From Massilia sp. (lineage in GTDB: Bacteria > Pseudomonadota > Gammaproteobacteria > Burkholderiales > Burkholderiaceae_D): 39,464 nucleotides of DNA. Shown in pieces: positions 1 to 39,464 of the stretch. Made by a program: the position numbers and the translations under genes. The notes under the pieces are model-generated. The model did no database searches. It saw only the letters and a list, made by a program, of their open reading frames with translations, and had not been told where the DNA came from. The stretch covers positions 1-39,464 of the forward strand of contig JANYGW010000120.1 in assembly GCA_025359245.1 (NCBI GenBank), given 5' to 3'. Numbering within the stretch: the first letter of the stretch is position 1; the number at the start of each line of letters is the position of its first letter.

Positions 1-138
1 TGGCCGGTTTGCCGTGGAATCGGTGGCCGCTTTCCCTTGGAATGGGTGGCCGGATTGACGTGGAATCAGTGGCCAGATTGCCGTGGAATCGGTGGCCGCT
101 TTGGCGTGGAATTGGTGACCACTTTGCCGTGGAATACG
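1..138. repeat. Six tandem 23-bp repeats, probable insertion-sequence end
   Basis: Six head-to-tail units begin at 1, 24, 47, 70, 93 and 116. The rough consensus is TGGCCGNTTTGCCGTGGAATCGG. GTGGAAT/TTGGAAT and TGGCC/TGACC are kept in every unit, while the middle varies. The last unit ends in GGAATACGCAG rather than GGAATCGG. Arrays of this kind recur at one end of IS21-family elements in Burkholderiales, where the transposase binds multiple terminal repeats; that link is from memory and is inference here. No istA or istB is visible, because the array starts at the window edge. All three frames are open across it, so short ORFs here are artefacts. Confidence 0.6.
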
Positions 139-193
139 CAGTTCGTCGAAGTTTTGGAGCCATGGTTGGAGCCACGATAGTCAGCCGTTGCCC

Positions 194-216
194 AAAAAAG
201 CCCGCATACATGCGGG
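194..216 (-). terminator. Rho-independent terminator, minus strand
   Basis: On the minus strand, CCCGCA-TGTA-TGCGGG forms a 6-bp GC-rich stem at 201-216 and is followed by six T (194-199 on the plus strand read as A). No minus-strand gene that would use it is visible immediately to the right. It may be a relic of a deleted gene. Confidence 0.7.
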
Positions 217-281
217 TTCCAAGCCATTATTCAAGTCCACCTATCCCACCAAGAATTACTCCTCCAAGGTACCAGGAGGTC

Positions 282-321
282 AAAAAAGCCGAAGTTCTCA
301 TAGGGGACTTCGGCTTTTTTT
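282..321. terminator. Bidirectional rho-independent terminator
   Basis: AAAAAAGCCGAAGT (282-295) pairs with ACTTCGGCTTTTTT (307-320), leaving an 11-base loop. The A-run and T-run on both sides let it work in either direction. It separates the repeat array from the integrase remnant. Confidence 0.85.
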
Positions 322-361
322 GTGTCCGCGGGTTTGATAACGTCCGTTGACCTCCCGTGTT

Positions 362-424
362 TTGGGGGGCACTCTTTGGAGCATGCCCCCAACGAGCAGA
401 AACGGATGCCCCCAAAATGCCAAA
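362..424. repeat. TGCCCCCA-type repeats upstream of integrase
   Basis: Three copies of a TGCCCCCA core are present. One is inverted with an extra G (TTGGGGGGCA, about 362-371) and two are direct (about 384-392 and 415-423). They sit directly upstream of the integrase remnant, where arm-type binding sites of P4-like integrases are expected. The functional assignment is inference. Confidence 0.45.
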
Positions 425-445
425 ATTGGTCCTCCTCTCGTCGAC

Positions 446-1683
446 ATGCAGCTCCGGAAAGCCAAACCCGAGGACAAGCCGTACAAATTGTCAGATGGCG
501 GCGGACTGTACTGTACCTTGAGGTGATGCCGACCGGCTCGAAGCTGTGGCGGATGAAATTCAAGCAGGCCAGCGGCAACGAGAGTCGCCTCGCGTTCGGC
601 GCCTACCCGGAAGGGAGCCTGCTCGAAGCGCGCAAGAGGCGCGCAGCAGCGCGCGAACAACTCGCCGGCGGCGTTGATCCGGCCCAGGCCAAGCGGATCC
701 AAAAACGAAACAAGGCGATAGATAGCCAACACGACCACCTTCGAGGCGGTAGCGCGTGAATGGCACGCCAAAAAGCTCGAAACCTGGCAGGAGCGTACCG
801 CCACCAACGTCCTGCACCGACTTGAGAAGGACGTCTTCCCATTGATAGGCAGTCACCCGATTGCGGCCATCAAGGCACCCGTGATACTCGACGTGCTGCG
901 CCAGATTGAGAAGCGCGGGGCCGTGGACATGGCCAAGCGACAGGGACAAATCTGTGGACAGATATTTCGCTTCGCGATCGCGTCAGGCAAGGCGGAGATT
1001 GATCCGGTCCCGAGCCTTCGTGGTGCATTGAGGCATGGCGCCAAAGGTCACCATGCAGCGATCACGCCGGATGACCTGCCAGAGTTCATCTGCACATTTG
1101 AAAAAATCGAGGGGCGCATGTTCGTGCCGACCAAAGTCATGTTCAGGCTCATGATGATGACCTTTGTGCGCACCAGCGAGCTGACCGAAACACCCTGGTC
1201 AGAAATCGACCTGGAAAATGAGTCGTGGGTGATCGACTGGCACCGCATGAAGATGGAAAAAAAGAAGGTCAACCCGCGCAAGGTCAACCACCATGTTTTT
1301 TGCCGCGCCAGGGCTGGACCTTGCTGCGGGAACTGCACACCATCACTGGCCAGAACAAGTACCTGTTCCCGAACCAGCGCGACCACGGAAAGCCGGCAAC
1401 CAAGTTTGGTATTCTCGCCGCCCTCAAGCGCATGGGTTATGGCGGAAAGATGACAGGGCACTGGTTCCGCTCCCTGGCGATGGGTGTCATCAAGGAGCGT
1501 CTGGGCTACCGCCACGAAGTCGTCGACCGTCAACTGTCCCATGCATCCGGCGACACCTACGGCGAAGCATATGACCGCGCGCTGTTCCTCGACGAACGCA
1601 AAGTAATGATGCAGCAGTATGCCGATTATTTGGAGACCGCAGCAACCAGCAACGTCATCAGTGGAAAATTTCGCAGGACATGA
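446..1683 (+). pseudogene. P4-type tyrosine integrase pseudogene (three frameshifts)
   Basis: The remnant covers a full phage/genomic-island integrase: an N-terminal DUF4102 arm-binding domain (KPYKLSDGGGLY, then EVMPTGSKLWRMKF), a central SAM-like domain (TFEAVAREWHAKK) and the catalytic core. Core residues remain: Arg in TFVRTSEL, HxxR in TGHWFR, His in RQLSHA and the nucleophile Tyr in AYDRA. The reading frame changes three times. A 5-bp tandem duplication TGTACTGTAC (507-516) moves it from frame 2 to frame 1. An apparent 2-base loss near 726 moves it back. An apparent 1-base loss in the T-run at 1296-1301 moves it to frame 1 again, ending at TGA 1681-1683. With three lesions it cannot yield a full-length enzyme. 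The upstream in-frame text (PPLVD before MQLRKAKP) suggests the original start lay slightly upstream of 446. Confidence 0.88.
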
Positions 1684-1795
1684 TATGTTCGGCTGGGACT
1701 AGTCCTGACGATCATTGTCCGATGGGTAGAGTCTCTGGGGGGCGGGAATCGGCAAGAAGCCATTCTTCGAGGGTGGCGCGCAAGGCATCGCAGTC

Positions 1796-2467
1796 TCAAG
1801 GACCGCCTGCCTGCTCCGGCATTGGCGTGATGCCCAAGGCCTCGAGCAGCGCGTTGAACTCGGCCGAGGGGTGGTGCAGAAAGAGGGCGTGCGGCTTGAA
1901 GCTGCGCGAATTCTTATACAGCATTGTGTAGCCATTTCCCGAGCAGCTGACGCCGTACATCCGGTTGTGCCAGACAACTTCGCTCTTGTCGCCGGTGATC
2001 CGAAAATAGACCACAAGGTCGCCACGAAACTCATACTCGGCCGTAAATGGTGCTCGTTTGCGCGCGGTTCTGAAGAGGGGCCGGGTGTATGGGCGCGCAA
2101 GCCACTTATACAAGGGACGCGATTCGTTTGTCCTGTCCATATTGATAAACCAGCCAAATGGCAGCAGCAGCGCAAAAAAGCCTGCAAACCACAAGTCCAG
2201 CCGGATACCTCGGAACGATATGCCGCCGTAGGCCGTATAGCCTAAAGCGAGCAGCAGACCGATCACGGGAAGCCATCTCCGGCCGTGCGTGGCAACCGGT
2301 CCGTCCGGGATCAATTCAAACCTCTTCCCCCTCGCAATCAAGCGACGCGCGTAATACCTGTTAATCTCAGCGTCGATTCGGTCGATGGTCTCCTTATCAA
2401 TGTCGCAAACAAGACGCAGGTCGATTCGTGGGAGAGCCGGCGAGTAAGGTTCAATCAGTTCAGGCAT
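1796..2467 (-). CDS. YcxB-like membrane protein, function unknown
   Basis: 223 residues. The first 65 are soluble and charged. Two adjacent hydrophobic segments follow (about 66-83 and 90-110), then RTNESRPLYKWLARP. The C-terminal half (about 140-215) has alternating beta-like segments (FTAEYEFRGDLVVYF...EVVWHNRMYGVS) ending in PSAEFNALLEALG. Two membrane spans followed by a domain ending in this manner is the layout of YcxB-like proteins, whose function is not established. No strong Shine-Dalgarno precedes the ATG at 2467. Base composition looks lower in GC than the core genes, fitting an accessory region. The short stretch 1684-1795 downstream reads like minus-strand coding sequence in one frame but has no start of its own. 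Confidence 0.62.
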   Translation of the reverse strand: MPELIEPYSPALPRIDLRLVCDIDKETIDRIDAEINRYYARRLIARGKRFELIPDGPVATHGRRWLPVIGLLLALGYTAYGGISFRGIRLDLWFAGFFALLLPFGWFINMDRTNESRPLYKWLARPYTRPLFRTARKRAPFTAEYEFRGDLVVYFRITGDKSEVVWHNRMYGVSCSGNGYTMLYKNSRSFKPHALFLHHPSAEFNALLEALGITPMPEQAGGP

Positions 2468-2587
2468 AAAATTGAAAGATGGTCAAAAGTACCATCATTA
2501 TGGCAGCTTGCCACGCAGAGTCTGAGGCAGTTCGTGTGCAAGCGCCAAAAGCGGCCGCACACGTTGCCGAAACTGGGAGAATTGAAT

Positions 2588-2800
2588 ATGAAATTTGATT
2601 GCCATGGTGGTGAGATTTCGCGTACAACGGAAATCGATTCGGATTCCATGAACACACAAAATGTTCAGCGCTTTCTTTCCCAGCAGTGCGGACCGGATTT
2701 CAAGTTTGACCGTGAACTCATGGCCTTGGTGCGCAGCGGAGCACAGAAAAACATGGGAGACGTGGCGGACGAATGGTCGCGACGCTGCGTGGCGTGCTAA
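2588..2800 (+). CDS. Small DUF6434-type protein
   Basis: 70 residues starting at ATG 2588, with GGGAGA about 8 bases upstream. Sequence features are KFDCHGGEISRTT near the N-terminus, NTQNVQRFLSQQCG in the middle, FKFDRELMALV, and GDVADEWSRR near the end. This order (F-D-x-H-G, then T-I/E-x-D-S, then NTQNVRRFF-like, then GDxADEW) matches my recollection of the DUF6434 family, whose role is unknown. A Trp usually seen after F-D is Cys here. A longer reading that starts at 2285 overlaps the opposite YcxB-like gene and is not supported. Confidence 0.6.
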   Translation: MKFDCHGGEISRTTEIDSDSMNTQNVQRFLSQQCGPDFKFDRELMALVRSGAQKNMGDVADEWSRRCVAC

Positions 2801-3076
2801 ATTCTTATGAAACTGCCGCATTCGGCTGCGGGTAGTAATGGCGCCGGCTCAGACATTCGCGAAACGGCGCCATTGGAACGCCTCAACAACGTTTTTCAGC
2901 GACACCAGGAAGCAGCAGGCACCGCTACTGGACGATGACGATGTCGGGCCGGCGCGTGAAGCCATTCCATTTCATGAGAACGACGCGCGATCACGGGGGA
3001 TGCTTGACGGTTGCGGCCGAGCCCATGGTAAGGCGGGCCCGCCCAACATCTCACGCCGGTGTCTGCCCGTCGGGCA

Positions 3077-3445
3077 TTAGCGCCAATCGCCGTGACGGTC
3101 TTGATCATGCCGCTCATGGTCCTCGCGCTCGTGCCAACGTTGCTCTTGCCACTGGCGTTCGCGCCATTCGTTGCGCTCCCGCCAGTAATGTTCACGCCGT
3201 TCACGTTCACGCCATTCATGTTCGCGCCATTGCTGCTGGCGCCAACCGTCTTCGTCCCGATAGCGATAAAGCGGCGCCGGGGCTTCGTAGATCGCACCTG
3301 GCTGTACCCACCTCTGCTGGCTATAGCCATTGCCATTGCCGAAACCAAGCTCGACTCGTACCGGCTCTGCAAGTGCGGGGGTTGATACCGCGGCCAGAGT
3401 GGCGAGAGCGAGTGAGACGGCTGCAAGTTTGAAAGTCGATTTCAT
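3077..3445 (-). CDS. Secreted Trp/Arg/Glu-rich low-complexity protein
   Basis: 122 residues from ATG 3445, chosen because AGGAGG lies about 5-6 bases upstream (3451-3456 on the plus strand); an upstream in-frame start at 3493 lacks this. Residues 1-26 form a signal peptide ending in TPALA. The mature part opens with a Gly/Asn-rich stretch and PGAIYEAPAPLYRYRDE. It then becomes a run of about 65 residues built almost only from W, R, E, Q and H (units such as WRER, EWRERQW). It is probably periplasmic or exported. A GCCCG-A-CGGGC hairpin follows the stop (3065-3075). No family is recognised. The highly charged, Trp-spaced tail could bind nucleic acid, metal or cell wall, but nothing here decides that. 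Confidence 0.7.
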   Translation of the reverse strand: MKSTFKLAAVSLALATLAAVSTPALAEPVRVELGFGNGNGYSQQRWVQPGAIYEAPAPLYRYRDEDGWRQQQWREHEWRERERREHYWRERNEWRERQWQEQRWHEREDHERHDQDRHGDWR

Positions 3446-3900
3446 GTGAACCTCCTGAGCGTTGTATTTCTTCAACGCGGCTGTGCGGTACATGGACTAC
3501 GCGATTGCCGTAACGGATGTAAGCAAATGTGTACGAGGGCGCAGAGTCCCGGGCGGGCCTTGAAGGATGTGCGAAGTCAGGCGGCGTCAGCTCAGCACAT
3601 CGTCCGCTTGATCCCCGCAAAAATTCGAACGGCCCGGCACAACAAATCTTTCAACTCCGCTACCGCGTCCAGCTCGGTGCTCTCGGATCGGCGGCTCGTG
3701 TGTTTCGCGTTGTATGGGAACATATCGAACATGGCGAAATTCAACTGAGTTCGCCTTAGAAACCTCCAAGCAATCAACTGCCTGGAGGTTTTTTTACGTC
3801 AAGTCCAAAGCGCAGCGCCGTCGTGCCAAGTTGATCATCATGTTCTGTTCAAAAACGTCGAGTAGAATCGTGTTCGATGTTTATGACTAAAGGACCATCC
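3446..3900. other. Intergenic stretch with one terminator
   Basis: About 450 bases with no ORF I can support. The short readings between 3446 and 3777 show no family resemblance and conflict with one another. A terminator at 3760-3795 implies that something upstream on the plus strand is, or was, transcribed, possibly a small RNA or a lost gene. TAGAAT at 3863-3868 could be a -10 box for the downstream leader and MgtC-like gene, but no good -35 sits at 16-18 bases. Confidence 0.5.
3760..3795 (+). terminator. Rho-independent terminator
   Basis: AAACCTCCA (3760-3768) pairs with TGGAGGTTT (3783-3791), and a T-run continues to 3795. It is oriented for the plus strand and has no recognised gene directly upstream. 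Confidence 0.8.
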
Positions 3901-4032
3901 ATGCTCCCCCATCTTTCGCCTGGCGTGCGCGACCTGGCGCTGGCGGCACGTTTTTGTGGCACCGCGCTCGAGCCTTCGCCATGCCATCCGTCGCGAAGCG
4001 GCGATCTGCACACCGTACAAGGCCATCCATGA
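3901..4032 (+). CDS. Possible 43-residue leader ORF upstream of MgtC-like gene
   Basis: ATG 3901 is preceded by AAAGGA at a 6-base spacing. The frame runs 43 codons to a TGA at 4030-4032, which overlaps the ATG of the MgtC-like gene as ATGA. The peptide starts MLPHLSPGVRDLALAARF and contains six prolines. MgtC-family genes in enterobacteria are controlled through translated leader peptides, so a regulatory leader is plausible. It could equally be the decayed start of another gene (the VRDLALA part resembles ordinary protein) or chance. Only the ribosome binding site and the overlap support it. Confidence 0.35.
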   Translation: MLPHLSPGVRDLALAARFCGTALEPSPCHPSRSGDLHTVQGHP

Positions 4033-4517
4033 ATGATTACCTGGAAATCACCGGCCGCCTCCTCAGCGCCGTGCTGATCGGCTGCGCCATCGGCCTGGAC
4101 CGCAACCTGCGCGGCAAGCCGAGCGGCATGAAAACGCTGGGCCTGGTGGCGCTCGGCGCGTCGCTGGCCACCATGGCCAGCCTGGGCTTCGATTTCAGCC
4201 CCGCCACGCGCGATGGCGCCGCCGTCAGCCGCGTGATCCAGGGCATCATCACCGGCATCGGCTTCCTGGGCGCCGGCGTCATCGTGCACGAAGGCGGTTC
4301 CGAGCGGGTGCGCGGCCTGACCACCGCCGCCTCGATCTGGGTGACCGCCGCGATCGGCATCGTGTGCGGCATGGGATCATGGCAGATCGCCGGCATCGCC
4401 ACGGTGATCGTGCTGGCCCTGTTCATCCTGGGTCGGCCACTCGAACACATGCTGCATCGGCGCTGGATGGGCAAGAGCGACGATGAACGCGACACCATCA
4501 ACCGCCTCGAAGAATGA
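4029..4517 (+). CDS. MgtC/SapB-family inner-membrane protein
   Basis: 162 residues. The typical MgtC N-terminal domain is complete: a first helix with GCAIGLDRNLRGKPSGMKT (the conserved G-x-x-R...R-x-K signature), three further helices including GIITGIGFLGAGVIVHEG and GLTTAASIWVTAAIGIVCG, then a last span near 125-142. The C-terminus is short (HRRWMGKSDDERDTINRLEE), so the long C-terminal regulatory domain of Salmonella MgtC is absent. Members act at the inner membrane, with links to Mg2+ limitation, membrane potential and F-ATPase; the exact role here is unknown. The ATG is 4029. Its Shine-Dalgarno is weak (AAGG), and the overlap with a possible leader ORF suggests translational coupling. 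It is probably monocistronic. Confidence 0.9.
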   Translation: MNDYLEITGRLLSAVLIGCAIGLDRNLRGKPSGMKTLGLVALGASLATMASLGFDFSPATRDGAAVSRVIQGIITGIGFLGAGVIVHEGGSERVRGLTTAASIWVTAAIGIVCGMGSWQIAGIATVIVLALFILGRPLEHMLHRRWMGKSDDERDTINRLEE

Positions 4518-4597
4518 AGCTGCAGACACCTAACTAATCCTGCGCCGCGTTGTCCAACGGGGCGGACGCGACGCCGCACTCATCGTCGCGCTAAGGG

Positions 4598-4604
4598 AGG
4601 TGAT
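4598..4604 (+). promoter_or_regulatory. Near-ideal ribosome binding site
   Basis: GGGAGGTGATC just before ATG 4608 almost fully complements the 16S 3' end. It is among the strongest Shine-Dalgarno sequences in the window and fixes the start of the small protein at 4608. Confidence 0.8.
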
Positions 4605-4607
4605 CAA

Positions 4608-4913
4608 ATGAAAATGCTAATGTCAGTTGAATTCCCGCTCGAGCCCTTCAACTCGCTCGTCAGAAGCGGCAAGGCGGGCGAGATCATGAGCCATATCCTT
4701 GAAACCATCAAACCTGAGGCCGCCTACTTTACCGAGCAAGATGGCAAACGGGGCGGCGTGTTCGTGATCGACGTGAAAAATTCGGCGGATGTGCCGTTCT
4801 TTGCCGAACCATTCTTCCTCAAGTTCGAGGCCAGCTGCAAATTCCGCATCCTGATGAATCCTGCGGACCTGCAAAGTGCCGGGCTGGACAAACTCGGCAA
4901 GCAATGGGCCTGA
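4608..4913 (+). CDS. Conserved hypothetical small cytosolic protein
   Basis: 101 residues with no signal peptide or membrane span. It begins MKMLMSVEFPLEPFNSLVR and continues with GKAGEIMSHILETIKPEAAYFTE and GGVFVIDVKNSADVPFFAEP, ending in FRILMNPADLQSAGLDKLGKQW. The pattern of strand, helix, two strands, helix, strand with a conserved AEPFF stretch suggests a dimeric alpha/beta ferredoxin-like fold of the Dabb/YCII kind; that is inference. Similar short proteins with FPxEPFNxLVR are familiar to me from betaproteobacteria without a known function. The exceptionally strong ribosome binding site suggests high expression. A GGCCTGG...CCAGGCC hairpin (4924-4948) follows the stop and may end the transcript. 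Confidence 0.72.
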   Translation: MKMLMSVEFPLEPFNSLVRSGKAGEIMSHILETIKPEAAYFTEQDGKRGGVFVIDVKNSADVPFFAEPFFLKFEASCKFRILMNPADLQSAGLDKLGKQWA

Positions 4914-5289
4914 ACCGGTGCGCGGCCTGGCCCGGTTCGGACCAGGCCACCCCAGACCATTCCCGTCGGCCTCGTTGCAGGCACCGCCGAAGAACGCCTG
5001 CAGGCCAGGCAGAACGGCGGCCATATTGCCAAGCTTGAGCAGACAGCACTGAACCGGCAGGTCCACGCCGCGAGCAAGCAGATCGGCCATTCAACCCGTC
5101 ACCCGGCATGACCGCGGCCCGCCTTGTGCGGGCTTTCTTGTAACCTACAAACAGTTGTTTTCGTGACTATTGCGAATTCCTGAAAAATCGCTCATTCTTG
5201 GGCACGCCTGAACGTGCGCTGTTTGGTAGCACGTGGCCAGGCTGGCCTACTGCCTGCATGACGGGGATGTATGAAACGGGGTACAAAGG
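4914..5289. other. Intergenic region with hairpins, no supported gene
   Basis: Holds a hairpin right after the upstream gene (GGCCTGG 4924-4930 with CCAGGCC 4942-4948) and a weak terminator at 5117-5139. On the minus strand a reading opens at 5090 (MADLLARGVDLPVQCCLLKL). It looks protein-like for about 45 residues and then runs into the opposite strand of the conserved small gene. It may be a fragment of a lost gene. Confidence 0.45.
5117..5139 (+). terminator. Rho-independent terminator (weak T-tract)
   Basis: GCCCGC (5117-5122) pairs with GCGGGC (5128-5133) around a CTTGT loop, followed by TTTCTT. It precedes the diguanylate cyclase gene. Confidence 0.6.
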
Positions 5290-7080
5290 GTGCGCATAGA
5301 AAAAACCGCCGACCTTGCTGACGCAGCCGAGCGCTCGCGCCTGCATGCCAGCGCCGCGATCGCCATCTTCCAGCGCCTCGCCGGCGCTGACAATACCATT
5401 TCCCTGTTCGATGCCGTGCTGGCCCTGGCCTTGCACGACGGCGCCGCCACGCGCGCCTGCATCGTCGTGCGCGACGCCGGCAGCTACTGCGTCGCCCGCG
5501 CGTCCGCGCCCGACGCCGATGATGGCGTGCCGGCATGGATGGCCGCCCACCTGTCCTCGCCGGCCACCCCCGTCATTGTCGAACGCGAAGGCGGCGCCGG
5601 CATCGTCCTGTCACTGTCCACGGCGGCGGCGCCCGCCTTGCTGTGCGTGGAACGCGCCGCCGCCCCGAGCGCGCCCGAACTCGACATCCTGATACTGCTC
5701 GCCGCCTGCGGCGCGGCCATGCTCGACAAACTCGAACGGGTCGACTCGCGCATGGTGCTGGCGCGCCACCTGGGCGACGAACGCAGCCTGCTGCGCACGC
5801 TGATCGACAACATGCCCGACCAGATCTATGTGAAGGACACCAACGGCCGCTTCGTCCTCGGCAACACGGCCACCGCCACCTGCATCGGCGTCGCCGACCC
5901 GCAAGAGCTGATCGGCAAATCGGATCTCGAACTGTTCCCCGGCGAATGCGGCGAGCGCTTCTTCGACGACGAACAGACCCTGATGCGGTCCGGCCAGGCC
6001 ATCGTCGACCAGCTCGAAGAGAACATCAACCAGGCCGGCGTGCGGCGCTGGTACTCGACCACCAAGGTGCCTTTTCGCGACGAGCAGGACAATGTGATCG
6101 GTCTGGTCGGCATGTCGCGCGACGTCACCTTGCGGGTGGCCGCCGACGAGGCGATCCGCCTGCGCAACCGCGCCATCGAGTCGAGCCTGGACGCGATCGT
6201 GATCATCAGCTGCCTCAAGCCGGGCGAACCGGTGGTCTACGTCAATCCGGCGTTCGAACGGATCACCGGCTTTTCGTTTGACGAGGCGATCCAGGGCGGC
6301 ATCGCGCGCCTGATCACGCACGAAGGACTGGCGTCGCCGCCGCAGCTGCTGCAGGCCATGCGCGAGCGCTGCGAAGGCCGCGCCGTGCTACACAGCCAGC
6401 GCAAGGATGGTGCCGCGTTCTGGAACGACGTGCGGGTGGCGCCGGTATGCGACATCGGCGGGCGCGCCACCCATATCGTGTTCACCATGACCGACATCAG
6501 CAAGGCGCGCGAAACTGAGGAAAAACTGGAACGCATGGCCAGCCACGATGCGCTAACTGCCCTGCCGAACCGGCGCATGCTGATGGACCGCCTCAGCCAG
6601 GCGGTAGCGCTGGGCGAACGCGGCGGCCTGGTGGTGGCGGTGGCCTTCATCGACCTGGACCGCCTCAAGTTCGTCAACGACAGCTTCGGGCATGAGGCGG
6701 GCGATATCCTGCTCAAGACCGTGGCCGAACGGATGGGCGCATGCGTGCGCAAGTCCGACACCGTGGCGCGCCTGGGCGGCGACGAATTCGTGCTGCTCTC
6801 GGTGCACAAGCCATCCCTGCAGGCTGCCGGACAGTACCCCCATATCCATGACATGCTGGCCAAGATCCAGGGCGTGCTGGCCGAACCGGTGATGCTCGGC
6901 GGCACGCCCTTCAGCGCCACCTGCAGCATCGGCGTGAGCATCTTCCCCCAGCATGGCGCCGATCCGGACAGCCTGCTCAAGAACGCCGATACCGCCATGT
7001 ACCAGGCCAAGAAGCTGGGTCGCAACCGGATCGCATTCTATGCCGGCGGCGATCCGGTATTGCCGGCCGGCCATTTGTAG
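5290..7080 (+). CDS. Diguanylate cyclase with GAF-like, two PAS and GGDEF domains
   Basis: 596 residues. An N-terminal GAF-like region (about 15-150) is followed by PAS1 (about 166-285, NMPDQIYVKDTNGRFVLGN), PAS2 (about 291-405, VYVNPAFERITGFS) and a GGDEF domain (about 417-586, DALTALPNRRMLMDRL). The active site is intact, RLGGDEF with GGDEF at 496-500. An RxxD inhibitory site (RKSD, 487-490) lies exactly five residues before it, so product inhibition by c-di-GMP is expected. No membrane span or EAL domain is present, so it is a cytosolic sensor that would make c-di-GMP from GTP. The GTG start at 5290 is chosen because a TGA at 5272 closes the frame upstream; its ribosome binding site is poor. 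No partner receptor or phosphodiesterase is adjacent. Confidence 0.9.
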   Translation: MRIEKTADLADAAERSRLHASAAIAIFQRLAGADNTISLFDAVLALALHDGAATRACIVVRDAGSYCVARASAPDADDGVPAWMAAHLSSPATPVIVEREGGAGIVLSLSTAAAPALLCVERAAAPSAPELDILILLAACGAAMLDKLERVDSRMVLARHLGDERSLLRTLIDNMPDQIYVKDTNGRFVLGNTATATCIGVADPQELIGKSDLELFPGECGERFFDDEQTLMRSGQAIVDQLEENINQAGVRRWYSTTKVPFRDEQDNVIGLVGMSRDVTLRVAADEAIRLRNRAIESSLDAIVIISCLKPGEPVVYVNPAFERITGFSFDEAIQGGIARLITHEGLASPPQLLQAMRERCEGRAVLHSQRKDGAAFWNDVRVAPVCDIGGRATHIVFTMTDISKARETEEKLERMASHDALTALPNRRMLMDRLSQAVALGERGGLVVAVAFIDLDRLKFVNDSFGHEAGDILLKTVAERMGACVRKSDTVARLGGDEFVLLSVHKPSLQAAGQYPHIHDMLAKIQGVLAEPVMLGGTPFSATCSIGVSIFPQHGADPDSLLKNADTAMYQAKKLGRNRIAFYAGGDPVLPAGHL

Positions 7081-7240
7081 CCAAAGCAAAGTTACTTCAA
7101 GGAACAAAAACGTCAGTATTCCCCGGCAGTTTTTGACTGACATCAACTGCCCAGCGAGCTCATCCGCATCCGCTCCGCCGAGTTGATAAGGTGACATCTT
7201 GGTACGCCCGCCGGCATACCACTTCGCTCCGGGAGACGCC

Positions 7241-10200
7241 ATGACCAGACTTGTTTCATCCGTCAGCAGTTCCTTGCACGCCAGCAAAGCGCGTGCCTTA
7301 CTCGCCAGGGCCGGCGCGCTGCTGGCGCTGGCCGCGGCACTGTTCGGCCCGGCGCCGCCGGCCGCCGCCGTCGCGCTGGTAACGCTGAGCACCCCGACAC
7401 CGTCGGCGCACGCGAACAGCACCATGCTGGTCGATATCTGGGTCCAGGGTTTGCAGCAGGCAGGCACCCAGAACCTGCTGGGCGCCTTCGCCATGGATCT
7501 CCTATTCGATCCCAGGCTCAGCTTCCTGCCAGGGTCGACCACCTTGTATGGCGCCCTGGGCGACGTGTTCGGCGGCGAGGCTGTGGTCGGATCGGCGCCG
7601 CTCGCCCCCGGCCGCTTCAGTTTTTACGAAATCTCCCTGCTTGAAGGGCGCTTTGCCACATGCACCTTCTGCGACGGCCCCTACCTGGAGGATCTGCAGT
7701 CGGACCGCTTCAGGGTGGCAACGCTGGCGTTCTTCATTCCCTTTAGCGCCGGCGAGAGCACGCTGCGTTTTTCCGCCGACAACATCGTGCTCAGCGACGA
7801 TGCCGGCGCCGCATTGCCGGCCGGGCCGACGGCGCCGCTGTTCGTCACGGTCGCCGAGCCTGGCACCATCGCACTGGCCGCCCTCGCCCTGCTGGGGATC
7901 GCGCTCGGCCGGCGCCGGCCGCGCCTGCTCATTCCTGGCCTGCTGCTGTACTGCGCCGCGCAGGCCCAGGTGTATCAGATACCACTCCGGTTGCGCACGC
8001 TGCAATTGCCAAGCGGACAGGTCGCCGCCGGGGCCGCGGCCCTTGCCGGCGCGCCGCGCAGCTATTTGATCGTCCAGTTCGACCACAGCCCCGGCGCCCA
8101 GTCGCTGGCGGGCATGGCGGCTGCCGGCATCCGGCCGCTGTCATTTCTGTATAACAATGCGTGGATCTGCAGCGTGGACGGCGGCGCATTGACGCCAGCG
8201 ACGGTGGCGCGCTTCGGCATTGCCGCCAGCACGCCCTGGCTGGCCGAGTACAAATTGAGCGCAAGCTTGCAGCAACAGCGCTCCCCTGCTTGGGCCAAGG
8301 ATGGCGACGGCAAGCTCAGGCTCGTGGTGCGCTTCTTCAGCGACGCCGCGCCGGCGCACATCAAGGCCTTGCTCGACAGCGTAGCGGCCAGCGGCAGCGC
8401 CCAGCCGGGCGCCGCCCCGGTCTGGCACATCACCATCGCACCGGCCCAGGTGCCGGCGCTGGCCGCGCTGGCCCAGGTGGAATCGATCGCCGAGGGGCCA
8501 CCCCCCTTCATGCCGCTCAACGATGGCAGCCGTGCGCTGTCGGCGGTGGATGCGGTGCAGGCGGCCGACCTGAGCCAGACGCCGCCGCGCTACCGGGGCT
8601 TGTCGGGACGCGGGATTATCCTGGCGGTCTCGGAGGCAGTCGTCGACAGCCATCCCGACTTCAACGAGCATGATGCCGCCGGCAACGTCACCACCAGCCG
8701 GGTCCTCAATTCATTGGGCGGCGGCGACCTGCACGGCCAGCATGTGGCCGGCACGATCGGCGGCAACGGCTGGAACAGCAGCCGGGGCATCAACCGCGGC
8801 CAGCCTTTCCAGTGGCGCGGCATGGCGCCCGAATCGACCCTGGTGTCCTATGATGGCTATGACGACTTTGCTGTGGATGCAAGCAATCATTCCTACGTGA
8901 TGAGTGATGGCCAATACGACAGCTGGACCCAATCGGTGGACGACGCCGTCAAGGGCCGCGCCGGCGCGGCCAGACGCCGGCCCCACGTCTGGGCTGCCGG
9001 CAACGAGGGCTTCATCCCGGAATATACGCGGGAGCGCGGCTACTATTCGATCTTGGCGCCGGCCAAGAATGCGCTGGTGGTCGGCGCGGTCAACGCCAAC
9101 GATGCTGCGCTGGCCGTGTTCAGCAGCCTCGGTCCCACCTTCGACGGGCGCGTCAAGCCCGACGTCGTCGCCGCCGGCTGCCGCAATACCTTCGCTCCCG
9201 CGTTCGATTTCGATGCCCAGGTCAGTGTCGAAATCGACTATCTGCGCATCTATGACCCGGATGCCGGCGCCGCCGGCCCGAGCTGCGCGGCAGTGCCCGA
9301 CAGCGGCGCCGCGCGGCCTGCCTATTGCTGGGAATTCAATCGGGACGGCAACGCCGAAGGCTGGTTCGACGACGAGTTCCAGAACATCGAGCGGCGCCGG
9401 GTTGCCGCCGGCGCGCTGGCGTTCGACATCAAGCCCCTGGCCCAAGCGGGCGGCGAGCATGCGTTCGGCTTCGTCAAGAACCTGGCGCTCGACAGCGGCG
9501 CGCGCCAGTTTGTCGAAATGCGCTACCGGATCGCGCCGGTCGCCGCACCGTTTAGCGCCATGGCCAACTTGTTCTGGCGCCGCGGCGGCAGCAGCGAGTA
9601 TGTCGACGGCGAACTGGAAGGGACGGTGCGCGCCGACGGCCAGTTCCATGTCCTCTCGCTGCCGGTCGGGCAATTGGGCATGGCGCGCGGCCCCAACGGA
9701 CCGACCGGCGTGCGCGGCTGGACCGGCACGCTCACTGCGTTGCGCCTCGATCCGCTCTACAGCACCGGGATCCGCTCCACCTCCAGCGAGGACGGCGCCT
9801 ATTATTCGAATTGCGGCACCAGCATGGCCGCGCCGGTCGTCACCGGCATTACCGCCCTGTTGCTGCAGCGCATACGCCAGGACTACGGCATCGACCTGGC
9901 CGGCGCGCCGCCGCTGCCGTCGACCACCAAGGCGGTGCTGATCCAGACCGCGACCGACCTGGTGCATGAAACGGCCAATCCGCGCGACCCGGCCAACCCC
10001 GACACCGGCACGCCCGTGCTCTACCACAAGGGACCGGATTTCGCGACCGGCTACGGCCTGGTCAACGCGCGCGCCGCCGACGCGCTGCTCACCGGCGGCC
10101 AATCATTCAACTGCAGCGCAGCGGGCCACCCGGTGTGCGAGTCGCAGCTCGGCAGCAGCGCCAAGCGCGAAGTATTCGGGTTCCGCGTCTTGCCCGGCTT

Positions 10201-10822
10201 CGATGAGCTGAAAGTCACGCTGGCATGGGACGACACCAGCGGCAATCCGGCGCTGCGCGGTACCACGCCGATGCTGGTCAACGACCTCGACCTGGTGCTG
10301 ATCGATCCGCAAGGCGTGGCCCACCATGCCTGGCGCGCCACCCCGCCGCCGATCGCGCCCTGCCGGGTTGAACCTGACTGCAGCATCAACGATCCGATCG
10401 CGCCAGCCGACATCGTCGCCGCCGGGCGCGGGCGCGACCACCTGAACAATGTCGAACAGGTGCAGGTCGACCAACCGCTGGCCGGCAACTGGCGCCTCCT
10501 GGTCGAGGGTTACAATCTGCAAGACCAGAGCGCGCCGCAGCGTTATTCGTTGGCGGCCTCGGCGCATGGCTACGTGGCGCCGGATCCGGCCATCCGCACC
10601 CTCGCACCGCTCGCGGTGGCAAGGGTGAACGTGGACGCCGCCGACCTGAACGGAGACGGCTGCGTCGATCGCGCCGACCTGGCCTTGCTCACCGCCAACC
10701 TGAACGAGCCGGCGCCGCACAATGGCGCTTATGACCTCAACGGCGACGAGCGCACCGATATCGCCGATGCGCGCTACCTTGCCACCAAGTTCAGCCGGCC
10801 AAAAGGCGCGGCCTGTCAGTAG
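7241..10822 (+). CDS. Cohesin-like/PEP-CTERM/subtilisin-like protease/dockerin fusion
   Basis: 1193 residues from ATG 7241 (GGGAG five bases upstream; the frame could open at TTG 7199 without a site). Residues 1-42 form a signal peptide. About 43-200 look like a cohesin-type beta domain of PEP-CTERM proteins. A PEP-CTERM signal follows (VAEPGT 204-209, a membrane helix, RRRPR 224-228), where such proteins normally stop. The frame instead continues into a second signal-like segment (229-245, LYCAAQAQ), a propeptide-like region and an S8 protease. His498 (HGQHVAGT), Asn588 (AAGNEG) and Ser861 (GTSMAAP) are present. The usual Asp motif reads AVSEAVVDSHPDF (462-474), so the Asp position is Ser464 or Glu465. 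About 200 residues (650-855) are inserted before the Ser. Two Ca-binding dockerin loops close the protein (DLNGDG at 1135, DLNGDE at 1165). It could be two genes fused in frame. Confidence 0.85.
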   Translation: MTRLVSSVSSSLHASKARALLARAGALLALAAALFGPAPPAAAVALVTLSTPTPSAHANSTMLVDIWVQGLQQAGTQNLLGAFAMDLLFDPRLSFLPGSTTLYGALGDVFGGEAVVGSAPLAPGRFSFYEISLLEGRFATCTFCDGPYLEDLQSDRFRVATLAFFIPFSAGESTLRFSADNIVLSDDAGAALPAGPTAPLFVTVAEPGTIALAALALLGIALGRRRPRLLIPGLLLYCAAQAQVYQIPLRLRTLQLPSGQVAAGAAALAGAPRSYLIVQFDHSPGAQSLAGMAAAGIRPLSFLYNNAWICSVDGGALTPATVARFGIAASTPWLAEYKLSASLQQQRSPAWAKDGDGKLRLVVRFFSDAAPAHIKALLDSVAASGSAQPGAAPVWHITIAPAQVPALAALAQVESIAEGPPPFMPLNDGSRALSAVDAVQAADLSQTPPRYRGLSGRGIILAVSEAVVDSHPDFNEHDAAGNVTTSRVLNSLGGGDLHGQHVAGTIGGNGWNSSRGINRGQPFQWRGMAPESTLVSYDGYDDFAVDASNHSYVMSDGQYDSWTQSVDDAVKGRAGAARRRPHVWAAGNEGFIPEYTRERGYYSILAPAKNALVVGAVNANDAALAVFSSLGPTFDGRVKPDVVAAGCRNTFAPAFDFDAQVSVEIDYLRIYDPDAGAAGPSCAAVPDSGAARPAYCWEFNRDGNAEGWFDDEFQNIERRRVAAGALAFDIKPLAQAGGEHAFGFVKNLALDSGARQFVEMRYRIAPVAAPFSAMANLFWRRGGSSEYVDGELEGTVRADGQFHVLSLPVGQLGMARGPNGPTGVRGWTGTLTALRLDPLYSTGIRSTSSEDGAYYSNCGTSMAAPVVTGITALLLQRIRQDYGIDLAGAPPLPSTTKAVLIQTATDLVHETANPRDPANPDTGTPVLYHKGPDFATGYGLVNARAADALLTGGQSFNCSAAGHPVCESQLGSSAKREVFGFRVLPGFDELKVTLAWDDTSGNPALRGTTPMLVNDLDLVLIDPQGVAHHAWRATPPPIAPCRVEPDCSINDPIAPADIVAAGRGRDHLNNVEQVQVDQPLAGNWRLLVEGYNLQDQSAPQRYSLAASAHGYVAPDPAIRTLAPLAVARVNVDAADLNGDGCVDRADLALLTANLNEPAPHNGAYDLNGDERTDIADARYLATKFSRPKGAACQ

Positions 10823-10829
10823 CGCCTGA

Positions 10830-11981
10830 TCAGGCTGGCCTGTTGCGTGGCGGCGGCGGGCCGTCGAGCAGCGGGCTGTAGCCCGGGAACGTCATGCGCA
10901 GGATGCGCAGCAGCGTGGTGCCGAACTGGCGCGTCAGCGAGCCGGTGTTGTACGGCAGCTTGTAGCGCGCACACAGGGCCTGCACCCGCGGCGCCACTTC
11001 CGGATAGCGGTTGCTCGGCATGTCCGGAAACAGGTGATGCTCGATCTGGTGGCTCAGGTTCCCGCTCATCACATGGAACAGCTTTCCCCCGCCGATATTG
11101 CAGGAACCCAGCAACTGGCGCACATACCAGCGCGCCCGGCTCTCGTTCTCGACCTCTTCTTTGGTGAACACGTGCACGTCCATCGGGAAGTGGCCGCAAA
11201 AGATGATCAGGTAGGTCCACAGATTGCGGATGATGTTGGCCACCGCATTGGCGCCGCACACATACAGGAACAAGGGCCCGGCCAGCAGCGGAAACAGGAT
11301 GTAGTCCTTGAGGACCTGGCGCAGCATTTTTTCGCGCGTGCGCAGCCACATCGGGCGCACGCTGGCCCAGCTCTGCCGCCCCGACAGTACGCGCCCCAGC
11401 TCCAGCTCCTGGATCGCGATGCCCCATTCGAACAGCAGCGCCAGCAACAGCGCATACACCGGATTGCCAAGATTGAAGGGCTTCCAGCGCTGGTTCGAAA
11501 ACAGGCGCAGCAAGCCATAGCCGCCCACGTCGGCGTCCTTGCCGAATACATTGGTCCAGGTATGGTGCTTGACGTTGTGCGAATGTTTCCACTGGTCGGA
11601 CGGGCATACGTGATCCCATTCCCAGCTGCCCGACTGGATCGCCGGATCGCGCAGCCAGTCCCATTGGGCGTGTGAAATATTGTGGCCGATCTCCATGTTC
11701 TCGAGGATCTTGGCGCAGCCCAGCATCAGCGTACCGAGCGCGATCACCGGCCAGAACAAGTGCCAGCCTGCCGCCGCGTAACCCCATTGCGGCAGCAGCG
11801 CCAGGCTGGCGTAGATGACCACGCGTCCGCCCAGCGCCATGCTGCGCTGGATCTTGATCAGGCGGTGGATATAGCGCGCATCGCGTTCGCCGCGGCTGTC
11901 CATCACTTCGTTGCGGATGGCTTCAATTTCGCGGCCGAATTCTGCGATGTCGGCAGACGTCAGGTGGGCGGGTATCGACAT
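10830..11981 (-). CDS. Membrane fatty-acid desaturase (DesB/DesA3-like)
   Basis: 383 residues starting at MSIPAHL (11981); an upstream in-frame start at 12083 would overlap the reductase and lacks support. The three diiron histidine boxes are complete: HNISH (100-104), HNVKHH (135-140) and HQIEHH (311-316). Hydrophobic pairs lie around 52-92 and 225-262. The HQIEHH box and length fit acyl-CoA or phospholipid-acyl desaturases of the DesB/DesA3 group, which insert a cis double bond using O2 and electrons from a partner reductase. The partner is encoded just upstream with a 31-base gap, so the two form an operon. It ends only 7 bases from the convergent protease fusion gene. The palindrome GCCTGATCAGGC (10824-10835) spans both gene ends. 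Confidence 0.92.
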   Translation of the reverse strand: MSIPAHLTSADIAEFGREIEAIRNEVMDSRGERDARYIHRLIKIQRSMALGGRVVIYASLALLPQWGYAAAGWHLFWPVIALGTLMLGCAKILENMEIGHNISHAQWDWLRDPAIQSGSWEWDHVCPSDQWKHSHNVKHHTWTNVFGKDADVGGYGLLRLFSNQRWKPFNLGNPVYALLLALLFEWGIAIQELELGRVLSGRQSWASVRPMWLRTREKMLRQVLKDYILFPLLAGPLFLYVCGANAVANIIRNLWTYLIIFCGHFPMDVHVFTKEEVENESRARWYVRQLLGSCNIGGGKLFHVMSGNLSHQIEHHLFPDMPSNRYPEVAPRVQALCARYKLPYNTGSLTRQFGTTLLRILRMTFPGYSPLLDGPPPPRNRPA

Positions 11982-12012
11982 GGGGGGGTCCAGTTCAAAC
12001 GGTGATGGTGAA

Positions 12013-13104
12013 TTACAAGGCCAGTTCGACGTCGCCGACCGCGGCGCACACGCACACCTGCACGGTGTCGCCGGCTTCCGCAATCAGGCTGCCGGTGCGC
12101 AGGTCGCGCACGCAGCCGCTGACGAGCGTGGTGTTGCAGCCGTGGCAGATACCCATGCGGCAGCCGTGCGCGGGATTGAGGCCGGCGTCTTCGGCCACGC
12201 GCAGCAGGTTGGTACAGCCGTCCGACAGCGCCGCGACCTGGCTGCCGGCGAAGAACACGCGGCCTTCCCTGACGCCGCTGGCGGGCATGGCGGCCACCTT
12301 GGCGCGAAAGCGCTCCACATGCAGCTGGCGCGACAGGCCAGCTGCGGCCCAGTGGGCCTCGACCGCGTCGAGCAGGCTGGCCGGGCCGCAGGCCCACACT
12401 TCGCGCTCGCGCCAGTCGGGGCATGCCGCTTCCAGCTGCGCCGGATTGAAGTGGACGCTGGCCGCCTGTTCGCTGGCGCGCGTGTAGTACTTGTGCAGGT
12501 GGTAGTGCGGCTGGCCCGCCTGCATCTGCTGCAGTTCGTCGCCGAAGATGACGTCCAGTGCATGCGGCGCATAGTGCATGTGCGTCACGTCGGGGATGAC
12601 TTCGTATTCCATCACGTAGCTGCGCAACATGCTCATCACCGGGGTAATCCCGCTGCCGGCGGTGATGAACAGCGGATGCACCGGCATCGATTCGGGCATC
12701 ACGAACTCGCCCTGCGGCTCGCCCAGCGGCAGGTAGCTGCCGACCTTGACGTTGCGCGCCAGGTGCTGCGACACGCGTCCGCCCTGGATCGCCTTGATGG
12801 TCACGGTGATGCAGCCATCGCTGCGCGCAGGGGCCGATGAAATCGAATAGGTGCGGGTATGCCGCTTGCCGTCGATCGGCACACCGACCCGCACGAACTG
12901 GCCGGCCCGGTGGCTGCGCCAACCGCTGCCCGGACGCAAGGTCAGCGTGCGGGTGTCGGCGGTGTCGTCCCACACGCTGACCACGCGTGCCTTCAGTTCC
13001 TGCTCGGTCCACAGCGGATTGACCAGTTCAAGATAGTGCGAGTGGCGCAGCGGGTAGGCGAACATGTCCGCCAGGCTGGTGATTGCGGTGCGAATCGAAG
13101 TCAT
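12013..13104 (-). CDS. Ferredoxin-NAD(P) reductase with C-terminal [2Fe-2S] domain (DesC-like)
   Basis: 363 residues. An FAD-binding barrel (about 36-135) carries RTYSISS (84-90). An NAD(P)-binding domain (about 143-260) contains ITAGSGITPVMSML and WACGPASLLDA. A plant-type ferredoxin domain (about 280-363) has Cys315, Cys320 and Cys323 (CRMGICHGC) plus a distal Cys at 351 or 353. This is the electron-transfer chain used by DesC and Rv3230c-type reductases to feed a membrane desaturase, which here is the next gene. The N-terminal 35 residues (PLRHSHYLELVNPLW) are also typical of these partners. Transcription likely starts in the intergenic region shared with the divergent TetR gene and is controlled by it. 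Confidence 0.93.
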   Translation of the reverse strand: MTSIRTAITSLADMFAYPLRHSHYLELVNPLWTEQELKARVVSVWDDTADTRTLTLRPGSGWRSHRAGQFVRVGVPIDGKRHTRTYSISSAPARSDGCITVTIKAIQGGRVSQHLARNVKVGSYLPLGEPQGEFVMPESMPVHPLFITAGSGITPVMSMLRSYVMEYEVIPDVTHMHYAPHALDVIFGDELQQMQAGQPHYHLHKYYTRASEQAASVHFNPAQLEAACPDWREREVWACGPASLLDAVEAHWAAAGLSRQLHVERFRAKVAAMPASGVREGRVFFAGSQVAALSDGCTNLLRVAEDAGLNPAHGCRMGICHGCNTTLVSGCVRDLRTGSLIAEAGDTVQVCVCAAVGDVELAL

Positions 13105-13135
13105 TGTCAGGCCATGGAGTTCTCAACAGCCTGCA

Positions 13136-13156
13136 TTGTGTACAGTTGTCCACTGA
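13136..13156 (+). promoter_or_regulatory. Candidate TetR operator, reductase side
   Basis: TTGTGTACAGTTGTCCACTGA lies 31 bases upstream of the reductase start. The first ten bases recur as an exact inverted copy at 13255-13264, and TGT follows after one base in both. Position and repetition fit an operator for the adjacent FabR/DesT-like regulator. Confidence 0.5.
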
Positions 13157-13246
13157 GAGTCAAGAATTGTGGCCAGATTTAGAGGCGAACCTCTGATTCG
13201 CACCATGCGTCATAGCGGGAATTGCCATCAATGGCGTGTAGAATAC

Positions 13247-13266
13247 TGTAACACCTGTACACAACA
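13247..13266 (-). promoter_or_regulatory. Candidate TetR operator, regulator side
   Basis: Contains CTGTACACAA (13255-13264), the reverse complement of the first ten bases of the site at 13136, and TGTA-N7-TACA symmetry (13247-13261). It ends about 8 bases before the regulator's ATG at 13274, so binding would block the regulator's own expression. Confidence 0.5.
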
Positions 13267-13273
13267 ACCGACC

Positions 13274-13927
13274 ATGCCCGACCTTGACACCCCTACCCGC
13301 AGCGATCGCAAAGCCGTCACCCACAAGGCGCTGCTGCATGCCGCGCTGACGCTGGTCGGTGAAGGCCGCAGCTTTTCCAGCATCGCGCTGCGCGAGATCG
13401 CGCGCCAGGCGGGCATCGTGCCGAACGCGTTCTACCGGCACTTTCGCAATACCGATGAACTGGGCCTGGAACTGGTGGAGGAAGTGGGCATCACGCTGCG
13501 CCGCCTGCTGCGCGAGGCGCGCCAGGTGGAACTGGCCCAGGGTGACATCCTGCGCCGCTCGGTGCAGGTCTACCAGAATTACGTGAAGGCGAACCGGCTG
13601 CAATTTCTGTTCATCGCCAGCGAGCGTTCCGGCGGCAGCCGCATCCTGCGCCTGGCGATCCGCAACGACGTGACCCATTTCACCAACGAGATGGCGCAGG
13701 ATTTCCGCACTTTGGGGTTATACAAGGACTTGCCGACGGCGCGCCTGCAGATGGTGTGCGGGCTGATCGTGATGACCATGCTGGCCGCCGCCACCGACAT
13801 CCTCGACCTGCCGCCGGAGCAGCCGCTGCTGGAAAACGAGATGGCGGAAAATTTCGTGCGCCAGCTGAAGGTGATCCTGCTGGGCGCCGGACAGTGGCGC
13901 GAGACTCTACCTGTAGCCGCTGCATGA
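13274..13927 (+). CDS. TetR-family repressor of unsaturated fatty-acid synthesis (FabR/DesT-like)
   Basis: 217 residues. The N-terminal helix-turn-helix (about 15-65) contains ALTLVGEGRSFSSIALREIARQAGIVPNAFYRHF in two adjoining pieces, closely following FabR and DesT, including the conserved VPxAFYRHF and DELGLxLV after it. The C-terminal ligand domain carries FLFIASERSGGS, also seen in that group. FabR and DesT sense saturated versus unsaturated acyl-CoA or acyl-ACP and control desaturase genes. Divergent placement from a desaturase-reductase pair matches the DesT-DesC-DesB arrangement of Pseudomonas. ATG 13274 has no clear Shine-Dalgarno; an upstream frame to 13169 is open but would swallow both candidate operators. 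Its TGA overlaps the ATG of the HEAT-repeat gene. Confidence 0.88.
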   Translation: MPDLDTPTRSDRKAVTHKALLHAALTLVGEGRSFSSIALREIARQAGIVPNAFYRHFRNTDELGLELVEEVGITLRRLLREARQVELAQGDILRRSVQVYQNYVKANRLQFLFIASERSGGSRILRLAIRNDVTHFTNEMAQDFRTLGLYKDLPTARLQMVCGLIVMTMLAAATDILDLPPEQPLLENEMAENFVRQLKVILLGAGQWRETLPVAAA

Positions 13928-15315
13928 ATATTTTTACAGCCCTGTTTCAGCGAGTAAAGCCAACGGCCGAGCAAACCAACTCCGTGTATTTCAAACAGCT
14001 TCTGCAAGACGCCAAATCCAGCAACTCGATGCCGGACCTGATCCGATTCATGCGTGACTACAATGGCTACGTTCGCCAAGCCGCGATTGCGCGCAGCGTC
14101 ACGCTGGCAGATGCCGAACTGCTCCCGGAGATTGTGGAGCGGCTCAACGACTGGGTGCCGCAGGTGAGGGATGCAGCGCGGTCCGCAGTACTCACCTTGT
14201 TGCCGCTGATGCCGGCACAGCAAGTCATCGGACTACTTCCCGCGTTCATGAAATTGTATTCCGCTGGACGATCCGATCATCGCCAATGGCTAGCAGTCTG
14301 TGAACGCGATTTGTTGAAGTGGGTCCCCATCGACGACCTGGTTGCCGGCATCGAGAGCGCCGATATTAAAGTCGCGCGTGCCTGTTTCGACGTCTTGAGA
14401 CGCGCTGCCATGATGGATACGACAGCACTTATCCTCCTTGCGTTCAAGTCACGCCGCGATATCGTCATGACACTTCAGGCAGCTGGCTTGATCGGCACCC
14501 TGGCGCCGGAGGCGCAGGATGCGCTATACCACGCAGCCCTGGAGTCGCATTTCGGCGCCGTCCGAACGTTCGCCCTTCGCGCCTTGTTACGCCAACAGTT
14601 TGGGCAAGCTACCCGCGAGATTGCACTCAGCGTGCTGCGTGATCCTCAATCGTCGGTGCGCGGCGCGGCAATTGCACACCTGCTCGCGAATGAAGTCGTT
14701 GTCGACTCCTACTATCGAAACCTGCTTGCCGCTGCGTCGACATCCTCAACCGTCATTCGCATCTGCCTGAGCGAACTCGCAGGCATGCGCAACGGCGGCG
14801 ATGTCATGCTGGTGAAATCATTTCTGGCGAATCCCTTGATTTCAATTCGCACATCCGCCTACGCGGCGTGGATGAAACTGGCTGAGGGCGACAAGGACGA
14901 CATCGCGGGCCAGGCGCTGGCGGACGAAGCGCGCACAATCCGCAAAACGGCGCTCGAGATGACGAGGCGGCAAGGCGCCTTTCTTCCATTCGAGACGGTT
15001 TGCGTAGCCTTGATTGAGCGCCAGGATTGGGACCTGCTGTTGCAATTTGGGCAGTTCGAAAAATGGGACGGCCTCGAAGCGATTGTCCGGGTCGCCTTGG
15101 CAACAGGGCCGTCGCATGCCATCAGGCCGCAGCTGGCAAGCAGACTGACAACATGGATGAGACTAGCCGGCAGCTATACAAGGCCAAGACCCTCCCAGGC
15201 CGAATTCCTGCGGGGACCGCAGGCGACTGGCGTATTTGAAAGTATGGAACCGAAGGGCACCGACTTCGCCGCATTTCTGCGGAACGAGATTGCAATCGCG
15301 TTGGGAAAGCGTTAG
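13924..15315 (+). CDS. HEAT-repeat protein of unknown function
   Basis: 463 residues with no signal peptide. Roughly 30-residue helical pairs repeat from about 35 to 360, for example DYNGYVRQAAIARSV, WVPQVRDAARSAVLTLL, DPQSSVRGAAIAHLL and NPLISIRTSAYAAWM, each with the conserved V/I-R-x-x-A core of HEAT repeats. The tail (about 400-463) is different, ending ESMEPKGTDFAAFLRNEIAIAL. HEAT solenoids act as protein-binding scaffolds; no partner is evident here. ATG 13924 overlaps the TGA of the TetR gene (ATGA), so the two are probably translationally coupled. That is odd for a fatty-acid regulator. Codon use appears less GC-biased than in the neighbours, hinting at a separate origin. Confidence 0.8.
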   Translation: MNIFTALFQRVKPTAEQTNSVYFKQLLQDAKSSNSMPDLIRFMRDYNGYVRQAAIARSVTLADAELLPEIVERLNDWVPQVRDAARSAVLTLLPLMPAQQVIGLLPAFMKLYSAGRSDHRQWLAVCERDLLKWVPIDDLVAGIESADIKVARACFDVLRRAAMMDTTALILLAFKSRRDIVMTLQAAGLIGTLAPEAQDALYHAALESHFGAVRTFALRALLRQQFGQATREIALSVLRDPQSSVRGAAIAHLLANEVVVDSYYRNLLAAASTSSTVIRICLSELAGMRNGGDVMLVKSFLANPLISIRTSAYAAWMKLAEGDKDDIAGQALADEARTIRKTALEMTRRQGAFLPFETVCVALIERQDWDLLLQFGQFEKWDGLEAIVRVALATGPSHAIRPQLASRLTTWMRLAGSYTRPRPSQAEFLRGPQATGVFESMEPKGTDFAAFLRNEIAIALGKR

Positions 15316-15319
15316 TGGC

Positions 15320-15640
15320 CTATTCACTTTCGTCGACATCGGCGTCGTCGCTAAGCGCAAAGTCGCCGCGGGCTAATGCTTCCAGCAATTCGCCAGCCTG
15401 CTGCAAATAGCATTCGGGGACCAGGATGCGCACGCCGTCGACCGGCGCGGATGCCATGGCGCAGGCCTGGGCGAAATTGGCATCGGCCAGTACGGCCGGA
15501 ATTCCTGACGCAACCAAACGTCCCAGCACGAGATAAGCGTCGGTCGGGACGATGTTATGGACTACTGCGAACAAGTCACGGCCAGGGGTGGCTTCAATCT
15601 CGGTTGGGGCAGCCATGTCGCCATACAGCGCATTCTCCAT
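15320..15640 (-). CDS. DUF2007-like putative signal-transducing protein
   Basis: 106 residues from ATG 15640, with AGGGG about 5 bases upstream. The core (about 22-95) reads DLFAVVHNIVPTDAYLVLGRLVASGIPAVLAD, then GVRILVPECYLQQAGELLEALARGDF. This is the pattern of the DUF2007 family: a beta strand, the P-T-E/D-A helix, and the GV-R-V-x-V-P strand followed by a helix. These are small alpha/beta proteins related to the PII-like fold, with no settled function. The acidic C-terminus (SDDADVDESE) may be a flexible tail. It ends 4 bases from the convergent HEAT-repeat gene and is not clearly linked to the racemase operon to its right. Confidence 0.72.
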   Translation of the reverse strand: MENALYGDMAAPTEIEATPGRDLFAVVHNIVPTDAYLVLGRLVASGIPAVLADANFAQACAMASAPVDGVRILVPECYLQQAGELLEALARGDFALSDDADVDESE

Positions 15641-15698
15641 CGTAGCCCCTGGTCGATTGCTAATGAAACCAATACTACTCCTTGCGGAGCGAAATTGG

Positions 15699-16850
15699 CT
15701 AGATCACGCCCTGCCCTGCCAACACCACGATCTCCTCCTCCGTCCAACCCCAATCCCCCAATACCTGCGCACTGTGCTGCCCCGGCAGCGCCGGCGCGAT
15801 GCCGAGCTCCGGCGCGGTGCGGCTAAAGCGTGGCGCCGGCGCCGGCTGCGTCACGCCGTCCACGTCGACAAACGCGCCGCGCGCGACGTTGTGCGGGTGC
15901 TGCGGCGCCTCGCCCATGTCCAGCACCGGCGCAAAGCATACGTCGGTCCCTTCCAGCAGCTGGCACCAGCCGTCGCGGCTGCGGGTCAGGAACATGGCAG
16001 CGAATTTTTCGGTCAGCGACGGCCACGCGCGCGGATCCATCTGCGCATCGAAGGCTGGATCGTCGATCCCAGTGAGTTTCAGCAGCAAGGCATAGAACTG
16101 CGGTTCGATCGAACCGATCGAGATGAACTTGCCATCGGCGCAGGCATACGTGTCGTAGAAATGCGCGCCGCCATCGAGCATGTTGGCGCCGCGCTGGTCG
16201 TTCCACGAGCGGTGCGCCCGAAAGCCGTAAATCATCGCGCCCAGCAGCGCCGCGCCGTCGGTCATGGCGGCATCGACCACCTGCCCCCGGCCCGACTTGC
16301 GCGCTTCGAGCACCGCGCAGACGACGCCGAACGCCAGCATCATCGCACCGCCACCGAAGTCGCCCACCAGGTTGAGCGGCGGCGCGGGCGGCGTATCGGC
16401 CCGCCCCATCGCATGCAGCATGCCGGTCAGCGCGATGTAATTGATGTCGTGCCCGGCCGCCTGTGCCAGCGGCCCTTGCTGGCCCCAGCCGGTAATGCGG
16501 CCGTACACCAGCGCCGCATTGCGCGCCTGGCACACGTCCGGCCCCAGTCCGAGCCGCTCCATCACGCCCGGCCGAAAGCCTTCCAGCACGATGTCGGATT
16601 TCTCGATCAGGCGCAGCACCACTTCGCGCGCCGCCGGCTGCTTCAGGTCGAGCGCCAGCGAACGCCGGCCGCGCGCCATCACGTCGTACTTCGTCCCGAG
16701 CATCGGAAACGGATTGGGCGCACCGGCGACCTGCTTGCGGTCGATGCGGATCACTTCGGCGCCCATGTCGGCCAGCATCATGGCCGCGAACGGGCACGGG
16801 CCCAGGCCCACCATTTCGATGACGCGTATTCCTGCCAGCGGGCCTGTCAT
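15699..16850 (-). CDS. Alpha-methylacyl-CoA racemase-type CoA-transferase III family protein
   Basis: 383 residues, full length for the family. It begins [33 protein letters not shown] and keeps [14 protein letters not shown] and [12 protein letters not shown]. The catalytic residues of Mycobacterium MCR (His126, Asp156, Glu241) are present as His134 (AGHDINY), Asp164 (GDFGGG) and Glu249 (SIEPQFY), each shifted by eight. That supports a racemase interconverting 2R and 2S methyl-branched acyl-CoA rather than a formyl-CoA-type transferase. It is the last gene of an operon with an acyl-CoA dehydrogenase and a thiolase, so it probably readies branched-chain or sterol-like side chains for beta-oxidation. 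Nine bases separate it from the dehydrogenase. Confidence 0.9.
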
Positions 16851-16859
16851 GTCTGATTC

Positions 16860-18023
16860 CTAGAGTGAGCGTGCAATGATTTCTTTCATGATCTCGTTGG
16901 CGCCGCCGTAGATGCGCTGCACCCGCGCATCGACATACATCTGCGCGATCGGATATTCGAGCATGTAGCCGTAGCCGCCGAACAGCTGCACGCACTGGTC
17001 GATCACCTTGCACTGCAGGTCGGAGATCCAGTACTTGGCCATCGATGCGCGCACCGTGTCCATCTTGCCGGCGATGGTGTCTTCGACGCAGCGGTCGACG
17101 AAAATGCGGGCCACCGTCGCTTCGGTCTTGACCTCGGCCAGCACGAAGCGGGTGTTCTGCATGTCCAGCAGCGCCTGGCCGAACGCCTTGCGCTCGCGCG
17201 TGTAATCGACCGTCAGGCGCAACGCGCGTTCGATCGCGGCCACGCCGGCCACGCCGAGGATGGTGCGTTCATACGGCAGCTCAGTCATCAGCTGCGCGAA
17301 GCCCTTGCCTTCGACGCCGCCCAGCACATTGTCGAGCGGTACGCGCGCATTGTCGAAGAAAATTTCGCACGTGTCCTGCCCTTTCTGCCCTACTTTTTCC
17401 AGGATGCGGCCGACCCGGAAGCCCGGATTGTCCTTCGTTTCGAGCAGCAGCAGCGAGACGCCCTTGGCGCCGGCCGCCGTATCGGTCTTGACCACGACCA
17501 CGATCAGGTCGGCCAGGTAGCCGTTCGAGATGAAGGTCTTGGAGCCGTTGACGCTGTAGCCGTCGGCGTCCGCCACGGCGGTGGTGCGTATGCCTTTCAG
17601 GTCCGAACCGGCGCCCGGCTCCGACATGGCGATCGCCGCGACCATTTCGCCGCTGGCCAGCTTGGGCAGGTACTTGAGCTTTTGCGCTTCGGTGCCCTGA
17701 TTCAGGATGTAGTGCGCGACGATCGCGTGCACGTGGATCCCGAAGGCCATGTCGCCCGCGTAGCCCAGTTCCTCGAACACGATGGCCTGGTGCGCGAAAT
17801 TGCCGCCCGAGCCGCCGTATTGCTCAGGAATGTCGGCGCACAGGATGCCCATCTCGCCGCCCTTGTTCCACAGCGCGCGGTCCACGTGCTGCTGCTTGCG
17901 CCAGCGTTCCTGGTTCGGCACGATCTCGCTGTCGACAAAGCGGCGCACCGCGTCGCGAAAGCCTTCCAGCTCCGGCGTCATCCAGGACGAAGTTCCGATG
18001 ACGTTGAATGCGCCGTCCATCAT
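16860..18023 (-). CDS. Acyl-CoA dehydrogenase, long-chain type
   Basis: 387 residues. All acyl-CoA dehydrogenase regions are present: a helical N-terminal domain with YGGSGGNFAHQAIVFEELG, the FAD/substrate motif AMSEPGAGSDLKGIRTTA (about 132-149), a middle beta domain with GSKTFISNGYLADL, and the C-terminal helical domain with TRERKAFGQALLDMQ and QLFGGYGYMLEYP. The C-terminal YGGANEIMKE has Gly where medium-chain enzymes carry the catalytic Glu. Glu252 (ELPYERTILG) occupies the position used by long-chain and isovaleryl-type enzymes. It would make 2,3-enoyl-CoA, passing electrons to ETF. The first ATG overlaps the thiolase stop (ATGA). Confidence 0.92.
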   Translation of the reverse strand: MMDGAFNVIGTSSWMTPELEGFRDAVRRFVDSEIVPNQERWRKQQHVDRALWNKGGEMGILCADIPEQYGGSGGNFAHQAIVFEELGYAGDMAFGIHVHAIVAHYILNQGTEAQKLKYLPKLASGEMVAAIAMSEPGAGSDLKGIRTTAVADADGYSVNGSKTFISNGYLADLIVVVVKTDTAAGAKGVSLLLLETKDNPGFRVGRILEKVGQKGQDTCEIFFDNARVPLDNVLGGVEGKGFAQLMTELPYERTILGVAGVAAIERALRLTVDYTRERKAFGQALLDMQNTRFVLAEVKTEATVARIFVDRCVEDTIAGKMDTVRASMAKYWISDLQCKVIDQCVQLFGGYGYMLEYPIAQMYVDARVQRIYGGANEIMKEIIARSL

Positions 18024-19204
18024 GCTGCCCGATACATGGTGACCACGCAGGCGCCGCCCAGGCCCAGGTTGTGCTGCAGCGCCACGCGCGCGCCCTCGAC
18101 CTGGCGCGCGCCGGCGGTGGCGCGCAGCTGGTGCGTCAGTTCATAGCACTGCGCCAGGCCGGTCGCGCCCAGCGGATGGCCTTTCGACAGCAGGCCGCCC
18201 GACGGATTGGTGACCACCTTGCCGCCGTAGGTGTTGTCGCCGTCGTTGATGAATTTGTCGGCGCCGCCTTCCGGGCACAGGCCCAGCGCTTCGTAGGTGA
18301 TCAGCTCATTCTGGGCGAAGCAGTCGTGCAGCTCCACCACGTCCAGTTCGTCAGGTCCGATGCCGGCCTGCGCGTAGACCTTGCTGGCCGCCTCGCGGCT
18401 CATGTCGTAGCCGACCACGCGCATCATGTCGTCCGAATCGAAGGTGCTGGCACGGTCGGTCGTCATGGCCTGGGCCGCGATGTAGACGTCTTTTTTCAGG
18501 TGGTGCTTGTTGGCGAAGTCTTCCGACACCAGCACCGCGGCCGCCGCGCCGCAGGTCGGCGGGCAGGCCATCAGGCGCGTCATCACGCCGGGCCAGATCA
18601 TCGGTGCGTCGAGCACGTCCTGGGTCGACACTTCCTTGCGGAACAGCGCCAGCGGATTGTTCACCGCGTGGCGGCTGGCCTTGGCGCGGATCTTGGCGAA
18701 GGCGTCGAACGGGGTGCCGTATTTTTTCATGTGGGCCAGGCCGGCGCCGCCGAAGTAGCGCAGCGCCAGCGGTATTTCAGGCATGCCGACCAGGCGGTCG
18801 GTCACTTCGTCGAACGGGTCGAACGGGCTGGGACGGTCGTTGAACACGGAACCGAGCGCGCCCGGGCTCATTTGCTCGAAGCCGAGCACCAGCACGCATT
18901 CGGCGGCGCCGCTGGCGATCGTCTGGCGCGCCAGGAACAGCGCGGTCGAGCCGGTCGAGCAGTTGTTGTTGACGTTGACGACCGGGATGCCGGTCAGGCC
19001 GACCTGGTACAGCGCCTTCTGGCCGCTGGTCGAGTCGCCGTACACGTAGCCGCAATAGGCTTGCTCGATGCTGTCGTAGGCGACCCCGGCATCGTCCAGG
19101 GCCTGGCGCGTGGCCAGGGCGCCCATCTGGTCGTAGGGCGCGCTGGCGCCCGGCTTGGCGAAGGGGATCATGCCCACGCCCGTTACAAAGACTTTGCGGC
19201 TCAT
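18020..19204 (-). CDS. SCPx-type thiolase / lipid-transfer family acetyl-CoA acyltransferase
   Basis: 394 residues from ATG 19204, with AGGAG about 6 bases upstream. Thiolase-fold landmarks are the nucleophile Cys82 (NNNCSTGSTALF), HDCFA (293-297) and His343 (GGLLSKGHPLGATG). The first motif lacks the usual biosynthetic-thiolase CASG pattern, and the HDCF box is that of SCP2/SCPx thiolases, which cleave 3-oxo-acyl-CoA with methyl branches or sterol side chains. No fused SCP2 domain follows, so this is the thiolase-only form. It is the first gene of the operon thiolase, acyl-CoA dehydrogenase, racemase, and its promoter is bracketed by two palindromes facing a TetR gene. Confidence 0.92.
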   Translation of the reverse strand: MSRKVFVTGVGMIPFAKPGASAPYDQMGALATRQALDDAGVAYDSIEQAYCGYVYGDSTSGQKALYQVGLTGIPVVNVNNNCSTGSTALFLARQTIASGAAECVLVLGFEQMSPGALGSVFNDRPSPFDPFDEVTDRLVGMPEIPLALRYFGGAGLAHMKKYGTPFDAFAKIRAKASRHAVNNPLALFRKEVSTQDVLDAPMIWPGVMTRLMACPPTCGAAAAVLVSEDFANKHHLKKDVYIAAQAMTTDRASTFDSDDMMRVVGYDMSREAASKVYAQAGIGPDELDVVELHDCFAQNELITYEALGLCPEGGADKFINDGDNTYGGKVVTNPSGGLLSKGHPLGATGLAQCYELTHQLRATAGARQVEGARVALQHNLGLGGACVVTMYRAA

Positions 19205-19244
19205 CGTCGACTCCTGAAGTGTTGCCCAGTTTAGAATGCGGAAG

Positions 19245-19260
19245 TAGGTCGGACGACCTA
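19245..19260. promoter_or_regulatory. Operator palindrome 1 of lipid-degradation operon
   Basis: TAGGTCGGACGACCTA is a palindrome with perfect 6-base arms. It lies just downstream of the transcription start predicted from TATAAT at 19269-19274 on the minus strand. A close match lies at 19273-19288, with centres 28 bases apart. Confidence 0.75.
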
Positions 19261-19268
19261 ATGTTCCA

Positions 19269-19297
19269 ATTATAGGTCAGTCGTACTATTTTTTAAA
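19269..19297 (-). promoter_or_regulatory. Predicted sigma-70 promoter of thiolase operon
   Basis: On the minus strand a perfect -10 box TATAAT (19269-19274) has TTTAAA (19292-19297) 17 bases upstream as a -35 sharing four of six consensus bases. The second operator fills the spacer and the first lies at the start site, the geometry of direct repression. Confidence 0.6.
19273..19288. promoter_or_regulatory. Operator palindrome 2 of lipid-degradation operon
   Basis: TAGGTCAGTCGTACTA matches operator 1 in length and outer bases (TAGGTC at the left, CTA at the right), with an imperfect right arm. It occupies the -10/-35 spacer of the predicted operon promoter. Confidence 0.65.
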
Positions 19298-19345
19298 GGG
19301 GGAGCAGGGAATTGGCGCGGTATACCGCGTCCCTGCGCAACGAGC

Positions 19346-19363
19346 CCTGCCTTGCAAGGCAGG
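19346..19363. repeat. Perfect 18-bp palindrome upstream of TetR gene
   Basis: CCTGCCTTGCAAGGCAGG is fully symmetrical. It lies 45 bases before the TetR ATG and has no T-run, so it is more likely a protein site than a terminator. Its sequence is unrelated to the TAGGTC operators. Confidence 0.55.
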
Positions 19364-19407
19364 CTTCCCATGCCGGTATCATAGGCCCCATGCGATAATT
19401 GCGCCTT

Positions 19408-20040
19408 ATGTCCAGCCCATTGACCTCCCTGAACAACAAACCGTCCGCGACCACCGAAAAAGGCTTGGGGCGGGCACTCGACATCCTGCACGCGGCGCGC
19501 CTGCTGCTGGCCAGCGACGGCTATGCGGGCCTGTCGATGCGGCGCGTGGCGGCCGCGGTCGGGATCAGCCTGTCGAATGTACAGCACTATTACCAGAGCA
19601 AGGACGCCTTGCTCGAAGCGCTGCTGCTGTACACGATGGACCTGTTCCAGAAAAAGGTGGACGGCATTTCGGCGGCCATGCCGAGCGCCGCCCGCATCGA
19701 CCGCTTCCTGTCGACCTGCGATATGTTCTTGGACGAGCTCACCGATCCGGTGACGCATGCGATTTTCTTCGAGATCTGGGCGCTCGCTTCGCGCAACGCG
19801 TTCGCCTCGCAGCTGATGGACACCATGCTCACGCGCGAACGCAAGGCGATCTTCAAGCTGATCCGCGGACTCAATCCGGCCATCGGCGACCACGAGTACA
19901 TGCAGCGCGCGGTGCTGATGGTGGCGCAGATGGAAGGCCTGATGCTGTTCCGCCTGAACAAGGCCGAGCGCCATGCCGAGTTCATGTCGGTGCGCGCCGC
20001 GCTGCGCAAGGCCCTGACGGCGCTGGCGACCGTTCCCTAA
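19408..20040 (+). CDS. TetR-family regulator of the divergent lipid-degradation operon
   Basis: 210 residues from ATG 19408. The helix-turn-helix (about 25-70) reads ILHAARLLLASDGYAGLSMR, then RVAAAVGISLSNVQHYYQSK, the second part being a standard TetR recognition helix ending H-Y-Y-x-S-K. The C-terminal domain (about 75-205) has the helical pattern of the family, with EIWALASRNAFASQLMD, and would bind a ligand, probably an acyl-CoA given the neighbours. It is divergent from the thiolase operon, and the two TAGGTC palindromes lie in between. An upstream TTG at 19399 is possible but has no better ribosome binding site. No Shine-Dalgarno is evident before either. Confidence 0.88.
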   Translation: MSSPLTSLNNKPSATTEKGLGRALDILHAARLLLASDGYAGLSMRRVAAAVGISLSNVQHYYQSKDALLEALLLYTMDLFQKKVDGISAAMPSAARIDRFLSTCDMFLDELTDPVTHAIFFEIWALASRNAFASQLMDTMLTRERKAIFKLIRGLNPAIGDHEYMQRAVLMVAQMEGLMLFRLNKAERHAEFMSVRAALRKALTALATVP

Positions 20041-20106
20041 GGTCCGCATCACCGAATTGCAGTGCCGGATATACTGGCCGTTCCCCAACGACCAGGACCA
20101 TCCGGC

Positions 20107-21798
20107 ATGCATCACAACATCAGCCTGATCACCACCATCGCTGCGGCGCTCGGCTTCGGCCTCCTGTTCGGCATGCTCGCGGTACGCCTGAAATTGCCGG
20201 CGCTGGTAGGCTATCTCGCCGCCGGCATCCTGATCGGTCCCGCCACGCCGGGCATCGTCGCCGATGTCGCACTGGCAGGACAACTGGCCGAAATCGGCGT
20301 GATGCTGCTGATGTTCGGCGTCGGCCTGCACTTCTCGCTGGGCGACCTGCTCAAGGTGCGCGCCATCGCCCTGCCCGGCGCCGTGCTGCAGATCGGCGTG
20401 GCCAGTGCCATGGGCATCGGCGTGGCCCACCTGTGGGGCTGGAGCCTGGGCGCCGGCCTGGTGTTCGGCCTGGCATTGTCGGTCGCCAGCACCGTGGTCC
20501 TTTTGCGCGCGCTGGAAGAAGGCGGCATCCTCAATTCGATGAATGGCCGCATCGCCGTCGGCTGGCTGGTGGTCGAAGACCTGGTCACGGTGCTGATGCT
20601 GGTCATGCTGCCGGCGCTGGCCGGACCGCTGGGCGGCGCCGCAAGCGCGGGTGCCGGCGGCCTGTGGACCTCGCTGGCGCTGACGCTTGGCCAGGTGGCC
20701 GCCTTCGTGGTGTTCATGCTGGTGGTCGGGCGCAAATTGTTCCCGTGGTTCCTGTGGCAAGTGGCCAGGACCGGCTCGCGCGAGCTGTTCACGCTGGCCG
20801 TGATCGCCACCGCAGTCGGCATCGCCTACGGCTCGTCGGCCTTGTTTGGCGTGTCGTTTGCGCTGGGCGCCTTCTTCGCCGGCATGGTGCTGCGCGAGTC
20901 GCCCCTGAGCCACCGCGCGGCCGAAGAATCGCTGCCGCTGCGCGACGCGTTCTCGGTGCTGTTCTTCGTCTCGGTGGGCATGCTGTTCGATCCGATGGTG
21001 CTGGTCGACAGTCCGCTGCGCGTGCTGGCGGTGCTGGCCATCATCGTGCTGGGAAAATCGCTGGCCGCCTTCGTGCTGGTGCTGGCGCTGCGCTACCCGC
21101 TCAACACGGCGCTGACGGTGTCGGCGAGCCTGGCGCAGATCGGCGAATTTTCCTTCATCCTGGCGGCCATGGGCATGTCGCTCGGCCTGTTGCCCCGTGA
21201 AGGCCAGAACCTGATCCTGGCCGGCGCGATCCTGTCGATCGCGCTCAATCCGCTGCTGTTCAAGGCGATCGGCCCGGTTCAGCGCGCTTTGCGGGCGCGC
21301 TCGGCACTGGCGCGCAAGCTCGAACGCTCGGCCGATCCGCTGGCAGAACTGCCGATGACGGTGCAGCAGGAGCGTTTGAGCGGGCAAGTGGTGCTGGTCG
21401 GGTACGGCAGGGTCGGACGCATGATCGCCGACGCGCTGACCGAACGCGGCGTGCATTTTGTCGTCGCCGAGCAGAATCGCGAGCTGGTCGACCAGCTGCG
21501 CAAACGCGATATCGCGGCGGTGGCGGGCAACGCCGCCGAGCCGGCGGTGCTGATCCAGGCCCACATTGCGCGCGCCGCGCTGCTGGTGATTGCCGTCTCC
21601 GACACCTTCCATGCGCGCGCCATGATCGCCACCGCGCGCGCACTCAATCCATCCATCGGGACGCTGGTGCGATCGCACAATGAGGAGGAGGCCGGACTGC
21701 TGCGCCAGGAAGGCGTGGACCGGGTGTTCGTGGGCCGGCAGGAGCTGGCCGGCAACATGAGCGCGCACATCGTCGATGCGCTGCGCCCGCGTCCGTAG
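20107..21798 (+). CDS. CPA2-family cation/proton antiporter with RCK domain (YbaL/Kef-like)
   Basis: 563 residues from ATG 20107. About twelve membrane helices span residues 5-390, with GYLAAGILIGPATPG, the paired LALSVASTVVLLRALEE and GWLVVEDLVTVLML (the acidic pair E/D used for ion exchange), and FGVSFALGAFFAGMVLRES. A TrkA-N nucleotide-binding domain follows (about 415-530), with VVLVGYGRVGRMIADAL as the Rossmann glycine motif. The layout matches YbaL and KefB/C, which exchange K+ for H+ under control of the bound nucleotide. No KefF/G ancillary subunit is adjacent, which favours YbaL. An in-frame GTG at 20062 lacks a ribosome binding site. It converges with the FtsH-like gene with only 6 bases between. 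Confidence 0.92.
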   Translation: MHHNISLITTIAAALGFGLLFGMLAVRLKLPALVGYLAAGILIGPATPGIVADVALAGQLAEIGVMLLMFGVGLHFSLGDLLKVRAIALPGAVLQIGVASAMGIGVAHLWGWSLGAGLVFGLALSVASTVVLLRALEEGGILNSMNGRIAVGWLVVEDLVTVLMLVMLPALAGPLGGAASAGAGGLWTSLALTLGQVAAFVVFMLVVGRKLFPWFLWQVARTGSRELFTLAVIATAVGIAYGSSALFGVSFALGAFFAGMVLRESPLSHRAAEESLPLRDAFSVLFFVSVGMLFDPMVLVDSPLRVLAVLAIIVLGKSLAAFVLVLALRYPLNTALTVSASLAQIGEFSFILAAMGMSLGLLPREGQNLILAGAILSIALNPLLFKAIGPVQRALRARSALARKLERSADPLAELPMTVQQERLSGQVVLVGYGRVGRMIADALTERGVHFVVAEQNRELVDQLRKRDIAAVAGNAAEPAVLIQAHIARAALLVIAVSDTFHARAMIATARALNPSIGTLVRSHNEEEAGLLRQEGVDRVFVGRQELAGNMSAHIVDALRPRP

Positions 21799-21804
21799 GT
21801 CGGC

Positions 21805-23772
21805 TCAGTGCGCGCTGCCGTGCGCGCCGGGCGGCGCCAGGACCGCCATGCGCGGGCCGGCCAGGTGCGCCATCAGCAGGTCCTGGCGCTGTTCGAGCAA
21901 GTCGAACACCGCGTCCTTGGACAGCACGTACTGGTCCAGCAGCGTGTCCTTGATCGATTCGATCGCTTCCTTGTAGTCGCCGATCGCGCCCAGCGTGTAG
22001 CTGTACAGCTCATCGGACTTCTGTTCGACCTGGCGGATCGTGTGCTCGCCGCTGCCTTCGTTCTTGAGCTGGGTGTAATCGATCTTCGAACGCGAATACA
22101 TCGATAGCCGGTTGACCATCAGGTTGAGCATCTTGGTGGCCTTCTCGATGTCGTTCTGGCTGCCCACCGAAATGCCGCGCGCGCCGTAAAACAGCTCTTC
22201 GGCGGCGACCCCGCCGTACAGCTGGATCACGTCCTGCTCCAGTTCTTCGAGCGTGCGCAGCGACACGTCGTCGCCCGACTGCAGCACGTAACCGAGCGCG
22301 CCCAGCTTCGACACCGACTCGGTGCTGATCTTGAGCAAATGCGATCTGCCCTTCACTTCGGCCAGCGACATGCCCTGGCGCAAATAGGGATCGATCTGCA
22401 TGAAGAAATGGCCCAGTTCATGGCGCGCGATCCGTTCGCGCTGCTTGTGCTTTTCGGCCGTGGTGGCGCGGTCGGTCAGGCCCAGCGTGGCCCGTTCGAA
22501 GGCGCGGAACATCAGGTCGGTGTTGATGATCGCTTTTTCCTGGATCGAAATCATGCTGGCGCGCTCGACCACGGTTTCCAGCAGCGCCGGGCTGAGGTTG
22601 GCCGTCATTTCCGCCACTTGACCGAGGTCAAGGTTATTCCAATCGACCAGGCCGGCTTTCTTGCGGCCCAAAAAGCTCTTGAGCAAATCGCCCCGTTCGC
22701 CCTTGTTCGGCAGGCGGAAATTGATCTTCACCGAGAAGCGGCGCAGCATCGCCTCGTCCATGTCGACCGAGGCATCGTCGAAGTTCGACGCCACCACCCA
22801 GATCACGCCCTGGCCCTTGTCGCTCTTGACGCCGTCGAGCAGGCCGAGCAGGGTATTGGCGGTGTCGTCTTCCCATTTCTTTTCGCCGCGCCCGCGCGGC
22901 ATGAACAAGGTTTGCGCTTCGTCAAGGAAAATGATGCAGCTGCCGCGCGCGCACGCCTTGCGGTACAGCGCGTTGAGCGCCTTCGAGCCGCCGCCCACGT
23001 AGCCCGATTCGAGCGCCGAGCCGGATGCCTGGATCAGCGGCACATTGAGTTTCTTGGCCAGATAGCCGACCAGCTTGGTCTTGCCGGTGCCGGCCGGTCC
23101 GGTCAGCATCACGTTGAAGGGCTTGTCGATATTGTGCGACTGGTACTCGCTGCGGTTGCGGATCATGTCTTCGAGGTGCAGCACTTCCTGCTTGATGTCT
23201 TCCATGCCGATCAGGTCGTCCATGCTGCCCTTGAGCTTGTCGGGCATGATGACGGCCGCGCTCATGCCCATGCCGGGAATGCCGAACTTGAGCGCATAAA
23301 TGATCAGGCAGATCACGAAAATATCGAGCGCGTGGCGCTTCAGGAAGGCAATGCCTTCGGCGGTGACAGGGTTCTGTCCCTGGTCCAGCAGCACCGACTT
23401 GTGCGTGGCCAGGAAGTCATCGGTGGCGATCGAATACGGAATGGCATTCTTGAGCAGCACTTCGCGCTCCAGGCTCAGGTGCGAGGTGCTGGGCACCTTG
23501 ACCACATGCAGCTGCGGCGCGGCGCGGAACTTGAAGACGTAGCGCGGCGACTCCGACAGCGGCTTGGCCACCAGCAGATATTCGAGCCTGGCCTGGTCGG
23601 CGGCCAGCGCGGTGATCTCGGAAATATCCTGCGAATACACGACCGGACTGGCATCCTGCGGCACATCGGACTTGTAGATGGCCAGCCCGGCGCCGACGGC
23701 GAGCAGCATGATGACGGCGAAGCGCACATACACGTTCTGGAGCGCGATCCGGAGTTGGGCAAGATTGGGCAT
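21805..23772 (-). CDS. Divergent FtsH-like membrane AAA+ metalloprotease
   Basis: 655 residues. Two membrane helices (about 18-33 and 149-164) flank an extracytoplasmic domain of about 115 residues. The AAA module has Walker A GPAGTGKT (225-232), Walker B IIFLDEA (280-286) and pore-loop YVGGGS (258-263) in place of FtsH's FVGxGA. The peptidase carries the M41 zinc motif HELGH (451-455) and a downstream Asp541 (SQNDIEKA) as third ligand. So the catalytic parts are intact, but the sequence is far from housekeeping FtsH: the usual RPGRFD is replaced by AMLRRFSVKINF, and the C-terminus ends in a charged helix and APPGAHGSAH. It would degrade membrane or unfolded proteins. The neighbours give no clue to a substrate. 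Confidence 0.88.
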   Translation of the reverse strand: MPNLAQLRIALQNVYVRFAVIMLLAVGAGLAIYKSDVPQDASPVVYSQDISEITALAADQARLEYLLVAKPLSESPRYVFKFRAAPQLHVVKVPSTSHLSLEREVLLKNAIPYSIATDDFLATHKSVLLDQGQNPVTAEGIAFLKRHALDIFVICLIIYALKFGIPGMGMSAAVIMPDKLKGSMDDLIGMEDIKQEVLHLEDMIRNRSEYQSHNIDKPFNVMLTGPAGTGKTKLVGYLAKKLNVPLIQASGSALESGYVGGGSKALNALYRKACARGSCIIFLDEAQTLFMPRGRGEKKWEDDTANTLLGLLDGVKSDKGQGVIWVVASNFDDASVDMDEAMLRRFSVKINFRLPNKGERGDLLKSFLGRKKAGLVDWNNLDLGQVAEMTANLSPALLETVVERASMISIQEKAIINTDLMFRAFERATLGLTDRATTAEKHKQRERIARHELGHFFMQIDPYLRQGMSLAEVKGRSHLLKISTESVSKLGALGYVLQSGDDVSLRTLEELEQDVIQLYGGVAAEELFYGARGISVGSQNDIEKATKMLNLMVNRLSMYSRSKIDYTQLKNEGSGEHTIRQVEQKSDELYSYTLGAIGDYKEAIESIKDTLLDQYVLSKDAVFDLLEQRQDLLMAHLAGPRMAVLAPPGAHGSAH

Positions 23773-24118
23773 GGAGGAAGTGCTTTAGAGCAATAGGATT
23801 GAATGACTATACCGCCAAAAAAAGTGCAGGTATAGCCAATAAAGTCGAAAAAATTTTGCGGCGCAACACCTATGATCAACTCGACAATCGACGACATTAT
23901 CAAGCTGCCACAATTGCCTGTTCGAGCGTGAAAAGCGGCCGCTGCGGGCGGCAGATCCGTTGCCGATATTAAAGCCGTTTCGTTAGATAAACCTTAAACG
24001 GCGCGCGCGCAGCGCATCGTTGTCGGGCAGGCGTCATGCAGGATGGCATGGTTGGCGCGATGCCCCGGCCCGGCAAATTTATTGCATTGCAACATGGGTG
24101 CCGACCCAGCGCAGGCGC
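23773..24118. other. Intergenic region upstream of FtsH-like gene
   Basis: No gene is supported. CTATACC (23817-23823) and GGTATAG (23839-23845) form a 7-base inverted repeat 45 bases upstream of the FtsH-like start, with a poly-A stretch between them. The rest to 24118 shows no ORF with homology and no other clear signal. Confidence 0.5.
23817..23845. promoter_or_regulatory. Inverted repeat, candidate operator of FtsH-like gene
   Basis: CTATACC and GGTATAG are exact complements, separated by 15 bases that include a seven-A run. The repeat lies in the expected promoter region of the minus-strand protease gene. Its ligand is unknown. Confidence 0.4.
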
Positions 24119-24142
24119 AAAAAAAATGCGCCCGAAGGCGCA
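24119..24142 (-). terminator. Rho-independent terminator of MBL-fold gene
   Basis: On the minus strand TGCGCC-TTCG-GGCGCA forms a 6-bp stem with the stable TTCG tetraloop, followed by eight T. It lies 9 bases after the stop of the metallo-beta-lactamase-fold gene and ends the GST/hydrolase transcript. Confidence 0.92.
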
Positions 24143-24150
24143 GCGTGACA

Positions 24151-25002
24151 TCAGTCGTAGTACTTGGGCGCATGCAGGATATGCGCATTCTGCTCCAGGT
24201 CATGCTGGATCCACAGCTTGGCCTTGTTGGCCTTGATGAAGGCTGCCATCTCGTTCATCGTCTTGACCGACGCTTCCTTGTCGAAGTTGAACGATGGTAC
24301 GCGGCGGTGCTCCCAGTTCTTGGTGAAGTGCGCCATGTCGCCCGACAGCAAGATGTTGCCGCTCTTTTTCAGCTTGACGAACAGCGCCTGGTGCCCCGGC
24401 GTATGCCCGAGCGCGCGCTTGATCACCACCGAGCCGTCGCCGAATACATCCAGGTCGCCCGTCAGTTGCTGGTTCGGATTGGCGCCCAGCGTCGGATAGT
24501 TCTTGGCGTCGTTGCCGAACTTGGCCGCATCCGGACCGAATGCCGATTCATACTCTTCCTTCTGCATCAGCAAGGTGGCCTTGGGGAACAGGGCGACATT
24601 GCCGATATGGTCGAAGTGCATGTGCGACAGGCCCAGGTAGGTCACCGCTTCCGGGGCGACGCCGGCCTCGTGCAGCTGCGATGCCAGCGTCTTTTTCACG
24701 CGCACGTGGAAGTTCGCGCTGACCTGCTTGCCGTCGGGCAGCGCGGCCATCGCGTCGCTGAAGCCGGTGTCCCACACCAGCGTGCCTTTCGGATGCACGA
24801 CCAGGTAGCAGGAATCGGTCAGCACTTTTTTCTTGCCGACGTCGACGCCCGGGCTGAACACGGAAATATCGTTGACGGCTATGGTGCCGCACTCGAACAC
24901 ATACAGGCGCGGCGAGGAAACGGCGGGCGCGGTCTCGGCGGCAAACGCCGTCGAGCCCAGCAATAGCAGGCTTGCGCACAGGGCGCGCTTGGTCAGGGTC
25001 AT
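24151..25002 (-). CDS. Periplasmic metallo-beta-lactamase-fold hydrolase, AHL-lactonase-like
   Basis: 283 residues from ATG 25002. A signal peptide (1-21, LLLLGSTAFA) points to the periplasm. The fold's zinc motif HxHxDH is HMHFDH (127-132). Further ligands appear in RALGHTPGHQALFV and LLSGDMAHF, and the last near QHDLEQN. Length and the opening FECGTIAVND fit the N-acyl homoserine lactonase family (AttM/AiiB group). Those enzymes open the lactone of quorum signals, but related proteins act on other esters, and cytosolic lactonases lack a signal peptide. The function is thus open. It lies 20 bases after the GST gene on the same strand and shares its terminator. The longer frame to 25605 is only the shadow of the GST gene. 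Confidence 0.87.
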   Translation of the reverse strand: MTLTKRALCASLLLLGSTAFAAETAPAVSSPRLYVFECGTIAVNDISVFSPGVDVGKKKVLTDSCYLVVHPKGTLVWDTGFSDAMAALPDGKQVSANFHVRVKKTLASQLHEAGVAPEAVTYLGLSHMHFDHIGNVALFPKATLLMQKEEYESAFGPDAAKFGNDAKNYPTLGANPNQQLTGDLDVFGDGSVVIKRALGHTPGHQALFVKLKKSGNILLSGDMAHFTKNWEHRRVPSFNFDKEASVKTMNEMAAFIKANKAKLWIQHDLEQNAHILHAPKYYD

Positions 25003-25022
25003 GGCAGTGCTTTCAAGGTGGC

Positions 25023-25631
25023 TCAATTGATCAATCCTTCGGCGCGCAGCGCTTGCTGCACGGCAGGGCGGGCGGCGATGCGCTTCTGGAACGCTTGCAC
25101 GTTCGGGTAGGCCGCCAGGTCGAACTGCAGGTGTCCGGCCCAGTTGGTGACGACGAACAGGTACACGTCGGCCACGCTGAAGCGTTCGCCGCCCAGGTAG
25201 TCGCGTCCTTCGAGCATCTTCTCGACATAGGCATAACGCTGGGTCAGGTTGTTGCGCGCCGCCGCTTTGATTTCCTCGCCCGAGGCCGGGTTGAACAGCG
25301 GTCCGTAGTTCTTGTGGATTTCGGTGCCGATGAAATTGAGCCACGCCATCATCTGGTAGCGCTCCATGGTGCCGGGCGCGGGCGCGAGCAGCTTGTCGGG
25401 CGCGCGGTCGGCCAGGTACTGGACGATGGCCGGGCCTTCGGTCAGGATCGCGCCGCTGTCGGTCTCGAGCGCCGGCACATAGCCTTTGCTGTTGATGGCG
25501 CGGAAATCGGCGCCGCTCGCAGTCACCTTGGTGCGCAGGTCGACCTGCTCCAGCGTGAACGGCAAGCCCGCTTCGAGCAGCACGATGTGGGGGGACAGCG
25601 AGCAAGCACCAGGACTGAAATACAGTTTCAT
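25023..25631 (-). CDS. gst: Beta-class glutathione S-transferase
   Basis: 202 residues from ATG 25631, with AAAGGA 6 bases upstream. The thioredoxin-like N-terminal domain has MKLYFSPGACSLSPHIVL with Cys10, the redox cysteine of bacterial beta-class GSTs. NSKGYVPALE carries the cis-proline, and LTEGPAIVQYLAD the glutathione-binding Glu. The all-helical C-terminal domain includes RFSVADVYLFVVTNW, the conserved N-capping box. It conjugates or reduces electrophiles with glutathione in the cytosol. It is the first gene of a two-gene unit with the periplasmic MBL-fold hydrolase; a shared substrate is possible but not shown. Confidence 0.93.
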   Translation of the reverse strand: MKLYFSPGACSLSPHIVLLEAGLPFTLEQVDLRTKVTASGADFRAINSKGYVPALETDSGAILTEGPAIVQYLADRAPDKLLAPAPGTMERYQMMAWLNFIGTEIHKNYGPLFNPASGEEIKAAARNNLTQRYAYVEKMLEGRDYLGGERFSVADVYLFVVTNWAGHLQFDLAAYPNVQAFQKRIAARPAVQQALRAEGLIN

Positions 25632-25758
25632 GATGATCCTTTGAAGAGTAGAGGCGCGGTCAGGTGTCCGCGCGGGGTGTCGGGATGAGCAAGCATGCCG
25701 AGAATACAATAAATCAGGCGCACGCGCTTGGCACGCCGCAATCGCTCCGGCGCCGGGA

Positions 25759-27366
25759 TCAGACGCGCTCGTCGCTGCGCCGGCCGGCCAGGGGCAATAC
25801 CGGCTGCGGCTGCTCGTGCACGGCTTCCTGCGGCGTCACGCGCGGGATGCGCAGCGTGAAGTGGGTGCCCTTGCCGAGCGTGCTCGACACGGTGATGGTG
25901 CCGCCGAATTGCTTGACGATCAGGTTGTACACGATGTTCAGGCCCAGCCCGGTGCCGCCCTGCCCGCGCCGCGTGGTGAAGAAGGGATCGAAGATGCGGT
26001 CCAGCACGTCCGGCGCGATGCCCTTGCCGTCGTCGTTGACGTGCAGCTCGACGATGTCGCCGTCGAGCATGGCGGTGATCTGGATCTCGCCCGGCGCGTC
26101 CGGCTCGAACGCGTGCTCGACGCAGTTCAAGGTCAGATTGGTGATGACCTGGGCGAAGGCGCCCGGATAGCTGTCGAGCACGATGTCGGGCAGGCAGTTC
26201 AAGGTCAGCCGGATCGGCGTCTTTTTCAGCTTCGGCTGCAGGCTCGAGACGATTTCCTCGATGTATTCCTTGAGGCCGAAGGGACGGCGCGCCTCGCTGG
26301 TCTGGTCGACCGCGATCTGCTTGAAACTGTGGATCAGATGGGCCGCGCGGTAGGCGTTGTTCATGATCAGGCGCGCGCTCTCGTTGGCCGTGTCGAGGTA
26401 GCGCATGATGTCGGACCTTTTCAGGCCGGTGGTGTTGACCGCGGCCTGGATCTCGTCGGTGGCCGCCTTCAGCACCGAGGCGCTGGTCAGGGCGATGCCG
26501 ACCGGGGTATTGATTTCGTGCGCCACGCCGGCCACCAGGCTGCCGAGCGAGGCCAGCCGTTCAGCCTGCAGCAGCGACTCCTGGGTCTGGCGCAAATCCT
26601 GCAGCGCGGTGGCGGTCTGCTGGGCCGAGCGGCGCGCCGCATCTTCGGCCTCGCGGATGCGCACGATGGTCGACTTCAGGCGGCGCTGGATCTGGTTGAA
26701 GCCGCGGATCACGTCGCCCAGCTCGTCGCGCCGGTTCTCGGGCAATTCCTCGACCTCGTCGGTGCCGCGCGTGGCCAGGTCGAACAGGCCGTCGCGCAGC
26801 TGCTTGAGCGGCTCGAACACCATGCGCAGCGACAGCGACAGCGCCAGCACCAGGAACATATCGAGCAGCAGCACTTCGGCCACTTTGCGGATCAGTTCGG
26901 AGGCCAGCGCGGCGTCGATCTGGGCACGGCTGAAATTGATGACCACCTTGCCCACCGAGACCGGCTTGATGGTGGCGCTGGCCGAGCCGCCGTCCTGGAA
27001 CACCAGCGCCGCTTCGACCGGCATGCCGTCCGGCTCGGGACGCTCGCCGACGGCCACCAGCTGGCCGCTGGCATTGCGCATCTTGCCGGCGAACAGGCCG
27101 ACCGAGGTATCGTAGACGCGGATCGACACCACTTCGGGCGGCAGCATTTCAGCCTCGACGATGCTGTCGACCTTGGATTTGTCGAGGTCCCACAGCGCCG
27201 ACGGCAGGCTGATCTGCAATCGCGTCAGCACCCCCTGGCGCAGGCGCTGGTTGCTCGCTTCGAGGTCCTTGCCCAGCGAGTACTGCGTATAGCTTCCGGA
27301 AATCGCCAGCACCAGGGTGACGATGACCACAAACAGCAGTTTCAGCCGGTTTTGAATACTGAACAT
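25759..27366 (-). CDS. Membrane sensor histidine kinase with HAMP domain (orphan)
   Basis: 535 residues. Two membrane helices (about 8-25 and 162-182) enclose a periplasmic sensor of about 135 residues. A HAMP linker (183-235) and a coiled coil (235-270) lead to the H-box His283 (GVAHEINTP). The ATPase has N-box Asn410 and Asn414 (NLTLNCVEH), G1 DDGKGI (445-450), the F box DPFFTTR and G2 GGTGLGLN (470-477). All catalytic parts are present, so it should autophosphorylate. The H-box style with a long coiled coil is that of the HATPase/HisKA_4-type kinases. No response regulator is adjacent, so its partner is elsewhere. It is divergent from the small protein/HDOD pair, with an inverted repeat in the shared upstream region. 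Confidence 0.93.
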   Translation of the reverse strand: MFSIQNRLKLLFVVIVTLVLAISGSYTQYSLGKDLEASNQRLRQGVLTRLQISLPSALWDLDKSKVDSIVEAEMLPPEVVSIRVYDTSVGLFAGKMRNASGQLVAVGERPEPDGMPVEAALVFQDGGSASATIKPVSVGKVVINFSRAQIDAALASELIRKVAEVLLLDMFLVLALSLSLRMVFEPLKQLRDGLFDLATRGTDEVEELPENRRDELGDVIRGFNQIQRRLKSTIVRIREAEDAARRSAQQTATALQDLRQTQESLLQAERLASLGSLVAGVAHEINTPVGIALTSASVLKAATDEIQAAVNTTGLKRSDIMRYLDTANESARLIMNNAYRAAHLIHSFKQIAVDQTSEARRPFGLKEYIEEIVSSLQPKLKKTPIRLTLNCLPDIVLDSYPGAFAQVITNLTLNCVEHAFEPDAPGEIQITAMLDGDIVELHVNDDGKGIAPDVLDRIFDPFFTTRRGQGGTGLGLNIVYNLIVKQFGGTITVSSTLGKGTHFTLRIPRVTPQEAVHEQPQPVLPLAGRRSDERV

Positions 27367-27429
27367 CGATCCTCCCGATCGCCCCCGCTTGCGCCGCTGG
27401 CATGCGTGGCTTCCAATGTACGGTAAGCC

Positions 27430-27475
27430 CTGCCGAATGGCAAGAAATCTAAGAGCAAGTAAAGATTCTCGGCAG
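27430..27475. promoter_or_regulatory. Inverted repeat between kinase and HDOD genes
   Basis: CTGCCGA (27430-27436) and TCGGCAG (27469-27475) are exact complements around an AT-rich core that contains AAATCT and AGATT as weaker inner arms. Placed between divergent genes, it may bind a regulator of both. Confidence 0.35.
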
Positions 27476-27529
27476 CAGCACAGCAGCGTTTGGCGATGGT
27501 AATATCCCTTAATAGACAGGGAGGCAGGT

Positions 27530-27877
27530 ATGAGCGCAGCTTACCAGCATCTGGCGCTGTCGCAGGTCGCGCCAGGCATGATTCTATCGGACGAATTATT
27601 GGACCAGCAAGGTCAGGTGCTGCTGCCGAAAGGCGCGGTGCTGACCGCCAGCACCATCGCCCTGCTGCCCGGCCACGGGATCACCATGCTGGCCGTGCTG
27701 CGTCCGGCTGGCGAGGGCGCCGCGCAGGCACTGCCCGACCCGGGCGCCGTCGCGCGCCGGCTGGACACCTTGTTTCGCAAGCACACGCCCGGCGAGTCCG
27801 AATCCGGCCCCGGCGCGACCAGCATCCTGCAACTCTACATCACCGACTTCCGGCTGGGCACGGAGACGCCGCCATGA
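27530..27877 (+). CDS. Small protein preceding HDOD protein, possible accessory domain
   Basis: 115 residues from ATG 27530; GGGAGG lies about 7 bases upstream. The N-terminal part is QVAPGMILSDELLDQQGQVLLPKGAVLTASTIALLPGHGITMLAV when its two halves are joined. This beta-rich pattern (PGM-x-L, then G-x-LLPKG-x-L) often precedes HD-GYP or HDOD domains. The C-terminal half (about 65-115) has no recognised motif. The gene's TGA overlaps the ATG of the HDOD gene (ATGA), so the two are coupled and may act together as a split version of a fused protein. No function can be stated from sequence. Confidence 0.75.
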   Translation: MSAAYQHLALSQVAPGMILSDELLDQQGQVLLPKGAVLTASTIALLPGHGITMLAVLRPAGEGAAQALPDPGAVARRLDTLFRKHTPGESESGPGATSILQLYITDFRLGTETPP

Positions 27878-28716
27878 GCGCACTGGCCCTCGACGATATC
27901 GTGCGCAAGCTCGAAGACTTGCCGTCGCTGCCGGCGGTGGTCATGGAACTGCTGTCGAGCATCGACCAGGAGGACGCCGATATTTCGGTGCTGGCCAAGA
28001 AGGTCTCGTACGACCAGGCGCTGACCGCCAAGACGCTGCGGCTGGCCAATTCCTCGCTGTACGGACTGCAGGTCAAGGTCACCACGATCCAGCAGGCGAT
28101 CACCTTCCTCGGCTTCCAGACCACGCGCAACCTGATTACCGCGGCCGCCGTCACCGGCTGCTTTGCCGCCGGCCAGTGTCCCGGCTTCGACGACAAGGCG
28201 TTCTGGCGCCACTCGATCGCCACCGCGGCCTGCTGCAAGGTGCTGGCCCGGCGCGTGCGCTTCAACCAGGATTACGCGTTCACGGCCGGCCTGCTGCACG
28301 ACATCGGGCGCCTGGTGCTGGTCAGCAGTTTCCCCGAGCGCTACCAGCAAGTGATGGAATACCGCAACACCAACGACACCTATGTGCTGGACGCGGAACA
28401 TGCGGTGATGGGCGCCGACCATGTGATGGCCGGGCTGGCGCTGGCCGAGCACTGGAATTTTTCGGACACGATGAAGTCGGCGATCGCCTTTCACCATGAT
28501 CCCGACGCCGAAGGCGCAGGCGTGCTGGCCGCGATCGTCCATGTGGCCAACGCGATTGTCCACGCACTCGACCTGGCCGGCGACCCTGACGAACTGGTGC
28601 CTCCATTGTCGTCGCTCGCGTGGTCCTCGCTGGGCTTGAACCAGGAAGCCTACCTGCACGTGTTCCGCGAAACCGAACTGCAGTTCGAGGAAATCACGCA
28701 ATTGCTGATGGGCTGA
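27874..28716 (+). CDS. HDOD-domain signalling protein
   Basis: 280 residues. The HDOD domain occupies about 8-215, beginning LEDLPSLPAVVMELLSSI and including QALTAKTLRLANSSLYG, ITFLGFQTTRNLI and the pseudo-HD segment FTAGLLHDIGRLVLVSSFP. Unlike most HDOD proteins, the LLHDIG motif keeps His-Asp, and a second HH appears in IAFHHDP, so metal binding or residual hydrolase activity cannot be excluded. HDOD proteins link c-di-GMP and stress signalling to regulation in many betaproteobacteria. It is coupled to the small gene before it and divergent from a histidine kinase. A strong hairpin (28717-28738) follows the stop. Confidence 0.88.
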   Translation: MSALALDDIVRKLEDLPSLPAVVMELLSSIDQEDADISVLAKKVSYDQALTAKTLRLANSSLYGLQVKVTTIQQAITFLGFQTTRNLITAAAVTGCFAAGQCPGFDDKAFWRHSIATAACCKVLARRVRFNQDYAFTAGLLHDIGRLVLVSSFPERYQQVMEYRNTNDTYVLDAEHAVMGADHVMAGLALAEHWNFSDTMKSAIAFHHDPDAEGAGVLAAIVHVANAIVHALDLAGDPDELVPPLSSLAWSSLGLNQEAYLHVFRETELQFEEITQLLMG

Positions 28717-28738
28717 ACGGCGCCGGTGGCGGCGCCGT
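28717..28738. terminator. Strong hairpin after HDOD gene, no T-run
   Basis: ACGGCGCCG (28717-28725) pairs perfectly with CGGCGCCGT (28730-28738) around GTGG. It starts at the base after the stop codon and lies between two convergent genes. Lacking a T-tract, it may stabilise the 3' end rather than terminate. Confidence 0.5.
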
Positions 28739-28751
28739 CATGCCCGCGCGC

Positions 28752-29087
28752 TCAATGCGCGTAGGTGCCGCTCGCCGCCGGCTCGGCCGCTTTCTCTTCG
28801 CTCGGCTTTGGACGGCCCTGGGCATCGGACAAACGGTACTTGGTGCGGCGGTCGCCCATCAAGTCGCGCAGGTCGCGGATGCTCATGCCGGTCACTTCGT
28901 GCATGCGGATCAGCAACGAGGCGCCGACCGGCAAGCGGTGATGGCGGATCTTGCTGATGACCGGCGGCGCAACTTCCAGCATGCGCGACAGCGCAGCGTC
29001 ATTCTTGAGCTGCATCTTGCCGAGCAAAATGTCGAGCAGATGATTGGGATTGTAGCTTTCCTGTGATGCCAGAGCATGGTGTGCCAT
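28752..29087 (-). CDS. Small XRE/Cro-type DNA-binding protein
   Basis: 111 residues from ATG 29087, with GAGG about 7 bases upstream. The central part (about 15-65) reads LLDILLGKMQLKNDAALSRM, then LEVAPPVISKIRHHRLPVGA, a helix-turn-helix in which AALSRMLEVAPPVISKIRHHR gives the two helices. SLLIRMHEVTGMSIRDLRDL follows as the helical closing segment seen in Cro/C1-type proteins. The tail (about 85-111) is charged and probably disordered. Highly similar small proteins recur in Oxalobacteraceae; their targets are not known to me. It is monocistronic and divergent from miaB with a long intergenic region between. I call it a regulator by fold only. Confidence 0.8.
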   Translation of the reverse strand: MAHHALASQESYNPNHLLDILLGKMQLKNDAALSRMLEVAPPVISKIRHHRLPVGASLLIRMHEVTGMSIRDLRDLMGDRRTKYRLSDAQGRPKPSEEKAAEPAASGTYAH

Positions 29088-29679
29088 GATTTACCTCGTG
29101 GTGTGTTGGTTGAAATAATGCCGATTACGAACTTAATGAAAGACCATGTTTCGTCCAAAAAAGTTCCCGGAACATCGTCTTGGTCGGCAAAATTTAACAG
29201 AATGATTCTGAAAATCTGCTTCTCGCGCTAGCCCGGCTCGTATGCGCCTTGCGCCACTCGCTTTCCTGCGCTCTCGACTTCAAACAAATTATTAGACTCA
29301 TATGCTTTCAGTACAACTTAACAACACATATTTGTCATTGTTCGAAATCAAGCTATCTGCTGGAAAGCTTGTCACATAGTCATTTCAACACATGAGGCGT
29401 TTTTGTGTCGCACGCAAGACATTTTTCTGCATGGATTTTTGAATGCCGATGCCGGTGGAAGCCATTGATTTACATGAAGAAACAAGCTGTGCACGCGCAA
29501 ACCAAATGTTAATGATTTCCAATTGGAATGTTTGGTATTCGGTGCAGGGGGGAAATCCCCTTTCCTGCGGAAGAGTTTTTGAATTGCTAATACGGATGCT
29601 GGCAGTCGGGGATTTGCGACCGCCCGGCCGATTTACGGTAAACTGGCGGCCCGCCCTGTCCAACGATCCACCCATACCC
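29088..29679. other. Long AT-rich intergenic region upstream of miaB
   Basis: Nearly 600 bases between the XRE-like gene and miaB, clearly richer in A+T than the flanking genes. It holds one structured element: GCAGG (29544-29548) with CCTGC (29564-29568), and inside it GGGG-AAAT-CCCC (29549-29560), followed seven bases later by five T. That could be part of a 5' leader, a small RNA 3' end or a weak terminator. A frame open from 29443 into miaB has no ribosome binding site. I see no tRNA and no protein-coding signature. Confidence 0.55.
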
Positions 29680-31056
29680 ATGCAGAAAAAAGTATTCATC
29701 AAGACCTTCGGTTGCCAGATGAACGAGTACGACTCCGACAAGATGGCCGATGTGCTGGGCGCATCCGACGGCCTGGTGCGCACCGACACGCCCGAAGACG
29801 CCGATGTCATCCTGCTCAATACCTGCTCGGTGCGCGAAAAGGCCCAGGAAAAGGTGTTCTCCGATCTCGGCCGCCTGCGTGAACTCAAATTGCTCAAGCC
29901 CGACCTGCTGATCGGCGTGGGCGGCTGCGTGGCATCGCAGGAAGGGGCGGCGATCGTCAAGCGCGCCCCGTATGTCGACATGGTATTCGGCCCGCAGACG
30001 CTGCACCGCTTACCGCACCTGATCCGCGCACGGCGCGCCAGCGGCGACGCCCAGGTCGACATCAGTTTCCCCGAAATCGAAAAATTCGACCACCTGCCGC
30101 CGGCCAAGGTCGACGGCGCCTCGGCCTTCGTGTCGATCATGGAAGGCTGCAGCAAATACTGCAGCTACTGCGTGGTGCCCTACACGCGCGGCGAGGAAGT
30201 GTCGCGCCGCTTCGAGGACGTACTGGCCGAAGTGGCCGGCCTGGCGGCCCAGGGCGTCAAGGAAATCACGCTGCTGGGACAAAATGTAAACGCCTTCCGC
30301 GGCGTGATGCTTGACGAGAATGGTGCACCCGGCGAGATCGCCGACTTCGCGCTGCTGCTCGAATACGTGGCCGACATCCCCGGCATCGCGCGGATCCGCT
30401 TCGTCACCAGCCACCCGAAGGAATTCACGCAGCGCCTGATCGACGCCTACGCCAGGATCCCGCAACTGGTCGACCACCTGTATCTGCCGGCCCAGCATGG
30501 CTCGGACAAGGTGCTCGGCGCCATGAAGCGCGGCTACACCGGGCTCGAATACAAATCGATCATCCGCCGCATCCGCGCGGTGCGCCCGCAGATGTCGATT
30601 TCGTCCGACTTCATTGTCGGCTTCCCGGGCGAGAGCGAAGCCGATTTCGAGGCCATGATGAAGCTGATCGCGGACGTCGGCTTCGACACCAGCTACAGCT
30701 TCATCTTCAGCAAGCGCCCCGGCACGCCGGCGGCCAGCCTGGAAGACGACACGCCGCACGAGGTCAAGCTGGCGCGCCTGCAAAAGCTGCAGGCGGCGAT
30801 CGACGCCAACACGCGCAAGTACAGCGCGGCCATGGTCGGCACGGTGCAGACCATCCTGGTCGAAGGCCCGTCCAAGAAGGATCCGGCCGAACTGCAGGGC
30901 CGCACCGAAAACAACCGGGTCGTCAATTTCGACGCCGGCAGCCACGCCGCCGCGCTGATCGGCCAGATGGCCGAGGTGCGCATCACCGCAAGCTTTAACT
31001 ACACGCTGCGCGGCGAACTCGTCGCCAGCCTCGATGCGATCGGCAAAGCCAGTTGA
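29680..31056 (+). CDS. miaB: tRNA-2-methylthio-N6-dimethylallyladenosine synthase MiaB
   Basis: 458 residues from ATG 29680. The N-terminal MTTase domain starts [20 protein letters not shown] and has the three cluster cysteines in [18 protein letters not shown] and GGCVASQEG. The radical SAM domain carries CxxxCxxC as [21 protein letters not shown]-terminal TRAM domain follows, with [21 protein letters not shown]. The enzyme uses two [4Fe-4S] clusters to add a methylthio group to i6A37 of tRNAs. It opens the core block miaB-phoH-ybeY and overlaps phoH by three bases. The upstream extension to 29443 is not supported. Confidence 0.97.
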
Positions 31057-32090
31057 AAAAAACCCCCATCCAGCCCGAATACTTCATCCCGGAGCCGCTC
31101 GACAACACGCGCCTGGCGCACCTGTGCGGGCCGCTCGACGAAAACCTGCGCCAGATCTCGGCGGCGCTCGACGTCACCATTTTCCGGCGCGGCGAAAAAT
31201 TCATCGTCAGCGGCAGCAACGCGGTGCAGGCGGTCGAGATCCTCGAGCGCTTCTACGCGGTCGCCAACAAGATCATTCCGATCGAGGAAGTGCAGCTGGC
31301 GCTGGTCGAACAGCGCACCGGCCTGCATACCCACGCGCACGACCGCAACGAACCGGTGCAGGTCCTGCCCGAGATCGAGATCAACAGCCCGGTGCTGAAA
31401 ACGCGCCGCAGCGACCTGCGCGGACGCACCCCGCACCAGATCGAGTACCTGCGCGCTATCCTCGAACACGACATCGCGTTCGGCGTCGGCCCGGCCGGCA
31501 CCGGCAAGACCTACCTGGCCGTGGCCTGCGCGGTCGACGCGCTCGAACGCGACGCCGTCAAGCGCATCATCCTGACGCGCCCGGCGGTGGAAGCGGGCGA
31601 GCGGCTTGGCTTCCTGCCGGGCGACCTGGCCCAGACAGTCGATCCCTACCTGCGCCCGTTGTACGACGCGCTGTACGATTTGCTCGGCTTCGACCGCACC
31701 CAGAAAATGTTCGAGAAACAGGTCATCGAGATCGCCCCGCTGGCCTACATGCGCGGACGCACGCTGAACCACGCTTTTGTGATCCTCGACGAAGCGCAGA
31801 ACACGACGGTCGAACAGATGAAGTTGTTCCTGACCCGGATCGGCTTCGGCAGCAAGGCCGTGGTGACCGGCGACGTGACCCAGGTCGACCTGCACAAGAC
31901 CCAGAAGAGCGGCCTGATCGACGCGGTGCACGTGCTCAAGGATGTGCGCGGGATCGCCTTCACCAGGTTCACCAGCGTCGACGTGGTGCGCCATCCGCTG
32001 GTGGCACGCATCGTCGATGCCTACGAGACGGCAGCATCGATCGAAGAATTGGCACCCACCCAGGTAATCAAGAATGTCCGCAAAAAATAA
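31053..32090 (+). CDS. phoH: PhoH-family ATPase (YbeZ)
   Basis: 345 residues. The N-terminal KH-like region (about 20-110) includes [23 protein letters not shown]. The PhoH ATPase domain follows, with Walker [51 protein letters not shown] and Walker [17 protein letters not shown], then [20 protein letters not shown]. This is the YbeZ group that works with YbeY in RNA/ribosome metabolism, and ybeY is the next gene. The start is a TTG (31053) that overlaps the TGA of miaB as TTGA, giving [11 protein letters not shown], and it overlaps ybeY by 17 bases. The run of A after the TTG makes an alternative start unlikely. Confidence 0.95.
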
Positions 32091-32535
32091 GCTTTCCCTG
32101 TCGGTCCAGTATCCGGACGCCCGCTTGCAGGAATCGATCACGCGCCACAAGGTACGACGCTGGGTCCAGGCCGCGCTGCTGGCCCCGGCCGAACTGACGG
32201 TGCGCTTTGTCGCCGCCGACGAAGGGCGCGTGCTCAATCGCGACTACCGCGCCAAGGATTACGCCACCAATGTGCTGACCTTCGCCTACAACGACGGCGA
32301 AGACGTCGCCGAGGACGAGCCGACCCGCGCCGACATCATCCTGTGCACCGACGTGCTGGAAAAAGAAGCGAAAGAGCAGAAGAAAACGGTCGAAGAGCAC
32401 ACCGCCCACCTGGTCGTGCACGGCGTGCTGCACGCGCAAGGCTACGACCACGATGACGACGAGGAAGCGGCCGAGATGGAGCAGCTCGAGCGCGAGATCC
32501 TCGAAGCGCTCGGCTACGCGGATCCCTACGCCTGA
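32074..32535 (+). CDS. ybeY: Endoribonuclease YbeY
   Basis: 153 residues. The zinc motif HxxxHxxGxxH is HGVLHAQGYDHDDDEEAAEM, with all three histidines present. Upstream are the family hallmarks NRDYRAKDYATNVLTFAY and ADIILCTDVLEKEAKEQ. The enzyme takes part in 16S rRNA 3'-end maturation and ribosome quality control. ATG 32074 lies inside the end of phoH, so translation is coupled. In related genomes corC normally follows at once; here three other genes intervene. Confidence 0.96.
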   Translation: MSAKNKLSLSVQYPDARLQESITRHKVRRWVQAALLAPAELTVRFVAADEGRVLNRDYRAKDYATNVLTFAYNDGEDVAEDEPTRADIILCTDVLEKEAKEQKKTVEEHTAHLVVHGVLHAQGYDHDDDEEAAEMEQLEREILEALGYADPYA

Positions 32536-32536
32536 C

Positions 32537-33808
32537 TTATTGCGCCGCGCCGAGCGCCTGGTCGGCCTTGGCCAGGTTGCTGCGGTACCCTTCCATGCTG
32601 CGCACGCTCTTGCCGCCGGCGGTCGCCAGTGCGATCGCCTGCAGGAACTGGGCCTTGGCCAGTGCCGGCTGCTTCAATGCGAGCAGCACCTCGCCATAGC
32701 TGTCATGCGCATTGGCTGACTCCGGAAAACGGTCGGCATTGAACTTCATGACCAGCGCGGCGATCTGCGGTTGTGCGCGCTCGCCGAGCGCCGCGTAACC
32801 GAGCAAATTGACGTCACTCTCGCCGAACTGGCTCGCCCTCAACGCGTCGGCAACGCGCTGTCCTGCTTCGTCGCCGCGCTGCGCGTTCAGCAAGGCGAGC
32901 GCCTGGTCGAAGCTGCGCAACACGCTTTCGCGCGCCAGCTGGTGGGCGCGGCGCTTGGCCAGATTGGCCGCGCCAGCGATGACCTGCTCGATCGCCCCGG
33001 TGACCAGCGCTGGTTCTTCAAGTTGGATATTGTGCCCGCTGGCGGCCGTGACGATATGGCTTCCGGTTGAAAACTGGCGGAACAATTGCTCATGCAGCGA
33101 ACGCCACAGCGCCACCGCCGGCGCCGTGTGCATGAAAAATTCCGGCTTCTCGCGCACCATGGTCGAGGTCAGGACCACCGTCGGCACGTCAGGCAGCGGC
33201 GGCGCCGGCAGACGGCTCGCCGCCGCGAAGGCGTCGTCGACCAGCTTGATCTCGGCCTTGAACGGCGCCGGCGTCAGCTCTGCGAGGTGGCGCTGGTCTT
33301 GCGCAAACCTGGACGGGTCGAGTTTCTTCAGTGCGCTGTCGAAGCGCTCCGCGCTGGGGTCGACAAACACCATGCCGGCCACCTGGTCCGGATGGCGCGC
33401 GGCGAACAGGCGGATCAGGTAGCCGCCGTACGAATGTCCGACCAGGATGAACGGCGGCTTGAGCTGCGCCGCGTCGATCACCTGCTCGAGTTCCATGCTG
33501 CTGCGCTGCGGCGTGCGCGGCTCCGGGCGCGGGTCCGATTTTCCGGTCCCGGCGCGCGAATAGACGAACACCTTGGCCGATTTCGCGATCTCGGGCGCCA
33601 CCCGCCGCCACACTGCCATGTCGCTGGCAAAGCCGGATTCGAAAATGACGGTATACGGGCCGCTGCCCATGCTTGCCGCGTCGACGTGGTACTGGCCGAT
33701 GCTGATGCCCTCTTGCGTATCGGCCGCGAAGGCTGGTGCGCCGGACGACATTATGGCCACGCACAGCAGCGCTGCGCTGGCATATTTTATGGAAAACGGC
33801 GTGTTCAA
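32537..33808 (-). CDS. Exported alpha/beta hydrolase with TPR-like C-terminal tail
   Basis: 423 residues if started at TTG 33808, chosen because AGGAG lies six bases upstream (33815-33819) and a signal peptide begins right there (MNTPFSIKYASAALLCVAIM...PAFAA, about 1-29). An ATG at 33865 would bury the signal. The hydrolase domain (about 35-275) has the nucleophile Ser126 (GHSYGGY), Asp150 (VFVDPS) and His259 (SGHNIQLEEP). Beyond 290 the protein turns helical (LARESVLRSFDQALALL, then SANAHDSYGEVLLALKQPALAKAQFLQAIALA), a TPR-like repeat as found at the end of several esterase and beta-lactamase-type proteins. It probably acts in the periplasm on an ester or lipid. It is monocistronic and convergent with ybeY, one base apart. 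Confidence 0.85.
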   Translation of the reverse strand: MNTPFSIKYASAALLCVAIMSSGAPAFAADTQEGISIGQYHVDAASMGSGPYTVIFESGFASDMAVWRRVAPEIAKSAKVFVYSRAGTGKSDPRPEPRTPQRSSMELEQVIDAAQLKPPFILVGHSYGGYLIRLFAARHPDQVAGMVFVDPSAERFDSALKKLDPSRFAQDQRHLAELTPAPFKAEIKLVDDAFAAASRLPAPPLPDVPTVVLTSTMVREKPEFFMHTAPAVALWRSLHEQLFRQFSTGSHIVTAASGHNIQLEEPALVTGAIEQVIAGAANLAKRRAHQLARESVLRSFDQALALLNAQRGDEAGQRVADALRASQFGESDVNLLGYAALGERAQPQIAALVMKFNADRFPESANAHDSYGEVLLALKQPALAKAQFLQAIALATAGGKSVRSMEGYRSNLAKADQALGAAQ

Positions 33809-33895
33809 GCGATGCTCCTGGCAGACGGGATGATGGGCAATACCCAAGGTATGCCAGCATGCCATCGGCCCGGCGTGGCAACAAGCTGAAATTTG

Positions 33896-34858
33896 CTAGT
33901 TGACCTGGCGCGGCGCCGGCCGTCCTCCCATGCCGGCCAGCGCCGCGCTGACCGCCTGATCGAGCGGCGTGTGGGTTTCACTGCCCAGGAAGCGCAGCAG
34001 CCTGGCGTTATCGAGCTCGAACGGCTTTTGCCACAGATAGCGCATCTCCACCATCTCGCCGAACATCGCCACGAACGGTGCAAGCAGCCGCAGCGCCCAC
34101 CACGGCAGGCGCCGCACGGCCACCTGCGGATTGCCCGCCGCGCGCCGGATCGCGTCGACCATTTGCGCGCCATCAAAGTCCCAGTGACCGCGGAAGTGAA
34201 AGCATTCGAACGGGCCGAGGCGCGCTTCCTGTTCCACCAGCCGCACCATGGTGTCGGCCAGGTCCGGCAAGTAGGCCCATGCATGGCCGGTGCCGCGCGC
34301 GCCCGGATAGGTGATGGATCCGCGCGCCTTGGCCAGCCCCTGCGAGAACCAGTTGTTGCCGGCGCGCGGCCCGAAAAAGTCGCCGGCCCGCACCACCAGC
34401 ACGCGCACGCCCTGCTGCGCCGCCGCGTGCAGCCGTGCTTCCATCTGGACCCGGATCGCGCCCTTGCGCGACGATGGCAGCTGCGCGCTGGCCTCGGTCA
34501 GCGGCTGGGCGCTGTCGGCGCCGTAGTTGTAGATCGTCCCCGGCAGCAGGATGCGAGCGCCGCATGCGCGCGCCGCGGCGATGCTGTTGTCGATCATCGG
34601 CAGCACCAGCGTGTTCCAGTCGCGGTAGCCGGGCGGGTTGACCGCATGGACGATCAGCGCCACGCCGCGCGCGGCCTCCACCACGTCGGCGCGCCGCATG
34701 GCGTCGCCCTGCACCCATTCGACGTCCAGCCCGGGCGTGGCGGCCAGCTTGCGCGCCAGCGCCTTGACCCGCCATCCGCGCGCCAGCAGCGCCCGCGCCA
34801 CTTCGCCGCCCACGCCGCCGTTCGCGCCCAGCACCAATGCCGTTTTTGCCTGATCCAT
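33896..34858 (-). CDS. NAD(P)-binding SDR/epimerase-type protein
   Basis: 320 residues from ATG 34858; GGGAGG lies about 5 bases upstream. A Rossmann fold opens with TALVLGANGGVGGEVARALL, the glycine motif of atypical short-chain dehydrogenases, followed by GDAMRRADV and ALIVHAVNPPGYRDW. A YNYG motif (GTIYNYGADS) lies where extended SDRs carry their catalytic Tyr, but the usual Lys four residues on is absent, so dehydrogenase chemistry is uncertain. The second half has RAGDFFGPRAGNNWF and a C-terminal helical part. It resembles NAD-dependent epimerase/dehydratase relatives of unknown substrate. It is divergent from a LysR regulator, which is a common pairing, so that regulator probably controls it. 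Confidence 0.85.
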   Translation of the reverse strand: MDQAKTALVLGANGGVGGEVARALLARGWRVKALARKLAATPGLDVEWVQGDAMRRADVVEAARGVALIVHAVNPPGYRDWNTLVLPMIDNSIAAARACGARILLPGTIYNYGADSAQPLTEASAQLPSSRKGAIRVQMEARLHAAAQQGVRVLVVRAGDFFGPRAGNNWFSQGLAKARGSITYPGARGTGHAWAYLPDLADTMVRLVEQEARLGPFECFHFRGHWDFDGAQMVDAIRRAAGNPQVAVRRLPWWALRLLAPFVAMFGEMVEMRYLWQKPFELDNARLLRFLGSETHTPLDQAVSAALAGMGGRPAPRQVN

Positions 34859-34935
34859 GTTGCCTCCCTGTTGGTCGATAGGGACCAGTGTCGGACAATC
34901 GGCTACTATACGGAAGTGCATAACCTATATGGATG

Positions 34936-34953
34936 CTATGCATTTTTGCATAG
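34936..34953. promoter_or_regulatory. Palindrome at LysR start, candidate LysR box
   Basis: CTATGCA-TTTT-TGCATAG has perfect 7-base arms and contains the T-N11-A pattern of LysR sites. It lies 8 bases before the LysR ATG at 34962 and about 80 upstream of the SDR start. Another TGCATA at 34917-34922 lies towards the SDR gene, so two half-sites may cooperate. Confidence 0.6.
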
Positions 34954-34961
34954 CCGGAAAA

Positions 34962-35873
34962 ATGGACAATCAACCCAGCTGGGATTTGTACCGCTCCTTC
35001 CTCGCGGTACTGGAAGGCGGCTCGCTGTCGGCCGCGGCGCGCGACTTGGGGCTGGCCCAGCCCACGCTGGGACGCCATATCGACGCGCTCGAAGGCGCGC
35101 TCGGCTACGCCCTGTTCGTGCGCTCCCAGCACGGCTACCTGCCCACCGAACACGCGCTGCAGCTAAAACCCTACGCCCAGTCGCTGGCCGCCACCGCCAG
35201 CGCCTTGCTGCGCGCCGCCTCGGGCAGCGCCGAGGCGCCGCGCGGCACGGTGCGCATCACCGCCAGCGAAGTGGTCGGCTGCGAAGTGCTGCCGCCCATC
35301 GTGGCGCGCTTGCACCTGCAGTATCCCGGCCTGCAGATCGAACTGGCGCTGTCGAACCGCGCCCAGGACCTGCTCAAGCGCGAAGCCGACATCGCCGTGC
35401 GCATGCTGCCACCGGTCCAGGAAGCGCTGGTGGCGCGCCGCGTCGGCGCCATCGAACTGGGCCTGCACGCGCATCGCGACTATCTGGCCCGGCGCGGCAC
35501 GCCGGCCACGCTGGCCGACCTGCCCGCGCACGCGCTGATCGGCTACGACCACGAAACGGCCTTCATTCGCGGCATGAAGCACCACCTGGGCGACCTGACG
35601 CGCGCCAGTTTCGCGCTGCGCTCGGACAGCGACATGGCGCAGCTTTCCGCGCTGCGCGCCGGCTTCGGGATCGGCATCTGCCAGGCAGGCGTTGCCGCGC
35701 GCGATCCGGCACTGGTGCGGCTGCTGCCCGAGGCCTTCGCGCCGAAACTGGAAACCTGGATCGCGATGCACGAAGACCTGCGCAACAGCAAGCGCTGCGC
35801 CGTCGTTTTTGCCGCGCTCGCCGACGGCCTGCAGGCCTACATCAACGGACCGCAAGCGGCGAAGACCGCTTAA
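34962..35873 (+). CDS. LysR-family transcriptional regulator
   Basis: 303 residues from ATG 34962 (MDNQPSWDLYRSFLAVLEGG). The helix-turn-helix (about 8-65) is typical: GSLSAAARDLGLAQPTLGRHIDALEGALG, taken in two parts. The substrate domain follows from about 90, with GTVRITASEVVGCEVLPPIVARL and LKREADIAVRMLPPVQEAL. The start is set at 34962 because the TGCATAG palindrome ends just before it; upstream in-frame ATGs at 34929 and 34938 would place the operator inside the coding region. It is divergent from the SDR gene, its probable target together with itself. The ligand cannot be inferred. Confidence 0.9.
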   Translation: MDNQPSWDLYRSFLAVLEGGSLSAAARDLGLAQPTLGRHIDALEGALGYALFVRSQHGYLPTEHALQLKPYAQSLAATASALLRAASGSAEAPRGTVRITASEVVGCEVLPPIVARLHLQYPGLQIELALSNRAQDLLKREADIAVRMLPPVQEALVARRVGAIELGLHAHRDYLARRGTPATLADLPAHALIGYDHETAFIRGMKHHLGDLTRASFALRSDSDMAQLSALRAGFGIGICQAGVAARDPALVRLLPEAFAPKLETWIAMHEDLRNSKRCAVVFAALADGLQAYINGPQAAKTA

Positions 35874-35935
35874 AAAACGGGCAATTCGGCTTTTAGTGTA
35901 TCCTATGCCGATTGAAACAACGGCTCACGCCAACT

Positions 35936-36814
35936 ATGCCAGAGCACCCTAATGACGTCCGACCGGACGCCAAAATTCACCGGTCACTGTTCGAACGCCT
36001 GACCGCACTGATCTCTCCCGAGCCAGAAAACCGCGCAGAGCTGCTTGAAGTCCTGCACGACGCCCACGAACGCAACCTGATCGACGCCGATGCGCTGTCC
36101 ATGATCGAAGGGGTGTTCCAGGTCTCGGACCTGTCCGCGCGCGACATCATGGTGCCACGCTCGCAGATGGACGTCATCGACATCTCCAAGCCGATCGAAG
36201 AATGGATGCCCCAGGTGCTGGCAACGGCACACTCGCGCTTTCCGGCCATCGAGGGCGAACGCGACAAGGTGATCGGCATCCTGCTGGCCAAGGACCTGCT
36301 GCGCTACTACGCCGAAGAATCGTTCGACGTGCGCGACATGCTGCGCCCGGCCATCTTCATACCCGAGTCCAAGCGCCTGAACGTGCTGCTGCGCGACTTC
36401 CGCGCCAACCATAACCATATGGCGATCGTGGTCGACGAATACAGCGGCGTGGCTGGCCTGATCACGATCGAGGACGTGCTCGAACAGATCGTCGGCGACA
36501 TCGAGGACGAATACGATTTCGACGAGGAAGAAGACAACATCCTGTCGATCAAGGAAGGCCAGCTCGGTCCACGCTGGCGCATCAAGGCGCTCACCGAAAT
36601 CGCCCAGTTCAACGAAGAAGTCGGGGCCAGCCTGCCCGAGGACGACGTCGACACCATCGGCGGCCTGGTCGCCAACCACCTTGGGCGCATGCCGCACAAG
36701 GGCGACCTGTTCGACATCGCCAACCTGCGCTTCGAGGTGCTGCGCGCCGACGCGCGCCAGGTGCACGTGCTGCTGGTCGAGAAGCTGCCCATTCCCGAAG
36801 ACGAACGCGACTGA
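35936..36814 (+). CDS. corC: CorC/HlyC-family CBS-pair protein
   Basis: 292 residues from ATG 35936. Two CBS domains (about 65-185) include DLSARDIMVPRSQMDVID and VIGILLAKDLLRYY, then NHNHMAIVVDEYSGVAGLITIEDVLEQIVGDIEDEYD, quoted in two pieces. The CorC_HlyC domain follows (about 205-285), with EVGASLPEDDVDTIGGLVANHLG and the closing beta strands. There is no membrane DUF21 domain, so this is the short soluble CorC form. CorC is linked to Mg2+/Co2+ handling. Its TGA overlaps the ATG of lnt, an arrangement typical of ybeX-lnt operons. No clear Shine-Dalgarno precedes the ATG, but in-frame alternatives are not better. Confidence 0.95.
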   Translation: MPEHPNDVRPDAKIHRSLFERLTALISPEPENRAELLEVLHDAHERNLIDADALSMIEGVFQVSDLSARDIMVPRSQMDVIDISKPIEEWMPQVLATAHSRFPAIEGERDKVIGILLAKDLLRYYAEESFDVRDMLRPAIFIPESKRLNVLLRDFRANHNHMAIVVDEYSGVAGLITIEDVLEQIVGDIEDEYDFDEEEDNILSIKEGQLGPRWRIKALTEIAQFNEEVGASLPEDDVDTIGGLVANHLGRMPHKGDLFDIANLRFEVLRADARQVHVLLVEKLPIPEDERD

Positions 36815-38370
36815 TGCTGCGGCGCCGTACCGCCACGCCGGATCCTGCGTTGCGCAGTCCGCGCACGACCGCGCTGCCGATGCTGTTTACCGCCATTGCC
36901 GGCGCGCTGTGCGCCTTGTCGTTCGCGCCGTTCGGCTGGTGGCCGCTCGAAATCCTGGCGCTGGCCTTCCTGTTCTACCAGGTCGGCATGGATACCAATG
37001 TGCGCCGCAGCTCCCTGCTCGGCTGGGCCTTCGGCTTCGGCTGGTCGGTCGGCGGCGTGCACTGGCTGTACATCACGATGAACCGCTTCGGCAGCATGCC
37101 GGCCCTGCTCGCCGCTGCCGCCGTGTGCGTGCTGGCCGCCTACCTGGGCCTGTTCGCCGGCCTGGCCACGGGCGCAGCCACCTGGCTGCGCAAGCGCTTC
37201 ACGATGCCGGTCACCAGCTTCCTGTTCCTGGTGCTGCCGGCCGCCTGGGGCCTGTCCGAATGGACGCGCGGCTGGTTCCTGACCGGCTTTCCGTGGGTCG
37301 CGTCGGGCTATGCCCAGAACACCAGCCCGCTGGCGGGCTTCGCCCCGCTGGCCGGCGTGTACGGCGTGGGCGTCATGGTGGCCGTGTGCGCCAGCGCGAT
37401 CGCGATGCTGACCCAGCGCAAGCGCATGCTCGGCGGCGCCGTGCTGGTCATCACGATGGGCGCCGGCTTCGGCCTGTCGACCATCGCCTGGACCCATCCC
37501 GAAGGCAAGCCGATCTCGGTGCGTCTGGTCCAGGGCAATATCGCGCAGGATGAAAAATTCGACCGCGAGCATACCGCGGCCGCGCTGGCGCTGTACCACG
37601 GCCTCGCCACGGCCGCGCCGGCCGACCTGATCGCGCTGCCCGAAACGGCGATCACGCTGCTGCCGATCAACCTGCCGCCGGACTACCTGTCGTCGCTGCA
37701 GCAGTTTTCTAGCGCCAGCGGCAGCTACCTGATGATCGGCATTCCGTTGTCGGATGGGCCCGGCAAATACGCCAACAGCGTGGCCGCCTTCGCGCCGTCC
37801 GGACAGCAGTACCGCTACGACAAGCACCACCTGGCGCCGTTCGGCGAATATGTGCCGAACGGCTTTCGCTGGTTCGTCGACCTGCTGCGCATTCCACTGG
37901 GCGAAATGACGCGCGGAGATCCGGTGCAGCCGCCGTTCGCGCTCAAGGACCAGCTGGTGCAGCCGAATATCTGCTACGAAGACGTGTTCGGCGAAGAAAT
38001 CGCGCTGCAGTTGCGCGACGCCGTGCAGACGCCCACCATCCTGCTCAACGTGTCCAACCTGGCCTGGTTCGGCGAATCGATCGCCATTCCGCAGCACCTG
38101 CAGATTTCGCAGATGCGCGCGCTCGAAACCGGACGCCCGATGCTGCGCTCGACCAACAGCGGCGCCACCGCCGTCATCGACGCGCGCGGCAAAGTGGCCG
38201 GCGTGCTGCCCTACTATGCCCAGGGCACGCTGGCCGCACAGGTGCAGGGTATGGCCGGCATGACGCCATATATCCGCTTCGGCAACTACAGCATGCTGGT
38301 GCTGGCCGCGCTGGCGCTGCTGGTGGCGGCCATTTCGGGCCGCAAATACGCGAAAACACGGCGAAAATGA
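36814..38370 (+). CDS. lnt: Apolipoprotein N-acyltransferase Lnt
   Basis: 518 residues. Six or so membrane helices (about 20-225) include FAPFGWWPLEILALAFLFYQ and the conserved TGFPWVASGYAQ. The periplasmic nitrilase-like domain (about 235-485) has the catalytic triad Glu277 (ALPETAI), Lys337 (YDKHHLAPFGEYVP) and Cys387 (NICYEDVFG). E. coli Lnt uses Glu267, Lys335 and Cys387. A last membrane helix (about 493-508) closes the protein. It adds the third acyl chain to the N-terminal Cys of lipoproteins. ATG 36814 overlaps the corC stop by one base, so the two are coupled. The N-terminal RRRTATPDP is basic and may mark the cytosolic side. Confidence 0.96.
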   Translation: MLRRRTATPDPALRSPRTTALPMLFTAIAGALCALSFAPFGWWPLEILALAFLFYQVGMDTNVRRSSLLGWAFGFGWSVGGVHWLYITMNRFGSMPALLAAAAVCVLAAYLGLFAGLATGAATWLRKRFTMPVTSFLFLVLPAAWGLSEWTRGWFLTGFPWVASGYAQNTSPLAGFAPLAGVYGVGVMVAVCASAIAMLTQRKRMLGGAVLVITMGAGFGLSTIAWTHPEGKPISVRLVQGNIAQDEKFDREHTAAALALYHGLATAAPADLIALPETAITLLPINLPPDYLSSLQQFSSASGSYLMIGIPLSDGPGKYANSVAAFAPSGQQYRYDKHHLAPFGEYVPNGFRWFVDLLRIPLGEMTRGDPVQPPFALKDQLVQPNICYEDVFGEEIALQLRDAVQTPTILLNVSNLAWFGESIAIPQHLQISQMRALETGRPMLRSTNSGATAVIDARGKVAGVLPYYAQGTLAAQVQGMAGMTPYIRFGNYSMLVLAALALLVAAISGRKYAKTRRK

Positions 38371-38475
38371 CATAGTTGTCGTTGCAGCGCCCAGCAGCAC
38401 CGCAAAACCCGCTAAAATTGGTCGCTTTAGCAAACCCACTCGTTCGCGCCTTCACTCGCGCGACAGCTACCCAAG

Positions 38476-39405
38476 ATGCTCACATTCCAACAAATTATCC
38501 TGACCTTGCAAGCCTACTGGGACAAGCAAGGCTGCGCCCTGCTCCAGCCGTACGACATGGAAGTCGGCGCCGGCACTTTCCACACCGGTACCTTCCTGCG
38601 CGCGATCGGGCCTGAACCCTGGCGCGCCGCCTACGTGCAGCCGTCGCGCCGCCCGAAGGATGGACGCTACGGCGAGAACCCGAACCGATTGCAGCAATAC
38701 TACCAATACCAGGTGGTCTTGAAGCCGGCGCCGGAAAACATCCTGGACCTGTATCTGGGCTCGCTCGAAGCGCTCGGTCTGGACCTGCAAAAGAACGATG
38801 TGCGCTTCGTCGAGGACGACTGGGAAAGCCCGACGCTGGGTGCCTGGGGCCTGGGCTGGGAAGTCTGGCTGAACGGGATGGAAGTGACCCAGTTCACCTA
38901 CTTCCAGCAGGTCGGCGGCCTCGATTGCAAGCCGGTGCTGGGCGAAATCACCTACGGCATTGAACGCCTGGCGATGTACCTGCAGGGCGTCGAGAACGTG
39001 TATGACCTGGTCTGGACCGAGTGGCAGGAAGACGGCCGGTCCGGCGCCCCGGTCACCAAGCGCCTCAGCTACGGCGACGTGTATCACCAGAACGAAGTCG
39101 AGCAGTCGACCTACAATTTCGAGCACGCCAACACCGAGCTGCTGTTCGCGCAGTTCGCCAACCACGAGTCCGAGGCGAAGCGCCTGGTCGAACTGGAATT
39201 GACGCTGCCGGCCTACGAACAGATCATGAAGGCGTCGCACAGCTTCAACATGCTCGACGCGCGCGGCGCCATCTCGGTCACCGAGCGCGCCGCCTACATC
39301 GGCCGCGTGCGCACCCTGTCGCGCCTGGTCGCGCAGGCCTATTACGACTCGCGCGAAAAGCTGGGCTTCCCGATGGCGCCGCGCGCCGCGCAAGAAGCCG
39401 CCTGA
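38476..39405 (+). CDS. glyQ: Glycyl-tRNA synthetase alpha subunit
   Basis: 309 residues. Family landmarks are [46 protein letters not shown] (seen in parts), [18 protein letters not shown], and [38 protein letters not shown], also in parts. It forms the alpha2beta2 enzyme with GlyS, which follows after 27 bases, and charges tRNA-Gly. The ATG at 38476 matches the conserved N-terminus. TAAAAT at 38414-38419 upstream could be a -10 box, but I see no convincing -35. Confidence 0.96.
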
Positions 39406-39432
39406 GCCCCCGGAACAGATAAGAAAAGAACC

Positions 39433-39464
39433 ATGAACCAGACATTACTCGTCGAACTGCTGAC
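39433..39464 (+). CDS. glyS: Glycyl-tRNA synthetase beta subunit, 5' end only
   Basis: Only ten codons lie in the window (MNQTLLVELL). This matches the usual N-terminus of GlyS, and its position directly after glyQ is the standard arrangement. AAGAAAAG precedes the ATG. The rest is beyond the window edge. Confidence 0.9.
   Translation, partial: MNQTLLVELL

Follow-up and report, generated by a model that had tools for sequence, protein, structure and literature searches.

A single gene in the 39,464-nucleotide stretch of Massilia sp. DNA analyzed here (the window) encodes a predicted cohesin, an internal exosortase-type sorting segment, a subtilase-like region and a dockerin in one uninterrupted frame. 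We give slightly better than an even chance to the reading that it is a cohesin/PEP-CTERM anchor gene fused to a dockerin-bearing partner gene, most likely acting as a secreted polyprotein. The frame opens with an ATG at 7241, with GGGAG at 7231-7235, 5 nt upstream of it, and reaches its stop at 10820-10822 with no internal stop codon; a promoter and terminator scan returned nothing above chance. The cohesin, internal PEP-CTERM, S8 region and dockerin that the first-pass annotation placed in one reading frame are all present, in the order signal peptide, cohesin, PEP-CTERM-like segment, second signal-peptide-like segment, S8 region and dockerin:

7241..10822, plus strand: whole fusion ORF, 1193 aa
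7241..7369, plus strand: N-terminal signal peptide, residues 1-43 (hydrophobic peak 25-33; cut site placed by eye)
7364..7837, plus strand: predicted cohesin domain, residues 42-199 (AF2, Foldseek, profile A3)
7850..7924, plus strand: internal PEP-CTERM-like segment (AEPGT, helix, RRRPR), residues 204-228 (Pfam and genome search; helix in models)
7910..7969, plus strand: second signal-peptide-like segment, RRRPRLLIPGLLLYCAAQA followed by Q, residues 224-243 (basic cluster common to the PEP-CTERM)
8057..8590, plus strand: probable propeptide between the second signal and the S8 domain (position only, no family match)
8606..9958, plus strand: S8 peptidase region (Pfam, PDB sequence alignment)
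10640..10783, plus strand: type I dockerin with two Ca-binding loops, DLNGDGCVDRADL and DLNGDERTDIADARYL (Pfam Dockerin_1)

The N-terminal signal peptide was assigned from simple hydropathy rather than by a dedicated predictor. The domain that follows it matched no Pfam model at E ≤ 1; at the same threshold, PF00963 (Cohesin) was matched by 9 of 15 sequences in alignment A3 (best E 7.2e-7), the window's own not among them. An AF2 model of this domain (pLDDT 91.5) returned 1771 Foldseek matches in the PDB, 103 of them at E ≤ 0.001 (best E 2.6e-10), and the best 50 of the 1771 are, by their titles, cohesins, cohesin complexes or pieces of cellulosome scaffolds. The cohesin profile matched PDB sequences weakly (best E 0.017). 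The structural models support a cohesin fold, and the domain may bind a dockerin. The full-length AF2 model is of low quality (mean pLDDT 41.4), with the cohesin and dockerin as its best parts.

The S8 region matched Peptidase_S8 in Pfam at 96.5 bits, above cut-off, with its best stretch at residues 456-647, and its best PDB sequence matches are the subtilases KP-43 and SubHal (E 2.2e-9 and 1.2e-9). H498, the oxyanion N588 and S861 are present. The Asp-His-Ser triad is incomplete: Glu465 aligns with the catalytic Asp of SubHal and of 1wmd, which we take to be KP-43. The region further differs from these enzymes in a large insertion, about 190 additional residues separating the Asn motif from the Ser motif, and in its association with a dockerin; protease activity of this half is presumed. 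The dockerin, with two Ca-binding loop-helix repeats, scored 25.2 bits against Dockerin_1 (cut-off 22.9; residues 1134-1181). Across the nine proteins scanned against NCBIfam, the models matched above cut-off were solely those of PEP-CTERM-type sorting domains.

The two halves meet at an unusual joint. VAEPGT (204-209) and RRRPR (224-228) sit where the first-pass annotation had put them, with AEP as the PEP motif and a helix at 209-223 in both the cohesin-domain and full-length AF2 models. The segment scored 16.3 bits against Pfam at the protein level (cut-off 20.7) and 23.1 bits, above the cut-off, in the genome search. As 965 residues remain after RRRPR, it is not C-terminal; of the 25 PEP-CTERM matches in the window's genome at E ≤ 0.001, 24 are terminal, their motifs lying no more than 32 residues before the stop, and that of the window is the sole internal one. 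In the 2006 description, fewer than 10 residues follow the basic cluster in 87% of PEP-CTERMs, and the very few with much longer tails are regarded as possibly non-functional (Haft et al. 2006, PMC1569441). Cleavage by an exosortase had been raised in the first-pass annotation, and the window's genome does carry exosortase genes (two PF09721 matches above cut-off).

Directly after the basic cluster lies a second hydrophobic stretch, LLIPGLLLYCAAQAQ, at residues 229-243. It ends in a signal-peptidase-I-like AxA (AQA, followed by Q), which would offer a route to a split chain independent of exosortase. Lipoprotein anchoring, which requires a lipobox, was considered for Cys238 and set aside by eye, as the residue at -1 is Tyr and there is no lipobox.

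From this layout we propose the following route. The first signal peptide would take the chain into the Sec pathway, the PEP-CTERM helix would halt transfer, leaving the RRRPR loop in the cytoplasm, and the second hydrophobic stretch, with RRRPR as its n-region, would restart it. Signal peptidase I would cut after AQA, freeing the protease-dockerin part into the periplasm. The cohesin would be retained on the PEP-CTERM helix, which exosortase would probably then process as in any regular PEP-CTERM protein. Made in a 1:1 ratio, the two parts could re-pair via cohesin and dockerin, which would bring the protease to the surface.

In relatives, the halves are usually separate neighboring genes, and the pairing of anchor and cargo is conserved. 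A dockerin lies in the same stretch for 38 of 41 cohesin/PEP-CTERM ORFs for which long flanks were fetched; the remaining three reach contig ends. A class search found a dockerin at most 1.5 kb away at 9 of 12 further loci and none within 1.5 kb at the other three. An unfused pair also occurs in the window's own genome, where a reprolysin-like ORF bearing a dockerin (46.2 bits) is followed by a 195-aa cohesin-PEP-CTERM protein. Cargo types adjoining the anchor cohesins include S8, reprolysin, GDSL lipase, vWA and IgGFc-binding. No cellulase is listed among the partner ORFs scanned; locus L127 has a match to the cellulose-binding-protein family PF21027 within its PKD region.

The dockerin profile behind these counts consists of 11 stretches chosen by eye from these loci, L018 among them. 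Because such a profile is partly circular, each row was tested with itself left out, and all 11 were found again (E 3.3e-26 to 1.9e-4). Pfam Dockerin_1 performed more weakly, remaining below cut-off for L018 (18.6 bits), L020, L023, L127, L128, L102, L103 and L104. The first cohesin profile, A1, included the PEP-CTERM, and since most of the weaker matches listed in its order search hit that part alone, a cohesin-only profile was used afterwards. Eight places were kept from the A1 order search (G049, G692, G721, G050, G445 and three of G422); those without a locus were left out except in G422, and the places left out include long frames (e.g., G753 C21, 1165 aa). All 23 other loci from that search (L038-L060, with 1.5 kb flanks) were scanned, and a cohesin match was found only in L038 (genome G638), where the PEP-CTERM of the cohesin ORF is terminal and the 1.5 kb flanks contain no dockerin match.

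The internal position of the PEP-CTERM recurs. It is found in 10 of the 41 cohesin/PEP-CTERM ORFs: that of the window (S8), one in G409 (FG-GAP), two paralogs in G422 (vWA-like) and six from a single clade (small C-terminal domain). In a quick tree built from 54 cohesins, four changes are needed to explain the internal state, at least three of them forced by starred branches, and the five rows nearest the window have terminal PEP-CTERMs. The tree thus points to an internal joint in at least three lineages; among the cases, L104, L106 and L108 are close copies of one another, and those from G422 are a paralogous pair. In all 10 internal cases the basic cluster is followed at once by a hydrophobic stretch that terminates in AxA; this pattern was drawn up after the sequences had been viewed, and in the same loose form it occurs in 3397 of 31288 control windows and in 52 of the 330 that begin at a basic pair. 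Across the PEP-CTERM and second signal, dN/dS is 0.13, 0.20 and 0.20 among three closely related members of the clade of six, and 0.36-0.99 in comparisons with L107. Among the internal cases, the dockerin shares the chain only in the window's gene, in one relative and, judging from overlapping contigs, in two others. The six clade members carry the small domain on the chain and the dockerin in a separate gene, so the re-pairing of two products, in its present form, does not cover them.

These observations bear on whether the gene is a neutral accident, that is, a recent in-frame fusion of adjacent genes in this lineage that left the second signal behind as a remnant and ended processing of the PEP-CTERM. 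We regard this as unlikely. Consistent with it, the genes are separate in the nearest relatives, and the fused gene has no ortholog in the genus, family and phylum genomes searched: the full chain recovered 1 of 17 genomes in the genus (the window's own), 12 of 392 in the family (the window's own and 11 partial matches) and 3 of 60 in a first search of relatives (the window's own and two partial), and the S8 half alone recovered, from 299 genomes of the phylum, the window and one short match only. The weak PEP score and the view of long tails in the 2006 paper (PMC1569441) fit as well. However, a like joint arose at least three times and was maintained through divergence in the six-genome clade, and the 3.6 kb frame is intact although the second half lacks its own standard start codon. 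As to origin, the fusion of neighbors raised in the first-pass annotation is likely, because the halves are mostly separate neighboring genes in relatives. The arrangement which that annotation named as counterevidence, a first ORF stopping after the basic cluster and a second starting alone, is the one most often met in relatives, but this does not make the window's frame an artifact, since internal PEP-CTERMs with a second signal-like segment behind them recur in at least three lineages.

A chain that stays whole, with a membrane hairpin jointly anchoring the cohesin and the protease-dockerin and docking perhaps occurring within or between chains, seems to us quite improbable. Both partners do lie on one chain, and cleavage is a deduction; yet the second hydrophobic stretch, at about 12 residues and with its AQA ending before Q, resembles a signal peptide more than a permanent span, and the AxA ending is shared by every internal case. 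Polymerization of uncut chains, raised in the first-pass annotation, would be speculative. There is still less to recommend an additional, separate translation of the protease half from a non-canonical initiation codon close to the joint, which we consider very unlikely. ATG, GTG or TTG occurs near the joint in some other internal cases (e.g., L018, L066 and L067), and CTG and ATT codons occur in that of the window, but at 7850-7969 the window has no in-frame ATG, GTG or TTG; in L107 the sole such codon is the VPEP GTG, and in L109 it is a TTG in the helix. An assembly or sequencing artifact joining two ORFs is extremely improbable: the genome, in 244 contigs, is incomplete, at 81.66% completeness and 4.63% contamination, but both halves share a frame, the second lacks a standard start at the joint, and a like architecture is found in a separate assembly, that of Pseudoduganella buxea KCTC 52429.

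We favor the polyprotein on the strength of the conserved gene pair, the recurrent joint, the missing second start, the dN/dS values within the clade and the two exosortase matches. Against it stand the lack of a close ortholog of the fused S8 gene; the dispensability of fusion in most relatives, which keep the halves apart and so do not require it; the six cases without a dockerin on the chain; the close copies and paralogs among the internal cases; a signal-peptide pattern formulated after the sequences had been viewed; the AEP segment below the Pfam cut-off at the protein level; the dN/dS values against L107; the Glu at the catalytic Asp position; the 2006 view of long-tailed PEP-CTERMs; and the loci, L038 and three of 12 in the class search, without a dockerin in 1.5 kb.

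The window's protein resembles known systems in part. As in PEP-CTERM/exosortase (EpsH/XrtA) sorting, there is an N-terminal signal peptide, a PEP-like motif, a helix, a basic cluster and an exosortase in the genome, but the signal is internal. It shares a predicted cohesin fold and a type I dockerin with cellulosomal and non-cellulosomal cohesin-dockerin pairs, from which it differs in having one cohesin on an exosortase-type anchor beside varied cargo; unlike the cellulosome, it has no multi-cohesin scaffoldin on its chain. The Bradyrhizobium fbcH cytochrome b/c1 precursor is likewise one ORF, cut at an internal signal sequence to give two membrane or secreted products, but belongs to a respiratory complex and has neither a sorting signal nor re-pairing domains. 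For ANME archaea, the literature considers cohesin, dockerin and archaeosortase domains (PMC5244752; see also PMC9012536). In the literature searched, which leaves most subscription papers outside, no paper mentions both PEP-CTERM and dockerin.

The gene brings together two familiar systems, sorting by exosortase and pairing of cohesin with dockerin. The pairing of an anchor gene with a cargo gene suggests that at least some PEP-CTERM proteins, a group largely without assigned functions, are sockets for secreted cargo. Fused forms would make exosortase processing easier to follow, since one gene would give two products released by two different cuts. More tentatively, and at somewhat less than even chances, we propose that a PEP-CTERM with a signal peptide directly behind it forms a joint for splitting the chain, and that such joints have evolved repeatedly. 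They would make neighboring genes into a bacterial secreted polyprotein, whose two 1:1 products, here an exosortase-anchored cohesin and its dockerin cargo, re-pair outside the membrane. If so, internal PEP-CTERMs of this type would be functional signals, not decayed ones.

On a single unbroken frame, the fusion ORF encodes a signal peptide, a cohesin domain, a PEP-CTERM-like segment, a second signal-like stretch, an S8 region and a dockerin, with the motifs positioned as the first-pass annotation had claimed.

Features of the fusion ORF
7241-10822, + strand: fusion ORF; ATG start, 1193 codons, no stop within
Residues 42-199, + strand: cohesin domain, N-terminal, after the signal peptide
Residues 204-209, + strand: VAEPGT, PEP-CTERM-like motif, followed by a helix
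Residues 224-228, + strand: RRRPR, basic cluster after the helix
Residues 229-243, + strand: second hydrophobic stretch, ending AAQAQ, directly after RRRPR
C-terminal part, + strand: S8 region, then dockerin (Pfam)

The ATG is preceded at 5 nt by GGGAG. Pfam detected Peptidase_S8 (96.5 bits) and Dockerin_1 (25.2 bits); the PEP-CTERM segment scored 16.3 bits in Pfam, below the cut-off, and 23.1 bits, above it, in the genome search. Alignment of the S8 region to SubHal and 1wmd shows the His, Ser and oxyanion Asn conserved. Glu465 (window 8633-8635) stands opposite the catalytic Asp in this alignment, however, making protease activity uncertain. A structure model of the full-length protein was poor, too poor to show docking.

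No Pfam model matched the window N-terminal domain at E<=1. Using an alignment of its relatives restricted to the cohesin domain (A3), we found that 9 of 15 members matched PF00963 at this threshold (best 7.2e-7). An AF2 model of the domain, built from a 21-row alignment, reached a pLDDT of 91.5. Each of the 50 PDB rows in the Foldseek listing carries the title of a cohesin, a cohesin complex or a part of a cellulosome scaffold (best E 2.6e-10). These titles include 2jh2, the cohesin-like module of NagJ, and identify the "Endoglucanase" rows 5nrm and 5nrk as cohesin complexes. Searching PDB sequences with a profile gave weak matches (14 rows, best E 0.017). Scaffold proteins, chains of the O-GlcNAcase NagJ and cellulosomal chains account for 13 of these; the other, a nucleotidyl transferase, falls outside these groups. 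The AF2 and Foldseek results, together with the PF00963 matches, bear out the earlier cohesin-like assignment.

With the A3 profile, matches came from 30 of the 392 family genomes searched and 14 of the 369 class genomes, each count including the window's own. These searches and that of the order covered a part of each group, and a selection of the places from the order search was inspected. We assembled 41 cohesin ORFs with long flanks, comprising all 33 places listed in the family search and 8 from the order search. A dockerin lies in the same stretch for 38; the other three (L019, L066 and L067) run off their contigs. The two halves are largely separate genes in relatives: the dockerin is its own ORF in 36 of the 41, lying upstream of the cohesin gene in 27 cases and downstream in 9, and mostly a direct neighbor. 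In the window and a Pseudoduganella buxea locus (L018), it sits on the cohesin chain itself. Because the dockerin profile was partly built from these loci, its 11 rows were each re-tested with their own row omitted, and all 11 were still detected. In 12 further class-search loci, a dockerin was present in 9 within the 1.5 kb of flank examined. A possible exception to the pairing is L038 (G638 C34): its cohesin ORF has the PEP-CTERM at the end, and no dockerin was found within 1.5 kb on either side. Partner domains are varied and include S8, FG-GAP, GDSL lipase, vWA, reprolysin, IgGFc-binding and PKD.

The window's genome (81.66% complete, 4.63% contamination) contains two matches to exosortase, the enzyme invoked by the first-pass annotation. 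Among its 25 PEP-CTERM matches, 24 are terminal, with at most 32 residues from motif to stop, and that of the window is the sole internal one. Of its two dockerin matches, the second (46.2 bits) resides on an ORF resembling reprolysin (59 bits); a separate gene for a 195-aa cohesin-PEP-CTERM protein comes next (contig C78, L172 and L140), its cohesin being distant (E 0.0028). Cohesin and dockerin thus occur both apart and fused within one genome. Elsewhere in this genome (C185:4813-5651; L145, L065), a long ORF with a PEP-CTERM at its end is followed, some 40 nt on, by an exosortase gene, and the two perhaps form a dedicated pair.

The internal joint recurs. Of the 41 cohesin ORFs, 30 stop no more than 57 residues past the motif and one is truncated by a contig end. 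Ten continue: the window, P. buxea (G409), two paralogues in G422 and six members of one clade (L104-L109). The P. buxea ORF (1022 aa) has FG-GAP repeats and a C-terminal dockerin, detected at E 1.5e-12 with its own row omitted and at 18.6 bits, below the cut-off, in Pfam. The G422 paralogues, with a vWA-like part recognized by eye, extend past their contig ends; contig C98, with a dockerin, seems to hold their continuation. In the six-genome clade, the cohesin/PEP-CTERM ORF leads into a second signal-like segment and a small C-terminal domain, for which the four members scanned gave no Pfam match over the cut-off; the dockerin is in another gene. L104 has a single alpha/beta-hydrolase-like ORF separating the cohesin gene from the dockerin gene that follows, and L108 and L109 have look-alike ORFs. 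Across the PEP-CTERM and second signal stretch, dN/dS was 0.13, 0.20 and 0.20 among the close L104, L106 and L108, and 0.36-0.99 against L107.

All ten internal cases have a hydrophobic stretch ending AxA directly after the basic cluster. A loose joint pattern, devised after inspection of the cases, matched 10 of 10, compared with 3397 of the 31288 control windows; among the 330 controls starting at a basic pair, 52 matched. A quick tree was built from 54 cohesins: 43 terminal, 10 internal and 1 unassigned. It requires four changes for the internal state, at least three of them forced by starred branches, and the five rows closest to the window are all terminal.

Two further observations concern these loci. 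L102 (G422 C98) is one open frame throughout its 5.2 kb, with a vWA-like part, a dockerin and then Ig-like and YD/RHS-type repeats (by eye); the contigs of both fused G422 paralogues share their end sequence, and L102 appears to continue them. A uvrA-like gene (by eye) immediately precedes both L018 and its nearest cohesin relative, L019 of Massilia arenosa; the contig of L019 ends before its ORF can be read as terminal or internal.

Judging from sequence, the fusion ORF most likely works through a split product whose parts re-pair. Given the positive-inside rule, the RRRPR loop would be cytoplasmic, between incoming and returning segments. Being short (about 12 hydrophobic residues), with an AQA|Q ending, the second segment resembles a signal peptide more than a permanent span. 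Signal peptidase would then free the protease-dockerin, the cohesin would retain a PEP-CTERM tail for exosortase, and the two could pair again; in the clade of six, the product freed by these cuts would be a small domain, not a dockerin. A neutral fusion, the simpler view of the first-pass annotation, is possible for the window gene, as the sampled genomes yielded no orthologue of the fused S8 gene. A start of its own is unlikely for the second half. The window frame contains no ATG, GTG or TTG between 7850 and 7969, leaving no usual start that would keep the signal intact; CTG and ATT codons do occur in the joint, which leaves a small chance of a rare, non-standard start.

Haft et al. (2006; PMC1569441) give fewer than 10 residues after the signal in 87% of PEP-CTERM proteins and describe very few with much longer tails, which may be non-functional. 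Our literature search, whose partial coverage makes it no proof of novelty, found no paper on PEP-CTERM with dockerin, or with cohesin and dockerin. Exosortase and dockerin appear together in a review on methanotrophic archaea, and a looser search added a further archaeal paper (PMC9012536). The parts of the fusion ORF are known; their joint is unusual, and it is repeated.
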